Origin: Cryobacterium algoricola
GTDB taxonomy: Bacteria; Actinomycetota; Actinomycetes; Actinomycetales; Microbacteriaceae
DNA length: 64,000 nt
Assembly (NCBI RefSeq): GCF_004402485.1
Contig: NZ_SOFG01000011.1
Span: 558,001-622,000 of the forward strand
Reading direction: 5' to 3'
Notes under the pieces: generated by a model
What the model was told of the DNA's origin: nothing
The model's database searches: none
The model's input: the letters and a program-made list of their open reading frames with translations, nothing else
Translations under genes and position numbers: made by a program
Shown: positions 1-64,000 of the stretch, in pieces
Numbering within the stretch: the first letter of the stretch is position 1
Layout: each line of letters starts with the position of its first letter

Positions 1-111
1 CGGGCGGCGATGCCGAGCGCCCGCGCGATCTACCTCGAGCCCGACGTGTTCCACGACCCGAGCCAGCCCGGCCCGCTAACGGACACCATCATCATCCGGG
101 GCCGGGAATGA
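1..111 (+). CDS. 3' end of an unidentified gene (partial)
   Basis: The open frame enters from the left edge and encodes the last 36 residues of a protein, ending LTDTIIIRGRE. Its TGA overlaps the ATG of the next gene (ATGA), so the two are probably translationally coupled in one operon. Codon use is normal for the window. Too little of the protein is present to assign a family. Confidence 0.6.
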   Translation, partial: RAAMPSARAIYLEPDVFHDPSQPGPLTDTIIIRGRE

Positions 112-854
112 GCGCAGTCCACGCCGCACCGGCCACGGATGCCGCGCCGGTCGCGGTGAAGACGGCGCTCGTGCTGCGCCACGACGCCACCATCCACCTC
201 GGCAACCTCGAACCCGTGCTCCGCGAGCACGGCTACACCGTGGACTACGTCGAGATCCTCAGCGACGACCTCGGCACGATCGACCCGACCGCCGCCGACC
301 TCGTCGTCGTGCTCGGCGGGGAGATGGGCGCGTACGAGACCGAGGCCTTCCCCGCCCTCGCCGACGAGATCTCGATCCTGCGGAACCGGCTCGCGGCCGA
401 ACGACCGGTGTTCGGCGTGTGCCTCGGCGCCCAGCTGATGGCCAACGCGCTCGGCGCCAAGGTCTACCCCGGGCCGACGAACGAGATCGGCTTCCGAACG
501 GTTGAACCGACGGGTCTCGGCGCCACCGGGCCGCTCCGCCATGTGGCCGGCGTCCCGGTGCTGCAGTGGCACAGCGACACCTTCGACCTTCCGGAGGGCG
601 TGACGCGCCTGGCCGGTTCGCCGCAGTACGGTAACGAGGCGTTCGGCATCGGCGACTGGGCGCTCGCGGTGCAGTTCCACCCCGAGGTGACACCGGCCAT
701 GCACGAGGTCTGGCTGCGCGCATCCGCCGCGGAACTCACCGAGGCAGGCCTCGACCCGGAAACCCTGCGCGCCGAGCGCGACCTCTACGCCGGTTCGATG
801 CAGGATGCCTCCCGCGCCTTGTTCAGCGAATGGCTCGACGGGCTGAATCGCTGA
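108..854 (+). CDS. class I glutamine amidotransferase (GMP synthase-like)
   Basis: A 248-residue stand-alone class I amidotransferase of the kind annotated as 'GMP synthase-glutamine amidotransferase'. It should hydrolyse glutamine and deliver ammonia to an acceptor that cannot be read from the sequence. The nucleophile elbow FGVCLGAQ puts the catalytic Cys at about residue 105, and QFHPEV supplies His191 and Glu193 of the triad. There is no ATP-pyrophosphatase domain, so this is not full GuaA. The start overlaps the stop of the preceding partial gene (ATGA). The 3' end overlaps the convergent tadA gene by 32 bp. Family assignment is firm; the substrate is unknown. Confidence 0.88.
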   Translation: MSAVHAAPATDAAPVAVKTALVLRHDATIHLGNLEPVLREHGYTVDYVEILSDDLGTIDPTAADLVVVLGGEMGAYETEAFPALADEISILRNRLAAERPVFGVCLGAQLMANALGAKVYPGPTNEIGFRTVEPTGLGATGPLRHVAGVPVLQWHSDTFDLPEGVTRLAGSPQYGNEAFGIGDWALAVQFHPEVTPAMHEVWLRASAAELTEAGLDPETLRAERDLYAGSMQDASRALFSEWLDGLNR

Positions 855-1302
855 AGAATTCCCGGAGCAGGGCGCCGCACTCCTCGGCGTCGACCTCCCC
901 GTAGACCTCGGCGCGATGGTTGAGCCTGCGGTCGCGCAGCACGTCGTAGACGGAACCCGCTGCGCCCGCCTTCTCGTCCCAGGCGCCGAAGACGACGACC
1001 GGGATCCGTGCGGCGAGGATCGCACCGGCGCACATCACGCAGGGCTCGAGCGTGACGACCAGAGTGCAGCCGGTCAGGTGCCAGTCGCCGAGGGCGGCAG
1101 CCGCTGCCCGGATGGCGACGATCTCGGCGTGACCGGTCGGATCCTGCCGTGCCTCCCTGTCGTTCCGGCCGCGGCCGATGACGACGCCGTCGGGATCGAG
1201 CACGACCGCGCCGACCGGGACATCGCCCGTCTTGAGGGCCGCGCGGGCCTCCCGGAGGGCAAGCCGCATCCATTCGCGGTGCTCGCGATCCTGCTCGCCC
1301 AT
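823..1302 (-). CDS. tadA: tRNA-specific adenosine deaminase TadA
   Basis: A 159-residue cytidine/deoxycytidylate deaminase-fold protein, expected to deaminate the wobble adenosine A34 of tRNA-Arg(ACG) to inosine. The zinc and catalytic signature is complete: GHAEIVA gives His58 and Glu60, and EPCVMC gives Cys88 and Cys91. The start follows a strong Shine-Dalgarno (GGGGGAGG about 8 nt upstream), which favours this ATG over a 24-codon longer frame. The likely substrate, tRNA-Arg(ACG), is encoded near 15.1 kb. The gene is divergent from upp with only 33 bp between the starts and converges on the amidotransferase gene. Confidence 0.93.
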   Translation of the reverse strand: MGEQDREHREWMRLALREARAALKTGDVPVGAVVLDPDGVVIGRGRNDREARQDPTGHAEIVAIRAAAAALGDWHLTGCTLVVTLEPCVMCAGAILAARIPVVVFGAWDEKAGAAGSVYDVLRDRRLNHRAEVYGEVDAEECGALLREFFSDSARRAIR

Positions 1303-1323
1303 CCGGATACCTCCCCCAGCTAG

Positions 1324-1335
1324 TAGATTGAGCCT
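1324..1335 (+). promoter_or_regulatory. -10 box of a probably leaderless upp promoter
   Basis: TAGATT at 1324-1329 fits the actinobacterial -10 consensus TANNNT and lies 6 nt before the upp ATG. Transcription should therefore begin at or next to the start codon. There is no Shine-Dalgarno in front of upp, which agrees with leaderless translation. Confidence 0.5.
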
Positions 1336-1968
1336 ATGCGAGTCCATGTAGCCGACCATCCGCTCATCACCCATAAACTGACGGTTCTGCGGGACAAACG
1401 CACCTCCTCACCGCTCTTCCGGTCCCTCGTGGAGGAGCTGATGACGCTCCTCGCCTACGAGGGAACCCGCGGGGTACGGGTCGAAGACATTACCGTCGAG
1501 ACCCCGGTCGGGCTGGCCCACGGGGTGCAGATCAGCGACCCGAAGCCGCTCGTCGTGCCGATCCTGCGCGCCGGTCTCGGCATGCTCGAGGGCATGGTCA
1601 AGTTACTGCCGACCGCAGAGGTCGGATTCCTCGGCATGGCCCGCAACGAGGAGACCCTCCAGCCGACCACGTACGCGGAGCGCCTGCCCGACGATCTCTC
1701 CGACCGCCAGTGCTTCGTGCTCGACCCGATGCTCGCCACCGGCGGCTCGTTGATCGCGGCCATCCAGTTCCTCTTCGACCGCGGCGCCGTCGACGTCACG
1801 GCCATCTGCATCCTGGCGGCGCCCGAGGGCCTCGCCGCCGTCGAGGCGGCGTTCCCCGGTCGTGAGGTCTCGATCATCCTCGGCGCCGTCGACGAACGCC
1901 TCAACGAGCTCGGTTACATCGTTCCCGGACTCGGCGACGCCGGCGACCGTCTCTACGGACTCGTCTAG
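1336..1968 (+). CDS. upp: uracil phosphoribosyltransferase
   Basis: A 210-residue cytosolic pyrimidine-salvage enzyme that makes UMP from uracil and PRPP. The length is the usual one for Upp. Diagnostic segments are [11 protein letters not shown] near residue 75, the PRPP-binding loop DPMLATGGS from about residue 130, and the uracil-binding end [11 protein letters not shown]. The ATG lies 6 nt after a TAGATT -10 box and has no Shine-Dalgarno, so the mRNA is probably leaderless. It is a single gene divergent from tadA. Confidence 0.96.
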
Positions 1969-2187
1969 AACACACTCCGCCCGTTCCGCCGGTTGACACC
2001 ACGCCGGCGGAACGCGCAGGTCCTGCGACCATCGAGCGTTGCAGCGCAGCAGGTTCACGAATCTTTGATGAAGTGCCTTTTCATCGAGGAACATGTGACG
2101 AAGTGCCCATCGGGCACGGATCCTCCCGCTCGACCCGACCGGGCCGAACGTGATGCAGCAGGCTTCCCGGCTTCCTGCGTCACAAAG

Positions 2188-2224
2188 TTGACACACGCCG
2201 TAACAGTGGGCTTTACTCACAGTT
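2188..2224 (+). promoter_or_regulatory. promoter TTGACA-18-TTTACT of the Cys-rich leader
   Basis: A consensus -35 (TTGACA, 2188-2193) and a -10 (TTTACT, 2212-2217) are 18 bp apart. The -10 lies 7 nt before the ATG at 2225, which places the transcript start on or next to that ATG. No Shine-Dalgarno is present. Confidence 0.6.
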
Positions 2225-2326
2225 ATGACAACCACTCACCGCCCCCTGACCTCCCTCGAGGCCCTTGGGACTGCCGGCATGATGATGCCCGGCATGCGCG
2301 CCGAGTGTTGCCGAATGTGCCGCTGA
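2225..2326 (+). CDS. 33-residue Cys-rich leader peptide (predicted)
   Basis: A short frame beginning at a probable leaderless ATG, 7 nt after the -10 of a good promoter. It encodes 33 residues with MMM near the middle and ends CCRMCR, giving three Cys, two Arg and a Met in the last six codons. It has no membrane segment and resembles no enzyme. It sits about 190 nt upstream of a winged-helix regulator, and the space between contains repeated GAACC/GGTTC segments that can fold in two exclusive ways. Actinobacteria are known to use short Cys-rich upstream frames as sensors of cysteine supply. Such a role here is inferred. Confidence 0.5.
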   Translation: MTTTHRPLTSLEALGTAGMMMPGMRAECCRMCR

Positions 2327-2362
2327 ACCGCGACACCCTCGCCGAGCTCCCCTCTCGCCTCC

Positions 2363-2487
2363 GAACCCCGTGCAGTAGCACCCCGCGGTTCTGAGTCGGT
2401 CGGTTGAACTCCCGGAGCCTCTCCAACGCTCCGCACCCGGTCACAACGACCATTGCCGAACCCGCAACCGCGCAGAGCGCCGGGTTC
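2363..2487 (+). promoter_or_regulatory. attenuator-like set of alternative hairpins
   Basis: Four complementary segments follow the leader peptide: A, GAACCCCG (2363-2370); B, CGCGGTTC (2384-2391); C, GAACCCG (2458-2464); D, CGGGTTC (2481-2487). A:B and C:D can pair, with C:D a perfect 7-bp stem, or alternatively B:C with A:D. No U-tract follows, so control of translation or of Rho would be more likely than an intrinsic terminator. The regulator's Shine-Dalgarno (AAGGA, 2507-2511) lies 20 nt after D. Confidence 0.35.
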
Positions 2488-2519
2488 ACCCCAGCATCAT
2501 CACCCCAAGGACTCCTGCC

Positions 2520-3221
2520 ATGTCGCTCGCACACATTGACACCGCCCGCTCCATCCACAACGCCCGCCCGGCACTCGCCCTGGCGCCGGCCCCCGCCGCT
2601 CCCCGCATCCGCGCCGTGCCGGAGGGCACAGAGGCCAGAGGCTTCGTGCTCTACGTCGGCATCGACGAGGCCAAGGCCGCCGCCGCCGGCACCTCGCTGC
2701 ACCGCATCGTCGAGGCGCTCAAGGCCCTCACCGAGGAACTGGCCCCGAACGCAGAGACCCACGCCGCAGTGGCACTCGCCCCGGCGGGGGCAGGCGGCCG
2801 CGACGTCGACGTCGTGCGCCTCGCCCTCCAGGACCCGGCCGCCCTGGCCCGCCACCGTACGGTGGCCGACCCGGACCGTGCCGCCGGCGGCGTGGTCGTG
2901 GACATCTCCCGCAAGCGCGTGGTGCTCGACAACGAGACCGCGGCCTTGACCTACAAGGAATTCGAACTCCTGCAGTACCTCGTGCTGCGTGAAGGCCGCA
3001 CGATCGAGCGTGCCGAGCTCATCGAAAAGCTCTGGGACGCCGCCGACGAGGAAGACGCTCCCAACGAGCGCACCATCGACGTGCACGTGCGCCGCCTGCG
3101 CGCCAAGCTCGGCCGCTACGAAGACATCGTGCGTACCGTGCGCGGCGTCGGCTACCGCTTCGACCGTCACGCGGATGTCTCGATCCGCCAGTCGACGACG
3201 CCGAGCCCCGACGTCTTCTAG
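2520..3221 (+). CDS. winged-helix (OmpR/PhoB-type) transcriptional regulator
   Basis: A 233-residue DNA-binding protein. The C-terminal half, from about residue 122 to 218, is a Trans_reg_C winged helix: LTYKEFELLQYLVLREG, then the recognition region ERTIDVHVRRLRAKLG, then the wing VRTVRGVGYRF. The N-terminal 120 residues are Ala/Pro-rich at first, then a small alpha/beta region (FVLYVGIDEAKAAA), and they lack the Asp of a receiver domain. It is therefore not a classical response regulator. The start has AAGGA 8 nt upstream. The 550-bp upstream gap carries the leader peptide and alternative hairpins, suggesting post-initiation control. The regulon is unknown. Confidence 0.82.
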   Translation: MSLAHIDTARSIHNARPALALAPAPAAPRIRAVPEGTEARGFVLYVGIDEAKAAAAGTSLHRIVEALKALTEELAPNAETHAAVALAPAGAGGRDVDVVRLALQDPAALARHRTVADPDRAAGGVVVDISRKRVVLDNETAALTYKEFELLQYLVLREGRTIERAELIEKLWDAADEEDAPNERTIDVHVRRLRAKLGRYEDIVRTVRGVGYRFDRHADVSIRQSTTPSPDVF

Positions 3222-3629
3222 GTTCTCCCCCGTACCCCGGGCCCCGGGCCCCGCACCGACTCTCATCCGCAGTGAGTTGCGGACACAGCACCGTCGCCGC
3301 GCGCACGAACGTGTCTTCACCGCAACTGAGAATGCCCGAGGCCTCTGCGCGGGCGTGGGCGGATTCGTGACGCGGACCGGGCGTTAACGTGATTGAGGGC
3401 CGGTCGTAGAGGCTTAACGACCGACCCTCTTCCCTTGCACCAAGAGTGTCCTGCAATCACATTTCGCGTCTTCCGCCACAGCAAACGGTTGACGCACAAC
3501 GAATATATAACGAACCGGTAACGGAAAGCTAGCTGTGCGGCTGTATTCTTTCTGCGAATTCGCCAAGAGCCGTGCAGCGAGGGCTGGCGTAGATTCTCTA
3601 GTCTGGAGAGACACGACTGAGGAGGACCG
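3222..3629. other. intergenic region upstream of the MarR gene
   Basis: No convincing gene is seen in these 408 bp. The stretch becomes AT-richer from about 3470 (AATATATAACG near 3500) and probably holds promoter elements. A 35-bp inverted repeat at 3395-3429 has 12-bp arms, GAGGGCCGGTCG against CGACCGACCCTC with one mismatch, around an 11-nt loop. It is followed by a weak pyrimidine run and could be a terminator for the upstream regulator or a protein site. Confidence 0.45.
3595..3611 (+). promoter_or_regulatory. putative MarR auto-operator over a -10 box
   Basis: The inverted repeat TCTCT-7 nt-AGAGA overlaps the -10-like hexamer TAGTCT (3599-3604), about 25 nt upstream of the GTG start of the MarR gene. 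MarR proteins commonly bind such palindromes over their own promoter. Assignment to this MarR is inference. Confidence 0.3.
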
Positions 3630-4097
3630 GTGACGGATCGAGCGGCCGCAGTATCCGCCTGGGAATCGCTGTTTCGCGCGCAAGTGGCGATCATGCGCAG
3701 CCTCGCGAGCGACTTTCCGTCCCGCGAGATTTCCTTCAACGAGTACGACGTGCTCTTCAACCTGTCCAGGGAGCCGGATCGGCGCATCCGCCTACGCGAC
3801 CTGAACCAGCACGTTCTACTCACCCAGCCGAGCGTGAGCCGGCTGATCGACCGCCTGGCCTCGCGTGGGTACATCCACAAGGTCACCGACCCGAACGACG
3901 GGCGCGGTGCCATCGTCGAGCTGACGGATGCCGGGTACGCGTTGTTCCGCAGTGTCGCGGTCGATCACATGGGCTCGATCTCCGCCCGGTTCGGCGACGC
4001 CCTCTCCAACGAGGAACTCGAGCAGCTCACCGCCCTCTGCGACCGGCTCAGGATCGGGCCGGCGGGTTGCCCGCCGCCGGAAGACCTGCCCTGTTGA
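3630..4097 (+). CDS. MarR family transcriptional regulator
   Basis: A 155-residue winged-helix regulator. The DNA-binding core spans about residues 40-105: LNQHVLLTQPSVSRLIDRLASRG is the helix-turn-helix and DPNDGRGAIVELTDAG the wing with its usual DxRG-type motif. Helices at both ends form the dimer interface. GTG is the start, with GAGGAGG 7 nt upstream. MarR proteins usually repress nearby transport or detoxification genes and respond to small ligands. The nearest downstream genes are a DUF1918 protein and a zinc-ribbon protein, so the target is not obvious. Confidence 0.88.
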   Translation: MTDRAAAVSAWESLFRAQVAIMRSLASDFPSREISFNEYDVLFNLSREPDRRIRLRDLNQHVLLTQPSVSRLIDRLASRGYIHKVTDPNDGRGAIVELTDAGYALFRSVAVDHMGSISARFGDALSNEELEQLTALCDRLRIGPAGCPPPEDLPC

Positions 4098-4142
4098 GAA
4101 TGGCGGCCCGGGCGTAGTTTGAACCGCAGGAGGTGCGTGGAC

Positions 4143-4334
4143 ATGCGCGCAATCATCGGCGACAGGATCATCATTCGCGGCCGGACGGTCGAGACACCGG
4201 ACAAACACGGGGAGATCGTCGAGGTGCGCGGGCCCGACGGTGAGCCGCCGTACCTGGTCCGCTTCGGCGAGGGCCACCAGAGTGTCGTCTACCCCGGCGC
4301 CGATTTCGTTGTCGAGCGCTCCGACACGGACTGA
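4143..4334 (+). CDS. DUF1918 domain protein
   Basis: A 63-residue protein matching the actinobacterial DUF1918 family in full. It has an SH3-like small beta barrel with GDRIIIRGRTV, then GEIVEVRGPDGEPPYLVRF, then the acidic end of the domain around VVYPGADFVVE. The start has AGGAGGT upstream, so an 8-codon longer frame is rejected. The family is small, cytosolic and functionally uncharacterised. It lies 45 bp behind the MarR gene and could be co-transcribed with it. Confidence 0.85.
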   Translation: MRAIIGDRIIIRGRTVETPDKHGEIVEVRGPDGEPPYLVRFGEGHQSVVYPGADFVVERSDTD

Positions 4335-4503
4335 CGCCCCTGACGGCGAACCACAGGCGGGCACGAGCGGCGGCGGGGTTCCTTTCCTGTACGGATACAT
4401 ACTTCGACACATCCGTCTAGGGGGTACCGCGACGGGTTTCGAGAGTTAGCGTTGAAGTACACGTTACAAACCGTGGCGGGTAAGAGGATTAGGGGACCTA
4501 ACC

Positions 4504-4674
4504 ATGCTGATCACGTGTCCGTTCTGTCATTCGCCGGCGCAGCTCACGCCGAACGCCGCGCACGCGAAGCAGATCACCCTGCCGCTCTACGTGCTCAAGT
4601 GCTCGGGCTGCGAACGCACGAGTGTGCGGATCGAGCCGGTTCGCAAGCAGCACCTCACGGTCGGGGCGCACTGA
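4504..4674 (+). CDS. 56-residue zinc-ribbon-like protein
   Basis: A small frame with CPFCH near the N-terminus and CSGCE about 30 residues later. This CxxC...CxxC pattern can bind one zinc ion in a rubredoxin-like knuckle. The rest is a short beta-rich linker and a basic tail. AGGGGA lies about 8 nt before the ATG. I do not recognise a named family. It may be a nucleic-acid-binding or adaptor protein. It is easily missed because a longer spurious frame covers it. Confidence 0.5.
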   Translation: MLITCPFCHSPAQLTPNAAHAKQITLPLYVLKCSGCERTSVRIEPVRKQHLTVGAH

Positions 4675-4786
4675 CCCGGAACCCGGTGTTCGACGGTCCA
4701 GGACCCGAGGCTCGAAGCGCACCCGAAGCGCCCTGAGCATCCGGTCGTAATCGTGCGGATGTGTCCGCCCTGTCGGACGCACTCCC

Positions 4787-4798
4787 TAGGCTGTCAGG
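4787..4798 (+). promoter_or_regulatory. -10 box of a probably leaderless promoter
   Basis: TAGGCT (4787-4792) lies 6 nt before the GTG of the DNA glycosylase gene, and no Shine-Dalgarno is present. Confidence 0.45.
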
Positions 4799-5833
4799 GT
4801 GGGAACAGCTGCAGGGAGTGACGAGGGAACGGCGCCGTCAATCGCCGCGCCCACAGGGCCCGGCATGCCCGCAGTCGCGCCGGACCTGACGCAGCGGGAG
4901 GCGCCGGAACGCGCGCCGTCCCCGGACTGCTCGAGCCGGTGGCGGCCGGCCCATCCGACGGATGTCGGTCTCACCCTCTCGCGCCTGCGCCGAGGCCGGT
5001 CAGACCCCACCTTCCAGGTGAGCCAGGACGGTGCCGTGTGGCGCACCACGCTCACCAAGTCCGGGCCGGCGACCCTCCGCCTCACCCAGTCCGGCCTGAC
5101 CGAGCTACACTGCGAGGCGTGGGGCGAGGGCGCGCGGGAGGCCCTCGAAGGCGCTCCGGACCTTCTCGGGGAACGCGACGATCCCTCGGGGTTCGTCGCG
5201 CAGCATCCGCTCGTGCGAGACGCGCACCGGCGCTGGCCCGGCCTGCGGATCCCCCGCACCGGGCGGGTCATCGAATCGCTCATCCCCGCGATCCTCGAAC
5301 AGAAGGTCATCAGCCTGCAAGCGACGGCCTCGTTCCGCGCCCTCGTCCGCGCGCATGGAACGCCGGCGCCCGGTCCAGCACCTGCGGGGATGCGCGTGCC
5401 GCCGTCGGCCAGGGCCTGGCAGCTCATCCCCTCCTGGGAATGGCATCGGGCCGGTGTCGACCCGCAGCGGTCCCGCACGGTGATGGTCTGCCTTGCCGTG
5501 GCGCGGCAGCTGGAAGCGGCGAGCGACCTGACGGCGGCCGAGGCGAGCGCACGGTTGCGCGCGGTGCCGGGGATCGGCGAATGGACGGCGGCGGAAGTCG
5601 CCCAGCGGGCCTTCGGTGACGCCGATGCGCTCTCGGTCGGCGACTATCATCTCGCCGGGGCGATCGGCCACACCCTGTTCGACGCGGATTTCGACGACGC
5701 GCTCATGGTCGCCGCGATGCGCATCTGGCAGCCGCACCGCTACCGGGTCGTCCGCCTGCTCGAGGCCTCCGGGACCCTAGGCAAGCCCCGTCACGGGCCC
5801 CGGCTCGCCTTCGTCGACCACAGGGGTCACTGA
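4799..5833 (+). CDS. AlkA-like DNA-3-methyladenine glycosylase (HhH-GPD)
   Basis: A 344-residue base-excision repair glycosylase of the helix-hairpin-helix GPD superfamily, closest in layout to AlkA. The first 45 residues are low-complexity and probably disordered. An AlkA_N-like beta domain follows, then the helical core: RVIESLIPAILEQKV, the hairpin LRAVPGIGEWTAAEVAQRA (about 252-270), and the catalytic Asp at about 282 in SVGDYHLAG. The product should remove alkylated purines. The GTG start follows a TAGGCT -10 by 6 nt. The 3' end overlaps the convergent PLDc_N gene by 57 bp. A second alkylation-repair gene (AlkC-like) lies 4 kb away. Confidence 0.85.
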   Translation: MGTAAGSDEGTAPSIAAPTGPGMPAVAPDLTQREAPERAPSPDCSSRWRPAHPTDVGLTLSRLRRGRSDPTFQVSQDGAVWRTTLTKSGPATLRLTQSGLTELHCEAWGEGAREALEGAPDLLGERDDPSGFVAQHPLVRDAHRRWPGLRIPRTGRVIESLIPAILEQKVISLQATASFRALVRAHGTPAPGPAPAGMRVPPSARAWQLIPSWEWHRAGVDPQRSRTVMVCLAVARQLEAASDLTAAEASARLRAVPGIGEWTAAEVAQRAFGDADALSVGDYHLAGAIGHTLFDADFDDALMVAAMRIWQPHRYRVVRLLEASGTLGKPRHGPRLAFVDHRGH

Positions 5834-6223
5834 GGCGGACCCGGGTTCTGCAGCCGCTGCGGATGCTGGAGGCACTTCGGTTGCCGGCGGCGCTGCGGGC
5901 GCTGGAGCCACTTCGGGCTCCGCGGGCGCCGAGGGCGTGGTCACCGCTGCCGGCACAGCGCCTGCCGCGGGCGCCTTCCGCCTTCCGCAGACGAAGTAGG
6001 TGATCGGCCCCACGAAGTTCAGTCCGATGACGGCGGCCCACAGGAGCTTGGGTCCGTTGACGAGTGCGGCGGGCCGCTTCGCCAGGTCCGCCCACGCGGT
6101 CGCGGCGAGCGCCAGCTGCACCGATCCGGCGACGAGGACGCCGGTCTGCTCCCTGGGACTGAGGTCGCTCCAGGCCCGTTTCCGCGCCGATCGCTTCGAG
6201 ATGGTCTTCCTGGCCGATGTCAT
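5777..6223 (-). CDS. PLDc_N-domain membrane protein
   Basis: A 148-residue protein with a basic N-terminus (SARKTISKRSARKRA), a first membrane segment VLVAGSVQLALAATAWADL, a second around LLWAAVIGLNFVGPITYFVCGRR, and then a long Ala/Pro/Glu-rich tail to the C-terminus. The pair of helices ending GPITYFxxGRR is the PLDc_N signature found at the front of cardiolipin synthases and as stand-alone small proteins. No catalytic HKD motif is present, so it is not an active phospholipase. The start has GGGGGAGGA upstream. The low-complexity tail overlaps the convergent glycosylase gene. Confidence 0.78.
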   Translation of the reverse strand: MTSARKTISKRSARKRAWSDLSPREQTGVLVAGSVQLALAATAWADLAKRPAALVNGPKLLWAAVIGLNFVGPITYFVCGRRKAPAAGAVPAAVTTPSAPAEPEVAPAPAAPPATEVPPASAAAAEPGSASVTPVVDEGEPGPVTGLA

Positions 6224-6358
6224 ACGATCCTCCCCCGGTGCCGCCCTCTGCGGCAGCCGACGACCACAGCGTACGCCCGGTCCGCCGGCCCCGCCCGCAC
6301 GCCCTGCCAGGCCGACATCCCCGTGATCCGCAGGTTGCTTAGAAGCTCGCTTGATTGG

Positions 6359-6395
6359 TTGTATTGAGAAAATCTCACGCGTATAACTGGGCAAT
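6359..6395 (+). promoter_or_regulatory. promoter of the DUF7882 gene
   Basis: TTGTAT (6359-6364) and TATAAC (6382-6387) are 17 bp apart, and the -10 lies 8 nt before the ATG at 6396, so the transcript may be leaderless. Confidence 0.5.
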
Positions 6396-6851
6396 ATGCT
6401 TCGAGGCGACATCGATGGCGCTGAGCCTCAGGCCGATCGGGAATGGCGAGCCATGGGATACCTGATGTACAAGGGGATGATCGTCGATTTCGACGATCGG
6501 CTTCTCGCTCACCTGCAGATCGTGATCGTGCAGAAGCTCCGCAGGGGCGAGAGTTTCCTGCTCTCCTGGCCCGATGCCGGGAAATCCGGCGGTCACAGTT
6601 CGGCGTGGTTGCACCCGTCGATCCCGCTTTACTTCCGGTTCAGTGGTGGGCACGCTCCGAGCCTCAACGAGAGATGGCTGCACTGCCTGAGCGAATCGGC
6701 GAACAGTTCCGCCGGTCTGGTCGTGATCGGGGAAGAGGACTCCCTCCTCGATGCAGGTCCACGGCAGGCATCTTTTCCCCACCGACGCACCGAAGGATAC
6801 CTCGTGCACGCGGCCCCGCTGACGCAGGAGATCACCGCCCGCGGAGACTGA
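6396..6851 (+). CDS. DUF7882 family protein
   Basis: A 151-residue protein of the family common in Microbacteriaceae and often mislabelled 'ATP-dependent DNA ligase'. The conserved core is MGYLMYKGMIVDFDDRLLAH (residues 20-39), then LRRGESFLLSW, then WLHPSIPLYFRF and SLNERWL. No ligase nucleotidyl motif KxDG is seen. Most relatives begin at the internal Met20 (ATG at 6453), but the outer ATG lies 8 nt after a TATAAC -10 and could start a leaderless message. The C-terminal 45 residues after ANSSAGLVVI are extra and variable. Function is unknown. Confidence 0.75.
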   Translation: MLRGDIDGAEPQADREWRAMGYLMYKGMIVDFDDRLLAHLQIVIVQKLRRGESFLLSWPDAGKSGGHSSAWLHPSIPLYFRFSGGHAPSLNERWLHCLSESANSSAGLVVIGEEDSLLDAGPRQASFPHRRTEGYLVHAAPLTQEITARGD

Positions 6852-6904
6852 GCGCGGATGCCTCTGGCCGGTGGGCGCGGGAATTCGGTGACCGGGGCGA
6901 AGCG

Positions 6905-6916
6905 TAGCCTTGAACC
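6905..6916 (+). promoter_or_regulatory. -10 box of a probably leaderless promoter
   Basis: TAGCCT (6905-6910) lies 6 nt before the ATG of the P-type ATPase gene, with no Shine-Dalgarno between. Confidence 0.45.
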
Positions 6917-9709
6917 ATGAGCTTGCCGCAGCTCCACCCTGCCGATTCCACTGACCCCGTCGCGTCGATCTATCGGGAAACGGCTGATGAGGTGCTCAGC
7001 GCATTCGGCAGCTCGCGCTCAGGGCTGACGACCGGCGCGGCGGACGAGCGGCGCATCCGCTCGGGCAGCAACGCGATCGTCGCCCTCAAGAAGGAGTCCA
7101 CGCTGAGGCGCTACCTGCGCCAGTTCGCGGACTGGATGATCGTGTTGCTCCTCGCGAGCGCCGCCATCACGGGGTTCCTCGGCGACCTGGGCACCGCGGG
7201 CGTCCTCGTCGCCCTCGTCGGCTTCAACACCCTGATCGGTTTCGTGCAGGAGAACCGCGCGGAGAAGACCATGGAGGCGCTCGAGAGGCTCGTCGACCCG
7301 ACCACCCAGGTCTATCGGGACGGCGTCCTGACCGAGATCGAGTCCCGTGCACTCGTGCCAGGCGACGTAGTGCGACTCACCGAAGGCGCCTCCGTGCCCG
7401 CCGACGTGCGGCTGGTCGACACCACCGCCTTCTCCACCAACGACTTCGCCCTGACCGGCGAGAGCGACCCGACCCGGAAGTTCGCCCGGCCGATCCCACA
7501 CGAGGTTCCGCTCGCGGACCGCCACAACCTGGCGTTCGCGGGCACCAGCGTTGCGACCGGCGAGGCGCTCGGCCTCGTCACCGCCACCGGGATGCACACC
7601 GAGCTGGGGCGGATCGCCCGGCTCAGCCAGTCGGCCCCGCAGACCCGGAGCCCGCTGCAGGTCGAGACGGGCAAGATCGCGAAGTACGTCACGTACGGCG
7701 TCGCCGTGGTGTCTCTCGTCGTGCTCGTCATCGCCGTGCAGTCCGAACTTCCGCTCCGCGAAGCGATGCTCTTCGCCGTCGGATTCGCCTGCGCCCTCAT
7801 CCCCCAGGGGCTGCCCGCGGAGGTCAACACCGCCCTCGCCGCGGCCGCAGGCACCCTCGCCCGACAGAATGCCCTTGTCAAGAAGCTCAGCTCGGTGGAG
7901 ACGCTCGGGGCGACGCACGTGATCTGCACCGACAAGACCGGCACGCTCACCAAGAACGAGATGACGGTCAGCGAGCTCGTCGTCGGCGGCGCCGACTACC
8001 GGGTCACCGGAATCGGCTACGCGCCGCTCGGCGTCTTCGAGCCGGAGCCGCGGAGCGGCGCGGCAACGGACCGGTTGCGCGCGTTCCTCACCGCGGGGGT
8101 CTTTGCGAACAACGCCCGGCTGGTCGCCCCGACCGGAGACGACGACTGGCGAATCCTCGGCGACCCGACGGAAGGCGCCCTCCTGGTCGCGGCAGGCAAG
8201 GCCGGAATCGACCTCGAGGCTTTGCGCGCCGGCTCCCCCGAAATCAGCGAGTTGCCGTTCGATTCCACCCGGAAACTGATGACCAGCATCCGTCGGGGCC
8301 CGGACGGAGTCATCACCGCATACTCGAAGGGCGCCCCGGAGAGCCTTCTCGCCCGGGCCACCCTGATCGACGACGGCAGCACCGTCCGCTCGCTCACGGA
8401 CGCCGACCGTACCGTCCTTCTCGCCCGGCACACCGAGAAGGCGAGCCGCGCGCTGCGCAACCTCGTCTTCGCGACGCGGGTGCTCACCGAAGCGGATGCC
8501 GCCAGTGGCGACATCACCGTCATCGAACGCAATCTGACCGTCCTGGGCCTCGTCTCGATGCAGGACCCGATCCGCGACGCCGTCCCCGCCGCCATGACGA
8601 CCGTGCTCGCCGCCGGGGTGAAGGTCAACATCGTCACGGGCGACTTCTCCCTCACGGCCGAGGCCATCGCGCACCAGGCCGGACTGTCGGGCGACGACGG
8701 TCTCAGCATCGTCACCGGCGCCGAGCTCGCGGAGATGCCCGATGCCGAGGTGCTCCGTCACGCGCTCGGCGGCGGCACCGTCTTCAGCAGGGTCGCACCG
8801 GAGGACAAGGTGCGCATCGTCGACCTCGTCAAGGCCTCCGGCCACATCGTCGCCGTCACCGGCGACGGCATCAACGATGCGCCGGCGTTGCGGCACGCGA
8901 ACATCGGGGTCGCGATGGGCGCCTCCGGGACGGATGTCGCCAAGCAGGCCGCCGAGATCGTGCTGCTCGACGACAGCTTCGCGACCCTCGTCAACGCGAT
9001 CGCCGAGGGCCGGACGATCTACCGCAACATCACCAAGGGCGTGCTGAGCTGCCTGACCTCGAACATCGCCGAGTTCGTGGTGAACACCGCAAGCCTGGCC
9101 CTGGCCTCCCTGTTCGGCGTGCCCCTCGCCCTGAACGTGCTGCAGTTCCTCGCGATCGACCTACTCGGGGAGATCTTCCCGATCGCGGCGCTCGGCAAGG
9201 ACCCCGCAGAAGGGGAGACGATGAAGGACCCGCCGCGGGATTCCCGCGCGCGGATCCTGAACGGGCGGTCGATCGTCGACGTACTCTGGTGCGGGTCGCT
9301 GATCGGCGCCTTCGCCATGGTCAACTACCTGGCCTTCTTCACGCGGAACGGAATCGACCCGTTCAGCCAGGCGGTGCCCGCCGTGCCGCTCGCCCAGGCT
9401 ATGTCGATCACCTACGTCACGATCATGGTCTGCCAGCTGGTCAGCATCATCCAGCGCCGCAGCGTGCACGGGTTCTTCACGAGGTACCAGTTCACCAACG
9501 CCTCGTTCTGGTACGCCATCGCGCTCGCGCTCACGATCATGCTCGTCATCGTGTACGTGCCGTTGGTCGCGGGCTTCTTCGGCACGAGCGGGCTCGGTGT
9601 CCTCGACTGGTTCTTCGTCCTCTGCACCGCCGTCGTGTTCCTCGGCATCCGTGAGGGTGGTGCGGCCCTTCGGCGCCGCCGCGCGAGCGTACCCGTCCTC
9701 CGGGCCTGA
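6917..9709 (+). CDS. P-type cation-transporting ATPase (type II)
   Basis: A 930-residue ATP-driven cation pump of the plasma membrane. Order: cation ATPase N-domain, two helices near residues 70-110, actuator domain with TGES (Thr180), M3-M4 with PQGLP (Gln297), phosphorylation site DKTGTLT (Asp339), nucleotide domain with KGAPE, hinge TGDGINDAP (Asp650), then six C-terminal helices. Compared with SERCA, the M4 motif PEGLP has Gln in place of the ion-binding Glu. In M5 the NIAEFV segment keeps Glu, and in M6 DLLGEIFP offers Asp and Glu. The transported ion is therefore uncertain; Ca, Mn, Na or Mg are all possible. The ATG follows TAGCCT by 6 nt. Confidence 0.9.
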   Translation: MSLPQLHPADSTDPVASIYRETADEVLSAFGSSRSGLTTGAADERRIRSGSNAIVALKKESTLRRYLRQFADWMIVLLLASAAITGFLGDLGTAGVLVALVGFNTLIGFVQENRAEKTMEALERLVDPTTQVYRDGVLTEIESRALVPGDVVRLTEGASVPADVRLVDTTAFSTNDFALTGESDPTRKFARPIPHEVPLADRHNLAFAGTSVATGEALGLVTATGMHTELGRIARLSQSAPQTRSPLQVETGKIAKYVTYGVAVVSLVVLVIAVQSELPLREAMLFAVGFACALIPQGLPAEVNTALAAAAGTLARQNALVKKLSSVETLGATHVICTDKTGTLTKNEMTVSELVVGGADYRVTGIGYAPLGVFEPEPRSGAATDRLRAFLTAGVFANNARLVAPTGDDDWRILGDPTEGALLVAAGKAGIDLEALRAGSPEISELPFDSTRKLMTSIRRGPDGVITAYSKGAPESLLARATLIDDGSTVRSLTDADRTVLLARHTEKASRALRNLVFATRVLTEADAASGDITVIERNLTVLGLVSMQDPIRDAVPAAMTTVLAAGVKVNIVTGDFSLTAEAIAHQAGLSGDDGLSIVTGAELAEMPDAEVLRHALGGGTVFSRVAPEDKVRIVDLVKASGHIVAVTGDGINDAPALRHANIGVAMGASGTDVAKQAAEIVLLDDSFATLVNAIAEGRTIYRNITKGVLSCLTSNIAEFVVNTASLALASLFGVPLALNVLQFLAIDLLGEIFPIAALGKDPAEGETMKDPPRDSRARILNGRSIVDVLWCGSLIGAFAMVNYLAFFTRNGIDPFSQAVPAVPLAQAMSITYVTIMVCQLVSIIQRRSVHGFFTRYQFTNASFWYAIALALTIMLVIVYVPLVAGFFGTSGLGVLDWFFVLCTAVVFLGIREGGAALRRRRASVPVLRA

Positions 9710-9735
9710 AGCATCCGCTTCGCACCGGGGCCGGC

Positions 9736-9833
9736 ACCGCGCCCGCGCCGGTTTCGGCGGCCCGCGACCGCGCCCGCGCCGGTTTCCGCACACCGCGCCC
9801 GCCGTTTCGGGCGCGCCCTGCCGAAACCGGTGC
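9736..9833. repeat. GC-rich direct and inverted repeats
   Basis: Within the 197-bp gap before the AlkC-like gene, a perfect 19-bp direct repeat (ACCGCGCCCGCGCCGGTTT) occurs at 9736-9754 and 9767-9785. The outer segment GCGCCGGTTTCGGC (9745-9758) is the inverted partner of GCCGAAACCGGTGC (9820-9833) with one mismatch. It could be a terminator for the ATPase gene or a degenerate repeat element. Confidence 0.55.
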
Positions 9834-9906
9834 GGTGTCGGTCCCGGCCGCGATCTGGCACGCTGGAGGGGTACACCGCTGCACCAGCACCAGCACCAGG
9901 AGTTCC

Positions 9907-11013
9907 ATGCCTTTCGCCGACCAACTCATCGGAATGCCGACCGCGGTCGCCCTCACCACGGCGATCCAGGCCGTCACGCCGCACGCGCCGCTCACCGCCC
10001 TGCACGAAGCCACCGGGATGCTCGCCCCCTTCTCGCTTCGTGAGCGGAGCGACCTGCTGCGCGACGCCCTGCTGGCCGACCTGCCCGGCGACTACACCTC
10101 GTTCGCCGCGACCATCCGCGCCGCCGCGTCGGGACCCGCGCCGTTCACGGGCTGGCTGATCTGGCCGGTGTCGACCGCGATCGCGGTCAAGGGCATCGAG
10201 GCGGGCACGGATACCGCCTTCGACGACGCCCTGGGTATGCTCGCCGAGCTCACCGGCCGGCTCAGCTCCGAATTCGCCATCCGGATCCTGCTCGAACACG
10301 ACCTCGACCGGGCGCTCCCGGTCGTGCTGGGCTGGACCGCCTCGAGCGACGCCGACGTGCGCCGGCTGGCGTCGGAGGGCACCCGGCCGTTCCTGCCGTG
10401 GGCACGCCGGGTGCCGGGCATCCTCGCCGAGCCGACCGCGACGCTGCCGATCCTGCACGCGCTGTACCGCGACGAGGACGAGGTCGTGCGCCGGTCCGTC
10501 GCCAACCACCTCAACGACCTCAGCAGGCAGCAGCCGGAGCTCGTGGTCGCCACGACGGCCGCCTGGCTCGCCGACCCGGACGCGAACACCGCCCGGCTCG
10601 TGCGACACGCGCTGCGCACCCTCGTGAAACGGGGCAACCCGGCCGCGCTCGCACAGCTCGGTTTCCATGCCGCCGACGTGACGGTGGCCGGCCCGGTGCT
10701 GAACGAGACGAACGTGCCGTTCGGCGGAACGGTGAACTTCACCGCCAGCATCCGCAACGATGCCCGGGTCACCACCCGCCTGGTGGTCGACTATGTCATG
10801 CACCACCAGAAGGCGAACGGCACCCTCAGCGGCAAGACGTTCAAGCTCACGACCCTGACCCTGGAGCCCGGCGAGGTCGTGCTCCTGACCAAGGGGCACT
10901 CGCTGCGGGCGATCACCACGCGCAGGTACTACCCCGGAGAGCACGCCGTCGAACTGCAGGTGAACGGCGTGCCGTCGGGCAAGACACCCTTCACCCTGCT
11001 GCCGGAGGCCTGA
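9907..11013 (+). CDS. AlkC-like DNA alkylation repair protein
   Basis: A 368-residue all-helical HEAT-repeat protein of the AlkC/AlkD superfamily, which excises N3- and N7-alkylpurines without base flipping. Helical repeats run to about residue 260, with SDADVRRLASEGTRPFLPWA and DEDEVVRRSVANHLNDLSRQ among the conserved DNA-contacting stretches. The last 100 residues (from VLNETNVPFGG) form a beta-rich immunoglobulin-like domain, the feature that separates AlkC from AlkD. The start has AGGAG upstream, so a 24-codon longer frame is rejected. The 3' end overlaps the convergent methyltransferase gene by 23 bp. Confidence 0.83.
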   Translation: MPFADQLIGMPTAVALTTAIQAVTPHAPLTALHEATGMLAPFSLRERSDLLRDALLADLPGDYTSFAATIRAAASGPAPFTGWLIWPVSTAIAVKGIEAGTDTAFDDALGMLAELTGRLSSEFAIRILLEHDLDRALPVVLGWTASSDADVRRLASEGTRPFLPWARRVPGILAEPTATLPILHALYRDEDEVVRRSVANHLNDLSRQQPELVVATTAAWLADPDANTARLVRHALRTLVKRGNPAALAQLGFHAADVTVAGPVLNETNVPFGGTVNFTASIRNDARVTTRLVVDYVMHHQKANGTLSGKTFKLTTLTLEPGEVVLLTKGHSLRAITTRRYYPGEHAVELQVNGVPSGKTPFTLLPEA

Positions 11014-11650
11014 CCGGCCGGATCGCCCTGACCACGACGTCGCGCACGGGGGTCGCGTCGTCGTGAGCGGCGGGCGCCTCCCGTCCGCGCGATTCGGCGA
11101 CCTCGACCTCGAGGTCCTCGCCGGCGATCGCGGCAAGCACGTCGTCGACCCCGAACATCAGCTCGCGGAAGTGCGCCCGGTGCTCGCCGGCATCGGCTTC
11201 TGAGACGTCGTGGCCGACGATGAGCAGGGTGCCGCCCGGCGCGACGGCCGCCGCGAGCGCCCGGAACAGCTGGCTCCTGGCGGGCCCGGGCAGGTGCATG
11301 AACTGCGACGTGACGAGGTCGAATGAGCGGGGCTCAGGCGACCAGGCGGTCAGGTCGTGCTGTTCCCAGCGGATGCGCGCCGCGGCCGGTCCGTCGACGG
11401 ACTCCGCCCGGGCGCGCGCCTTGGCGAGCGCGTTCGTCGAGATGTCGACGCCGGTGACCTGCCACCGGCGCAGCGCCAGCCAGAGCGCGTCACCGCCCTC
11501 CCCGCTGCCGATGTCGAGTGCCCGGCCCGGTGCGAGCGAGGTGGCTTCGGACACCAGCACGGGATTCGGGTCGCCGCTCCACGCCAGCCCGGGGGCGGCG
11601 TAGCGGTCCTCCCAGTAGTCGCGGCCGAACGGGTGTTCCTCGTGTGTCAT
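10991..11650 (-). CDS. SAM-dependent methyltransferase (class I)
   Basis: A 219-residue Rossmann-fold methyltransferase. The SAM loop is ALDIGSGEGGDALWLA (about residues 42-57), followed by VTGVDIS (motif II) and FDLVTSQFMHLP (motif IV/V). It starts EEHPFGRDYWEDRYAAPGLAWSG, a pattern seen in thiopurine/tellurite-resistance-type (TehB-like) methyltransferases. The start has GGAGGT upstream. It is divergent from an XRE-cupin regulator with 78 bp between starts, so the regulator may control it. The substrate is unknown. Confidence 0.85.
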   Translation of the reverse strand: MTHEEHPFGRDYWEDRYAAPGLAWSGDPNPVLVSEATSLAPGRALDIGSGEGGDALWLALRRWQVTGVDISTNALAKARARAESVDGPAAARIRWEQHDLTAWSPEPRSFDLVTSQFMHLPGPARSQLFRALAAAVAPGGTLLIVGHDVSEADAGEHRAHFRELMFGVDDVLAAIAGEDLEVEVAESRGREAPAAHDDATPVRDVVVRAIRPVRPPAAG

Positions 11651-11704
11651 GGCAGACCTCCTGCACCGATGCTCGGCCAGGAGAAACGGAATCGCCAAGC
11701 CCGT

Positions 11705-11728
11705 TTGCCGAAGTGGCAAGATCGACCC
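11705..11728 (+). promoter_or_regulatory. operator/promoter of the XRE-cupin gene
   Basis: The inverted repeat TTGCC-gaagt-GGCAA (11705-11719) overlaps a weak -10 candidate CAAGAT (11717-11722) that lies 6 nt before the ATG. The arrangement suggests autoregulation, perhaps also of the divergent methyltransferase gene. Confidence 0.4.
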
Positions 11729-12334
11729 ATGGAAGACACATCCGCTTCGACAGAATCGATGCTCGCGGCCGTCGGCCCGCTGCTGCGGGCCCGGCGCACC
11801 GAACAAGGCATGACACTCGCCGAGCTGTCCGGCATCACGGGCATCTCGGTCAGCACGCTGTCGCGGCTCGAATCCGGGCAACGGCGTCCCGCGCTCGAGC
11901 TGCTCCTGCCGCTGGCCCGGGCCTATGCCGTTCCGCTCGACGAACTGGTCGGGGCGCCGGAGACGGGTGACCCGCGCATCCACTTGCGGCCGACGCGGCA
12001 CCGCGACCAGACGATCGTGCCGCTGTCCCGCGGTAGCAGCGGCGGACCGCAGGCCTTCAAGCACCTGATCCCCGCCTCGGTGGCAGAGCGGGAGCCGGAT
12101 CCGAGGGTGCACGAGGGGTACGAGTGGATCTACGTGCTGCGCGGCCGCCTGCGCCTCGTGCTCGGCGCGCACGACCTCGTGCTCCCGGCCGGGGAGGCCG
12201 CCGAGTTCGACACCCGCACGCCGCATTGGTTCGGCAGGGTCGGGCCGGGCGACGTCGAGTTCCTCACCCTCTTCGGCCGGCAGGGCGAGCGGATGCACGT
12301 GCGCGCGGCTCCGCCCGGACGCCTGGGCGAGTGA
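11729..12334 (+). CDS. XRE-family regulator with C-terminal cupin
   Basis: A 201-residue cytosolic regulator. Residues about 12-70 form an XRE helix-turn-helix (MTLAELSGITGISVSTLSRL, then ESGQRRPALELLLPLARA). Residues about 115-190 form a cupin barrel with HEGYEWIYVLRGRLRL and a second half around LPAGEAAEFDTRTPHWF. The cupin should sense a small ligand. The start is the ATG 6 nt after a CAAGAT box. A longer upstream frame crosses the promoter and is not credible. It is divergent from the methyltransferase gene and 18 bp from the convergent lysyltransferase-like gene. Confidence 0.87.
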   Translation: MEDTSASTESMLAAVGPLLRARRTEQGMTLAELSGITGISVSTLSRLESGQRRPALELLLPLARAYAVPLDELVGAPETGDPRIHLRPTRHRDQTIVPLSRGSSGGPQAFKHLIPASVAEREPDPRVHEGYEWIYVLRGRLRLVLGAHDLVLPAGEAAEFDTRTPHWFGRVGPGDVEFLTLFGRQGERMHVRAAPPGRLGE

Positions 12335-12352
12335 CTCGCGGCCGCGAGCCTC

Positions 12353-14848
12353 TCACCGCGCCCCGGTGTTGCGCAGCAACTCCATTGTCTGGGCCGTTGT
12401 CAGGTCAGGAAGGTAGGCGTTGGCCAGTGAGCGGCCGATGAGGGGGAGCGTGAGCGGGTCACGGTACGCCAGGTGGAGACTCCGGTAAGACGGGTGGAAC
12501 TTCGACTTGTATCTGAACAGGGAGGCGAATCCGTAGGAGGGCTCCAGCATCCGCGACACCAGGTTCATGAAATCGGCCAACGGGGTCGGCGTACCGGGTT
12601 CCTCCCCAGCCGACGGCGGCATGGTCGCGAGCGGTGCGCCGGAGAGGCTGAGGGTCGCGAGACCGTCCTTCTGCATGCGCAGGGCGGCGGAGGCGATCAG
12701 GAATTCCATGATTCCGGGCATGCTGTCGTCCGCTCGCCGCATGAAGTCGAGCGTCCATCCGACTGGTGCGCCATCCCGGTAGACCGGCAGCCAACTCGTG
12801 ATCGCCTGGATGCGATGGTCTGCGTCGACGGCGAGCATGAGCCGCACGTCCGGGTCCTTGAGCTGCTCCAGACCGCCCAGGGTGAAGCCCATCTCCGGGA
12901 GCGCCTTCTCGCTCACCCACTGCTCTGAGATCGCCCGCACCTGGGTTTGCGAGTCGCTGGAGAGGTCGGTATAAGTCACCCACTGCGCCGTGATGCCCTG
13001 CTTCAGTGCGCGATTGAGCGGTGTTCGCACGTTCTGCCACGACTTGCCCGTGAGGGAGAGGGTGAGTGGATCGATGAGCGTCTCCACGCCGACGGGCACC
13101 GAGGACCACCCGAGTTCGTCGAAGTAGGAGAGATACTCCTCGTGAATGCTGTAGAAGGCCACGACCCAGTTCTGGCTGTCGCAATACGCTATGAATTCGA
13201 GGATGGCGTCTCGTTCCGTTCCGCTGGCGCAGAGCGGGTCGGACACCGTGATCGCCACTCCCCCGACGAGTCGGTAGGCGACGGCGGAGTCGGTTGTGTC
13301 GCTGAACCAGTAGCGGTTGCCGTCCCACGTGGCCATGAATCCGTAGGTGCCGGCCCCGCGCCTGATGAAGCGACGGATCGTGTCCTGCCCCATCGTCGCA
13401 TCCGCAGGGACGACGGTCGAGATCAGCAGGCGAATGAGGCAGACACACACGATGGCCCAGAAGACCGGTCCCATCCACTGGGACACGAACTGGGTGAGGG
13501 GGTCCCTCGACATGAAGAACACGTCGCGTGAGAGGACGAAGTTCACCGGTACGAATCGAAGGGGGATGCCGAGGGCGAGGTTCCCGGGTTCGAGTGCGGG
13601 CGCGAAGCTGTCGATGGTGGCGCGGGCCACCACGAAATAGCTCGCCGAGAGCGCGACGAGTGCCGCCCCGCTCACAACCCAGAACTGACCGATTCGACGC
13701 GAAGTCGAGACCAGGCGGAAGTTCCGGCGCGTGACGATGAGCACAACCGCCACGCTGACCGGGATAAGGATCGGGCCGCCGATCCAGACGATGATCTCGA
13801 CGATGTCGATGGAGGACGCGGTCGCCGACCCATCCCCCTGATCCAGGGCGCTGGCCACATAGACGGTCGAGAGGACGGCGAGGACGACATTCATGATGAT
13901 CGCGAGCCACCAGGCCGCCCGCTTCCCCTGCCGGAGACCATAGGCGGACACGAGCAGCAGGACGAGGGGAACGAAGAGCATGACGACGGATCCGGGGCTG
14001 TGAATCGCCAGAAAGGCCTGGTCGTGCGCGCAGGCCAGCACGGTCTCCTGTGCACAGGCATCGCGGACGTCCTCGATCGCGGGGAACGGGTCGCCGAAAA
14101 TCCAGCCGAACAGGGACAACACCCCTGAGCCGTTCGACGCCGCTGAGATTGCGGGTCCGATCGCACTGATCGCCACCGCCAGGGAAACCAGAGTCCTGGT
14201 CTCCGTGTGCGTGCTCCTGTGGAGATTGAACCGCGCCCGACGCTCGTGCAGGATCTCGCCGAGGAAGAGTCCGAGAACGGCGGCGATCAGCCGATAGGCG
14301 TCGGCGGAGGTTCCCCCGTACAGCGCCAGGACGAGAAGAGTCGCGAAACCCCAGACACGAATCCTCCTCCGCACCAGCGGCCCTGCGAAGGCGCTCGCGG
14401 CCAACGCTGCTCCCGCGATCGGGATCACGGGGTCCAGAGTCGCCGCGAAATTCATGTCAGTCGACCACCACTCGCCGATGCGTCCGCCGCCCCACTGGAG
14501 GAGCACCCCGAGACCGACACCGAGGAGACCCGTGACCGTCATGGCCAGCAGTAGTCGGGCATGGCCAAGGGAGCGCTCAGCCTGGGGCAGGATCACGAGG
14601 CACGCGAAGACGACGACGATGAGTTGGGCCGGGCTGTCCACCATGACGAGTGATGAGACGATCGACCACCAACGACCGGAGCCGATCGTCGAATCCGCGT
14701 CGGCGCCCCACGACTGCGCCGTTATCGGGGAGAGGGGACCGAACAGCGTGCCCGCGATTCCGGATGCGACGAGAACAGAGCACAGGAACAGCAGACTCAC
14801 CGGCATCGACATCAGATAACGGCCGACGTAACGCCGAGCGTGCTTCAC
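12353..14848 (-). CDS. lysylphosphatidylglycerol synthase-like membrane protein (DUF2156)
   Basis: An 831-residue integral membrane protein. The N-terminal half has many hydrophobic helices; its first block (GRWWSIVSSL, then PQAERSLGHARLLLAMTVTG) resembles rhomboid-like folds. The C-terminal third, from about residue 490, is a soluble GNAT-type DUF2156/LPG-synthase domain (YGFMATWDGNRYWFSD, LTLSLTGKSWQNVRTPLNRA, and near the end SLFRYKSKFHPSYRSLHLAYRDP). Such enzymes transfer an amino acid from aminoacyl-tRNA to phosphatidylglycerol, lowering envelope charge. I chose the GTG at 14846-14848 with GGGGA upstream, because longer frames run through the tRNA. Which amino acid is used cannot be read. 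Confidence 0.82.
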   Translation of the reverse strand: MKHARRYVGRYLMSMPVSLLFLCSVLVASGIAGTLFGPLSPITAQSWGADADSTIGSGRWWSIVSSLVMVDSPAQLIVVVFACLVILPQAERSLGHARLLLAMTVTGLLGVGLGVLLQWGGGRIGEWWSTDMNFAATLDPVIPIAGAALAASAFAGPLVRRRIRVWGFATLLVLALYGGTSADAYRLIAAVLGLFLGEILHERRARFNLHRSTHTETRTLVSLAVAISAIGPAISAASNGSGVLSLFGWIFGDPFPAIEDVRDACAQETVLACAHDQAFLAIHSPGSVVMLFVPLVLLLVSAYGLRQGKRAAWWLAIIMNVVLAVLSTVYVASALDQGDGSATASSIDIVEIIVWIGGPILIPVSVAVVLIVTRRNFRLVSTSRRIGQFWVVSGAALVALSASYFVVARATIDSFAPALEPGNLALGIPLRFVPVNFVLSRDVFFMSRDPLTQFVSQWMGPVFWAIVCVCLIRLLISTVVPADATMGQDTIRRFIRRGAGTYGFMATWDGNRYWFSDTTDSAVAYRLVGGVAITVSDPLCASGTERDAILEFIAYCDSQNWVVAFYSIHEEYLSYFDELGWSSVPVGVETLIDPLTLSLTGKSWQNVRTPLNRALKQGITAQWVTYTDLSSDSQTQVRAISEQWVSEKALPEMGFTLGGLEQLKDPDVRLMLAVDADHRIQAITSWLPVYRDGAPVGWTLDFMRRADDSMPGIMEFLIASAALRMQKDGLATLSLSGAPLATMPPSAGEEPGTPTPLADFMNLVSRMLEPSYGFASLFRYKSKFHPSYRSLHLAYRDPLTLPLIGRSLANAYLPDLTTAQTMELLRNTGAR

Positions 14849-15010
14849 GTCTCGTCCCCGGAACGGGCACAACAACCGCCGACCCGAACGCACAACCTGC
14901 AGACGTCCAACACACTTCCCCCCGGTACGATCACAGTCCTGATGACGGGGTTTAGCGTACAAGGATTCCCTGAGAGCTCGAAGGCGCTCCCGACCGGTGG
15001 CTGGACATGC

Positions 15011-15053
15011 AAAAAGCCCCGTGAACAGGATTTCTCCTCTGCACGGGGCTTTT
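15011..15053 (-). terminator. intrinsic terminator of tRNA-Arg
   Basis: A perfect 12-bp stem (AAAAGCCCCGTG pairing with CACGGGGCTTTT) with an 18-nt loop lies just after the tRNA in its reading direction and ends in a T run. An A run on the other side means it could also work in reverse. Confidence 0.85.
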
Positions 15054-15059
15054 GTACTG

Positions 15060-15132
15060 TGCGCCCGAAGGGATTCGAACCCCCAACCTTCTGATCCGTA
15101 GTCAGATGCTCTATCCGTTGAGCTACGAGCGC
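15060..15132 (-). tRNA. tRNA-Arg (anticodon ACG)
   Basis: The cloverleaf is complete on the minus strand. The acceptor arm GCGCTCG pairs with CGGGCGC (one G-U), the D arm is GCTC/GAGC, the anticodon arm is TCTGA-CTACGGA-TCAGA giving anticodon ACG, and the T loop is TTCGAAT. The discriminator is A and CCA is not encoded. A34 is the expected target of the TadA encoded near 1.0 kb. An intrinsic terminator follows 6 nt downstream. Confidence 0.96.
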
Positions 15133-15233
15133 ATGTGCCAGGCGAAATCCTTCGCGAAGACAACTTAGAAACTATAACAGATTTCCGGGCCCCTCCCGTT
15201 CGAGGGCTTGCGAGAGACACACGGATGCTGCGC

Positions 15234-16619
15234 TCAGGTGTGCTCTCCGGCCGCCGGGGTCCCGGCATCCGTCATGCTCTTCGGGGTGCGGATGCCGAGC
15301 CAGGAGACGAGGGCGCCGGCGAACATGAGCGCGGCGGTGACCACCAGGACCCGCTGGAACCCGGCGACGCCGAGCTGTTCGCCCGCGATCGTGCCGGCGA
15401 GCGCGATCATGATGAGGCCGGCGACCCGGGAGACGGCGTTGTTGATCGCCGAGCCGATTCCGGCCTGCTCGGGGTGGATGGAACCGAGCACGGCGCCGGT
15501 CAGGGGTGCAACCGTGATCGAGAGCCCGAGACCCACGACGGCGATGCCGGGGATCACGGTGCGCCAGACATCCACCGGGGGAACGGCCAGGGTGAGGAGG
15601 AGGAAGCCGCTGCCGGCCACGATCGGGCCCAGAGTCATGAAGAGCCGCGGGCCGAACCGGGCCGCGAGCCCGCCGAACAGGGTCGAGAAGAACAGCATCA
15701 TCAGGGTCGCCGGGATGCCCGCGAGTCCCGCGCTCGTCGCCGAGAGGCCGCCGACCTGTTGCAGGTAGACGGCGAAGATGAAGAAGCCGAGGCTCAGCGC
15801 GCCGTAGATGCCGACGGTCGCGAGGTTGCCCGCCCAGAAGTTGCGCGCCCGGAAGAGGCCGAGGGGCATCATCGGGTGCGGGGCGCGGGCCTCCCACCAG
15901 AGGAAGGCGGCGAGGGAGAGCAGCCCGACGATCAGGGGCAGGTAGACGATGGGACTGCCCCAGCCGAGCCTGCCCTGCTCGATGAGCGCGAAGACGGGAC
16001 CGCCGAGGCCGACGACGGCGAGGCACGCCCCGGCGACGTCGATCCGGGCGGTCGGACCGGTGCGTTCCGGTTCCCGGACCCCGGCGAGCACGATGAGCGT
16101 CGCCGCGATCGGCAGTACGTTGATCGCGAAGACGAGTCGCCAGCTGCTCGTGTCGACGAGGACGCCGCCGAGGATGGGGCCGGCGATGCCCGCGATGCCG
16201 GTCCAGCCGGTCCAGGCTCCGATCGCGCGGCCCTGCGCCGGTCCGGTGAACGTCGAGGTGATGAGGGCGAGGGAGCTCGGGACGAGCAGGGCGGCTGCGG
16301 CACCCTGCAGGATCCGCGCGACGACGAGCGCGGCGCCCCAGGGTGCGACGGCGCAGGCGAGCGAGGTGACCCCGAACCAGATCAGCCCGACGCGCAGCAC
16401 GCGCACCCGGCCGAAGGTGTCGGAGAGCGAGCCGGCAACGAGGATCAGGGCGCCGAGGGAGAGCAGGTAGCCGTCGACGACCCACTGCTGCAGCGTGAGG
16501 CCGCCGCCGAGTTCGCGGGAGATCGCGGGGAGCGCGACGTTGACGATCGAACCGTCGAGGAACGCGACGAAGGAGGAGAGGATGGCAACGATCAGGATCC
16601 GGCGTTCGCGAGGAGTCAC
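15234..16619 (-). CDS. MFS drug exporter (DHA2, 14-TM type)
   Basis: A 461-residue proton-coupled transporter. It has the DHA2 hallmarks: FVAFLDGSIVNVALPAI in the first helix (motif D1), GSLSDTFGRVRVLRVG between helices 2 and 3 (motif A), and GRAIGAWTGWTGIAGIAGPILGG in helix 5 (motif C). The length and hydrophobic profile fit 14 helices. Export of drugs or lipophilic compounds is likely; the substrate is unknown. I chose GTG at 16617-16619 because upstream codons are not conserved-looking. It is divergent from a flavin reductase gene across a region with a perfect 14-bp palindrome. A competing 517-codon frame on the same strand is a shadow. Confidence 0.88.
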   Translation of the reverse strand: MTPRERRILIVAILSSFVAFLDGSIVNVALPAISRELGGGLTLQQWVVDGYLLSLGALILVAGSLSDTFGRVRVLRVGLIWFGVTSLACAVAPWGAALVVARILQGAAAALLVPSSLALITSTFTGPAQGRAIGAWTGWTGIAGIAGPILGGVLVDTSSWRLVFAINVLPIAATLIVLAGVREPERTGPTARIDVAGACLAVVGLGGPVFALIEQGRLGWGSPIVYLPLIVGLLSLAAFLWWEARAPHPMMPLGLFRARNFWAGNLATVGIYGALSLGFFIFAVYLQQVGGLSATSAGLAGIPATLMMLFFSTLFGGLAARFGPRLFMTLGPIVAGSGFLLLTLAVPPVDVWRTVIPGIAVVGLGLSITVAPLTGAVLGSIHPEQAGIGSAINNAVSRVAGLIMIALAGTIAGEQLGVAGFQRVLVVTAALMFAGALVSWLGIRTPKSMTDAGTPAAGEHT

Positions 16620-16631
16620 CCGGCAATTCAA

Positions 16632-16667
16632 CCCCGGATCCGGGGCAAAGTGAACCCGAACCCGGGG
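16632..16667. promoter_or_regulatory. palindromic operator between divergent genes
   Basis: CCCCGGATCCGGGG (16632-16645) is a perfect 14-bp palindrome. A related imperfect copy, CCCGAACCCGGGG, follows at 16655-16667. The pair lies between the starts of the MFS exporter and the flavin reductase and may bind a shared regulator. No regulator gene is adjacent. Confidence 0.35.
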
Positions 16668-16702
16668 TAGCCGGTGCGCGGAGCGGGTGCAACACTGGCG
16701 CC

Positions 16703-17440
<738 letters not shown>

Positions 17441-17556
17441 CCCGGCAGCCGGCCAGCCCCAGACCCCGCACCCCACACGATCACCAGCAACACACGCGAT
17501 CGCCAGCCAGACGAAGGACCCAGACAACTCCAGAAGATTCCCACGAGGAGGACCGC

Positions 17557-19176
17557 ATGTCCACAGCAGTGACCCTCGACGACGAGCCGCATCCAGGCCC
17601 CAACCCCGGCCTGGGAGCACCCGTCCGCTCCGTTCCCCTCCCCCGCGGTCGCCTCGACGTCCGCGTCACCGGCGGGGTCGTGCGCGGGGTGCACGAGGAC
17701 AGGATCCTGGCCTGGCGGGGGATCCCGTATGCGGCACCACCGGTCGGTGACGGTCGGCTCCGGGCACCGCGTCCGGTGGAACCGTGGGAGGGCATCCGCG
17801 ATGCCTCGAGGTTCGGCACGATCGCCTCGCAACCGCATCGCGGTCAGTTTCGCGCCCACGGGCCGCGCAGTGCCTCGGGGGAAGACTGCCTCACGATCAA
17901 TGTGATGCGCCCTGCCGCGGCACACCGGCGCCGCCTTGGCCTGCCGGTGATGGTGTTCATCCACGGCGGTGGCTACAGCGTGGGGTCCTCGCAGGACTTC
18001 ACGGGCCGCGGCGAGCGCTTCGTGCGGAGCGGCCACGTCGTCTACGTCAGCTTCAACTACCGCCTGGGTGCGCTCGGCTACATCGACTTCACCAGGTATT
18101 CGACACCCGAGCACCCCTTCGAGAGCAATCTCGGGTTGCGCGACCAGGTCGCCGCCCTCCGTTGGGTGCGGGACAACATCCGTGCCTTCGGCGGCGACCC
18201 GAACAACGTGACGGTGTTCGGGGAATCCGCCGGCGGGAACGCGGTCGTCACGCTGATGGCGACACCGTCGGCCGAGGGTCTCTTCGCGCGTGCGATCGCC
18301 CAGAGCTCGCCGTCCAACGCCGCGTTCTCGCGCGAACTCACGGAGGCCTGGGCCGAGGAGGCCCTCGAGGAGGTGCGGACGCTCACGGAAGCCGACGCCG
18401 GAGCGGTCGGCCTTTCTCCGGACGAGCTGCTCGCTCTGGCGCCCGCCGACGTGATCTCCCAAGCCGTCGTCGCGGTGCAGACCCGGACCCCGGACTCGAA
18501 CCCGGGCACCTTCTGCCTCGTGCCGGTCGTCGACGGCGACTTCCTGCCGGAACGACCGGTCGACGCCTTCCGCGCCGGCCGCGAACACCGGGTCCCGCTC
18601 ATCATCGGTTCCAACGAGCGGGAAGGCACCCTCTTCCGCGGCAGGGTCGACATCCTGCCGCGCTCGGCTCCCCGGATCAGCGCCATCTTCGGGCAGGCGC
18701 CGCAGAGCTCGCACGAGGCGATGCGTGCGGCATACGCGGGGTTGTCACCGCTGCGCGGCTCCGTCGATTTCGGCAGCGACTTCGTGTTCTGGTACCCGAG
18801 CCTGCAGCTCGGGGAGCTGCACTCCCGGGTCGCGCCGGTCTACGTCTACCGCTTCGACCTCGCTCCGCGCCTGATGCACATGCTCGGCTTCGGCGCGACC
18901 CACGGCATCGAGCTCTTCGCCCTGTTCGATCAGGCGGACCTGCCCGTCGCGCGGATCATGAGCATGCTCGGCGGTCGCGAGCCCTTCATCAACGCGGGCG
19001 AACGGATGCGCCGGCACTGGCTGCACTTCGCGGTCACCGGCCGTCCCGATACCGGTTGGCCCCGCTACACCGAAGACGACCGACTGACCCTGATCATTGA
19101 CGCGGAGGACCGCGTCGAGTCGGATCCCCGCGGGGACCGGCGTGCCGTGTGGCAGGAATTCCTACCCGACTGGTGA
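17557..19176 (+). CDS. type-B carboxylesterase
   Basis: A 539-residue alpha/beta-hydrolase of the carboxylesterase/para-nitrobenzyl esterase family. The oxyanion segment VMVFIHGGGYSVGSS precedes the nucleophile elbow FGESAGG with Ser224. The acid is Glu356 in NEREGTLF, and the base is His449 in ATHGIELF. The family's N-terminal signature GIPYAAPPVGDGRLRAP is present and SGEDCLTINV is the second signature. No signal peptide is visible, so it should be cytosolic. The start has GAGGAGG upstream. Natural substrate unknown. It lies 116 bp behind the flavin reductase and 174 bp before an APC permease. Confidence 0.93.
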   Translation: MSTAVTLDDEPHPGPNPGLGAPVRSVPLPRGRLDVRVTGGVVRGVHEDRILAWRGIPYAAPPVGDGRLRAPRPVEPWEGIRDASRFGTIASQPHRGQFRAHGPRSASGEDCLTINVMRPAAAHRRRLGLPVMVFIHGGGYSVGSSQDFTGRGERFVRSGHVVYVSFNYRLGALGYIDFTRYSTPEHPFESNLGLRDQVAALRWVRDNIRAFGGDPNNVTVFGESAGGNAVVTLMATPSAEGLFARAIAQSSPSNAAFSRELTEAWAEEALEEVRTLTEADAGAVGLSPDELLALAPADVISQAVVAVQTRTPDSNPGTFCLVPVVDGDFLPERPVDAFRAGREHRVPLIIGSNEREGTLFRGRVDILPRSAPRISAIFGQAPQSSHEAMRAAYAGLSPLRGSVDFGSDFVFWYPSLQLGELHSRVAPVYVYRFDLAPRLMHMLGFGATHGIELFALFDQADLPVARIMSMLGGREPFINAGERMRRHWLHFAVTGRPDTGWPRYTEDDRLTLIIDAEDRVESDPRGDRRAVWQEFLPDW

Positions 19177-19350
19177 TCGTGGGATCCGCCCGCGGCTCGA
19201 AGACATGCGAAACCGGAACATTCTGCAGGTGCGGGCCGTGAGAAACGGGGGTAGAACGGTGTCAATCACGATCGCTCACCGCTGAGGGACCGCGTTCGCC
19301 CTGTTCCGCACTGTTGCCGGCCCCGGTCGGCCCTCATCTGGGGAGTACTG

Positions 19351-21135
19351 ATGACCGATAGCGCTTCGTCCCACGCCGGCGAGAAACGTTCAGACCAGGT
19401 CGACAGCAAGGGGTTGAAAGGCGGAGCGCTCGGCCTGCTGTCGAGCGTGGTCGTCGGGATGGCGTCGACGGCCCCCGCCTACAGCCTCGCCGCGAGCCTC
19501 GGGTTCATCGTCGCGAGCGGCGGCGCCCTCCTCGCGGGTGTCAAGGCACCGGGCATCGTGTTGCTCGCCTTCGTGCCGATGTACCTCATCGCCGTCGCGT
19601 ACCAGGAACTCAACAAGGCGGAGCCGGACTGCGGGACGACCTTCACGTGGGCGACCCGGGCGTTCGGCCCGATCACCGGCTGGCTCGGCGGCTGGGGCAT
19701 CATCGCAGCGGACGTCATCGTGATGGCCAACCTCGCCCAGGTCGCCGGCTCGTACTCCTTCACCTTCATGGGCGACCTCGGGCTGACCGGCGTCGCCGAC
19801 CTCGCGAACGACCAGTTCTGGTCGACGGTCGCCGGGGTGATCTGGATCGTCATCATGACCTGGATCTGCTACCGCGGCATCGAGCTCTCGGCCCGCATCC
19901 AGTACGTGCTCCTGGGCATCGAGGTCGTCGTACTGATCATGTTCGCCGTGTTCGCGCTCATTCGCGTCTACACCGGGAGCGCGGAAAGCTACTCGCTGAC
20001 CCCGACGCTCGACTGGTTCAACCCGTTCACGCTCGACTTCGGCAGCGTGATCGCCCCGGCCGTGCTGACCGCCGTATTCATCTACTGGGGCTGGGACACA
20101 GCCGTCTCCGTCAACGAGGAGACGGCCGACCCGAGCAAGACGCCTGGCCGGGCCGCCATCATCAGCACCCTGCTTCTGCTCGGCACCTACGCCCTCGTGA
20201 CCGTCGCGGCGGTCGCCTTCGCCGGCGTCGGCACCGACGGCGTGGGCCTCGGCAACGACGCGAACTCGGCGGACGTCTTCGCCGCGATCGGGCCGGCCCT
20301 GTTCGGTGACAGCACCCTCGGCAACCTCGCGATGCTCCTCCTCTCGGCGTCGATCCTCACCTCGGCCTCCGCATCGACGCAGACCACGATCCTGCCCACC
20401 GCCCGCACGGCGCTGTCGATGGGCGTCTATCGCGCTTTGCCCGCACGCTTCGCGAAGATCCACCCGCAGTTCCTCACCCCGACCTGGGCGACCATCGCCA
20501 TGGGCGGCGTTTCGATCGGGTTCTACCTGCTCTTCACCCTGATCAGTGTCCAGCTGCTCGGGGCGCTGATCGGTTCCGTCGGTCTGATGATCGCCTTCTA
20601 CTACGGGCTCACCGGTTTCGCGTGCGTCTGGTATTACCGCAGGTCGATGTGGTCGTCGTTCCGGAACGTGATCATGCGGGGCCTGTTCCCCCTGCTCGGC
20701 GGCCTGATGCTGACCGCGGCCTTCGTCTACGGGCTGCAGCAGTACGCCACGGTCGACTGGCTCACCGACGATAACGGGGACAACGTCACGATCTTCGGCA
20801 TCGGCGCCGTCGCCGTCGTCGGGATCGGCGCGCTGGTGCTCGGTGTGGTCGTGATGCTGGTCTGGTGGGCGGTCAACCCGAATTTCTTCCGTGGCCGCAC
20901 CCTGCCGCGCCAGACAGACGATCTCGTGCTCGCCACGACCGAAGCGGAGTCGATTCCACGGTTCGGCCTGCCGGATTCCAAGCTGATGCCGACCATGATC
21001 GCGCCGGACCTGTCGAACCTTCCGCCCGGCCAGACGGCCGTCAATGCCGAAACCGGCGAAGAGGTCACCAGACCCGGCGCACTGCCCCCGACCGACACCC
21101 AGCGGCACCCGCGCGCCGAGAGCGACGACCAATAA
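19351..21135 (+). CDS. APC family amino-acid permease
   Basis: A 594-residue amino acid/polyamine/organocation transporter with about 12 membrane helices. The first helix region KGGALGLLSSVVVGMASTAP and the consensus stretches GTTFTWATRAFGP and FIYWGWDTAVSVNEETADP are typical of APC members. A hydrophilic tail of about 80 residues follows the last helix (from RGRTLPRQTDD), rich in Pro and acidic residues. GGGGAG precedes the ATG. A paralogue with the same domain plan lies at 48.5 kb. The substrate is not predictable. Confidence 0.9.
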   Translation: MTDSASSHAGEKRSDQVDSKGLKGGALGLLSSVVVGMASTAPAYSLAASLGFIVASGGALLAGVKAPGIVLLAFVPMYLIAVAYQELNKAEPDCGTTFTWATRAFGPITGWLGGWGIIAADVIVMANLAQVAGSYSFTFMGDLGLTGVADLANDQFWSTVAGVIWIVIMTWICYRGIELSARIQYVLLGIEVVVLIMFAVFALIRVYTGSAESYSLTPTLDWFNPFTLDFGSVIAPAVLTAVFIYWGWDTAVSVNEETADPSKTPGRAAIISTLLLLGTYALVTVAAVAFAGVGTDGVGLGNDANSADVFAAIGPALFGDSTLGNLAMLLLSASILTSASASTQTTILPTARTALSMGVYRALPARFAKIHPQFLTPTWATIAMGGVSIGFYLLFTLISVQLLGALIGSVGLMIAFYYGLTGFACVWYYRRSMWSSFRNVIMRGLFPLLGGLMLTAAFVYGLQQYATVDWLTDDNGDNVTIFGIGAVAVVGIGALVLGVVVMLVWWAVNPNFFRGRTLPRQTDDLVLATTEAESIPRFGLPDSKLMPTMIAPDLSNLPPGQTAVNAETGEEVTRPGALPPTDTQRHPRAESDDQ

Positions 21136-21233
21136 CCGGCGGGTGATCGAACGGTTTTGTCCTCAACAGACACTTGATCACCGAGAGTTTCCACAGACCT
21201 GAGCCATGCTCAGAGAGTGTCGGCGGTCGGTCG

Positions 21234-21245
21234 TAACGTGGGGGC
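21234..21245 (+). promoter_or_regulatory. -10 box of a probably leaderless promoter
   Basis: TAACGT (21234-21239) lies 6 nt before the ATG of the DUF222/HNH gene, matching the spacing seen in front of several other genes of the window. Confidence 0.4.
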
Positions 21246-23060
21246 ATGACAAACCTCCCGGAGTCGCCCGCTTCACCGGATCAGCCGCAGGTCGGTGCAT
21301 CTCCCCGTGCATCCTTCACCGTGCTGGTGCCGGATGCTGTCGCGGCGCTGGGCGGGTCATCGGCGGACTATGACGCGCTCAGCGACGAGCAGGTGCTCGC
21401 CGGGCACGCGTTGATCGCGAATTCCCGGCGGGCGCTGGAGACGTGTGCCGCGTGGATGGCGGCGACCCTCGCCCGCCGGTCCCGGGCCGAACTCGGCGGG
21501 AAGGGCCTCGCCGCCCGGCAGGGGTACCGGACCCCGGAAGACCTGCTCCAGGCCATCTCCGGGTCGAGCAAGATCGACGCGGTCAAATTGCTCGGCGTGG
21601 GCCGGCTGCTCGTCGAGGCCGACGCCGCCGAGAAAGCCGCCCGGGAAGCCGCCGAGGCATAGAAACGACTCGACGGGACCCCGACTCTCGACGGGCATGG
21701 CGGACGTGACGGGAGGGACGGGCGTGACGGGAGCGACGGGATCGACGGTCAGGCTGGACCCGACGGCCCCGACAGGACCGGCGGGCAGCCGCCCCCCGAC
21801 GGGACCACCCCGCACCTGCCGCCGGTGCCGGCCGCCGCTGTGGCGCCCTGGCACGCCCCGATCGGCCGGGCCCTCGGCGAGGGCTGGCTCAGCGTGGAGA
21901 AAGCCGACGCGCTCCGGAAGGGTCTGGGCGACCTGGACAAAGCGATCACTCCGGAGAAACTCGCCACAGCCCTCGCCCGCCTCCTCACCGAAGCACGAAC
22001 CCTGAACGCCGACCAACTGTTCAAGCGGGCCCGCCGGATGCGGGACGTGCTCGATGAGGCCGGCATCGCCGCCCGCGAGAAGGCCGCCTACGACGACCGG
22101 TCTCTGCGGTTCTACCGCCTCCACACGGGGCAGGTGCGCATGGTCGGCCTGTTCGCCCCGGAAGACGGCGAATACCTGATGAGCACCTACGACGCCATCA
22201 CCAGCCCCCGCCGCGGCGGGGTCCGCTTCGTCGACAAGGCATAGGCCGCCTGGGCCAAGCGCGTGCATGACGACCCACGCAGCACCGAGCAGCTCACCGC
22301 GGACGCGTTCCTCGCCCTGACCAAACTCGGCGTGAAAGCGGACCCCAAGCGCATCGCCGGCGGCCGCAACCCCGCCGTCCGCATGGTCACCATCCGCCCC
22401 ACCGGCACCACACCCGCAGGGACCTCACCGACCAGCCCGACGGCCGGGAGCACACCCGCCGAGGCCACGTCGGCCGGGACCACATCCACCGGGGTCGCGG
22501 CCACCGGGACCGAACCGAGCGGGCCAGCTCCCGAACCCTCGGCCGCTCCCACAACCGATACCAGCGTCGATGCCGGAGTAGGCCACCGCGCCCCGACGCC
22601 AACGCTCCAGCCCGGCGTGATCGAGGGGACCGCGGTCACGGTCTCCTCCGAGACCATGGAGCGGAGCCTCTGCGACAGCGGACTCCTCGACGTCACCTTC
22701 GACGACCACGGACACGGCCTCGACCTCGGCCGCGAGCAACGCACCTTCAGCCCCGCCCAACGCACCGCCCTCGCCATCCGCGACGGCGGCTGCATGTGGC
22801 CCGGCTGCGACCGCCCACCCTCCTGGACCGAAACCCATCACATCGAGCACTGGAAAGACGACACCGGGCAGACCAACCTCGACCACGGCGTTCTGCTCTG
22901 CCGGGCCGACCACCTCCGACTTCACAACGAACACTGGCGCATCACCCGCGACGACACCGACCGCTACTGGCTCACCCCACCACCCCGACTCGACCCCGAC
23001 CAGACACCCATCCTCCTCACCAGCACGAGCCCGATCCGGCCCGAGGAGGGCCAGCCCTGA
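21246..23060 (+). pseudogene. DUF222/HNH endonuclease gene with two in-frame TAG codons
   Basis: One reading frame of 605 codons runs from the ATG to the TGA, but is interrupted by TAG at 21660-21662 and 22242-22244. Both are preceded by GCA. The frame, base composition and homology-like pattern continue across both. Residues 1-138 and the middle block (GWLSVEKADALRKGLGDLDK, EAGIAAREKAAYDDRSL) belong to DUF222. The C-terminus has the HNH domain CMWPGCDRPPSWTETHHIEH, with a further TNLDHGVLLCRADHLRLHNE. Between the first stop and the middle block is a Gly-Asp repeat (RDGRDGRDGSDGIDG). Relatives are usually intact 450-600-residue proteins. It is either a recent pseudogene, an amber-readthrough gene, or contains sequencing errors. 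The C-terminal HNH piece alone could be translated from GTG 22263. Confidence 0.72.
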
Positions 23061-23217
23061 TCCTGGCCAGGCTCACGTCGTCAGGTCCACGGCACCAGGC
23101 GGACGCACGCTGCGAGAATCGACGACGACGGCCGGAACGGGTGCACAGGCACCCGGCCCGGCCGCGTTCGTAGATGGAGCGTTCGCAGTCGACTCGGTTA
23201 CTCTCGACCCATCCGGT

Positions 23218-23263
23218 GACGGGTCGTTCGGTGGCGGGTCATTCGGTCGCAGGTCATTCGTTG
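23218..23263. repeat. imperfect 15-bp tandem repeat
   Basis: Three near-copies of a 15-bp unit containing GGGTCRTTCGGT occur in a row. They run into the last codons of the small secreted-protein gene on the minus strand and lie between convergent genes. Confidence 0.4.
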
Positions 23264-23802
23264 ACGAGGACCGGGACCCCGATCGACGCAGCCACGGCCC
23301 GACCGGACACGTCCGCGGGTACCGCGATTGTGAACTCCAAGCGCTCTTCGGGTGGCTCCGCGTGAGTGGCGTCCTCGACCAGGTGGTGGACGAAACGCGC
23401 GTTGCCGACCAGAACACCCTTGGCGTCATAGAACCCGGCCAGCACCTCGAGGTCGAGCACGTCACTCACGTCGCTCGTCACGCGTACGGCACCCGAGACC
23501 GAACCCCCGTCGAAGGCGAGGTCCTCGAGCACGAACCGGTCGTCGAACGGACCGGCCGCCGCAACGATCGCCCCCGGGCTCGGGTGCACCTGGACCAGGC
23601 TCTCCAGCTCGGGGTCCCCGGTCGCCGGCGACAGTCCGGCGAACGTCGCCTGGGGAGTGAACGGCGTCACGGGTCCCTCCATCGCGGCGACCGTTCGCGC
23701 GTCACCGTTTGCTCCGGCGGCCGCCGCATACACGGTGACTCCGACGACAGCACAGAGGGCGACGACGCTCAGCGCCGCGGCGATTCCGGTTCGGGTCTTC
23801 AT
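23254..23802 (-). CDS. secreted or membrane-anchored hypothetical protein
   Basis: A 182-residue protein with a signal anchor (MKTRTG followed by AAALSVVALCAVVGVTVYAA) and a soluble domain outside the cell. The domain is beta-rich (FVLEDLAFDGGSVSGAVRVT, then LDLEVLAGFYDAKGVLVGNA), with the look of an FxLYD-type Ig-like sheet: conserved aliphatics, 'FYDAKGVLVG', then a hydrophobic strand. The gene begins 11 bp after the alkaline phosphatase stop and is probably co-transcribed with it. The Shine-Dalgarno is weak, so translational coupling is plausible. Function unknown. Confidence 0.7.
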   Translation of the reverse strand: MKTRTGIAAALSVVALCAVVGVTVYAAAAGANGDARTVAAMEGPVTPFTPQATFAGLSPATGDPELESLVQVHPSPGAIVAAAGPFDDRFVLEDLAFDGGSVSGAVRVTSDVSDVLDLEVLAGFYDAKGVLVGNARFVHHLVEDATHAEPPEERLEFTIAVPADVSGRAVAASIGVPVLVNE

Positions 23803-23813
23803 ACCGGGTCCGA

Positions 23814-25346
23814 CTACACGACGCGGAGCGCGCGTCCGACGATTCCGAAGAGCGCCGTGTTGTCGACCGTGCCCTGGAGCTGTTCCGACCCCGGTCCGGT
23901 GGCGAACACCGGGACATCCGCCCCGGTGTGGTTACCGGAGAGATAGGTCAACCAGAGTCCGGCATCCGGAGATCCGTCGACGACACCCGCCGCATCCGTG
24001 GGGGTGCGGAAGGTCGCCGGCCCGAAGTTCTTCGGGTCTGCAGCGCCGGCACCGTTCACGATGCCCGTTGAACGCGCGGCATCCTTCGAATTGGACGGCC
24101 GGGTCGGGGTGGAGTTGTTCGCGGTGTTCCCGCTGTCGACGTTGGCCGGCGGGGTCCCGGCCTCGGCGTTCGTGAAGGTGCCCTTCTCGATGATGTTGAA
24201 TCCGGCGCACTCGTGGTCCGCGGTCACAATGACCAGGGTGTTTCCGTCGCGCTTGGCGAAGTCCTTGACGACCGCGACCGCGTCATCGAACGCCTTCATT
24301 TCGCCGAGGGTCTGGGCGGCATCGTTGGCATGCGAGCGCTTGTCGATGAGTGCGCCTTCGATCTGGAGGTAGAACCCCTTGCCGCCCTTTCCGCTCCGGT
24401 CGTCCTTGTTTCCGTTGCTCTTGCCCTTCTGCAGCAGGTCGATGGCCTTGCTCGCCATCTCCGACAGGGTCGGTTCCTGTGCCTGGACCGAAGACGGGTT
24501 GTCCTGTTTGGTCTTCTCGACGGTCAGGTTGCCCTTGTTGAAGAGTCCGAAGACCTTGGCGCCGGAGGCGGAGGCCAGATCTGCCTTCGTGGCGGTCGAC
24601 TGGCCGGCGATGGAGCCGAGGACCGAGTAGCCCTGTCCCTTGAGCGCCGTCTCATCGGCGGCGTCGAACCGGCTGAGCCCACCACCCAGGATGACGTCCG
24701 CCGTTCCGTTGCGGGCGATCTGGTCGGCGATGGGGGTGACCCGCACGTCGCTCGTCGGGAGGGCGGCTCCTGTGATGGACAGGTCCTGGCAGGCCGCATC
24801 GGAGTACACCGGGCCCTGGCACCCCCTGGCGAGGGCGTGGCTCATCTGGCCGGCGGGAGTGGCATCCGTGATCTCAGCGGTCGAGACGTTGCCGGTGCGG
24901 TAGCCGGCCTTCTTGGCCAGTTCCATCATCGTGGGAACGACAGCACCCTTGGCGTCGACGCCGAGTGCCGCGTTGTAGGTCTTGACACCGGAGGACCAGG
25001 CCGTCGCGGCGGAGGCCGAATCGGTGACGGGATTGGGCTTGAAGTCGGCGGCGCCCGGCTGCCCGGAGAGCTTCTCGACGGCGTAGGTGCTGACAAAGCC
25101 CTGAGCAGGCAGGGTCTCCATGGCCAGCTTCCCAGCGGCGCCGTAATAGCGTTCGCGGGCGGCCGTGACGTGGGTACGGCCCATGCCATCGCCCAGGAGG
25201 TAGATGACGTTGGTGGCGCGTGTCCTGTCGTTTCCGTCATCGGCCGAGGCCGTCAACGCGGCACCGCCGAGTCCGGTGAGGATGACGCTCGCGACGAGTG
25301 CGGTCACGAGGCTGGTCGACGTGAGAACGGAGGTCTGTCTCTTCAT
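23814..25346 (-). CDS. phoA: secreted alkaline phosphatase (PhoA family)
   Basis: A 510-residue exported phosphomonoesterase that releases phosphate from organic esters. It has a signal peptide ending about ALTASA, then metal ligands in YLLGDGMGRTH, the nucleophile Ser110 in TDSASAATAW, further metal ligands in GALIDKRSHANDA, TADHECAGF, and the last His in GNHTGADVP. This is the complete PhoA two-zinc and magnesium set in order. An insertion rich in Asn/Thr/Pro lies between the last two motifs. GGGAG precedes the ATG. The upstream DNA carries a possible PHO box. A small secreted protein is encoded in the same transcript. Confidence 0.93.
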   Translation of the reverse strand: MKRQTSVLTSTSLVTALVASVILTGLGGAALTASADDGNDRTRATNVIYLLGDGMGRTHVTAARERYYGAAGKLAMETLPAQGFVSTYAVEKLSGQPGAADFKPNPVTDSASAATAWSSGVKTYNAALGVDAKGAVVPTMMELAKKAGYRTGNVSTAEITDATPAGQMSHALARGCQGPVYSDAACQDLSITGAALPTSDVRVTPIADQIARNGTADVILGGGLSRFDAADETALKGQGYSVLGSIAGQSTATKADLASASGAKVFGLFNKGNLTVEKTKQDNPSSVQAQEPTLSEMASKAIDLLQKGKSNGNKDDRSGKGGKGFYLQIEGALIDKRSHANDAAQTLGEMKAFDDAVAVVKDFAKRDGNTLVIVTADHECAGFNIIEKGTFTNAEAGTPPANVDSGNTANNSTPTRPSNSKDAARSTGIVNGAGAADPKNFGPATFRTPTDAAGVVDGSPDAGLWLTYLSGNHTGADVPVFATGPGSEQLQGTVDNTALFGIVGRALRVV

Positions 25347-25423
25347 GAGGATTCTCCCAAAGCTGTGCGATGGAGCGTTCGGAGCGGCAGCTCATGTTGC
25401 CACTGCTCACACCGTATGGCGCG

Positions 25424-25455
25424 CCGGTAACAGCGACGGGTCACCCCGGTGAACA
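25424..25455 (-). promoter_or_regulatory. possible PhoP (PHO) box upstream of phoA
   Basis: Read on the minus strand, GTTCACCGGG is followed directly by GTGACCCGTC and then GCTGTTACCG. The first unit matches the GTTCACC core of actinobacterial PHO boxes, and the second is a weaker copy in phase. A TANNNT box (TACGGT) lies just downstream. Confidence 0.35.
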
Positions 25456-25532
25456 GACTCTGACCGATGCCGGTCCACGGTGGCCGGCCCGGCGCGGTGA
25501 GGAGAACAGCTGGTCCTGCTCGACGAGCAGGA

Positions 25533-28500
25533 TCACCCCGCGTCGAGAGTGGCCGCGAGGTCGGTCACGAGCACGGCCGTCACCTCGGCGATGGCCGCCT
25601 CCAACCGGGTCAGCTGATCCTCCGTGATGCGTCCGCCCTCGTTGGCGCGCGCTTCGATCTCCCCGCACACGGCGGCCAGTTCGCTGGCACCGATCGTGGC
25701 ACTGCTCCCGCGCAGCCGGTGGGCGACGAATGCTGCCTGAACCAGGTTGTCGCGGTCGAGCTCGGCCCGAAGGGCCACCAGGTGGCCGCCGCTCTCGTCG
25801 AGGAAGTGCTGCAGCAGGACGGCCTTGGTTTCGGCGCCCATCTCGTCGAGGTAGCCGTACAACTCGGGATCGAGCACCGGCGCGCTCTCGGCCGTCGGCG
25901 TCGCGAGGACGCTGGCTGCGGGTTCCGGCGTCGGACTCGGCAACGGCGCCGAGTCGTCTTTCCACTCGCTGAACGCGCCCACGGTCACGGCCGGGACGGA
26001 CTGACGCGCCGGAACCCTGATGGTGAGGGCCAGGGCGTCCGCGAGTTCTTCGACGCGGATCGGTTTGCTCAGGTACTGGTCCATGCCCGCATCGAGACAG
26101 GCCCGGCGAGCTTCCGCCGTCACACTCGCCGTCAGGGCGATGATCATGGGCTGGCGGATGCTGTCGCCCAGCACCCGGATCAATCGCGTGGCCTCGAGGC
26201 CGTCCACGATCGGCATGTGCACGTCCATCAACACGACGTCGAAGTCGCCCAGTTGAGCTGCGTGAACGGCTTCCAGTCCGTTACTGACGGTGTCGACGCG
26301 GTGGCCGCCCTTGGCGAGCATCAATTGCGCAACCTTCTGATTGACGAGGTTGTCCTCCGCCAGGAGGATCCGCAATCCGGAAACGGCGTCCGCACGAGCG
26401 GGCGTTTCGTCACCCGCAGCGACCTGGCCGGAGAGCACTTCGATCACGACACGTTGCAGCTGGGCGCTGCGCACCGGCTTCGTCAGGACCGCGGCGAACG
26501 GCGCCTTGCGCGCCTTGCTCAGTGTCGCGCTCATACTCGTGAGCAGGATCATCGGGGTGTCCTGCCAGCCCGGGAGGTCCTGCAGAACCCGGGCGACGGC
26601 AGCGCCGTCCATTCCCGGCAGTTGCATATCCAGGATCGCGATATCGGGAACCGGGCTGTTCCTGGCGTCCGCGATCATCTCATCGGATGTCGCGGTCACG
26701 GTACATTTCATCCCCCACCGGGAGAGCTGACCGGACAGGATCCGACGGTTGGCCTCGTTGTCGTCCACCATCAGTGCGCGGAGTCCCGCAAGTGAGATTG
26801 TTTCGGTCACGCGGCGCTCCGGAGACGGGCTTTCCCGCCAGGCGATGGTGAATGCGAAGGTCGAGCCGACCCCGACCGTGCTCGTCACCTCGATCCGGCC
26901 CCCCATGATCTCCACCAGGGCCTGACTGATCGCCAACCCCAAACCCGACCCGCCGTACACCCGCGTCGTCGACGCGTCCACCTGACTGAACGACTGGAAC
27001 AACCGCGGCATCCGATCCGCCGGAATCCCGATCCCGGTATCCGACACCAGGAACCGGAGCGCCACCGTCCCCGGCTCCCCCGGCACCACCGGAACCACCG
27101 ACGACACCGGAAGCGCCGGCACCGCGGGCTCGATCCGCACCATGATCGTGCCCGACTCCGTGAACTTCACCGCATTACCCACCAGATTCACCAGAACCTG
27201 ACGCAACCGCGTCACATCCCCGCTCACCCACGACGGACACCCATCCGCGAAATCACACAACAACGCCACACCCTTTTTATCGGCCGCGACAGCCAACAAA
27301 CCCACCGAATCCTCCACCGCCGAAATCAAATCGAACGGACGATCCTCCAACTCCAGCCCACCCGACTCGATCTTCGAAAAATCCAGGATGTCATTGATCA
27401 AGTCCAGCAACAGATCCCCACTGCGCCGCACCGTCTCCACATAATCACGCTGCACCGCATCCAACCGGGTATCCAGCAACAACCCCGTCATCCCGATCAC
27501 CGCATTCATCGGCGTCCGGATCTCGTGACTCATCGTCGCCAGAAACGCCGACTTCGCCGTCGTCGCCGCCAACGCCGCATCCCGAGCCAACCCCAGACTC
27601 ACATTCAACTCCACCTGCCGCACCCGCAACCGATCCGCATCCCGCACCGCGAGCACCAGGCGCACCGCACCGACCAACAGAGTGCAGAACGAGACGAAGA
27701 CGGCAAGCGAGGCGAGCGGCACGAACTCGTTCACGACGATCACGCCGAGTGCGCCGATGCTGAAAATCGCGGGTGCGGCGAGAGCGAGCGTGGCGCTCGC
27801 GCGGTCGGGCAGGGCCGAAACGCCCGGGCTCCATGCGGCAAGACCGAGCAGGACGCCGACAATGGGCCACGCGACATCGACGATTCCGCCCCGGACATAG
27901 CTGCCGTCGGCGACGCCGGCCACCAGGAAGGTGTTGGCCAGTGCGAAGCCCAGGAAAGCGATGACTAGGAGGTACCACGCCCGGCTCGGGCGTCGGCCGT
28001 AGACGGTGAGGGCGCACACGAGCAGGGCCACGAGGATGAGAGGCGAGACCGGGTAGGCGAGGCCCAGGATATCGTCCAGGACGATGTCCGACACCGGTCG
28101 GAACAGGACCGCCGCCGCAACCGCCACGAGCCCGAGGCCGGCAATGACACCGTCCAGCCACACTGTCGCCGACGTCGGGTTCAGCCGTCGCCGCATCAGA
28201 ACGAGCAGGAACGACACCGACAACACCAGGAAGAGGGCGAAGAAAATGATGGCCGTCAGGGAAGCCGCATGGGGAGCCCGCGGCGGGAAGAGAATCGACT
28301 CGACCGTGTCTGCCGCGGCGATGCACAGCATCGCCGCGCCGAGCAACGCCCAGGCGAGCCGTTCGGCCTTAACGAGAATGACGCGAGCCAGCACCAGGCC
28401 CGCCACCGCGAATTCCAGGCCGAGGTAGTACGCGTAGTCAACCCAGACCGGACGTTCGGCCACGTTGGTGGCCACGGTTGCCCAGGCATAGGCGGCGATT

Positions 28501-28604
28501 CCCAGGCTCACCGCGACGAAGACAACAAGCATCAGTCGAGGCATCACGAACGCGTCGCGCGGCGACGAGCGCGATGGGTCGGAGCCGGTGCGGTCAGGTC
28601 CCAT
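25533..28604 (-). CDS. hybrid sensor histidine kinase (HisKA-HATPase-REC-REC-Hpt)
   Basis: A 1023-residue membrane kinase carrying its own phosphorelay. Residues 20-310 hold about eight hydrophobic helices with no extracellular sensor domain. A short coiled linker leads to HisKA ([14 protein letters not shown], His at about 360), HATPase_c ([29 protein letters not shown]), REC1 (Asp at about 660 in [11 protein letters not shown], Lys in LTKPV), REC2 ([20 protein letters not shown]), and a C-terminal Hpt domain ([14 protein letters not shown], His near 960). All phosphotransfer residues are present. It is divergent from the glycan operon, which contains an orphan receiver protein, so phosphate may pass from Hpt to that receiver. 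The segment 26900-27660 has unusual codon use. ATG at 28604 was chosen for its GAGAGG. Confidence 0.9.
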
Positions 28605-28671
28605 GTCTGGGGCCTCTCTTCTTGGTCGAACGAGGAAACGGGTAGGTATGTGCACATTCCGGATCGACCAG

Positions 28672-28685
28672 ATTTGCATACAAAT
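28672..28685. promoter_or_regulatory. palindrome between the kinase and the glycan operon
   Basis: ATTTG-CATA-CAAAT is a perfect inverted repeat in an AT-rich patch of the 277-bp divergent region. It is followed on the plus strand by -10-like sequences (GATACG, CATACT near 28697-28710). It may be an operator for one or both transcripts. Confidence 0.35.
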
Positions 28686-28881
28686 TACCCTGAGGATACG
28701 TCATACTGTCTCTGCACGGTACCCCCGAAGATGCCGCGCGAACACAGGAGCAAGTCAGGTGGTGCAGTGCCCGGTTTCACCACGAGACGTGCTCGGTTCC
28801 GAGCTCGTTGGGCAGGCAATTGAGTACAACACGACCGCCGGCGAGCGCCGTTCCGGTTTTCACGATCCACAGGGGGTACGC

Positions 28882-28929
28882 ATGAACCCAGACGCTCCAA
28901 CGTCGTCGGGCCCGGTACCGGCCCGATGA
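28882..28929 (+). CDS. 15-residue leader frame coupled to the GT4 gene
   Basis: ATG with AGGGGGT 5 nt upstream opens a 15-codon frame, MNPDAPTSSGPVPAR, whose TGA overlaps the GT4 start as ATGA. The GT4 start itself has no Shine-Dalgarno. Ribosomes probably load here and pass to the glycosyltransferase by termination-reinitiation. The peptide is hydrophilic and has no recognisable motif. Confidence 0.45.
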   Translation: MNPDAPTSSGPVPAR

Positions 28930-30113
28930 GCGGGAAACTGCGGGTCGGTGTCGTCACGGCTTTTCCCCCGGGCCGCAACAGCCTGAACGAGTTCGGCTTC
29001 CACCTCGTCAAACACCTCGCCCGGCAGGCCGAGGTCGCAGAGGTTCTGCTGTACGCCGACGTGACGGATGCCGGCACTCCCTCCCCCCTCGACGGCGTGA
29101 CGGTGTACCCGAGCTGGACCTTCAACAGTGTGGCGAACATCGTGCGACTCACCCGGGAGATCCGACGCACTCGCCCGGACGCCGTGCTGTTCAACCTCCA
29201 GTTCGCCACGTTCGGGGACAAGCGCATCCCCGGGGCACTCGGACTGCTGATTCCTGCGGTGCTCCGGATGTTCCGGGTGCCGACCATCGTCGTGCTGCAC
29301 AACCTCGCGGACAACGTCGACATGCAGGATGCCGGCTTCGCAGGCTCCGCGGCGACGGCGCGCCTGATGAAGTTCGCGGGACGCATCCTCACCCGCGCCC
29401 TGCTTCGCGCGGACCTCGTGGCGCTGACCATCCCGCGCTATGTCGAATACCTGCAGGAGAGCTATGGCGCGACGAACGCCCTCCTCGCACCGCACGGGAG
29501 TTTCGAGGAGGTCGCCCTCCCGTCCTTCGGCGTACCGGCCGGACGCCGGCGCATCCTCGCGTTCGGAAAGTGGGGCACGTACAAGACCGTCGACGTGCTC
29601 GTCGAGGCATACCAGGAGCTCCTCGACCGCGGGTACGGAGACCTCGAACTCGTACTCGCGGGCACGGACAGCCCGAATTCCGCCGGCTACATGCAGTCGG
29701 TCGCTGAACGCTTCTCCGACCTGCCCGACCTCGTCTTCACGGGCTATGTCGCGGAGGAGGAGGTGGCGCCGCTTTTCTCCTCAGCGACCGTCGTCGCCTT
29801 CCCATACACGTCGACGACCGGGAGTTCGGGTGTGCTGCACCAGGCCGGCGAGTACGGTCGCGCCGCCGTGCTGCCCCGCATCGGCGACCTGGTCGACATC
29901 ATCGAAGAAGAGGGCTTCCTCGGCGTCTACTTCGAACCGGGCGACGCGACCAGCCTCGCCGACGCCCTTGCCGAGGTGCTCGACGACCCCGAACAGCGGG
30001 TGTCCCTCGGCCGCCGCAATTTCGCGGCCGCCTCGGGCATCCCGATGTCCGAGGTCGTGCACTGGCACCTGATCCACATCCAGCGCCTGATCGACAGGCG
30101 GACCATGCGATGA
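28926..30113 (+). CDS. GT4-family glycosyltransferase
   Basis: A 395-residue GT-B retaining glycosyltransferase, first enzyme of the glycan operon. It opens with VGVVTAFPPGRNSLNEFGFH (acceptor-side loop), and the C-terminal Rossmann half holds ILAFGKWGTYKTVDVLVEAY and FPYTSTTGSSGVLHQAGEYG, where the last Glu corresponds to the usual EX7E nucleotide-sugar site region. It should add a sugar to a lipid-linked or protein acceptor on the cytoplasmic face. Start and stop both overlap neighbours by ATGA. Substrates are unknown. Confidence 0.87.
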   Translation: MSGKLRVGVVTAFPPGRNSLNEFGFHLVKHLARQAEVAEVLLYADVTDAGTPSPLDGVTVYPSWTFNSVANIVRLTREIRRTRPDAVLFNLQFATFGDKRIPGALGLLIPAVLRMFRVPTIVVLHNLADNVDMQDAGFAGSAATARLMKFAGRILTRALLRADLVALTIPRYVEYLQESYGATNALLAPHGSFEEVALPSFGVPAGRRRILAFGKWGTYKTVDVLVEAYQELLDRGYGDLELVLAGTDSPNSAGYMQSVAERFSDLPDLVFTGYVAEEEVAPLFSSATVVAFPYTSTTGSSGVLHQAGEYGRAAVLPRIGDLVDIIEEEGFLGVYFEPGDATSLADALAEVLDDPEQRVSLGRRNFAAASGIPMSEVVHWHLIHIQRLIDRRTMR

Positions 30114-31387
30114 CGAAGGAATCTTCCTCTACACGCCCCTCCCTGGTGGGTGGCGGAACCGCTCTTGCGGTGGCCATGATCGTGGCCAATGCCGGGAATT
30201 ATGTGCTCAACCTGTTCCTTGGCCGGGTACTGACACCTGCCGAGTTCTCGGATGCCAATCTAATGGTGACGCTCATGCTCACGATCACCTCGATCGCGCT
30301 CTGCCTGCAGCTCGTGGCGGCCCGGTTCGTCGGGATCTATGACGAGTCGGGCCAGCCGGACCGCTCCGACCGGCTCGCCCGCACCCTGCGCGGCTATGCG
30401 CTCGGCGCCGGGATTCTGACCGGGTTGGTCCTCGCGGGAGGGAGTGCACTCTGGTCGCAGGTATTCCACACCGCCTCATTCTGGCCATTCGTCATCCTCG
30501 GCGCCGGGATGCCGTTCTACCTCGTGCAGTCTGTCGGCCGGGGCGTGATGCAGGGGCGGCTGCGCTTCCCCGGCCTCGCCACGTCCTTCGTGGTGGAGAT
30601 GGTCGTGCGTCTCGGCTGTGGCGTGGCCCTCGTGGCGCTCGGCTTCGGCGTCAACGGCGCGACCGTCGGTCTCACTGCATCGTTCGTCGCGACCTGGCTC
30701 GCCGTGAAACTGCTCGCCAGGACCGGACCAGGGCGGACCGGGGTCGCCCCCGACCTGGTCGCGGTGCGCGGCTACGCGGTCCTGGTGTCCGTGCTCCTGC
30801 TCGGTCAGATCATCGCCAACAACAGCGACGTCCTCGTTGCAAAGGCATTCTTTTCCCCCGATGCCGCCGGGATCTATGCCGCGATAGCCCTCGTCGGCCG
30901 GGCGGTGTTCTTCCTGGCGTGGTCGGTCGCGACTGTCGTGTTCCCGGTCGTGGCGCGACGCCACGCGAGCGGTGGTGACACCGGGTCGCTCCTGACCGGC
31001 GGCATCGCGGCCGTCGCTGGAATCGGTGCGGCGTGCACACTCGGTGCGCTACTCCTCGGCGGCCCCGTGCTGGGCTTCATCCTCGGCCCGGCCTATGGTG
31101 ACCTTGCTGCGCCCCTCGCCGCATACGCGGGGATGACGACTCTCTTCGCCATCGCGAACCTCGTGGCCAGCCACGAGTTGTCGCAGGGACGGAACACCCA
31201 ATCGTGGCTGCTGCTCGGAGCCTCGCTCGTGCAGCTCATGCTGCTGCTGGTCTGGCACGAGTCGACCGCGCAACTGATCATCGTGCAATTCGTGGCGATG
31301 GTGCTCCTGCTCGGCGTGATGGTCGCCCGGCACCTTCTCACCAGATCCTCTCCCTATATCCCCACCGAAGAAGGGCTGCCCAGATGA
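30110..31387 (+). CDS. polysaccharide flippase (Wzx/MOP type)
   Basis: A 425-residue protein with about 12 membrane helices and short loops, matching oligosaccharide flippases of the MOP superfamily. It opens GTALAVAMIVANAGNYVLNL and continues with LGRVLTPAEFSDANLMVTL, the usual first two helices. A further typical segment is ANNSDVLVAKAFFSPDAAG around helix 7. It should move lipid-linked glycan or a similar amphipathic precursor across the membrane. ATGA overlaps on both sides put it in strict stoichiometry with the flanking glycosyltransferases. Confidence 0.87.
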   Translation: MTKESSSTRPSLVGGGTALAVAMIVANAGNYVLNLFLGRVLTPAEFSDANLMVTLMLTITSIALCLQLVAARFVGIYDESGQPDRSDRLARTLRGYALGAGILTGLVLAGGSALWSQVFHTASFWPFVILGAGMPFYLVQSVGRGVMQGRLRFPGLATSFVVEMVVRLGCGVALVALGFGVNGATVGLTASFVATWLAVKLLARTGPGRTGVAPDLVAVRGYAVLVSVLLLGQIIANNSDVLVAKAFFSPDAAGIYAAIALVGRAVFFLAWSVATVVFPVVARRHASGGDTGSLLTGGIAAVAGIGAACTLGALLLGGPVLGFILGPAYGDLAAPLAAYAGMTTLFAIANLVASHELSQGRNTQSWLLLGASLVQLMLLLVWHESTAQLIIVQFVAMVLLLGVMVARHLLTRSSPYIPTEEGLPR

Positions 31388-32220
31388 GCGCGGAGACCAG
31401 CACCTACCAGGCGTACCGCAGGTGGGTCACCGAGAAGTCGACGGTGCCGCCGCGCGTCTCCGTTGTCATCCCCGCCTACAACGAGGAATGGCGGATCCTG
31501 CCGACCGTCGGTGCGATCGCCACCCACATGTGTTCGAGGGGCGAGCCCTGGGAATTGATCATCGCTGATGACGGCTCGACGGACACGACGGTCTCCCTCC
31601 TGCAGGACCTCCGCTTTCCGAACATGACCGTGCTCGTCGCAGCCAAGAACACGGGCAAGGGCGACGCCGTCCGCCGGGGAATCCTCGCGGCCCGCGGCGA
31701 ATTCATCCTGTTCGCGGATGCGGACCAGTCGACGCCGATCGAGCAATTCGACCGTCTGATGGAGAAGATCGATGTCGGCTACGACGTCGTCGTCGGCTCC
31801 CGCGCGGCCGCAGGCGCCGCAGTGAGCGGCAAGAGCGCCCTGCGCAAGGTCCTGAGCCGGGGCCTTCACCTCGTGGTCTCCGTCGGGTTCGGCATCGAGA
31901 TCGCCGACACGCAGTGCGGCTTCAAGCTCTTCACGGCCCCGGCGGCCCTGTCGCTGTTCAACCTCCAGGTCGTCGACGGCTTCTCCTTCGATCTCGAGGT
32001 GATCTACCTCGCCGGACGTCTCGGGCTGAGCACGGCCGAAGTCCCCGTCGAATGGATCGACGCGCCAGGCTCCACAGTCGACGCCGCCAAGGTGAGCCTG
32101 CAGTTCGTTGCGGACCTCGTCAAGATCAAGGTCCACGATCTGCGCGGCGGGTATACCGTCACCGGCCATTCGCCGGTCTCGCGCGCCTCCTCCCCCGCAT
32201 CCGTCGCATCGATCAAATAG
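31384..32220 (+). CDS. GT2 glycosyltransferase (dolichyl-phosphate glucosyltransferase-like)
   Basis: A 278-residue GT-A inverting glycosyltransferase. VSVVIPAYNEEWRI is the first strand, IIADDGSTDTT the nucleotide site, and ILFADADQSTP the metal-binding DxD. The pattern resembles ALG5-like enzymes that charge polyprenyl phosphate with a hexose. No C-terminal membrane helices are present. Such a product would be the donor for GT-C enzymes outside the membrane, which fits the GT-C-like protein later in the operon. It overlaps the flippase stop by ATGA. Confidence 0.88.
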   Translation: MSAETSTYQAYRRWVTEKSTVPPRVSVVIPAYNEEWRILPTVGAIATHMCSRGEPWELIIADDGSTDTTVSLLQDLRFPNMTVLVAAKNTGKGDAVRRGILAARGEFILFADADQSTPIEQFDRLMEKIDVGYDVVVGSRAAAGAAVSGKSALRKVLSRGLHLVVSVGFGIEIADTQCGFKLFTAPAALSLFNLQVVDGFSFDLEVIYLAGRLGLSTAEVPVEWIDAPGSTVDAAKVSLQFVADLVKIKVHDLRGGYTVTGHSPVSRASSPASVASIK

Positions 32221-32229
32221 GAAACCACG

Positions 32230-32562
32230 ATGAGAATACGCACCGAATCCGGAATCGGCCACACGACCGTCAGCCTTGCCGGTCGTTTCGACGCCCACGA
32301 AATCGGGGACTTCCGCAAGGTCGTGGACCTTCTGATCGGCCCGGGTAACGCAACCCTGCGACTCGACCTCTCGAACGTCGTGTTCGTCGACTCGAGCGCG
32401 CTCGCCGAGATGTTGCGCTCCCAGAAGGCAGCCAAGGCGGTCGGCGGCGAAGTCATTCTCGTGAACGTCTCAGACCCCGTCCGGATCATTCTCGAGCTGA
32501 CCGAACTCCAGCAGGTGTTCACCCTGGAGTCCCGGACGGACCCGACCACGACCACATCATGA
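32230..32562 (+). CDS. STAS-domain anti-sigma factor antagonist-like protein
   Basis: A 110-residue single STAS domain. LRLDLSNVVFVDSSALAEML carries the phosphorylatable Ser in the DSSA motif at the start of helix 2, as in SpoIIAA and RsbV. It should bind the RsbW-like kinase of the same operon when unphosphorylated and be released on phosphorylation. AGGAAA precedes the ATG, and the stop overlaps the phosphatase start (ATGA). No sigma factor gene is in the operon, so the output is likely a non-sigma partner. Confidence 0.88.
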   Translation: MRIRTESGIGHTTVSLAGRFDAHEIGDFRKVVDLLIGPGNATLRLDLSNVVFVDSSALAEMLRSQKAAKAVGGEVILVNVSDPVRIILELTELQQVFTLESRTDPTTTTS

Positions 32563-33971
32563 CGCCGGCTTCCACCGAAACCCACCTGATCGAGAGCGAC
32601 CTCGCCGACGCCGCTCTCGAACGTTTGCTGGTGGCGGCAGGGGCCGGCGAGATCCACCGGTCACCCGGTTCCGACTGGACCGTCTCCGGGGATACGGCCC
32701 CCGATGCCATCGACGCAGCCAACGCCATCCGCCGCGCGATCCACGGGATCTACTCTGCGCAGGACGACGTCACGGAAGCCCTGATCACAAGCCAGGACCA
32801 TCTGAGTGCCCTTCGGGCGCTCACCCAGGTGAACCTGAGCACCCTCGGCAGGTCCGAGGCCATTGACGACCTGCTCGAGCAAGCCAGGGCGCTGACCGCG
32901 TCGGACCTCGTCGCGATGGTCGACGATCGCCTGGTGCACACCACGGGAGGCCGGTCCGCGGACTCGCCCGAGCTCACGGCGGTCATCCGCGAGGCGACGA
33001 AGGGAACAGACGACCCGGAGCCGAGGCTCGTCGGCCAGGGGAACGCCGTGATCGCACCCCTCAGCGACCAGAGTGGAGGCATCCGCGCCCTCGCATTCGT
33101 CAGGACGAACGGACCGGTCTACAGCACGGGCGACCTGCGCCTCGTCAGGGCGGCCGTTGCCGCCACCGACATGCAGTTCACGCTCACCCGGCTGCATCTC
33201 CAGGAGATCAAGCGCGCTACGTTCGAGCGCGAGCACCAGGTCGCATCAAGCCTTGCCCAGGCGGTCTTCTCCCAGCCGGCGCCGACCCTCTCTGGGGTCG
33301 AGGTGTTCTCCCACACCACTCCTGCGAGCCTCGCCGGCGGGGACTTCTTCGCCTTCGCCGTAGTGGGCGACGTGCTGTGGTTCACCGTGGGCGACGTCGC
33401 TGGAAAGGGTCTTCCCGCGGCGATGGTGATGACGCGCGCCGTCAGCGCCGCCCGGGTGGCCTTCCTCACCCACGACGCAGACGATCCTGCGGGGGCGATG
33501 CGGGCGATGGGTATCGAACTCTACGACTATCTCGACGATGTCGGCCTGTTCATCACCGTCGCCCTCGGCACATACCGGCCCAGCTCGGGCGCCCTGCACG
33601 TGTGCAACGCCGGCCATTCCCCGGTGATGCTCGTGCTGGGCGGCACCGTCACGCTGATCCCGGCGTCCATGCCGCCGCTCGGCGTGTTGCCCGAGCCACG
33701 GGGTCGGACAGTGCGCTTCGACCTGCAGCGGAACGACGCGCTGGTGCTCGGTTCCGACGGACTCGCCGAACAGGAGGACTCCGGCGGGGTGATGCTCGGC
33801 TACGACCGCCTGGCCGAACTCTGTGCCGAACTCCCGGAAGAGTCCGCCGAGCGGCTCGGACACCATATTCTGGATGCCGTGGAAACGCACGCGGATGGGA
33901 TCCCGCCCTCCGATGACCGCACCCTCGTCATCCTCCGAGCAGTGGAGGCGATTCATGACCGCGACAGCTGA
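32559..33971 (+). CDS. SpoIIE/RsbU-type PP2C serine phosphatase
   Basis: A 470-residue phosphatase. Residues about 70-220 look like a GAF-type sensor domain (SEAIDDLLEQARALTASDLV). The PP2C core follows with SLAGGDFFAFAVV, FTVGDVAGKGLPAAMVMTRA, LHVCNAGHSPVMLV and ALVLGSDGLAEQED, giving the Asp residues that hold two metal ions. It should dephosphorylate one or both STAS proteins in the operon in response to a signal read by the N-terminal domain. It overlaps STAS1 by ATGA and the kinase gene by 17 bp. Confidence 0.9.
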   Translation: MTPASTETHLIESDLADAALERLLVAAGAGEIHRSPGSDWTVSGDTAPDAIDAANAIRRAIHGIYSAQDDVTEALITSQDHLSALRALTQVNLSTLGRSEAIDDLLEQARALTASDLVAMVDDRLVHTTGGRSADSPELTAVIREATKGTDDPEPRLVGQGNAVIAPLSDQSGGIRALAFVRTNGPVYSTGDLRLVRAAVAATDMQFTLTRLHLQEIKRATFEREHQVASSLAQAVFSQPAPTLSGVEVFSHTTPASLAGGDFFAFAVVGDVLWFTVGDVAGKGLPAAMVMTRAVSAARVAFLTHDADDPAGAMRAMGIELYDYLDDVGLFITVALGTYRPSSGALHVCNAGHSPVMLVLGGTVTLIPASMPPLGVLPEPRGRTVRFDLQRNDALVLGSDGLAEQEDSGGVMLGYDRLAELCAELPEESAERLGHHILDAVETHADGIPPSDDRTLVILRAVEAIHDRDS

Positions 33972-34413
33972 CCCGATCGACCTCGTCATCGAGGGCACCA
34001 CCGCGATGGTCCGCAAGATCGGTCCGTGGCTGCACGGGGTGCTCGGCGAACTCCCCGACGATGAGGCCGGCGCGATCGCCGCACGCCTGGAACTGGCCGT
34101 ACACGAGGTCGCGATGAACATCATCGACCACGCCGGCTTGCCGGTCGCCGCGGAGATCCGCTTCACCGCGGGAATCACCGATTCCGCCGTCGAGATCTGC
34201 GTGTCCGATCCCGGCCGGCCCTTCGACCCCACCGGGGTCAGGATCCCTGTTGCCGGGGTCCCCCAGGAACGCGGATACGGCCTCATGCTCGTCCGCAAAC
34301 TCGTCGACGATCTCGACTACCGCCGGCTCGACGCCGGGAACCGATGGACCCTTCGTGTCAACCGCACCGCGCCGGCCGACCCTCAGCAGACCGGAAATGA
34401 GCACCAGCCATGA
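33955..34413 (+). CDS. RsbW-like anti-sigma/serine kinase (HATPase_c)
   Basis: A 152-residue GHKL-fold protein. The N box ELAVHEVAMNIIDHAG has the Glu and Asn of RsbW/SpoIIAB kinases, SDPGRPFDP is the G1 loop, and ERGYGLMLVRKLVDDLDY the G2 region. It should phosphorylate STAS partners and sequester a target. GGAGG precedes the ATG inside the end of the phosphatase gene. Its position between the phosphatase and the second STAS gene completes a partner-switching module. The regulated target is not a linked sigma factor. Confidence 0.89.
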   Translation: MTATADPIDLVIEGTTAMVRKIGPWLHGVLGELPDDEAGAIAARLELAVHEVAMNIIDHAGLPVAAEIRFTAGITDSAVEICVSDPGRPFDPTGVRIPVAGVPQERGYGLMLVRKLVDDLDYRRLDAGNRWTLRVNRTAPADPQQTGNEHQP

Positions 34414-34778
34414 TCGACCCAGACACCTTCCACACATCTCGTCACACTGGCCTCACGGTCGGCGTCGCGACGCCGGCAGCGGGACTCTCCATCGTGACGC
34501 TCGGCGGTCGACTCGACGCTGTCGCCGCGCCCGACCTGCGCGCCAGGCTCGACGAATCCGACGTGGCCGGATGCCCCCAGATCGTGTTCGACCTCGCCGC
34601 CGTCGATTTCGTGGACAGTGCCGGCCTGGCCGTGCTCGTCTGGCAGCGGCGTACCTGCCGGGCGCACGGCGGCGACGTTGTGCTCGTGCGTCCGGACTCG
34701 GACAATGCGATGCGGGTGTTCCGGCTCACCCAGTTCGACCAGATCTTCCGGATGCTGCCGCAGCAGCAGAACGACTGA
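34410..34778 (+). CDS. second STAS-domain antagonist protein
   Basis: A 122-residue STAS domain with an N-terminal extension of about 15 residues. IVFDLAAVDFVDSAGLAVLV carries the Ser of the DSAG motif at the phosphorylation site. It begins at an ATGA overlap with the kinase gene. Having two different STAS proteins with one kinase and one phosphatase suggests either competition for the kinase or one antagonist and one direct effector. Confidence 0.88.
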   Translation: MIDPDTFHTSRHTGLTVGVATPAAGLSIVTLGGRLDAVAAPDLRARLDESDVAGCPQIVFDLAAVDFVDSAGLAVLVWQRRTCRAHGGDVVLVRPDSDNAMRVFRLTQFDQIFRMLPQQQND

Positions 34779-34787
34779 GGACGCCCC

Positions 34788-35177
34788 ATGAACGCCGAAC
34801 CCCTGTCGAAGACCGCCCTGGTCGTCGACGATGAAACAGTGTCCCGCCTCGTGCTCTCCCACATGTTGCGCAGGGCGGGCTGGGACGTCACCGAGGCAGA
34901 CGATGTCGCCCCGGCGATCGCGCTCGCCCGATCGGGCACCTTCACGGCGATCTTCTCCGACTTCTCCATGCCGGGCGGCACCGGTGTCGACCTCCTGGAC
35001 GCGTTGCCACCGACGCCGGCTCGCCCGCTCTTCGTGCTCGTAACCGGCATCGTGGAGCACTCCTCCGTCGGACTCGACCTCGCGAGCATGATCGATGGGC
35101 ACCTGATCAAGCCGATCAGCTCCCGCGCGCTCTCCGAGTGCCTCGCGGCGATCTTGCCGCGCCAAAGGGACCGGTGA
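34788..35177 (+). CDS. stand-alone response-regulator receiver
   Basis: A 129-residue receiver with no output domain. TALVVDDET holds the acidic pair, AIFSDFSMPGG the phospho-acceptor Asp, LVTGIV the Thr switch, and HLIKPIS the conserved Lys. GAGGA precedes the ATG. The divergent hybrid kinase ends in an Hpt domain and is the obvious phosphodonor. The receiver could act on the partner-switching proteins encoded just before it. Confidence 0.9.
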   Translation: MNAEPLSKTALVVDDETVSRLVLSHMLRRAGWDVTEADDVAPAIALARSGTFTAIFSDFSMPGGTGVDLLDALPPTPARPLFVLVTGIVEHSSVGLDLASMIDGHLIKPISSRALSECLAAILPRQRDR

Positions 35178-36235
35178 CTCGCGGCGTCACGCGTGCCCTG
35201 ACCCGGACTGCGTGCGGCCTCGGCTGGCTGGCGGCAGGCGGCATGACCGCGATCGCCCTGGCCCGGGCGCTCTCCAGTGAAACCGAACCGCTGCTGATCG
35301 GGGTGCAAGGGATCGCGGCATGGCTGCTCCTCCCGGCGTACCCTCTGCTCGCGTGCGCGGGAATCGTGGCCGTACGGCGGGCCCGCAGACGTTCCGACGG
35401 CGCGGCTCCCCTCCGATGGCCGCTCGCCCTCGGCACGGTTGCGCTTGCCCTCGCGGTCGCGCAGGCCACCCTGCTCGTCCCGGCCATCGGCTGGAACGGC
35501 CCGCGCACGGCACCCGTCGGCGCCACTCCGCTCCGGATCGTGAGCGCCAACGTCCTCCTCGACAACACCGAGCTCGCCTCGCTCGCCGGCGAGCTCGTTG
35601 CGACGGATGCCGACGTGATCGTACTCGAAGAGGTCACCCCCGAACACCTCGCCACGCTCGCGGCCTCGCCGCTCTGGGCGGCCTACCCGGAACGGCTGCT
35701 CGACGCCCTGCCCGGATACCAGGGCTCGGCGATCTTCTCCCGTCTGCCGATCGAAGACGGCGGTCCGATCGACGTGGCCGGGTCCCCGATGCTCGAGGCG
35801 CGCATCCGCACGCCCGCGGGGCTCGTACGGGTCATCGATGTGCACGCGGTAGCGCCCGTCACCGTTGAGAACACCGTGCTCTGGCGGGGACAGTACGCCG
35901 AGCTGGCCCGGATCGCGGCACGTGACACCGGCACCCTCATCCTCGCGGGCGATTTCAACGCGACCCTCGACCATGGGCCGCTGCGCCGGCTCGTCGCCAC
36001 CGGGCTGCGGGACGCTTTTATGGAGTCCGGCCGCGGTTTCGGGGCGACCTGGCCGCGCTGGGACGGCCTCGTACCGCCGCTGATGCGGATCGACCACGTG
36101 CTCGTGAGCCAGCAGGTCACGGTCGTCGCCGTGACCGACCAGATGAGCGCGGGGAGCGACCACCGCCGGCTCGTTGTCGACCTCGCCCTTCCGCAGCCGC
36201 AGGGTCCTTCGTCGCTGAAAACCCCGACGCCATGA
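35174..36235 (+). CDS. membrane-anchored endonuclease/exonuclease/phosphatase-family protein
   Basis: A 353-residue protein with three N-terminal hydrophobic helices (to about residue 105) and an extracytoplasmic EEP domain. Catalytic segments are RIVSANVLLDN, DADVIVLEEV, LAGDFNATLDHGPL, RIDHVLVS and SDHRRLVVD, giving the metal and acid-base residues of the DNase I/sphingomyelinase fold. Similar membrane EEP proteins are common in actinobacteria. The substrate may be a phosphodiester in a lipid or glycan rather than DNA. GTG start overlaps the receiver stop (GTGA), with AAAGGGA upstream. Confidence 0.85.
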   Translation: MTRGVTRALTRTACGLGWLAAGGMTAIALARALSSETEPLLIGVQGIAAWLLLPAYPLLACAGIVAVRRARRRSDGAAPLRWPLALGTVALALAVAQATLLVPAIGWNGPRTAPVGATPLRIVSANVLLDNTELASLAGELVATDADVIVLEEVTPEHLATLAASPLWAAYPERLLDALPGYQGSAIFSRLPIEDGGPIDVAGSPMLEARIRTPAGLVRVIDVHAVAPVTVENTVLWRGQYAELARIAARDTGTLILAGDFNATLDHGPLRRLVATGLRDAFMESGRGFGATWPRWDGLVPPLMRIDHVLVSQQVTVVAVTDQMSAGSDHRRLVVDLALPQPQGPSSLKTPTP

Positions 36236-39200
36236 CCCTGGTCGCGGAGCCGGCCCCGGTCCCCGTGCCGGCGGCGGAGAAGGCGAAGGTGCACCGGCCG
36301 GAAGAAGCGCCGGACGGGCGCTCGCGCAAGGGCTTCGTGCGCCGCCACCGCCTGCTCTTCATCGCGCTCATCCTCGTGCTCGTGTTCCACGGCTCTTTGC
36401 TGCTTGCCGGAAGCTACCAGCGCACGTACGACGCCTACGTGCACATCTTCTTCGCCGACCACTACGCCAGAGACTGGTTCTCGAGCTGGGACACCCGCTG
36501 GTACACCGGATTCTCCACCCTGAGCTACCCGCCGGGCGGCCACTTCCTGATCGCGGCCCTGAGCAAGATCATCGGGTTGCGCCCCGGCTTCGTGGTCGTT
36601 CAGGTCTTCGCCCTCCTGAACCTCACCATCGGGGTCTACCGCTGGAGCGGGATCTGGGTCAACCGCACCTCAGCCGGCTGGGCGGCCATCGCCCTCGTGC
36701 TGGCGTCGTCCATCGCCGAAACCGTGCACGTCTTCGGCCAGCTTCCCACCACGCTCTCTCTCGGGTTCCTACTCAACGGGCTGCCTTTCGCGAATACCTG
36801 GGTGCGCACGGGCAACCGGAAGGCCCTCCTCGCCGGGGTCGGCTGCATCATGGCCACCACGGCCTGTCACCACGTGACGACCCTGTTCGGATCGCTCTTC
36901 TTCCTCGGGCCCGTGCTGCTCGGGGCACTCGTGTTCGCCGTGCGCACCCCGCTCGCCGGCGAAAAGGACGGACACCCGCCCCGGTTCAGTTTCCGGCTGC
37001 TCTGGCCGTTGATCGCCCGTCGGATTCGCCGGGTGATGCCTTCCCTGGTGCGGACCGGGATCCTCGGTGCGCTGGTGGTCACGGCCCTGCTCTGCGTCGT
37101 CCTGCCGTACTGGCTCTACTCCAAGAGCGACCCGATCACCCAGGTCTCCATCCCGCACGCCAGCCGCGACAATTTCCTGGTCAATGTCAATGCCGGCCTG
37201 GTCTTCTGGCTGGTCCCGTGGGGCACGACGCTGCTCGTGCTGCCATACGCATTGATTCGCGGCATGGCGGGCAAGGCGTGGCCGCTCACCCTCTCGCTCG
37301 GCGTGCTCGCGTTCCTCGGCACCGGCGGCACCACACCGTTCCCCAAGATCCTCCTGGGCGGCGCGTACGACATTCTCACGCTCGACCGCTTCACCTTCTG
37401 GGCGACCATCTCCATCCTGCCGCTCGTCGGGCAGTTCATATCGAGCGTCACGAACGGTTCGATCCGAGCGTGGCTCCTCGCGCATGTCGGACGGACGCTT
37501 TCGGTGGTCCTGCCGGCCCTCCTGCTCGCCGCACACCTCACAACGACCCTCTATGCGGCGAACCTCACGCAATACCGGGCATTCCAGCCGGCCCCGATCG
37601 ACGTCACCCCGATCACCACCTTCATGGACAAGGACCAGCACTCCCAGTGGCGATACCTCACGCTGGGATTCGGCGACCAGATGGCGTGGCTCGGCGCCAA
37701 TATGACGGCCGGAACCGTCGACGGCGACTATCACTCCGCCCGGCAGCTGCCCGAGCTGACGTCCCGGCCCATCGAGCGCCTCGAGGGCGCAAAGTACTCG
37801 GGTGTGCCCGGGATCGGGAGCCTGCAACAGTTCCTCGCGGTGCCCGGCCGGTACTCGCTCAAATACGTCTTCAGCAATGACGCCTTCTACTCCCCGCTGC
37901 TCGACGCGAGCGGGTGGACCGACCTGGGTCCCCTCGAGAACGGCATCGAAATCTGGGAGCGCTCCGACGTTGCCCCGCTACCGACGAACGAGGTCTCGCA
38001 TCAGGCGCCGCTCTGGGAGCGCCTGTGGTGGGGACTGATCCCGCCCGCGTCCATCGCCCTCGCGCTCGTGCTCATGGTGTGGTCGTTGATCGGAGCGCCC
38101 ACGCGGGTGCCCGGCGTCGGCGCCGTCGTGCGCCGTGTCGTGCCGGCCAGGCTGCGACGGATGCTGTCACGCCCGCCCCGCACGGCAGCCCACCTCGTGC
38201 ACTCTGCGCTGAGGAGGCTCACGAGCCCGGTGAACCGAGCGGTCGGCACACTCGACGCCGCCCTCGCCAGGGCGAGCGACCGCATCCCGCACACCGAGGA
38301 GCCCGCGCCCCCGGCCGGCGGCTGGCTGCCCTGGGGTGCGGCGCTTCCGCGCCTGCGCACGCGGGCACGCGCCCGGGTGCGGAAGCGCCGCCGCCGCTGG
38401 CAGGCCGCCGTCGTGACCGTGATGCTCGTCATTGTCGCTGCCGGCGGCGCCCTCGCGGTGGCGAAACCGCGACAGCCCACGGCTGCCGAAGTGGTCGAGG
38501 ACTACTACGGGCACCTCGATTTCCGCCGCTTCGCCGCCGCATACGCCCTGCTCGACCCCTCGACCCGGCCGGACTTCACGGTGTACCAACAGGAACTCGG
38601 CAGGGACGGAGGCCTTGTCGCTTCCTTCGCCAAGCTCGCATCCGTCACCGCAGTGCCGGCCTCGAGCACGCCGGGCAGACAGGTGATGACCGCAACCCTC
38701 GATTACCTCACCTCCCTGCAGTCCTATCGGGTGACCTCGCCCGTGACCCTGATCCAGGAGCCGACCGGATGGTTCATCGACCTGCCCGCCGCAGACGCGA
38801 CATCTCCGCCCGACCAATTCACCAGCCGACCCGCCGTCGGCTTCCTCTCGCAGGGTCGTCGCGCGCTCAGCTCGGACGGGACCTCCACGATGGATGTGCT
38901 CGACCGGCCGGAACTGACCCTCGACAACGTCAGCTCCCTGCTCGTGAATGGTCGCTGGGTCGTGATCGGCGAGGTGACGAACACCGACGTCGACCCCGCA
39001 GACGTCACCGTCGAAGCACAGCTGCGCGATCCGGACGGCGCGCTGCTCGCCAGCTGGGACGCCTCCCAGGTACTCGTTCACAAACTGTTGCCCGGAGCGA
39101 CGAGCCCCTTCCGCATCGAGTTCCAGAGCATCGCCGGCACCGGCGACTACGGCCTCGAAGCCGACGGTGGCCTGAAGAACACCACGGCGGTAACGCCCCC

Positions 39201-39753
39201 CTCTGCGACAAGCGTCACCGTCGCAGCACCGGCCACGTCCTCCAATATTCGCGGCCCTGTCGAGTTCGACCCGCAGACGATCACGCCCTTCGTGCTCGCC
39301 GCCGGCGCCAAGGTGTCGTCGGTGGCCGTCTACGCGCGCGCCGTTGTGACCCCACGGGCGAGCGCGCGCGGCCTTCAGGTGCAGCACCTGCGGCTCACCG
39401 GCTCGGCCGCCGACGGCTACGCCGTTGTCGGCGAGCTGCGCAATGACGGCACGGTCGAAGCCGCCGTTCCGCACCTCCTGGTGTCCTATACAGCAGCGGA
39501 CGGCAGCCTGGCGTGGGTCGACCACGCCTATCTCGAGCACAGCATCGCTCCGCAATCGGTCAGCGATTTCCGCATTCCGCTCGCGTCGAGCACCCCGATA
39601 GCGGCCTCCGGGGTGGCGACGACCGGCTACGCCGGGCCTGCCCACTCTCCGCCGGTGTCCGCGCTCGCCGCCTCGATCGCCCTGCCCGCCGACACGGGCT
39701 TTTCCGGGCTGTCCCTCACGGCGACGACATACGCCAGAGCGAGCCAGCCGTGA
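36232..39753 (+). CDS. large GT-C-like membrane protein with extracytoplasmic domains
   Basis: A 1173-residue protein, the largest of the operon. After a basic cytoplasmic tail, about ten helices carry the PTPS-related/GT-C pattern: TYDAYVHIFFADHYARDWFS with its Asp residues, and TGFSTLSYPPGGHFLIAALS. A central helix (about residues 600-620) and a basic linker lead to another helix near residue 725. Outside follow an NTF2-like domain (EVVEDYYGHLDFRRFAAAY) and two FxLYD-like beta domains (WVVIGEVTNTDVDPADVTVE, YAVVGELRNDGTVEAAVPHL). It probably transfers a sugar from a polyprenyl donor and holds the product or a partner outside. ATGA overlap at the start. Confidence 0.75.
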   Translation: MTLVAEPAPVPVPAAEKAKVHRPEEAPDGRSRKGFVRRHRLLFIALILVLVFHGSLLLAGSYQRTYDAYVHIFFADHYARDWFSSWDTRWYTGFSTLSYPPGGHFLIAALSKIIGLRPGFVVVQVFALLNLTIGVYRWSGIWVNRTSAGWAAIALVLASSIAETVHVFGQLPTTLSLGFLLNGLPFANTWVRTGNRKALLAGVGCIMATTACHHVTTLFGSLFFLGPVLLGALVFAVRTPLAGEKDGHPPRFSFRLLWPLIARRIRRVMPSLVRTGILGALVVTALLCVVLPYWLYSKSDPITQVSIPHASRDNFLVNVNAGLVFWLVPWGTTLLVLPYALIRGMAGKAWPLTLSLGVLAFLGTGGTTPFPKILLGGAYDILTLDRFTFWATISILPLVGQFISSVTNGSIRAWLLAHVGRTLSVVLPALLLAAHLTTTLYAANLTQYRAFQPAPIDVTPITTFMDKDQHSQWRYLTLGFGDQMAWLGANMTAGTVDGDYHSARQLPELTSRPIERLEGAKYSGVPGIGSLQQFLAVPGRYSLKYVFSNDAFYSPLLDASGWTDLGPLENGIEIWERSDVAPLPTNEVSHQAPLWERLWWGLIPPASIALALVLMVWSLIGAPTRVPGVGAVVRRVVPARLRRMLSRPPRTAAHLVHSALRRLTSPVNRAVGTLDAALARASDRIPHTEEPAPPAGGWLPWGAALPRLRTRARARVRKRRRRWQAAVVTVMLVIVAAGGALAVAKPRQPTAAEVVEDYYGHLDFRRFAAAYALLDPSTRPDFTVYQQELGRDGGLVASFAKLASVTAVPASSTPGRQVMTATLDYLTSLQSYRVTSPVTLIQEPTGWFIDLPAADATSPPDQFTSRPAVGFLSQGRRALSSDGTSTMDVLDRPELTLDNVSSLLVNGRWVVIGEVTNTDVDPADVTVEAQLRDPDGALLASWDASQVLVHKLLPGATSPFRIEFQSIAGTGDYGLEADGGLKNTTAVTPPSATSVTVAAPATSSNIRGPVEFDPQTITPFVLAAGAKVSSVAVYARAVVTPRASARGLQVQHLRLTGSAADGYAVVGELRNDGTVEAAVPHLLVSYTAADGSLAWVDHAYLEHSIAPQSVSDFRIPLASSTPIAASGVATTGYAGPAHSPPVSALAASIALPADTGFSGLSLTATTYARASQP

Positions 39754-41018
39754 CGCGGCCGGGCACGCGCCGCACCGCCGGCATGATGGTCGCCCTTTCC
39801 CTCGGCCTGGCGATCGGGCTCGCCACGGAATCCGGCACCGGCTTCCGCGCGGACGCGCGAGCCGACCAGGACGCCGCGGCCGCCCTCGTGTTGCAGGTTG
39901 CGCCGACCGCGCCCGCCGGCGTGGAGCTTCCGGTGACCGTCGCAGGGGCCGCCGACGGCGCCCCGGTGCAGCTCGTCGCGGTCGGTTCCCTCGGCCAGCT
40001 CGTGCTCACCGCCGTGAGCAGGGACGGCACGGCGGACTTCCGGCTTCCCGTCGCCCTGACCCGCAGCGCAGGGTCCGTCACACTCGTGGCGAGTTCCGCA
40101 GGCTCGATCGGGCGGGGGACGGCCGAACTCACCCCCGGGGATGCGGTCGGCCCTGTGCAGGCTGTCGTCGGCGCCCGCTCCATCGTGGCCGACGCCGCAG
40201 ACATGTCCATGGTCGTCACTATCCCGGTCGATGCCTGGGGCAATTCCATCGCGGAGGGTTCACCGGTGCTGGTCTCCCGCGAGAATCCCGTCGGAGTGCA
40301 GAGTTCGAGCGGAGCGGTCGTGTCGCACCTGCTCGCGTTCCAGGAACTCTATTCGGGCACCCTCGCCGGTCGAGGCCTGGTCTGGGTCGCCACCGGCCCC
40401 GTCACCGGGCCAAGCGTCAGCCTCGACGAAGTCGCCGGGCCGCCGCTGCCCTTTTCCCTCGAACCCGTTGAGCCCGTGCTTGCCGCAAAGGCCGGGGCCG
40501 ACGGCCAGACGCTCGTCCCGATCCGGACATCCGTGCTGCGGGATCGCTACGGCAATGTCGAGCCGGACGGCACCCAGGTCACGGTGGAATGGACGGGCCC
40601 TGAGGGCGCGGGGCGCACGACCGCGGCCACGATCTCTGGCGTCGCCCAGCTCTCGCTGCAGGCGCCGGCGATGCCCGGCGCGTTCCAGATCACCGGGTTC
40701 TGCCGCGGCGTACACTCGGCGAGCGCCCTCACGCTGCCGTTCGCGGCCACCGTCGGCACAGTGAAGATGAGTGCGCGCCTCGTCGACGCCGGCGTCTTCG
40801 TGAGCATCGGCCCGGTCAACCGCTTTGGCGGCACCTTCGTACCGGATGGCACGACGGCCCGCGTCTCCGTGGCCGACGCCGACGGCGAGGCCGGCTTCGC
40901 GAGCGCCGGTCTCGTGGACGGGCTGCTCGACATCCTCGTCGCGACCAGGCCGCTCGTCAGTCCCGTCACCGTCACCGTCTCGGTGCTCGGAGCAGAAGAC
41001 GTGGAGACGCTTCGATGA
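39750..41018 (+). CDS. secreted Ig-like (invasin/Big-1-like) protein
   Basis: A 422-residue protein with a signal peptide (MMVALSLGLAIGLATESGTG) and no later helix. The rest is repeated beta domains of about 100 residues: ALVLQVAPTAPAGVELPVTV, then VVTIPVDAWGNSIAEGSPVL, then LVPIRTSVLRDRYGNVEPDG. The 'D..GN....G..V' motif is typical of Big-1/invasin Ig domains. No enzyme motif is seen. GTG start overlaps the previous stop (GTGA). It is likely a structural partner of the GT-C-like protein on the cell surface. Confidence 0.72.
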   Translation: MTRPGTRRTAGMMVALSLGLAIGLATESGTGFRADARADQDAAAALVLQVAPTAPAGVELPVTVAGAADGAPVQLVAVGSLGQLVLTAVSRDGTADFRLPVALTRSAGSVTLVASSAGSIGRGTAELTPGDAVGPVQAVVGARSIVADAADMSMVVTIPVDAWGNSIAEGSPVLVSRENPVGVQSSSGAVVSHLLAFQELYSGTLAGRGLVWVATGPVTGPSVSLDEVAGPPLPFSLEPVEPVLAAKAGADGQTLVPIRTSVLRDRYGNVEPDGTQVTVEWTGPEGAGRTTAATISGVAQLSLQAPAMPGAFQITGFCRGVHSASALTLPFAATVGTVKMSARLVDAGVFVSIGPVNRFGGTFVPDGTTARVSVADADGEAGFASAGLVDGLLDILVATRPLVSPVTVTVSVLGAEDVETLR

Positions 41019-42850
41019 CGAGGCCCAGGCTCCCGTTCCGCACAGCGCGTAACTTCCGGCGCAGCCGCATCAAACGGCTGATCGCCGCGCTTCTCGGCCT
41101 CGGCCTCATCGCCGCGACCATGGGGTTCCTCGTGCTCAGCGGGCAGATCACCCTGCAGAGTTCGACGGGGGCCAAGGTCTCGTCCGGACTTCACGAAGTC
41201 GCGACGGTACCGGTCAACGCGAGCCAGCTCGTCACCTGGCTGCCCGATGCGTGGCAGCGCGAACGTGTCCTCGAGCCGGCGACGCGGATGATGATCGCAG
41301 CCAGCTATATCCGGGCCTGGGCGGCGATCGGGCGCTTCCAGTCCACGGGCGAGCGGCCTGCCGTCATAGACACCTTCAGCGGTGCGGCCAGGCGGGCCGT
41401 GCTCGAACTGCCGCGCACCGGCCCGAGCGCGACCTGGGACCTGCGCCACTCCCTCGAGCTCGAGTTCTACGCCCTCGACGGCGCCACCGTCGCGTTCCAC
41501 GACGGGGGTGCGAACATCGCACGCACGGTCGGCACCGGGGTGAGCGAGACGGTTCTGCTCAGCCACGAGAGCTACGACGTCGTGATGGTGCTCGAGGACG
41601 GGTTCTGGCGCATCCGCCAGCTTCGGCGCTCCGCGGGGAGCGACACCGCCACACTGACGACGGATGCCGCCGGTGCGACCGCGATCACCGGCGCCGCGGC
41701 GACGACCCCCCGCGCCATCCCGGCGAGCCTGGCCACCGAATACCGGCCGGCCGGCTGGGCGCCCGTTGTGCCGGTCGCCGTCAAGGCGACAGCCACGCCG
41801 ACTCCGACTCCCGGTGCGACCCTGACCCCTGCGCCCTCCGTCACTCCCGCACCCGCACCCGCACCGACTCTGCTCGCCCCGGCCACTCTGGGGGCCGACT
41901 TCGCCCGCCTGCGGGCTCTCGGTTTCGACACCATCCGGGTTCCGCTCCCGTACACCGAGCTGGGCGGCGCGACACCCACCGATGACGCCATCACGGGCCT
42001 GATCACGTTGCTCGAGCAGGCTGACCGGCACGGACTGCGGGTCCAGCTCGTCCTCTTCGACGGCTTCCCGGACCTCACCCCAGCGAACTGGCTCGCTGCC
42101 GACGCCCACCTCACGGCCATCGCGACCGCGGTGCGCGGCCAACCGGCCCTCGCCCTCTGGGACCTCGCCGACCGGCCGGAGCAGCGCACGACCGGGTCTC
42201 CGAGCCCCGCCGAGATCCGCGCGTTCCTCCTGCACATCGGTGCCACCCTGCGGGAGCTCGACCCGGGCACGCCGCAGACCATCTCCTGGGCGACGAGCAC
42301 GGCCGCGGCCGATCCCTCGATGGCGGGCCTGGTCGACGCCGTGTCCCTGCACCTGACCGGCGGCGGCGACCCGACCGCAGCGATCGAGGCTGTGCGCACC
42401 GCGCTCCCCGACCGGGCCATGCTGCTGACGCTGACCGGGCTCAGCACCGAGGGCGGCTGGGGACCCCTGCCGAAGACCGAGACCCGACAGGCCTCCGACG
42501 TCGCCCGGGTCCTCCTGGCCGCGGAGCGGGCCGGGCTGTCCCACCTCAGCGTGGCGACCTTGACCGACACGAAAACGGATGCCGGTGGGCTGCTCCGCAC
42601 AGACGGCTCTGCCAAGCCCGCCGCCGCGCTCTTCGAGGCCGGCGCCCCCCTCACCACGATTCCGGCACCGGGCGTGCTCGACTACGCCACCTCGAAGTTC
42701 TGGATCCTGGTGGTCGCGGTCCTGCTCGCCGCCGCCGGGGCGCTGCTGTGGGCCCGTCGCCTTCGGCGCACGCGCACGCCGCAGAAACCGGGGTCAGCGG
42801 ACTCCCCGACAACGGAGTTGCACGAGCACCCAGGGGGCACACCCGAATGA
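41015..42850 (+). CDS. membrane-anchored pseudo-glycosidase with NTF2-like domain
   Basis: A 611-residue protein with an N-terminal anchor (LIAALLGLGLIAATMGFLVL), an NTF2-like domain (about 80-210), a Thr/Pro linker, a TIM-barrel domain of the GH5/cellulase type (about 290-550) and a C-terminal helix (WILVVAVLLAAAGALLWARR). In the barrel, the usual acid/base 'NEP' at the end of strand 4 reads ADRP (LALWDLADRP), and the strand-7 'TEfG' reads LTLTGLS, so both catalytic Glu appear lost. It may bind glycan rather than cut it. ATGA overlaps link it to both neighbours. Confidence 0.68.
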   Translation: MTRPRLPFRTARNFRRSRIKRLIAALLGLGLIAATMGFLVLSGQITLQSSTGAKVSSGLHEVATVPVNASQLVTWLPDAWQRERVLEPATRMMIAASYIRAWAAIGRFQSTGERPAVIDTFSGAARRAVLELPRTGPSATWDLRHSLELEFYALDGATVAFHDGGANIARTVGTGVSETVLLSHESYDVVMVLEDGFWRIRQLRRSAGSDTATLTTDAAGATAITGAAATTPRAIPASLATEYRPAGWAPVVPVAVKATATPTPTPGATLTPAPSVTPAPAPAPTLLAPATLGADFARLRALGFDTIRVPLPYTELGGATPTDDAITGLITLLEQADRHGLRVQLVLFDGFPDLTPANWLAADAHLTAIATAVRGQPALALWDLADRPEQRTTGSPSPAEIRAFLLHIGATLRELDPGTPQTISWATSTAAADPSMAGLVDAVSLHLTGGGDPTAAIEAVRTALPDRAMLLTLTGLSTEGGWGPLPKTETRQASDVARVLLAAERAGLSHLSVATLTDTKTDAGGLLRTDGSAKPAAALFEAGAPLTTIPAPGVLDYATSKFWILVVAVLLAAAGALLWARRLRRTRTPQKPGSADSPTTELHEHPGGTPE

Positions 42851-44338
42851 CGACCACGCGCCGCCCTCGCCCACGTCGTGGGCGCAATCTCGGCTTCCGT
42901 CCCGACCTGTTCGACACCTCCCGGTCCGTGGCCCTGTTGCTCGGCGGAATCGCTCTGCTCACGGGAACGACCGTCGCGGTCTATACCCTCCGGGACGTCG
43001 CCAGCCTGGGGCCTGTCGGGCTCACGACCCTTCGGAGTGTCGCCTCCGCCCTCCTGGTCGGCGGATTCGCCATCCTCGTTCTTCGGAGGCGCATCACGCT
43101 CCCGCTGCGTCACGTCATCCTCTGCGGGCTCATCGCCCTCGCCGTCGCGAGCGTTGTGGCGACCACCGGCACTCCCATCGCGTCCACGTTCTCCGGAGGC
43201 CTCGGTGTCACGATCCTGCTCGCCTTCGCGGTCATCCGGTCCCGCGCGATGCTCTGGTATCCCCTCGTCGTTATCCCCCTCGGCATTGCCGCAACGGCGT
43301 GGCAGCCGGGAGCGCAGGCAGGCGACGTCGTGTTGACCGGTCTCCTCGCCGTTGTGACCACCTCGGTGCTCACCTGGTTCGTGCGCAGTGCGTCCGCCTT
43401 CGACACGGACTGGCTCACCGGCATCCTCAATTTCGGCGGCTTCGAGCGTGCGACCGCGACCACCGTGCAGGATGCCCGCGCGAACGCACGAACAGGCGTA
43501 CCGCTCACCCTCGCCCGCCTCGACATCGACGAGTTCGCCCTCGTCAACCAGCGCTTCGGGGCGGATGCCGGTGATGACGCCCTCGGCGAGTTCGCGACCG
43601 ATCTCGCCTCGCTCCTCCCCGCCGACGCCGTCTTCGGCCGGATCGAGGGGGACGCCTTCGCCGTCCTGATCTCCGGGAGCACCGCGGACGACGTCCGGGG
43701 CCTGCTCCGGAAGGCGCGGTCCACCGTCCGGGGGTTCTCGGCCGGTATCGCCCAGCACGAGGGGGACGAGTCCGCCTCTGAACTGTTCGGCCGGGCCGGC
43801 GCCGCGCTCTACGAGGCAAAGCGCGGCGGCCTCGGCCGAATCACCGTCCACGGCGGCTACTACGCGTCGCCCATCGAGGTGCGTCATGGCATCGAGACCG
43901 GTGAGATCTTCGTGGTGTACCAACCCTGCGTCGACATGCGAACGGGAGCCATCGTCGGGGTTGAGGCCCTCGCCCGCTGGCACCACCCGACCAGGGGTGC
44001 GATCTCTCCCGTCGAGTTCATCCCGCTGTGCGAGGCCAGCGGATCGATCATGATTCTGGGCGACTGGGTGCTCGGTCAGGCGATCGCCGCGGCGGCCGGC
44101 TGGAACCGGGGCTTGCCTGCCGGCCGCTCGGAGGTCGCCGTCGGAGGCCCCTGTCATCGACCTCGCGATCGGCCTCGCAACTGCCCTGTCGCTCGGGATC
44201 GTCGCCGAGGGGGTGGAAACACCGGTACAGGCACAGTGGCTGGTCGAACGCGGCTGTTATTTCGCGCAGGGCTTCCTCTACTCCCGGCCGATCCGCTACG
44301 GCGAACTCGTCCAGGTCCTGCGTGACAGTGAGTTCTGA
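42847..44338 (+). pseudogene. GGDEF-EAL protein with an internal deletion and frameshift
   Basis: Six hydrophobic helices are followed by a degenerate GGDEF domain (RIEGDAF in place of GGDEF) and the start of an EAL domain (VVYQPCVDMRTGAIVGVEAL, then ARWHHPTRGAISPVEFIP). The frame then breaks near 44140-44150 and runs out-of-frame to 44325. In another frame, the end of the EAL domain resumes (VIDLAIGLATALSLGIVAEG, then GCYFAQGFLYSRP) and stops at 44336-44338. The middle of EAL, roughly 110 residues including the metal-binding and DDFG segments, is missing. The phosphodiesterase is therefore inactive; the membrane and GGDEF parts may still be made. It is the last cistron of the operon. Confidence 0.8.
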
Positions 44339-44427
44339 CCCCGTGTCGTCGACAGGGTGATCTGGCACCAGGGTGATGTACTGTAACGACGCCATCCACC
44401 GAGACTGCCCACCGAGAGAAGAGCCCG

Positions 44428-45090
44428 ATGAGCGACGCAGACGACGCCGGTCACCGCAGGGCCGGAAGGCCGCTTGAGACGGTTCTGACAAGACCGCGCA
44501 TCACCGCTGCGGCCCTCCGGCTGATCGGGGCGACCGGCTACGAAAGCTTCACGATGTCCGGCCTGGCCAGGAGCCTCGGAGTCGCTCCGTCCGCGCTGTA
44601 CAACCACGCGGCATCGAAGCAGGTCGTGCTGCAGTGGTTGCAGGACCACGTGATGACGATGGTCGATGTGGCCGGCTTCGGCGCAGAACCGTGGGACACG
44701 GCCCTGCGCCGCTGGGCCTGGTCGTACCGTGACATCTTCGCGACGCACGTTCCGTTGATCTCGATCATGGCGGTGCTCCCGGTGACGGGCGCCCCGCAGA
44801 CCCTGCGCATGTACGAGACCGTCGCGGCCGGACTAGCCTCCGCCCGGGTGCCTACGGCACAGATCGTGCCCTCGATCGTCGCCCTCGAGTCGTTCATCTT
44901 CGGCTCGGCGTTCGATGTAGCGGCCCCTGCTGACATCTTCGAGACCGGTGCGCTCGCCGAGTCGAGCCCGATCTTCAGCGCGGCGGTGCGGCAGGGGGAG
45001 CAGATTCAGGGCAGGGCGCGGGCGGATGTCGCGTTCGACTTCGGGCTGGAGGCCCTCGTTGACCGGATCGGCCGCCTGCGCCGACCCTGA
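44428..45090 (+). CDS. TetR family transcriptional regulator
   Basis: A 220-residue regulator. Residues about 25-70 are the TetR helix-turn-helix (ITAAALRLIGATGYESFTMS, then LARSLGVAPSALYNHAASKQ). The C-terminal ligand/dimer domain resembles TetR_C of the tetracycline-repressor type (PSIVALESFIFGSAFDVAAP). GAGAGAAG precedes the ATG. It follows the decayed GGDEF-EAL gene by 89 bp and has its own -10-like box (TACTGT, 44379-44384). The next gene faces it, so a target is not evident. Confidence 0.87.
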   Translation: MSDADDAGHRRAGRPLETVLTRPRITAAALRLIGATGYESFTMSGLARSLGVAPSALYNHAASKQVVLQWLQDHVMTMVDVAGFGAEPWDTALRRWAWSYRDIFATHVPLISIMAVLPVTGAPQTLRMYETVAAGLASARVPTAQIVPSIVALESFIFGSAFDVAAPADIFETGALAESSPIFSAAVRQGEQIQGRARADVAFDFGLEALVDRIGRLRRP

Positions 45091-45166
45091 GCATCCACCC
45101 GGCTTGTCATGCTGTGCACGGTGCCGCGGGTGCCACCGGTCGTGCGGACCTCGGGGCGGCGACCGC

Positions 45167-48100
45167 TCAGGCGCAGGGTTTGAGGGCCGCGACGTCGCCC
45201 GTGAGCGCGGTCGCCGTCCCGATCAGGACCACCCGGGTCGCGCCGAGACGCGTGATCGCGGCAAGCGTCGCCCGCGGCACACACGTCGCGGGCGTGAGAT
45301 ACAGCGGCGCCGACTTCGCCCCGGCGAGCGCCGAGCCGACCAGGGCGTCCTGGTAGCTCGTGCCGCTCGCGAGGTACACGGTCGTCGCGGAAGTGAAGGC
45401 GTTCAGGTTGAGCGCCGCGTTCGTCGCGTAGCGATCTGCGCCGCTGTACCTGCTCACCGAGGCGCCGCCGAGTTGCAGCTTCAGCCAGAACTCGGTGAGG
45501 CCCGTCACGTCCGCCGTCCCGCCCGCGATCTTCACGCTCTTGGTGTGCAGCGCGCGGAGCAGTCCGGCCGTCGCAAGGTCGGGCAGGAAGCCGCCGGCCG
45601 GCACGAGCACGACCGGTGCTCCCGCCCGGGCGGCGGCGGATGCTGCCGCGAGCGCTCCGGGGTAGTCGGCGCCGGTCGCGACGTAGGCCGTCGCCGCGAG
45701 GCTGCCGAAGGCATCCGCTGCCACGAGGCGGGAGGTGGCGTACCGGTCGGCGCCGGCGAGCCGTGCGACGGGGGCGATGCCCGCGAGCTGGACCGCGACC
45801 GCCGCGGAGACGCTTGCGGTTCCGCCGACGATGACGATCTTGCCCGGGTGCAGCCGGACCAGTTCGGCCCTGACCCCGGCCGGAAGCGCCGTGAGCGTGG
45901 TCAGGAGCACGGGGCCGCCGAAGTGCGCAGCGGCGGGCCCGGCGCTGAGGGCGTCGGCGAAGCTCGTGCCACTGACGAGATAGACGCGGGAGACTCCGGG
46001 CGCGAAGCCCTGGGAGACGGATATCGCCGTCGAGTACGGGTCGGTTCCCGCGATCCGGGTGACCGTCGAGAGGGAGACCGGGGCTGTGGGCGCCGAGACC
46101 GCTGACGCCGGCTGATAGCCGGGAGCGGTTCCGGTGACCCGGACGGTGAGGGCCTTGCCGGCATCCGCGGCGACCGGGGTGTACCCCGCGGCGGTGGCCC
46201 CCACGATGGGCGTGCCGTTCGCGAGCCACTGGTAGGCGAAGCTCACCCCGACGGGCGTCCAGGTTCCCGGGCTCGCGGTCAGGAGCGCGCCGACCGAAGC
46301 CGTTCCGGAAATCACCGGTGTCGCCGTTCCGATCCCGCCGGTCGCGACCGCGCCGGTGGGTGCAGAGACCGCTGACGCGGACTGGTAGCCGGGCGCCGTT
46401 CCGGTGACCCGGACGGTCAGTGTCGTGCCGGCATCCGCTGCGACCGGCGTGTAGCCGGCGGAGGTGGCGCCCGCGATGGGCGTGCCGTTTGCGAACCACT
46501 GATACGCGAGGCTCACCCCGGCCGGAGTCCAGGTGCCCGGTGACGCGGTCAGCAGCGCGCCGACGGCGGCCGTCCCGGTGATCGCCGGAGCGCCGACGCC
46601 GAGTGCGCCGGCGACGACGACCGCTGTCGGTGCCGAAGTCACCGCGGCGGCGGGCGGCAGGTAGCCGGAGGCCGATCCGGTGACGCGCACGGACAGAGCC
46701 TTGCCCAGGTCACCTGCGACGGGCGAGTACGTGGCGGACGAAGAGCCCACGATCTCGACCCCGCCCGCCAGCCACTGATAGGCGAAGGCGGTGTCGGCCG
46801 GCGACCAGGCGCCGGGATCCGCGGTCAGGGTGCCGCCGACGACGGCGGAACCCGTCACGGTCGGGGTGGCAGGCACCAGGATCCCCGGGGCGCCGACGCT
46901 GTCGTAGAGGGCGTAGTCGTCGGTAACGAGGGTTCCGTTGAGGATCAGGTTGAGGCCGAAGCTCAGGCCGGTCGTGCCCGCCGGAATGGCGGCCGTCGTG
47001 TAGAGCGCTTGGGCATAGTCGGTGCCGGCCGGGAAGTACGGGCTCGATGTCCAGTAGCTCCAGCTGCCGATCGCGTTGCGCAGGTAGACGTCGAACTGGG
47101 TCGTGACCGTCGAGGTGTACCAGGCGCGGAGCGAGTAGGTGTGGCCAGGGGTTACGGTCGGGGCGCACGCGCCCAGGTCCTGGGTGAGGATGAGTTTGGA
47201 GTCGCCGCTGACGAGGTTGCTCACGACCAGTTGCTCGGCCCTGGTGTCGGTGTGTGCGGTGGAGACCGTGCTGAAGCTCGCGGTGTTGGTGCCGAAACCG
47301 CCGACCGCCCAGCACTGCGGGAGGCCGTTGGTGCCCGCGGTCTCGAGGCTCGGGTTGACGACTCCGTTCACGCCGGGGCCGGGGGCCGCGGTCGACGTCG
47401 TCGCCACGGGAACCACCGGCTTGACGGCGTCGCCGATGACGTCTCCGACGGTCTTGACCGTGGTGTTGTTGGAGGCTGCTCTCAGGGAGAGCCAGGCGGC
47501 GAACTGGGCGAAGATCGCCGGATCGACCGAGAGCGCGTCACAGGTGCCCGCGCAGACGTGGTGGAAGGTGAGCTGCACCCAGCCCCCGCCCGCCGTCTCG
47601 GCGTTCGTGACCGTGTTCTCGAGGTCCGCGAGGGTCCAGGTCGTGTCGACCTCGTCCGGGGCGCGGGTGAGATAGGGGTCGGCCGGCGGAAGGGTTTCGG
47701 CGAATCCGCAGCCCGTGCAGCCGAACCGGGTGTCGATGTCGCCGAGGCCGCGGGCGCTGTTGAAACCGCAGGCCTGGACGATCGCCTCGGTCGCGGCATC
47801 CGTCGTTGCGAAGGGGTAGGCGAAACTTCTCGTCGGGAAGCCCCAGTCGGCGAGGGTCGCCCGGCCCTGGCAGACCTGCCGGGTCGCTTCGTCGGCGGTC
47901 AGGGTGATGAGATCGGGGTGGGTGACCGTGTGGCCGGCGATCTCGTGACCGGCGGCGGCCATGGTCGTCAGGTCTGACCTGGTCAACCAACCGGGGTTGT
48001 CGATGAAGCCGGTCGTGATGAAGAAGGTGCCCTTCATTCCGAACTGATCCAGGGTGGCCACCGCGGCGAGCTGGTCGGCGTTGCCGTCATCGAACGTCAG

Positions 48101-48232
48101 GCTGACGACGGTCGGCGGGTCCGTGACCGCGGCCCGCGCCGAGGTCGCACCCAGGGGGATGCCCAGGGCGACGGTGGCGAGGACGGCGATCGCCGTGAGC
48201 ACGCGTGCGGGAGCCAGCGAAGATCCGGTCAT
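45167..48232 (-). CDS. secreted polysaccharide deacetylase with Ig and cell-wall-binding repeats
   Basis: A 1021-residue exported protein. Order: signal peptide ending GATSARA, NodB deacetylase domain (SLTFDDGNADQ with the metal Asp, GHTVTHPDL with the two His), a beta-sandwich domain (about 320-460), three Ig-like repeats of about 90 residues (unit pattern ASPGTWTP, YQWLANGTPI, GYTPVAADAGKALTVRVTG), and three CWB2 repeats at the C-terminus (IAGTDPYSTAISVSQ, LAGADRYATSRLVA, YSGADRYATNAALN). It should deacetylate a surface or peptidoglycan polymer while tethered to the wall. GAGGAG precedes the ATG. Ig repeats 2 and 3 are nearly identical, implying recent duplication. Confidence 0.9.
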   Translation of the reverse strand: MTGSSLAPARVLTAIAVLATVALGIPLGATSARAAVTDPPTVVSLTFDDGNADQLAAVATLDQFGMKGTFFITTGFIDNPGWLTRSDLTTMAAAGHEIAGHTVTHPDLITLTADEATRQVCQGRATLADWGFPTRSFAYPFATTDAATEAIVQACGFNSARGLGDIDTRFGCTGCGFAETLPPADPYLTRAPDEVDTTWTLADLENTVTNAETAGGGWVQLTFHHVCAGTCDALSVDPAIFAQFAAWLSLRAASNNTTVKTVGDVIGDAVKPVVPVATTSTAAPGPGVNGVVNPSLETAGTNGLPQCWAVGGFGTNTASFSTVSTAHTDTRAEQLVVSNLVSGDSKLILTQDLGACAPTVTPGHTYSLRAWYTSTVTTQFDVYLRNAIGSWSYWTSSPYFPAGTDYAQALYTTAAIPAGTTGLSFGLNLILNGTLVTDDYALYDSVGAPGILVPATPTVTGSAVVGGTLTADPGAWSPADTAFAYQWLAGGVEIVGSSSATYSPVAGDLGKALSVRVTGSASGYLPPAAAVTSAPTAVVVAGALGVGAPAITGTAAVGALLTASPGTWTPAGVSLAYQWFANGTPIAGATSAGYTPVAADAGTTLTVRVTGTAPGYQSASAVSAPTGAVATGGIGTATPVISGTASVGALLTASPGTWTPVGVSFAYQWLANGTPIVGATAAGYTPVAADAGKALTVRVTGTAPGYQPASAVSAPTAPVSLSTVTRIAGTDPYSTAISVSQGFAPGVSRVYLVSGTSFADALSAGPAAAHFGGPVLLTTLTALPAGVRAELVRLHPGKIVIVGGTASVSAAVAVQLAGIAPVARLAGADRYATSRLVAADAFGSLAATAYVATGADYPGALAAASAAARAGAPVVLVPAGGFLPDLATAGLLRALHTKSVKIAGGTADVTGLTEFWLKLQLGGASVSRYSGADRYATNAALNLNAFTSATTVYLASGTSYQDALVGSALAGAKSAPLYLTPATCVPRATLAAITRLGATRVVLIGTATALTGDVAALKPCA

Positions 48233-48542
48233 GGAGGAACTCCTCGTGAATCGTGAGTGATCCTGGAATCCCAGCACCCGCGCTAAGTGTGCTGAGCGAA
48301 TCGCAGCCGAACAACGGGTGCGCCCCAAAAAGGCGGTTTACCTGCGAATTACCACGCAAGTATGCGGTTAACCACACGCGCGGCGCCCGCGTCTGCCGGT
48401 GAATCTGCGCTAAGTGCTTGCAATCGGCCCGATGCACCCCCAGAATAAACGAACTCAATTCATTTAGTCCATCGGATACACCGCAGTACCCGAACGGGCC
48501 GTTCGCGCATCGATGCGCCCGACCCGAGGAAAGGGACCACAC
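48233..48542. other. divergent intergenic region with repeated motifs
   Basis: This 310-bp control region lies between the deacetylase and the APC permease, and no gene is seen in it. GCGCTAAGTG occurs twice in the same orientation (48280-48289 and 48407-48416). GCGGTTTACC and GCGGTTAACC form a second near-repeat around 48340 and 48364. The stretch 48440-48470 is AT-rich and could hold promoters. The motifs may be sites for a regulator of either gene. Confidence 0.45.
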
Positions 48543-50147
48543 ATGACGGAACAGTCCACGCGAGGGTCGGCACCGACCTCATCGCAGCCGTTCACCGACA
48601 TCCACCTCGTGCACAGCGCCACGACGCATGACGAGGCCGGCAGCAAGCACGGCATCACCAAGAAGGGCCTCAAGGGCGGCCAGCTCGGACTGCTCGCCGT
48701 CGTCGTGCTCGGCATCTCCTCTGTCGCCCCCGCGTACAGCCTCACGAGCTCGCTCGGAGCGACCGTGGCCGAGGTTGGCAAGCAACTGCCGGCCGTTTTC
48801 ATCGTCGCGTTCATCCCGATGATCCTCGTCGCGCTCGCCTACCGGGAACTCAATGCCGATTCCCCGGACAGTGGCACATCGTTCACCTGGACCACCAAGG
48901 CCTTCGGGCCGTTCGTCGGCTGGATGAGCGGCTGGGGGATGCTCGCGGCCAACATCATCGTGCTCTCGAGCCTCGCCGGCGTTGCCGTCAGCTTCTTCTA
49001 CGTCTTCCTTGGTGAGGTCTTCGCCAACCCGGACCTCGCTGCACTCGCCGACAACACCGGCATCAACATCGTCACCTGCCTCGCCTTCGTCGCCCTCGCC
49101 GTCTGGGTGAGCTACCGCGGCCTGCACGCCACCAAACTCGTGCAGTACAGCATGGTCGGTTTCCAGATCCTGGTCCTGCTCATCTTCAGCGTCTCCGCCG
49201 TCGTCAACGCGACCAACGGAGCATCCACGACCGCGCTCGCCTTCGACTGGTCCTGGTTCGACCCGACCCAGGTCGGCAGCTTCAGCCAGTTCGCCGCCGG
49301 GATCTCCCTCGCGATCTTCGTCTACTGGGGCTGGGATGTCTGCCTCACCGTGAACGAGGAGACGAAGGGAAAGAAGGGCACGGCGGGAAAGGCGGGAACC
49401 CTCACCGCTCTCGTCGTGCTCGGCCTCTACCTCGTGCTCATCGTGGCCACCATGATGGTGTCCGGTGTCGGGACAGAGGGAATCGGCCTGAGCAACCCGG
49501 ACAACCAGGGCAACATCTTCGCAGCGATCGCCGGACCCGTGATGGGGCCCATCGCCATCCTGATGTCGATGGCCGTTCTGGCGAGCTCCGCGTCCTCGCT
49601 GCAGTCGACGATGGCCTCCCCGGCCCGCACCCTGCTGTCGATGGCGCACTACCACGCGCTCCCGCCCCAGTTCGCCGGCGTCAGCAAGCGCTTCGGCTCG
49701 CCCGGCTTCGCCACGATCGCGGCCGGGTCCATCGCCGCCGGGTTCTACGCCGTCATGACGCTCATCAGCGTCAACGTGCTCAACGACACCATCCAGTCGC
49801 TCGGGCTGATGATCTGCTTCTACTACGCGCTCACCTCCTTCGCGTGCGTCTGGTACTTCCGCCAGAGCCTCTTCTCGAGCGTGCGCAATTTCTTCATGCG
49901 CCTCCTGGTGCCGGCGGCCGGCGGCCTGATCCTCACGATCGTGTTCGTGCAGACGGCCGTAAGCGCGTGGAGCCCCGACTTCGGCAGCGGCTCCGAGCTC
50001 TTCGGCGTGGGACTGGTCTTCGTGATCGGCGTCGGGCTCCTCGTGCTCGGGCTCGCCGTGATGGGCCTCACCTTCCTGGCCCGGCCGAGCTTCTTCCGCG
50101 GGGAGACCCTGCGCCAGGACACCCCCGCACTGGTCGTTCCCGAGTAA
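48543..50147 (+). CDS. APC family amino-acid permease
   Basis: A 534-residue transporter with about 12 helices, paralogous to the permease at 19.4 kb. Both have KGLKGG, then LGLL, then APAYSLTSSLG at the first helix, GTSFTWTTKAFGPFVGW at helix 3, and FVYWGWDVCLTVNEETKG near helix 6. It is shorter at the C-terminus than the first copy. GAGGAAAGG precedes the ATG. It diverges from the deacetylase gene. Amino acid or amine uptake is likely; the substrate is unknown. Confidence 0.9.
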   Translation: MTEQSTRGSAPTSSQPFTDIHLVHSATTHDEAGSKHGITKKGLKGGQLGLLAVVVLGISSVAPAYSLTSSLGATVAEVGKQLPAVFIVAFIPMILVALAYRELNADSPDSGTSFTWTTKAFGPFVGWMSGWGMLAANIIVLSSLAGVAVSFFYVFLGEVFANPDLAALADNTGINIVTCLAFVALAVWVSYRGLHATKLVQYSMVGFQILVLLIFSVSAVVNATNGASTTALAFDWSWFDPTQVGSFSQFAAGISLAIFVYWGWDVCLTVNEETKGKKGTAGKAGTLTALVVLGLYLVLIVATMMVSGVGTEGIGLSNPDNQGNIFAAIAGPVMGPIAILMSMAVLASSASSLQSTMASPARTLLSMAHYHALPPQFAGVSKRFGSPGFATIAAGSIAAGFYAVMTLISVNVLNDTIQSLGLMICFYYALTSFACVWYFRQSLFSSVRNFFMRLLVPAAGGLILTIVFVQTAVSAWSPDFGSGSELFGVGLVFVIGVGLLVLGLAVMGLTFLARPSFFRGETLRQDTPALVVPE

Positions 50148-50160
50148 CAGCCGCGCCGGG

Positions 50161-50172
50161 TAGCCTCGGGGC
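50161..50172 (+). promoter_or_regulatory. -10 box of a probably leaderless promoter
   Basis: TAGCCT (50161-50166) lies 6 nt before the ATG of the DUF1003 gene, the same hexamer and spacing as in front of the P-type ATPase gene. Confidence 0.45.
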
Positions 50173-50679
50173 ATGAGCACCAGTACCGCGGCTACCCCGC
50201 ACCTGTCGTCCGTCCTCCCGAAGCACATCCTGACCAGCGGCGACCACCACCCGATCGTGCTCGCAGAGGCGAAGCGACGTGCCGCGAGCGTGCAACTGCG
50301 CATCGCGGATGCCGTCACCGCCTTCGCCGGTTCGATGCGGTTCGTGTACCTGCATGCCGTCGTCTTCGCCGCGTGGATGCTGTTCTTCGAACCGAGCCCC
50401 TGGCCGACCCTGACCCTCGTGGTGTCACTCGAGGCCATCTTCCTCTCGACGTTCGTGATGATCGGCCAGAACCGCCAGGCCGGTTTCCAGCAGGCGAAGG
50501 CGGATCACGACTTCAGGATGAGCGACCAGGAGCTGCTCACCAACACCGAGCTCACCCGGCGCGTGCACGAGCTCACCAAGGAGATCCACGCTCACATCGT
50601 CGGAGTCACCCCGGCCGTCGGAACGACCGCGGACACCGCCACGGTCGCCACGGCTCCCCTCGGTTCACCCACGAGTTGA
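50173..50679 (+). CDS. DUF1003 membrane protein
   Basis: A 168-residue protein with the DUF1003 pattern: RIADAVTAFAGSMRFVYLHA and VVFAAWMLFF as helix 1, LVVSLEAIFLSTFVMIGQNR as helix 2, then a basic/acidic cytoplasmic stretch (QAKADHDFRMSDQELLTNTE). The family is a small inner-membrane protein of unknown function found next to many transporters. The ATG is 6 nt after a TAGCCT box with no Shine-Dalgarno. Confidence 0.83.
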   Translation: MSTSTAATPHLSSVLPKHILTSGDHHPIVLAEAKRRAASVQLRIADAVTAFAGSMRFVYLHAVVFAAWMLFFEPSPWPTLTLVVSLEAIFLSTFVMIGQNRQAGFQQAKADHDFRMSDQELLTNTELTRRVHELTKEIHAHIVGVTPAVGTTADTATVATAPLGSPTS

Positions 50680-50721
50680 CCTCGCGGCGTAGGGTGGCGG
50701 CTCTAGGGAAGGCATACCACC

Positions 50722-52218
50722 ATGACCGACGTTGAACTCCTCGTCTACGCCGACCGCATCGGCGGTACGTTCCCCGCGCTGACCGCGCTCCTCGACGGGC
50801 CGCTGCAGGCCTTCGGCAGCGTGCACGTTCTGCCGTTCTACGTCCCGTTCGATGGGGCGGATGCCGGCTTCGACCCGGTCGACCACACCGCGGTCGATCC
50901 CCGCCTCGGCGGCTGGCCCGAGGTACGGGACCTGGCCGGCAGCCGCGGACTGACCGCCGACCTCGTCGTCAATCACGTCTCGGCGTCCTCGGTGGAATTC
51001 ACCGACTGGCTCGCGCGCGGCGCGGAATCGCCCTGGGACGGCATGTTCCTCACCTATGGAACCGTCTTCCCCCACGGCGCGACCGAGGCAGAGCTCACTG
51101 CGTTCTACCGACCCCGGCCGGGGCTGCCCTTCACGGGGTACCGTGGGGCCGACGGCTCCCGACACCTCGTCTGGACGACGTTCCTGCCGAGCCAGATCGA
51201 CCTCGACGTCGCCCACCCTGTCGCCATCGCCTACCTGCGCCGGGTGCTCCGCGTGCTCGCCGCCGGCGGCGTCACGACGGTGCGGCTCGACGCGGTCGGC
51301 TACGCCGTGAAGACCCCGGGAACCGACAGTTTCATGACCCCGGAGACGCTCGCCTTCGTCGAGGTCATCGGGGACCTCGCCCGCACGGAGAACCTGGCGG
51401 TGCTCGTCGAGGTGCACGGGCACTACACCGAGCAGCTCGCGATCGCGCCCCTCGTCGACTGGGTCTACGATTTCGCGCTCGCGCCGCTCCTGCTGCATTC
51501 CCTGGGCACCGGTACGGTCGACCGCCTCGCGAACTGGTTCGAGATCCGTCCGGCCAACGCGGTCACGGTGCTCGATACCCACGACGGCATCGGCGTGATC
51601 GACGCCGGCCCGGCCGGAGGACGGCCGGGGCTGCTGAGCGAGGCGGAAATGGCGGAGGTGTTCGCGCGAGCCGCCGAAGCCACGAACGGGCACTCATCCG
51701 TCGCCTCCGTGGTGCCGGAATGGGCAACGCTCCCGCACCAGATCAACGCGACCTTCTTCAGCACCCTCGGCGGCGACGTCGTCGCCTACCTGGTCGCGCG
51801 GGCCGTGCAGCACTTCCTGCCCGGACGCCCGCAGACCTATTACGTCGGTCTGCTCGGCGGTCTCGACGACCGGGAGCTCTTCGCCGAGACCGGGAGCGGG
51901 CGCGACGTGAACCGGCACCGCTACCCGGCCGCGGAGGTGGAGGCTGCGCTCGCGAGCGAGGTGACCCGCGCCCAGCTCGGCCTCGTGCGGCTCCGCTCCG
52001 CCCATCCCGCGTTCGACGGCCAGTTCACCTGGTCGGTCTACGGCAGGGACGTGCTCGAGCTGCGCTGGGTGGATGCTGCCCGCAGCGCCCGCGCGGTCCT
52101 GACAGTGTGCACCGCGCCGGGCGCGACGAGTTTCCGCATCCAGCTCGCGGATGCCGACGGCAGCGAGGTCCTCGACACGGTCGAGTCCCTCGCGGCCTGG
52201 ACCCCAAACGCCCCCTGA
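50722..52218 (+). CDS. sucrose phosphorylase (GH13 subfamily 18)
   Basis: A 498-residue cytosolic enzyme that splits sucrose with phosphate to glucose 1-phosphate and fructose. Catalytic residues are Asp190 in VRLDAVGYAVK, Glu230 in VLVEVHGHY and Asp288 in VLDTHDGIGV. These positions and the blocks FDGADAGFDPVDHTAVDPRL and FYRPRPGLPFT agree closely with the characterised Bifidobacterium enzyme. Some GH13_18 members prefer other glucosides such as glucosylglycerate, so the acceptor is not certain. AGGGAAGG precedes the ATG. A 61-bp palindromic element follows the stop. Confidence 0.88.
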   Translation: MTDVELLVYADRIGGTFPALTALLDGPLQAFGSVHVLPFYVPFDGADAGFDPVDHTAVDPRLGGWPEVRDLAGSRGLTADLVVNHVSASSVEFTDWLARGAESPWDGMFLTYGTVFPHGATEAELTAFYRPRPGLPFTGYRGADGSRHLVWTTFLPSQIDLDVAHPVAIAYLRRVLRVLAAGGVTTVRLDAVGYAVKTPGTDSFMTPETLAFVEVIGDLARTENLAVLVEVHGHYTEQLAIAPLVDWVYDFALAPLLLHSLGTGTVDRLANWFEIRPANAVTVLDTHDGIGVIDAGPAGGRPGLLSEAEMAEVFARAAEATNGHSSVASVVPEWATLPHQINATFFSTLGGDVVAYLVARAVQHFLPGRPQTYYVGLLGGLDDRELFAETGSGRDVNRHRYPAAEVEAALASEVTRAQLGLVRLRSAHPAFDGQFTWSVYGRDVLELRWVDAARSARAVLTVCTAPGATSFRIQLADADGSEVLDTVESLAAWTPNAP

Positions 52219-52258
52219 CCCTGCCCCGCCCCGCCGGAGCACCTCGCTCACGGCTGCC

Positions 52259-52319
52259 CGCGAGAGTACGATTTTGGCCCTCAAAGCGCGGTCTTGAGGG
52301 CCAAAAACGTACTCTCGCG
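52259..52319. repeat. 61-bp palindromic element, copy 1
   Basis: Two 26-bp arms (52259-52284 and 52294-52319) starting CGCGAGAGTACG are inverted with 25 of 26 positions complementary around a 9-nt loop, AGCGCGGTC. It lies between convergent genes (sucrose phosphorylase and ald). A second copy of the same length lies at 63176-63236. Confidence 0.85.
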
Positions 52320-52383
52320 ACAGGACAGGCGGGCGGTGCGCCGACGTGCGGGGGCGGATGCGGTGGGCGCGGCGGGCGGGCGG

Positions 52384-53499
52384 CTAGCCGATGATCTCGG
52401 CGAGGGTCAGCACGGGGGCACTGAACGCGGCGGCCACATGCTCGTTGGTGATGCGGCCGGCGTGCACGTTCAGGCCCTTGGCGAGCGCGGCGTCGTCGGC
52501 GACGGCCTGCTTCCAGCCCTTGTCGGCGAGCGCGATCACATAGGGCAGGGTCGCGTTGGTGAGTGCCCGGGTCGAGGTCGCGGGGACGGCGCCCGGCATG
52601 TTGGCGACGCAGTAGTAGATGCTGTCGTGCACGGCGAATGTCGGGTTGTCGTGGGTCGTGGCGTGCGAGCCCTCGAAGCAGCCGCCCTGGTCGATCGCGA
52701 TGTCCACGAGCACGGAACCCGGCTTCATCGTGGCGACCATGGCGTCGGTGACGAGCTTCGGTGCCTGGGCGCCCGGGATCAGCACGGAGCCGATCACGAG
52801 GTCGGCGCCCCGGACCTGCTCCGCGATCTCGTACCGGGTGGATGCGCGGGTCTGGATGGCTCCGGCGAACCGGTTCTCCAGCTGCCGCAGCCGGGCGATC
52901 GACAGGTCGATGATCGTGACGTCGGCGCCCATGCCGAGGGCGTTCGCGGCGGCGTGCTCACCGGCGACGCCGCCGCCGATGATGACGACCTTCGCCTTGG
53001 GCGTGCCGGCGACGCCGCCGAGCAGGATGCCGTTTCCGCCGTTCGCGCTCATCAGGTGGTACGCGCCGACCTGCACGGAGAGTCGCCCGGCGACCTCGCT
53101 CATCGGGGACAGCAGCGGCAGGCTGCGGTCGGCGAGCTGGACCGTCTCGTAGGCGATCGCCGTGGTGCCCGAGGTGAGGAGGGCATCCGTGGTCGGGCGG
53201 GACGCGGCGAGGTGCAGGTAGGTGAAGAGCACCTGCCCCGCACGCATCAGGGGGTATTCGGCCTCGATCGGCTCCTTGACCTTGAGCAGCAGGTCGGCGG
53301 CCGCCCAGACCTCGGCGGCCGTGCCGAGGATGGCCGCGCCCGCGACGCGGAAGGCGTCGTCGCTGAATCCCGAGCCGACGCCCGCGCCCTCCTGCACGAG
53401 GACCTCGTGGCCGCGGATGGCGAGCTCGTGCACCCCGGCCGGGGTGATGGCCACGCGATTCTCGTTGTTCTTGATCTCGGTGGGGATGCCGACCTTCAT
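52384..53499 (-). CDS. ald: alanine dehydrogenase
   Basis: A 371-residue NAD-dependent enzyme converting L-alanine to pyruvate and ammonia. The substrate half begins [20 protein letters not shown]. The Rossmann half has [20 protein letters not shown] and [27 protein letters not shown] is the conserved late segment. The length is standard. I chose the ATG with GGAG upstream, which matches the family N-terminus; a 71-codon longer frame crosses the promoter. It is divergent from an Lrp/AsnC regulator, the usual ald/aldR pairing. Confidence 0.95.
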
Positions 53500-53554
53500 G
53501 GGGAGCTCCGTCTGCGGTGGATGGCCGGACTTACCGGTGGATAGGGAAAATAAT

Positions 53555-53585
53555 GCTTGGTATTCGTTTCGTACACGTGACAAGC
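53555..53585. promoter_or_regulatory. possible AldR operator
   Basis: GCTTG (53555-53559) and CAAGC (53581-53585) are inverted around 21 bp in the AT-rich divergent region between ald and the Lrp gene. CTTGG recurs nearby at about 53605. Lrp-family regulators bind such spaced repeats. The assignment is inferred. Confidence 0.3.
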
Positions 53586-53645
53586 GTGGAATCCGCGATA
53601 CTTGGTCGAAAGACAGCGCGATATTCAGTTGAGAGGGGCCCACGC

Positions 53646-54134
53646 ATGACGGAAACGAAGAGGATTCGGGGCCGCGATGAGCTCGATACCGTGGACAATA
53701 CGCTCGTGGCACTGCTCCAGGCCGACTCCCGGATGAGCAACAGCCGCCTCGCGACCGCGGCAGGGATCGCGGAATCGACGTGCATCGCCCGGGTGCGCTC
53801 CCTCGTCACGCGGGGCATCATCACCCGGTTCACGACGCTCGTCGACCCGAAGGCTCTCGGACTCGGCCTGCAGGCACTGATCAGCGTCAGCATCCGCTCG
53901 GGGGCGCGCACGCAGATCCCGGCGTTCCGGGACGAGATCCGGGCGATGCCGCGCGTCGTGCAGGTCTTCTTCCTCGGCGGCACCGAGGACTTCATCATCC
54001 ATCTCGTGGCGCGCGACTCCGACGACGTGCGCGACTTCGTGCTCGAGAACCTGTCGGCGAACCCCGCGGTCGCCTCGACGCGCACGAGCCTGGTCTTCGA
54101 GCACCACTACAACGGGCTCTCCTCGGGCAAGTAG
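53646..54134 (+). CDS. Lrp/AsnC family regulator (AldR-like)
   Basis: A 162-residue regulator with an AsnC-type helix-turn-helix (SRLATAAGIAESTCIARVRS, about residues 30-50) and a RAM effector domain (about 75-160). It is divergent from ald, and alanine-responsive AldR proteins of this family regulate ald in other actinobacteria. It is likely to control alanine dehydrogenase and itself. The upstream GAGAGG supports this ATG over a longer frame. Confidence 0.9.
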   Translation: MTETKRIRGRDELDTVDNTLVALLQADSRMSNSRLATAAGIAESTCIARVRSLVTRGIITRFTTLVDPKALGLGLQALISVSIRSGARTQIPAFRDEIRAMPRVVQVFFLGGTEDFIIHLVARDSDDVRDFVLENLSANPAVASTRTSLVFEHHYNGLSSGK

Positions 54135-54193
54135 CAACCGGGCGCCGCGGAACCCCGCCGGTTCGTGCCGGTCGGCCGCGCCGGTCGGTCTGG

Positions 54194-54790
54194 TCAGTCC
54201 GTGATGCTGGTGGGCTTCCAGAAGCCGGTCATCCCGAGCAGCCGGGTCTCCTTGTCGGCGTCTGCAGGAACCTCGACCGCGGGAGGGAAGACACCATACT
54301 GGCGCCACTCGTCCACCTGCGGCAGGATCTGCTCCCAGAGCAGGTCGACGAGCGAAGCCGGCAGCGCGTACTCCAGGCCGAGGTAGTTCGCGATCGACCA
54401 GGCCTGGAACGCCCGGTAGATGCTCGTGTGCTGCAGGTACTCGGCGAGCGGGTAATCGCCATACTGAAGGTGCACGATCGCGGCGGGATCGTGGTCCTGC
54501 AGCACGACGGCTGTGGCCTCGTCGTTGATCCGGTCGTAGCTCGCGATCGGGTCCGACCCGAGCAGGTCGCCGTTGAAGCGGTCACCGACCTCCTCGATGG
54601 TGCGGCCCGCGAGCACGTCCCCGACCCAGGCCTCGTCGCGTGCGTGCGCGGCGAGGATATCCCTGATCGTGGGATTCTCTTTACTGGTCCAATCCGCGGG
54701 AGCCGGCAGGCTCAACTGCTCCGGCGTGATCCGGTCGATGACGGAGCGCAACGCGGCATCCGACTGAAGAAATAGCTCTCTCTGCTCCAT
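54194..54790 (-). CDS. DinB-like protein
   Basis: A 198-residue four-helix bundle protein of the DinB/mycothiol-dependent family. The N-terminal helix begins MEQRELFLQSDAALRSVIDR, WTSKENPTIRDILAAHARDE supplies the first metal-site His region (His in AAHARDE), and LAEYLQHTSIYRAFQAWSIA the second. Members often use mycothiol or bacillithiol in detoxification, others are unknown. The ATG lies 7 nt after a TACTTT -10 on the minus strand, so the message is probably leaderless. A long upstream frame in the same phase is a shadow of the DUF2461 gene. Confidence 0.75.
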   Translation of the reverse strand: MEQRELFLQSDAALRSVIDRITPEQLSLPAPADWTSKENPTIRDILAAHARDEAWVGDVLAGRTIEEVGDRFNGDLLGSDPIASYDRINDEATAVVLQDHDPAAIVHLQYGDYPLAEYLQHTSIYRAFQAWSIANYLGLEYALPASLVDLLWEQILPQVDEWRQYGVFPPAVEVPADADKETRLLGMTGFWKPTSITD

Positions 54791-54803
54791 GCCGCAAAAA
54801 GTA
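54791..54803 (-). promoter_or_regulatory. -10 box of a probably leaderless promoter
   Basis: On the minus strand TACTTT (54803 to 54798) lies 7 nt before the DinB-like ATG. No Shine-Dalgarno is present. Confidence 0.45.
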
Positions 54804-54893
54804 GCACGGGCCACTGACGCTGACCAGCGTTCGGCCGTGATCGGACAGAGGACCGACCAGCGAAGCTGCCAGACTACGAGAGGAGGCACGAGT

Positions 54894-55583
54894 ATGACGA
54901 CACACTTTTCCGGTGAGGCACTGCAGTTCCTGCGCGAGTTGGAAGGCCACAACGACCGGGGCTGGTTCGACGACCACAAGCCGGTGTACCTGAGCGAGGT
55001 CCGGGAGCCGATGCTCGACCTGATCGACCGGGTCAACGAGTCCCTCGCCGGGTTCGCGCCCGGGCACGTGCGACCGCCGCAGAAGGCGATGATGCGCATC
55101 TACCGCGACGTGCGGTTCTCGAAGGACAAGTCGCCGTACAAGACGAACGTCGCCGCGTCCTGGCCGCTCGCGGGTTCGGAGAAGACCGGTGCGAGTTACT
55201 TCCTCAGCGTGTCCGGCCATGAGGTCCTCATCGCGGGCGGCTGCTACGCACCCTCCCCCGAGCAGCTCACGGCGATTCGCGACCACATCGTTGCGCACCA
55301 CGGCGAGCTTCGCGCCCTGCTGGCCGATCCCCGCCTCACGGGGATGTTCGACCCCGCGGACGGCAATCCGCTCGTGCGTCCGCCGCGCGGATACCCCGTC
55401 GATCACCCCGCGGTCGACCTGTTGCGCCGCCGCCAGTGGGCCACCTTCGCGACCCTGCCGGCATCCGTCGCCGAAACGGATGCCTTCCTCACGCTCGTGA
55501 CCGAACGCTTCGAGGCGCTGACGCCCCTGATCGGCTTCCTGAACGTGCCGCTGGCCACGCTCCGCCTCGAGCGGCGTCGCTGA
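54894..55583 (+). CDS. DUF2461 family protein
   Basis: A 229-residue protein of DUF2461 (TIGR02453). Conserved blocks are FLRELEGHNDRGWFDDHKPV, MMRIYRDVRFSKDKSPYKTN, YFLSVSGHEVLIAGGCYAPS and VDLLRRRQWATFATL. The family is widespread and has no assigned function. GAGAGGAGG precedes the ATG. It is divergent from the DinB-like gene (103 bp between starts) and converges on the GH13 gene with a 36-bp gap. Confidence 0.85.
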   Translation: MTTHFSGEALQFLRELEGHNDRGWFDDHKPVYLSEVREPMLDLIDRVNESLAGFAPGHVRPPQKAMMRIYRDVRFSKDKSPYKTNVAASWPLAGSEKTGASYFLSVSGHEVLIAGGCYAPSPEQLTAIRDHIVAHHGELRALLADPRLTGMFDPADGNPLVRPPRGYPVDHPAVDLLRRRQWATFATLPASVAETDAFLTLVTERFEALTPLIGFLNVPLATLRLERRR

Positions 55584-55619
55584 CCGGGGCCGCGCCGCTT
55601 CGCGTCTATCGCATCGGGT

Positions 55620-57020
55620 CTATCGTGCCGGGTCGTCGGCCGCCGGCGCGAGCACCTGCCAGCCATGCGGCGCGATCGTGACACGCGACCCCTCGGGCGT
55701 CGGCGTACCGCCGGGGACGAGCGCGACCAGCCCGGACCGGCCCACGTTGACGCCGCACGGCTGATCGCCGAGGTTGAGCGCGACGACGAGGGCATCGTCG
55801 CCGGCCCTCGCCTCGTACACGAGGTGGTCGGTGCCGACGTCGAGGATGCGGGTGCGGGCCTCATGCAGCCACGGATGCCGTCGGCGCAGGCCGATCAGGT
55901 CCTGGTGCAACCGGTAGACCGCACGTTCGGTGTCGGTCAGCGCCGGCGGGCCGTCCGCAGGGAACTCCGGCCGGATCGCATCGTCGCCGCCGTACTCCTC
56001 GGTCTTCAGGCCCGAGTAGCCGTATTCGTCGCCCGCGTAGACCGAGGGGGTCCCCCCGGTTGTGAACAAGACGGCGAGAGCGTGCGCGAGGTGCCGGGGG
56101 TCGTCGAGGCGGCTTTCGATTCGCGTGACGTCGTGGTTGCCGACGAAGGTCGCCGGGGTGAAGCTGTCGAGGAAGCCGTTGTGCCGGCCGAGCGACCAGG
56201 CAAGCTCGTGCGGGTTGTGATCGTTGATGCTGCTCCAGATCGCCTTCCAGAGCTCGTACTGCGTGACGGAATCGAGGGTGGTCTCCGAGACGATCTCCGG
56301 GTAGTCACCGTGGATGACCTCTCCGAGGAACCACACCTGCGGGTGCTGCTCCCGCACCCTCGGCAGGACCCTGGCCCAGAATTCGGCGGGGACGGCATAC
56401 GCGGCGTCGAGCCGCCAGCCGTCCGCGCCGCGGTCGAGCCAGTGCTCGAGCACTCCGGTCACGTAGTCGGCGACCTCCGGGTTGCCGTGGTCGAGGGCGA
56501 TGAGCCCCGGATGCCCTTCGAAGGTTCCGAAGCCCGCCCCGCCTCCCGTGGTTCCGGCCGGGGTGCCGCTCTCTGCCCCGCCCTGGAACCACGCGGCGGC
56601 CGCGCTGCCCGGGCCCTGCTCGAGCGCCTCGCGGTAGCGCGGGAAGTCCGGCCCGACATGGTTGAACACCCCGTCGAGGAGCACCCGCAACCCGCGGGCA
56701 TGCGCTTCGGCGACGAGGGTGTCGAAGTCGGCCTCGTCGCCGAGCCGCGGGTCGATGAGGTAGAAGTCGCTCGTGTCGTACCCGTGGGTCGACGATGCGA
56801 AGATCGGGCCGAGCGCGATGCCGGAGGCGCCGAGCTCGATCGCGTGGTCGAGCCAGGCCACGATCCGGAGCAGGCGATGCTCGCCGGCCGTCGGGACGGT
56901 TCCGCCGGGGGCGATCGGGTAGCTGCCGACGAATCCGAGCGGGTAGAGCTGCCACCAGATCGCGTGGCGCACCCAGTCGGGTTCGACTCGCCCGGCGGCA
57001 TCCGCGTTGCTGATCATCAT
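55620..57020 (-). CDS. GH13 alpha-amylase family enzyme
   Basis: A 466-residue cytosolic alpha-glucan-active enzyme. It has HAIWWQLYPLGFVGS, LGPIFASSTHGYDTSDFYLI and the catalytic Asp205 in DGWRLDAAY, Glu234 in FLGEVIHGDY and Asp297 in FVGNHDVTR. A small C-terminal beta domain (ALVVALNLGDQPCGVNVG) follows. No signal peptide, so the substrate is probably intracellular maltodextrin or a similar glucoside. Two adjacent ATG codons could start it; I took the outer, with GAGAG just upstream. It is divergent from phzF-like and could share a role with the sucrose phosphorylase 4 kb away. Confidence 0.88.
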   Translation of the reverse strand: MMISNADAAGRVEPDWVRHAIWWQLYPLGFVGSYPIAPGGTVPTAGEHRLLRIVAWLDHAIELGASGIALGPIFASSTHGYDTSDFYLIDPRLGDEADFDTLVAEAHARGLRVLLDGVFNHVGPDFPRYREALEQGPGSAAAAWFQGGAESGTPAGTTGGGAGFGTFEGHPGLIALDHGNPEVADYVTGVLEHWLDRGADGWRLDAAYAVPAEFWARVLPRVREQHPQVWFLGEVIHGDYPEIVSETTLDSVTQYELWKAIWSSINDHNPHELAWSLGRHNGFLDSFTPATFVGNHDVTRIESRLDDPRHLAHALAVLFTTGGTPSVYAGDEYGYSGLKTEEYGGDDAIRPEFPADGPPALTDTERAVYRLHQDLIGLRRRHPWLHEARTRILDVGTDHLVYEARAGDDALVVALNLGDQPCGVNVGRSGLVALVPGGTPTPEGSRVTIAPHGWQVLAPAADDPAR

Positions 57021-57065
57021 GTCTCTCAGCTTTGCACTCCCCCGGGCGGCGTCGCACCGGTGGCC

Positions 57066-57078
57066 TAGGGTATTGAGC
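57066..57078 (+). promoter_or_regulatory. -10 box of a probably leaderless promoter
   Basis: TAGGGT (57066-57071) lies 7 nt before the ATG of the PhzF gene, without a Shine-Dalgarno. Confidence 0.4.
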
Positions 57079-57936
57079 ATGTCCGACCAGACCGAGATCC
57101 TGCGCCTGACCGCCTTCGCTGCCGACCCCTCCGGCGGAAACCCGGCCGGTGTCGTGCTCGATGCGAGCGCACTTCCCGACGCCGAGATGCAGCGCATCGC
57201 GGCATCGCTCGGCTATGCGGAGACCGCGTTCCTGACCCGGCCGCCGACCCGGGAGTATCCGGGCCGGGCCGGCATCCGTTACTTCTCCCCCACGGCGGAA
57301 GTGCCGTTCTGCGGTCACGCGACGATCGCGACCGCCGTCGCGCTCGCCGGTCGCGGTGACGCCGATGCCTTCGTGTTCGAGACGAAGATCGGGGAGGTGC
57401 GGATCGACACCCGGCGCACCGCTGACGGGATCGTGGCCTCGTTCACGAGTGTCGAGCCGCGGGTGGAGCCGATCGGGGCATCCGTGCTCGAGCACCTGCT
57501 GCGGCTCCTCGGCGTCGACGCCACCGACCTGCACCCGGACTACCCGCCCCGGCTCGCCTTCGCCGGCAACGTGCACCCGGTGCTCGTCTTCGCGGAGACG
57601 GCGACCTTCGACGACTTCCGATTCGACCCGGCCGAGGTGCGTGCCCTGATGGATGCGGAGGGCTGGGCGGGCACCGTGACGACCCTCCGCGTGCTGGGCC
57701 CGCTCGAATTCGAGGCGCGGAACCTCTTCCCCGTCGGCACCATGACGGAGGACCCGGCGACGGGTTCGGCTGCGGCCTCCGTCGGCGGGTACCTCCGGGC
57801 GCTCGGCCTCGTCGACCCCCCGGCGCGGGTGCTGATCCGGCAGGGCCGCCACGTCGGGCGTCCGAGCCTGCTCACCGTCGACATCCCGGCGACGGGCGGC
57901 ATCGTGGTGTCCGGGACCGCAACGGTCATCTCCTGA
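57079..57936 (+). CDS. PhzF family isomerase/epimerase-like protein
   Basis: A 285-residue protein with the two-lobed PhzF fold. LTAFAADPSGGNPAGVVLDA contains the N-terminal signature, and AETAFLTRP carries the catalytic Glu used in acid/base transfer. PFCGHATIATAVAL and EDPATGSAAASVGGYL are the other signatures. PhzF itself makes phenazines, but most members are uncharacterised isomerases. No phenazine genes are nearby, so a generic role is more likely. The start is the ATG 7 nt after TAGGGT; an in-frame extension crosses the divergent amylase promoter. Confidence 0.9.
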   Translation: MSDQTEILRLTAFAADPSGGNPAGVVLDASALPDAEMQRIAASLGYAETAFLTRPPTREYPGRAGIRYFSPTAEVPFCGHATIATAVALAGRGDADAFVFETKIGEVRIDTRRTADGIVASFTSVEPRVEPIGASVLEHLLRLLGVDATDLHPDYPPRLAFAGNVHPVLVFAETATFDDFRFDPAEVRALMDAEGWAGTVTTLRVLGPLEFEARNLFPVGTMTEDPATGSAAASVGGYLRALGLVDPPARVLIRQGRHVGRPSLLTVDIPATGGIVVSGTATVIS

Positions 57937-58051
57937 GCCCGGTCTCCCCGACCTCCACCCCGGGCGTCCGACCCCGGCCACCGTCCCGGACGTCCGGACG
58001 GCACGACCGGGTTACCGTGGAAAGACCGAACCTCATCCCGGGAGTAGAACC

Positions 58052-58870
58052 ATGAAACCAGCCCTCAACAAAGACACACAGTTGTGCATCTCGCTCGCGG
58101 CCCGCCCGAGCAACATCGGCACCCGCTTCCACAACTACCTCTACGACGAGCTCGGCCTCGACTTCATCTACAAGGCGTTCACGACGACAGACATCACGGC
58201 GGCGATCGGCGGCGTGCGGGCGCTCGGCATCCGCGGCTGCTCCGTGTCGATGCCCTTCAAGGAGGACGTCATTGCACTCGTCGACGAGATGGATGCCTCC
58301 GCGACCGCGATCCGGTCGGTGAACACCATCGTCAACGACAACGGTTTCCTGCGGGCGTCGAACACCGACTACCTGGCCGTCGCCGCCCTCATCGCGGAGC
58401 ACGGCATCGATCCGGGCACTTCGTTCCTGCTCCGCGGCAGCGGCGGAATGGCGAAGGCCGTCGGTGCGGCGTTCCGCGATGCCGGCTTCGCCGACGGCGT
58501 CGTCATCGCCCGTAACGAGACCAGCGGCCGACGGCTGGCCGACGAGCTCGGCTATCGGTGGCTGCCCGACCCGGGAGCCGAGACCGCTCCGCTCATCGTC
58601 AACGTGACACCGATCGGGATGAGCGGTGGCGCGGAGTCCTCGAGCCTCGCGTACCCCCTCGGCACCGTCGACGCGGCCACGACCGTCTTCGACGTGGTCG
58701 CCCTTCCGGCCGAGACGCCGCTGATCCGGGCCGCCCGGGCGGCGGGGAAGCGGGTCGTGACCGGGGCAGAGGTCATCGCGCTGCAGGCCGCGCACCAGTT
58801 CGAGCTGTACACCGGGGTGCGGCCGACGCCGGAGCAGGTCCTGGCGGCATCCGCTTTCTCGCGTCAGTAG
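58052..58870 (+). CDS. shikimate 5-dehydrogenase-like protein (AroE family)
   Basis: A 272-residue AroE-type protein. The substrate half has FTTTDITAAIGGVRALGIRG, then SVSMPFKEDVI with the catalytic Lys. RSVNTIVNDNG and SNTDYLAVAALI are typical. The nucleotide half starts LLRGSGGMAKAVGAAF, and NVTPIGMSGG is conserved. The Lys-Asp pair is present (K in PFKED, D in NTDYLA). It differs from canonical AroE at the shikimate pocket, e.g. it lacks the usual SLSPxxHN motif: here SLAARPSNIGTRFHN. It may act on quinate or another hydroxy acid. GGGAG precedes the ATG. Confidence 0.82.
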   Translation: MKPALNKDTQLCISLAARPSNIGTRFHNYLYDELGLDFIYKAFTTTDITAAIGGVRALGIRGCSVSMPFKEDVIALVDEMDASATAIRSVNTIVNDNGFLRASNTDYLAVAALIAEHGIDPGTSFLLRGSGGMAKAVGAAFRDAGFADGVVIARNETSGRRLADELGYRWLPDPGAETAPLIVNVTPIGMSGGAESSSLAYPLGTVDAATTVFDVVALPAETPLIRAARAAGKRVVTGAEVIALQAAHQFELYTGVRPTPEQVLAASAFSRQ

Positions 58871-58894
58871 ATCAGTAGACGAACAGATCAGTAA

Positions 58895-59674
58895 TCAGTA
58901 AAGGAACGCGGCGTCGAAGGAATTGAGGTCCACCCTGACACCGTTCAGCGTGCGCTCGAACTCCTGCTGCACGCCGATCCGGAGATTCTCCGGGTCGTTC
59001 CAGCCGCCGTAGGGCACCGGTCGGGGGGCGAGGACGTCGGCGGTCCCACTCGGATAGTCGAGCGGGCCCGTCGACGTGTCCCAGAGCGCGACGTCGGAGA
59101 ACTCGGTCGAGGTCCCCATCAGGAGCGGCCACATCGCGGCCCCGCTGTAGATGACCGGGCGCACCCCGAGACCCTGCACCCCGGTGATCATGTCGCGGGT
59201 GAGCGGCGGGCTGCCGGTTTCGATGTCGAGGGCAAAGAACTGGAGCACCGTGCTGTACGGACCGGTTGCCGCGATGCCGGCCTGCCAGCAGGCGGGGTCA
59301 CGGGTGTACGCGGCGACCTTCAGCCCGGCATCGAGCGCCAGCTGCAGTTGCGGCTGGGTGCGAGCCGCGGGTGTGCAGGTGCCCCACTCGGTCGTGGCGA
59401 GAATGTAGAGGCGGAATCCCTCGGCGTACGCGGCGGCGAACCAGGCCGGGTCGGTGATGACCTGGTCGGAATCGAGGGCCTTCACCGAGGGGATGGCCGC
59501 GGAATCGGGGGAGCTGGTCGCTGCGGCCACCGCTGCGGGGACTTCGGCGTCCGCCCGCGGCGCCGCCGTCGTGATGCCTGCGACGCTGAGCAGCGCCGCC
59601 AGGATGCCGACGCCGGCTCTCCACCCGATCTGACGGCCCGACCACGTCGCCGAGGCCCGATTATGCCTGCCCAT
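58895..59674 (-). CDS. secreted GH25-like protein
   Basis: A 259-residue exported protein with a signal peptide (RAGVGILAALLSVAGITTAA). The mature part is a TIM-barrel-like domain: QVITDPAWFAAAYAEGFRLY, then FFALDIETGS, where Asp-x-Glu matches the GH25 lysozyme catalytic pair, then GVRPVIYSGAAMW, DVALWDTST and VRVDLNSFDAAFL at the end. These match GH25 or the related Rv2525c-like family. Muramidase-like action on cell wall is possible, but I cannot confirm activity. Confidence 0.72.
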   Translation of the reverse strand: MGRHNRASATWSGRQIGWRAGVGILAALLSVAGITTAAPRADAEVPAAVAAATSSPDSAAIPSVKALDSDQVITDPAWFAAAYAEGFRLYILATTEWGTCTPAARTQPQLQLALDAGLKVAAYTRDPACWQAGIAATGPYSTVLQFFALDIETGSPPLTRDMITGVQGLGVRPVIYSGAAMWPLLMGTSTEFSDVALWDTSTGPLDYPSGTADVLAPRPVPYGGWNDPENLRIGVQQEFERTLNGVRVDLNSFDAAFLY

Positions 59675-59831
59675 TCGTCACTCCGTGTTCGGCTTGTGCG
59701 AGGTCTGAGCTACTTCTGTCGGTCTCGATTCTGCCGCGGCCCGGCGGACCACGAAAGGCCGTCCCGGCGACCTCACAGGCTCCCGCGCCGCGACGCTCCC
59801 GCCCGTCGACCTGGCCCAGTCAGGAGAGCGA

Positions 59832-59930
59832 CGTGCCGAATTCAGGAGATCCGGGTCCGGTCGCCGTCACTGCCCCGGAATACCGGGGGCGCCCGTGCTC
59901 CGGTCGGCCGATTCTCCTGAATTCGGCACG
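59832..59930. repeat. 99-bp inverted repeat over the isochorismatase 3' end
   Basis: The perfect 18-bp arms CGTGCCGAATTCAGGAGA (59832-59849) and their inverse (59913-59930) flank a GC-rich centre. The right arm and centre encode the last ~20 codons of the isochorismatase gene and its stop. Confidence 0.8.
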
Positions 59931-60526
59931 GGGGCGGTCTCTTCGGCGCCCTCATCGGCGGCGGCCGGAACCGGCTCCGTGAAGTCGAGGTCGGCCGTGG
60001 TCACCGTGCCCGCGGTCCGCCCCGGCGCCGTGTGGTACTCCCAGTACAGGTTGGTGTGGGCGATCACGAGCTCCGGAGCCGGCGCACCATACTCCTGGAG
60101 GTCTTCGGTGGTGTGGGCGTCGCTGACGAGGAGGGCGTCGTAACCGCGGACGATCGCGCCGTGAAGCGTCGACCGGATGCACTCATCCGTTTGCGCCCCG
60201 GCGATCACGAGCCGACCGATGCCGCGTTCGGCGAGCACGGACTCGAGGTCGGTGTCCTCGAAAGCGTCGGCATACGCCTTGTGCACGAGCGGTTCGGCGT
60301 CGAGGCGTTCGAGTTCGGGCACGAGCTGCCAGGGCGCGCTGCCCTGCGGCTGGTCGTCATCGTGGTGCTGCACCCAGACGACGTCGGCGCCGGCCGCGCG
60401 CGCCTTGTCGACGACGGTGCCGACGTTCCCGACGATCGCGTCCCGATCGTAGGCGTCCTTCACGAAACCGATCTGGACGTCGATGATGACCAGGGCGGTG
60501 TTCGGCCGGTTGTCGAGCGTGGTCAC
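59867..60526 (-). CDS. isochorismatase-like cysteine hydrolase
   Basis: A 219-residue protein of the isochorismatase/nicotinamidase fold. LVIIDVQIGFVKDAY gives the catalytic Asp, VHKAYADAF the Lys, and GAQTDECIRSTLHGAIVRGY the nucleophilic Cys. It should hydrolyse an amide or enol ether; the substrate is unknown. GTG is the start, with GAGGAGG upstream. The C-terminal tail after the fold is Glu/Pro-rich and its last 20 residues (about PNSGESADRSTGAPGIPG) are encoded by an inverted-repeat element, so the natural end may have been altered by insertion. Confidence 0.86.
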   Translation of the reverse strand: MTTLDNRPNTALVIIDVQIGFVKDAYDRDAIVGNVGTVVDKARAAGADVVWVQHHDDDQPQGSAPWQLVPELERLDAEPLVHKAYADAFEDTDLESVLAERGIGRLVIAGAQTDECIRSTLHGAIVRGYDALLVSDAHTTEDLQEYGAPAPELVIAHTNLYWEYHTAPGRTAGTVTTADLDFTEPVPAAADEGAEETAPVPNSGESADRSTGAPGIPGQ

Positions 60527-60611
60527 TGTTCCTCCTCTGAGGCTGTCTACGGTGTGAACAGCACACGCTACGCCACGCCGCCTCCCGCTGCGAGTGCCTG
60601 CCGCACCTTGA

Positions 60612-60624
60612 TACAGTGACGACC
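60612..60624 (+). promoter_or_regulatory. -10 box of a probably leaderless promoter
   Basis: TACAGT (60612-60617) lies 7 nt before the ATG of the VOC gene. It overlaps an upstream in-frame GTG, which argues for the ATG as start. Confidence 0.4.
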
Positions 60625-61008
60625 ATGGACATGCGACTGGAGCTCGTGCCGTTGCCCGTTGCGGACGTCGAACGGAGCAAGGCCTTCTACGTGGATGTCG
60701 TCGGTTTCCACCTGGATCACGATGTGCAGCCCGGCAACGGGATGCGGATCGTGCAGCTGACCCCGCCGGGCTCGGCGTGCTCCGTGGTCATCGGGACCGG
60801 CATGGGCAACGGCCCTGAGCAGGGCACGGTCAAGAACCTGCACCTGGTCGTCTCGGACATCGCCGCCTCGAGGGAGCACCTCCTGGCCCGGGGCCTGCAG
60901 ATCACCGAGATCCATGACATGGGCGGCGTCAAGTACGCCTACTTCAGTGACCCCGACGGGAATTCCTGGGCGCTGCAGGAGATCGGCCAGTACGCGAAGC
61001 CTGCCTGA
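60625..61008 (+). CDS. VOC superfamily (glyoxalase-like) protein
   Basis: A 127-residue protein with the paired beta-alpha-beta-beta-beta modules of the glyoxalase/bleomycin-resistance fold. LELVPLPVADVERSKAFYVD starts module 1, HLVVSDIAASREHLLARGLQ module 2, and YFSDPDGNSWALQEI is the typical metal-site end. Acting as a small dioxygenase, isomerase or binding protein is possible; no substrate is evident. The start is the ATG 7 nt after TACAGT. Confidence 0.85.
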   Translation: MDMRLELVPLPVADVERSKAFYVDVVGFHLDHDVQPGNGMRIVQLTPPGSACSVVIGTGMGNGPEQGTVKNLHLVVSDIAASREHLLARGLQITEIHDMGGVKYAYFSDPDGNSWALQEIGQYAKPA

Positions 61009-61085
61009 CCCCGCCAGAACCCACTTCGCACCAGCTCGTGGAGTTTCCCAGGCTGATCCCGTGATCCACGCCGAAAGGAAGCACC

Positions 61086-62102
61086 ATGAAGGCCTTCGTC
61101 ATCACCGCGCCCGGGGAAGCATCCGTGCAGGATGTCGCCCCACCGGTTGCCGGGCCGGGCCAGGTCGTGGTCGATGTCGCGAAAGTCGGCGTCTGCGGCA
61201 CCGACGTGGAGTTCTTCACCGGCGAGATGCAGTACCTGCTCGACGGCAAGGCCCGGTATCCGATCCGGATCGGCCACGAGTGGACCGGGACCGTGACCGC
61301 CCTCGGCGCGGGCGTCGACCGGCGGTGGCTCGGGCGCCGGGTGACCGGAGACACCATGCTCGGTTGCGGTGTGTGCCGTCGGTGCCTCCGCGGACTGCAG
61401 CACGTCTGTGAGTTCCGCTTCGAGGTCGGCATCCTCGGTGGCTTCCCCGGAGCTCTCGCCGAACAGCTCGCCGTGCCCGTCACGTCACTGTTCGAGCTTC
61501 CCGACACCGTCGACGACGTGCTCGGCGCACTCGTCGAACCGGGCGGCAACGCACTGCGCGCGGTGCGGGGTGCCGCCCTCGAGCCCGGCGACCGGGCGCT
61601 CGTTCTCGGCGCGGGCACGATCGGCCTGCTGATCGCGCTCTTCGCAAGGCAACAGGGCGCAGAGGTGCACCTGATGGGGCGATCCGCCCGGTCGCTGGAC
61701 TACGCGCGAAGCCTCGGCTTCGACGGCGTCTGGACCGACGCCGACCTGCCGGACCTGCCGTTCGACGCCGTCATCGACGCCTCGAACGCGGCAACCCTCC
61801 CCGCCCGTGCGCTCGACCTGGTCGAGCCGGGAAAGCGCGTGGTCTACGTGGGCCTCGCCGGCAGCCCGAGCCTCGTCGATACCCGCACTCTCGCCCTCAA
61901 GGACGTGACAGCCGTCGGAATCCTGAGCGCCTCCCCGGGGCTCAGGGGCGCGATCGACCTCTACGCGAGCGGCGCCGTCGACCCGCGCCCGCTCGTCGCC
62001 GCGACGGTCGGACTCAGCGGCACCCGCGAGATCCTGGCCGGGAGTCGCCCCGCCGGCGCCGGGCTCGGCCCCAAGCTGCACGTCGATCCCCGGCTCGCCT
62101 GA
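61086..62102 (+). CDS. zinc-dependent alcohol dehydrogenase (MDR)
   Basis: A 338-residue medium-chain dehydrogenase. VGVCGTDVEFFTGE and GHEWTGTVTALG mark the catalytic-zinc site, CGVCRRCLRGLQHVC holds the four structural-zinc cysteines, and ALVLGAGTIGLLIALFARQQ is the NAD(P)-binding fold. Related enzymes oxidise polyols such as sorbitol, threonine or other secondary alcohols. GAAAGGA precedes the ATG. It is followed by an aldo/keto reductase 88 bp later. Confidence 0.92.
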   Translation: MKAFVITAPGEASVQDVAPPVAGPGQVVVDVAKVGVCGTDVEFFTGEMQYLLDGKARYPIRIGHEWTGTVTALGAGVDRRWLGRRVTGDTMLGCGVCRRCLRGLQHVCEFRFEVGILGGFPGALAEQLAVPVTSLFELPDTVDDVLGALVEPGGNALRAVRGAALEPGDRALVLGAGTIGLLIALFARQQGAEVHLMGRSARSLDYARSLGFDGVWTDADLPDLPFDAVIDASNAATLPARALDLVEPGKRVVYVGLAGSPSLVDTRTLALKDVTAVGILSASPGLRGAIDLYASGAVDPRPLVAATVGLSGTREILAGSRPAGAGLGPKLHVDPRLA

Positions 62103-62190
62103 CCTCGGCCCCCTCCCGATGACCGAGACCTCCCCAGGCACTCATCACCGCACCCAGTCCTCATCACCGCACCACGCAGTAAGGAATCCC

Positions 62191-63138
62191 ATGACCCGCA
62201 TCGGTACATCAGACCTCGACGTCTTCCCGCTCGCCCTCGGCGGCAACACCTTCGGCTGGACCTCGGACGAGGCCGCCTCCCACGCCGTACTCGACGCCTT
62301 CGTCGGGGCCGGAGGCAACTTCATCGACACCGCGGACGGCTATTCGGCCTGGGCTCCCGGCAACCACGGCGGCGAGTCCGAGACCATCATCGGCAGCTGG
62401 CTTGCGGCCAGGGGCCACCGCGACGACGTCGTGATCGGCACCAAGGTCAGTCAGCACCCCGACTTCCGCGGACTCTCCGCACGCAACGTCGCCGCGGCCG
62501 CCGCGGCATCCCTCACCCGCCTCGGCACGGACCGGATCGACCTGTACTACGCGCACTTCGACGACGCCAACACCCCACTCGAGGAGACCGTGACCGCGTT
62601 CAACGATCTCGTCGTCGCCGGCAGCATCCGCTACGTGGGCGTCTCGAACTTCAGCGCCGCCCGGGTGAGCGAGTGGATCGACATCGCCACCCGCAACGGC
62701 TTCGCCCTGCCGGTGGCGCTGCAGCCGCACTACAACCTCGTGCACCGCCAGCCCTTTGAACGCGAACAGCTGCCCGTCGTGCAGCAGAACCACCTCGGCG
62801 TTGTGCCGTACTTCGCCCTCGCGAGCGGATTCCTGACCGGAAAGTACCGCACCCTGGCCGACCTCGAGGGCAGCGCCCGCCAGAAGATGGCCGGCGGCTA
62901 CCTCAACGCGGCGGGACTCGCCGTCGTCGCGGTGCTCGACACCGTCGCCCAGGCCCACGGGGTGTCGCTCGCGACCATCGCCCTCGCCTGGCTCCGCGCC
63001 CGGCCCGGCGTCGTCGCCCCTCTCGCGAGTGCCCGCACGGTCGGGCAGCTGCCCGACCTGATGGCCTCTGCGACCCTCACCCTCACCTCCGAGGAGAACG
63101 CAGCCCTCGACGCCGCGTCCGCCCGCGTCCCCGAGTAG
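62191..63138 (+). CDS. aldo/keto reductase
   Basis: A 315-residue NADPH-dependent oxidoreductase of the AKR fold. The catalytic tetrad is complete: Asp and Tyr in FIDTADGYSAW, Lys in VVIGTKVS, and His in LYYAHFDDA. The C-terminal NADPH-binding segment includes VVAPLASARTVGQLPDL. It resembles YajO/YghZ-type reductases. AAGGAA precedes the ATG at 62191, so a 24-codon longer frame is rejected. It may form a unit with the upstream MDR dehydrogenase. Confidence 0.92.
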   Translation: MTRIGTSDLDVFPLALGGNTFGWTSDEAASHAVLDAFVGAGGNFIDTADGYSAWAPGNHGGESETIIGSWLAARGHRDDVVIGTKVSQHPDFRGLSARNVAAAAAASLTRLGTDRIDLYYAHFDDANTPLEETVTAFNDLVVAGSIRYVGVSNFSAARVSEWIDIATRNGFALPVALQPHYNLVHRQPFEREQLPVVQQNHLGVVPYFALASGFLTGKYRTLADLEGSARQKMAGGYLNAAGLAVVAVLDTVAQAHGVSLATIALAWLRARPGVVAPLASARTVGQLPDLMASATLTLTSEENAALDAASARVPE

Positions 63139-63175
63139 CCGGCCCCGACTCGACGAAATACCCGTCGCGGGCTCC

Positions 63176-63236
63176 CGCGAGAGTACGTTTTTGGCCCTTA
63201 AGACGCGGTTTTAAGGGCCACAAGTGCGCTCTCGCG
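63176..63236. repeat. 61-bp palindromic element, copy 2
   Basis: It has the same length and layout as the element at 52259-52319: arms of 26 bp beginning CGCGAGAGTACG, a 9-nt loop (GACGCGGTT) and an inner pair CCCTTAA/TTAAGGG where copy 1 has CCCTCAA/TTGAGGG, so the change is compensated. The outer 3' arm has diverged more. It too lies between convergent genes. Confidence 0.85.
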
Positions 63237-63285
63237 GCAGGGCGAGCGGATGCCGCGGGCGACGCGGAATGGTGGGGAGGGCGGG

Positions 63286-63783
63286 TCAGGCGAGGAGCTT
63301 TTCGAAGCAGAAGGAGTGCGGGATCGCCTCGATGTACGGTTCGTAGATCGGGATCGGCGTGTAGCCGATCTTCTCGTAGAGGGCGACGGCATCCGGTTGT
63401 TTGCTTCCGGTCTGCAGGATGAGGCGCGGTACGCCGGCGGCCCGGGCGATGCGCTCGAGCTCGTTCATCAGCGCACGGCCGACCCCGCGGCCGCGCTGGT
63501 CGCCGGCGACGATCACGCGCTTGACCTCCCAGTCGCCGTCGTGGGTGCGCAGGGCCGCGTGGGCGATCGGGGTTCCGTCGGAATCGAGCGCGAGCACGGT
63601 CGCGAGGATGTCGGCCGGGTCGATCCTGAGCGCCTCGGTCACGGCATCGTCGAGTTCGGGGCTGCTCGGGCCGGCGTAGCGCGCGGTCATCTCCACGTCC
63701 ATCCGCGCGCGCAGCAGGGCGGCGCGCGGGTCGGTCCACTCCACCTGTTCGAAACGGAACGGGCGTTCGGTACTGCCACTCAT
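63286..63783 (-). CDS. GNAT family N-acetyltransferase
   Basis: A 165-residue acetyl-CoA-dependent acyltransferase. The core has VKRVIVAGDQRGRGVGRALM (the Q/RxxGxG/A motif A binding the pyrophosphate) and a C-terminal part with ALYEKIGYTPIPIYEPY. The substrate is unknown. GAGGGAT lies upstream of the ATG, and a 13-bp tandem repeat abuts that Shine-Dalgarno. A 52-codon longer frame reads through the repeat and is rejected. Confidence 0.87.
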   Translation of the reverse strand: MSGSTERPFRFEQVEWTDPRAALLRARMDVEMTARYAGPSSPELDDAVTEALRIDPADILATVLALDSDGTPIAHAALRTHDGDWEVKRVIVAGDQRGRGVGRALMNELERIARAAGVPRLILQTGSKQPDAVALYEKIGYTPIPIYEPYIEAIPHSFCFEKLLA

Positions 63784-63792
63784 GGTGAATCC

Positions 63793-63844
63793 CTCGGGTG
63801 TCTGGCTCGGGTGTCCGGCTCGGGTGTCCGGCTCGGGTGTCCGG
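63793..63844. repeat. four tandem copies of a 13-bp unit
   Basis: CTCGGGTGTCYGG is repeated four times head to tail (the first copy has T for C) immediately upstream of the GNAT Shine-Dalgarno, in its probable 5' untranslated region. A TAGGCT box on the minus strand at 63898-63893 could start that transcript. Confidence 0.8.
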
Positions 63845-63961
63845 CTCGACTGGGTGTTTTGGCCGTCTGCCGCGCAATCGTCGCAGACGCACAGCCTACC
63901 GAGCCGGGGGCGGATGCTGTCGCTTCCACCCCCGGGCATGGCCAGGTCGGAGAGATGCGAG

Positions 63962-64000
63962 TTACAGGCTCGCGGCGAGGCCCTCAGCGAGCGGGGTCGT
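63962..64000 (-). CDS. 3' end of an unidentified gene (partial)
   Basis: On the minus strand, a frame entering from the right edge encodes TTPLAEGLAASL and ends at TAA. The in-frame sequence and codon use look coding, but 12 residues do not allow a family assignment. Confidence 0.4.
   Translation of the reverse strand, partial: TTPLAEGLAASL

Follow-up and report, generated by a model that had tools for sequence, protein, structure and literature searches.

A conserved Cys/Met-rich upstream frame as a probable attenuator of a sulfur-free OmpR-type regulator in Cryobacterium and related bacteria

Analysis of a 64,000-nucleotide stretch of the Cryobacterium algoricola genome (hereafter the window) revealed a gene for an OmpR-type transcription regulator without cysteine or internal methionine, preceded by a short frame that is rich in both residues. 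This leader is real, conserved and functional-looking, and the comparative evidence makes it probable that the 5' end of the mRNA would act as a Cys/Met-supply attenuator of the sulfur-free regulator. The features concerned are as follows, with positions counted in the window and the basis of each given in brackets.

2179-2204, forward strand: direct repeats GTCAC / GACAC / GTAAC at steps of 11 and 10 nt, across the promoter (sequence)
2188-2217, forward strand: promoter, TTGACA, 18 nt, TTTACT (sequence; spacing to the ATG conserved)
2225-2326, forward strand: putatively leaderless leader frame of 33 codons, MTTTHRPLTSLEALGTAGMMMPGMRAECCRMCR (37/37 Cryobacterium genomes; 131 distinct leaders)
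2272-2294, forward strand: in-frame hairpin with its loop within ATGATGATG (2279-2287) (MFE against nulls)
2306-2326, forward strand: leader core TGT TGC CGA ATG TGC CGC TGA (CGA in 131/131 leaders)
2344-2411, forward strand: hairpin H1 past the stop codon, GAGCTC (2344-2349) with GAACTC (2406-2411) (anchored permutation)
2458-2487, forward strand: terminal hairpin GAACCC / GGGTTC (C:D) before the Shine-Dalgarno sequence (C:D-like pairing in 30/129 loci)
2507-2511, forward strand: Shine-Dalgarno sequence AAGGA of the regulator (sequence)
2520-3221, forward strand: regulator of 233 aa, OmpR-type winged helix (Trans_reg_C), no Cys or internal Met (Pfam, composition)

The initial annotation had described a promoter, an ATG, a 33-codon frame ending in CCRMCR, a Shine-Dalgarno sequence and the regulator, and all of them are found in the window sequence where it had placed them. 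The -35 element TTGACA occupies 2188-2193 and the -10 element TTTACT 2212-2217, the ATG at 2225 lies 7 nt past the latter, and the peptide ends in CCRMCR at a TGA stop codon (2324-2326). The same order of promoter, ATG and frame was found upstream of the regulator in all 37 Cryobacterium genomes, a count made up of 30 out of 30, five more recovered by pattern and the last two, which have TTAACT as the -10 element. Across all leaders the distance from TTGAC to the ATG is 35, 36 or 37 nt in 4, 40 and 82 of 126 in-frame ATGs, respectively, which is what a transcript beginning on the ATG requires; because this spacing is conserved, the frame is labelled leaderless, and transcription would start on the leader ATG itself. 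A generic promoter scan of the leader region, which demands an A at position 2 of the -10 element, reported no promoters. The direct repeats across the promoter recur in most Cryobacterium promoters compared and form a candidate operator of the OmpR-type regulator; they overlap the promoter, as expected for an operator of this type, so that the regulator may control itself. A search of the own genome for a regulon with these repeats gave no convincing second site: the pattern occurs with no mismatches at the leader promoter only, and the total of 10 hits is near the control value of 7.

The regulator is present in the source genome (G000, 4.15 Mb) and in all 36 other Cryobacterium, with E-values of 1e-109 or better, in a search among relatives that covered 60 genomes, and it is 99% identical to the regulators of C. 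glucosi and C. breve. At a threshold of E 1e-40 it was detected in 42 of the 248 genomes sampled from the order and in 17 of 296 from the class, all belonging to families f1, f6 and f7; we take f6 to be Micrococcaceae and f7 Brevibacteriaceae. A total of 160 loci (L003-L162, including some duplicates) were read, of which 144 carry a leader with the Cys-Arg-Met ending. It is absent from 16 loci; three of these (L056, L087 and L135) have less than 60 nt of upstream sequence and twelve (L061, L070 and L151-L160) are f6 and f7 homologues. The sixteenth, locus L133 from Yonghaparkia, has a natural leader variant that has lost its Cys codons. The 144 loci correspond to 131 distinct leader contexts, 119 from Microbacteriaceae and 12 from f6, three of 134 contexts (L024 at 105, L027 at 103 and L050 at 954) having been dropped as not being leaders; genera with the leader include Leifsonia, Agromyces, Herbiconiux, Salinibacterium, Subtercola, Frigoribacterium and Mycetocola.

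The 131 leaders end at the same position in TGA (58), TAA (57) or TAG (16), and their lengths differ by whole codons, 33 and 34 being the most frequent. The interchangeable stop codons and the codon-sized insertions and deletions indicate that the frame is translated. A conserved, translated frame with Cys codons at its end, lying before the regulator, had been expected from the window alone, and this expectation holds for the 37 Cryobacterium genomes and for the 131 distinct leaders. The leader is single copy in its own genome, the only other profile match having an E-value of 1.1; the peptide belongs to no family in NCBIfam or Pfam, and comparison of the leader region with Rfam gave five matches with E-values of 0.39 to 3.3 or worse, far below the gathering scores. 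A DNA match outside the locus in one genome (L002) lies inside the coding frame of another gene and was rejected as chance, and family-wide scans with a 12-base pattern and with TGYTGYTGY were too loose to use. In three f7 loci (L151, L153 and L154) inspected by eye, the regulator homologue is preceded by a different short frame near a TAATGA-like -10 element; this frame ends in CVRD, CVRG.. or a related sequence and has a single Cys close to its end.

The most conserved part of the leader is its end. Cys-Arg-Met followed by two codons and the stop was found in 130 of the 131 leaders (the exception is L067), and at least two Cys fall within the last eight codons in 129. Adjacent Cys-Cys occurs in 120 leaders and is thus not invariant; the core is rather Cys-Arg(CGA)-Met plus two codons and the stop. 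Nine leaders have a single Cys before the Arg, and all nine have a Cys after the Met; the remaining two without Cys-Cys are L065 and L079. In the latter, from C. cheniae, an insertion splits the core, giving CCRSAHCRMAR. The core Arg codon is CGA in all 131 leaders, against 129 of 4558 Arg codons (2.8%) in upp and the regulator gene at these loci, and TGT serves as the first Cys codon in 114 of 120 cases, against 32 of 245 nearby Cys codons. The motif search fixed TGY-CGN-ATG and allowed any CGN, so that these counts carry information on no more than the A of CGA, the Y and the flanking codons. The invariance of CGA and the preference for TGT mean that nucleotides or codons are kept, beyond the residues, and the codon or RNA sequence of the core is, by this comparison, constrained.

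Two further readings of the core bear on this point. An arrest peptide, in which the chain ...C-R-M-x-x on a ribosome at the stop codon would bind a small ligand and stall, could account for the constancy of Cys-Arg-Met and of its spacing from the stop in 130 of 131 leaders, but a strict CGA is unexpected for arrest based purely on the peptide, and this explanation is considered unlikely. The frame might alternatively sense slowed translation in general, caused by ribosome inhibitors or a shortage of any tRNA, with Cys and CGA providing only a slow spot and the regulator responding to translation stress. The invariant rare CGA and the preferred TGT do point to slow decoding as such, and whiB7 is described as a regulator with an inducing upstream frame (PMC13236596); this reading nevertheless leaves unexplained why 129 of 131 leaders retain two or more Cys close to the stop and why the regulator is free of sulfur, and a general slowdown sensor is considered improbable. 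A response to Cys and Met supply remains the preferred reading of the core.

Why CGA is fixed was considered further. A downstream pairing partner of the TGTTGYCGAATG core was sought and rejected, as duplex energies were overall no better than with dinucleotide-shuffled spacers (median rank 0.49; 7 of 119 at or below 0.05), and no general downstream pairing partner for CGA was found in Microbacteriaceae. Five of the seven low-rank duplexes come from f6, the spacers of which carry GCATTCGA (loci L040, L041, L047, L050-L052, L055, L057, L065 and L068). The leader core contains its complement, TCGAATGC, and the two may form a switch specific to this family. The preferred guess is that CGA is fixed for slow decoding; CGA is decoded via wobble inosine, and this guess is weakened by the report that runs of CGA did not impede translation in Bacillus subtilis (both according to PMC10454642).

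Of the RNA structures in the transcript, those better supported by the comparison of sequences are the in-frame hairpin around ATGATGATG and the hairpin just past the stop. In each of the 69 distinct segments the arms of the former pair with one another, compensating changes giving codon pairs like GGC/CCC, GCC/GCC and GAC/TCG, and its summed MFE of -1034.9 over the 69 segments compares with -858.6 (sd 27.5) for a synonymous null and -921.4 (sd 15.2) for an arm-permuted null; the signal is significant in the sum, only 9 of 69 segments reaching p <= 0.05 singly. Hairpin H1 is a GAG..CTC helix with varying inner pairs, which in the window genome contains one C.A mismatch; its anchor was found in 58 of 118 non-redundant sequences, with a pairing extension of 135 against a permuted mean of 93.4 (sd 6.2, maximum 118 in 2000), relatedness among the sequences being ignored. 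A cruder test of H1 helix length was negative (9 of 118 at p <= 0.05, median 0.56), neighbouring start windows giving 1, 6 and 11 at this level. A further, putative small hairpin CCTC-CCTC-GAGG early in the leader frame (2250-2261 in the window) recurs in several relatives.

The initial annotation had proposed four GAACC/GGTTC segments, A to D, that would pair either as A:B plus C:D or as B:C plus A:D. Five such segments are in fact present, GAACC at 2325, 2363 and 2458 and GGTTC at 2387 and 2483, and the Shine-Dalgarno sequence does follow about 20 nt beyond the last of them. These pairings are found in the window, but comparison of the loci shows no conserved switch. Pairing of the A:B kind (GAACC..GGTTC within 100 nt past the stop) was found in 17 of 144 loci and is common only to the nearest relatives of the window and to an Agromyces-like group, in the latter at another position of the spacer, and the 30 loci with C:D-like pairing before the Shine-Dalgarno sequence are nearly all from Cryobacterium. 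Conserved mutually exclusive pairings of the trp type were thus not found at these loci, and among the upstream regions compared the terminal Cys codons were largely retained and the A-D pairings were not.

No terminator-like sites were detected in 2100-2560, and six T in any seven positions occur in 5 of 129 spacers. All 129 spacers contain more C than G (means 0.407 and 0.241), and that of the window is in the top 0.6% among 2554 windows of the same size. With no terminator and a C-rich, G-poor spacer, Rho-dependent and translational attenuation are both possible. The former may be formulated as a tnaC-like scheme in which a ribosome held at the stop codon hides a Rho-loading spacer and the hairpins play a minor part. 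It gains from the base composition of the spacers and from the constant gap of two codons between Met and stop in 130 of 131 leaders, and a Rho route has been proposed for mycobacterial cysteine leaders (PMC1262725); C-richness by itself is, however, no demonstration of Rho action, and the conserved spacer hairpins could hinder Rho. Rho-dependent attenuation is accordingly rated as a substantial possibility, somewhat short of even. As it concerns the coupling step, it is compatible with a Cys/Met attenuator.

The regulator carries a Trans_reg_C match at its C-terminus (79 bits against a Pfam cut-off of 26.2), and AGGA or GAGGT lies near its start in 99 of 105 non-redundant loci. Pfam revealed no receiver domain, and the N-terminal part has no Pfam or PDB sequence match; the structural model has a mean pLDDT of 67.8, its N-terminal part being of low confidence and uninterpretable. 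The genes downstream vary among genera. Upstream in the window lie a tadA-like gene (823-1374, reverse strand), which from its sequence motif we take to be the tRNA adenosine deaminase gene tadA, and upp (1336-1968, forward strand), which likewise precedes the regulator in f7 and in some f6 homologues. TadA makes the inosine that reads CGA, and the location of this gene near a CGA-bearing leader is probably a chance neighbourhood. A highly conserved candidate small RNA gene lies tail to tail with the regulator (3390-3530, reverse strand), with a TATATT-like -10 element and a terminator-like hairpin; its core was found in 58 of 117 loci tested, it has no Rfam match, and CGAATGTG is common to it and the leader core in some species.

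The sulfur content of the two products differs sharply. The 105 distinct leader peptides contain 309 Cys and 476 internal Met in 3512 residues (22%). In the regulators, a count that runs from the conserved core to the C-terminus and is independent of the choice of start codon gave no Cys or Met in any of 116 distinct Microbacteriaceae sequences (22,776 residues), and counted from the conserved MS/MT start, no Cys or internal Met occurs in 106 of 106 (25,518 aa); the two residues average 2.19% in 348 neighbouring proteins. An earlier in-frame start codon is present in 50 of the 116 loci, and when the longest possible frames are taken, 44 of 63 regulators are without Cys or internal Met. Among 138 neighbours of 200-280 aa only three lack both, one of which (L139) is the regulator itself, having passed the filter. 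The 11 f6 regulators contain 13 Cys or internal Met in 3112 residues. Homologues without the typical leader are sulfur-poor as well (L133, L221, L223 and L232; L224, without leader, has 5 Met), so that the trait is one of the regulator family, without strictly tracking the leader; judging from these sequences, the sulfur poverty of the regulator is older than, or independent of, this leader form.

The link to sulfur proposed by the initial annotation is supported by these data, and strengthened by a regulator free of Cys and Met. The same annotation had also mentioned a redox circuit, in which oxidation-prone residues would have been purged from the regulator to keep it working under oxidants and the leader would report thiol damage or loss of Cys. 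Loss of Cys and Met fits oxidation avoidance too, and composition does not separate the two; yet no sensor residue or redox motif was recognised in the regulator, which has no Cys, and the loci examined contained no oxidative-stress gene next to it, which leaves an oxidative-stress circuit an unlikely explanation. As to sulfur metabolism, the sulfate-assimilation (Cys) locus was examined in the own genome only, and there no Cys-Cys leader was found upstream of it and no link to the regulator. In L220, upstream of sulfite reductase/cysH at about 1560-1610, inspection by eye gave a candidate short frame, VDAARRIRVTLCYGA, that has a single Cys close to its end.

The Cys/Met-supply attenuator favoured here would operate in the following way. 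RNA polymerase would begin on the ATG of the short Met/Cys-rich frame, and ribosomes would translate it; a shortage of charged Cys-tRNA, possibly also of Met-tRNA, would make a ribosome pause at UGU-UGY-CGA-AUG-UGY near the stop. The pause might alter the fate of the C-rich spacer, either because Rho is blocked or because the downstream start site becomes accessible, and would raise the output of the regulator, which could still be made in shortage as it needs no Cys or Met beyond the initiator. Induction on sulfur shortage is preferred because a sulfur-free product remains makeable under such conditions. The regulator would then act on sulfur-related genes. An extended form, held tentatively and at less than even confidence, is a dedicated sulfur-starvation switch of Microbacteriaceae, with a Cys/Met-rich sensor, a purged regulator and pacing of the ribosome by the CGA set between Cys and Met, in which the regulator would govern sulfur supply globally and would be new to the literature.

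If true, this would name a sulfur-starvation regulator and its sensor for a large bacterial family, show cysteine-codon attenuation governing a transcription regulator and not a biosynthetic operon, and provide an extreme example of a protein with an amino-acid composition suited to the starvation to which it would respond. The fixed CGA codon also offers a sharp test of whether codon identity, and not the peptide, sets the response of the leader.

Among known systems, regulators of the GlnR/OmpR type share the C-terminal winged helix, the best fold match being the DNA-binding domain of GlnR with 44-46% identity, but no receiver domain was found in the regulator described here. We know of no Cys/Met enrichment in the upstream frame of whiB7/wblC. 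That system resembles the present one in that an upstream frame controls a transcription regulator in Actinobacteria (PMC13236596), and differs in the regulator family and the trigger. The candidate cys/cbs leaders of Mycobacterium, Propionibacterium and Bifidobacterium likewise have Cys codons near the stop and no terminator, and Rho was suggested for them, whereas in the account of PMC1262725 they precede sulfur-metabolism operons and here a regulator follows. A literature search, with most subscription journals outside its scope, yielded no description of the present leader, which is weak evidence of absence. The closest parallel, one of features, is provided by the leaderless cysteine-codon attenuators of mycobacteria (Canestrari et al. 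2020, as cited in PMC9031893, PMC13236596 and PMC9094748; earlier candidate cysteine leaders in PMC4633059 and PMC1262725). In these accounts a leaderless short upstream frame of an actinobacterium carries Cys codons near its end, as does the putatively leaderless frame described here, and a response of the mycobacterial frames to cysteine supply by attenuation has been proposed or shown. In contrast to the polycysteine frames as described there, the present frame has Cys codons on either side of an invariant CGA-ATG, not necessarily in a run. Its target is a transcription regulator whose own sequence lacks both Cys and Met, and conserved hairpins are located in and after the frame. The system is best read as a variant of the mycobacterial leaderless cysteine attenuators, novel in the unusual match between the composition of its sensor and that of its output.
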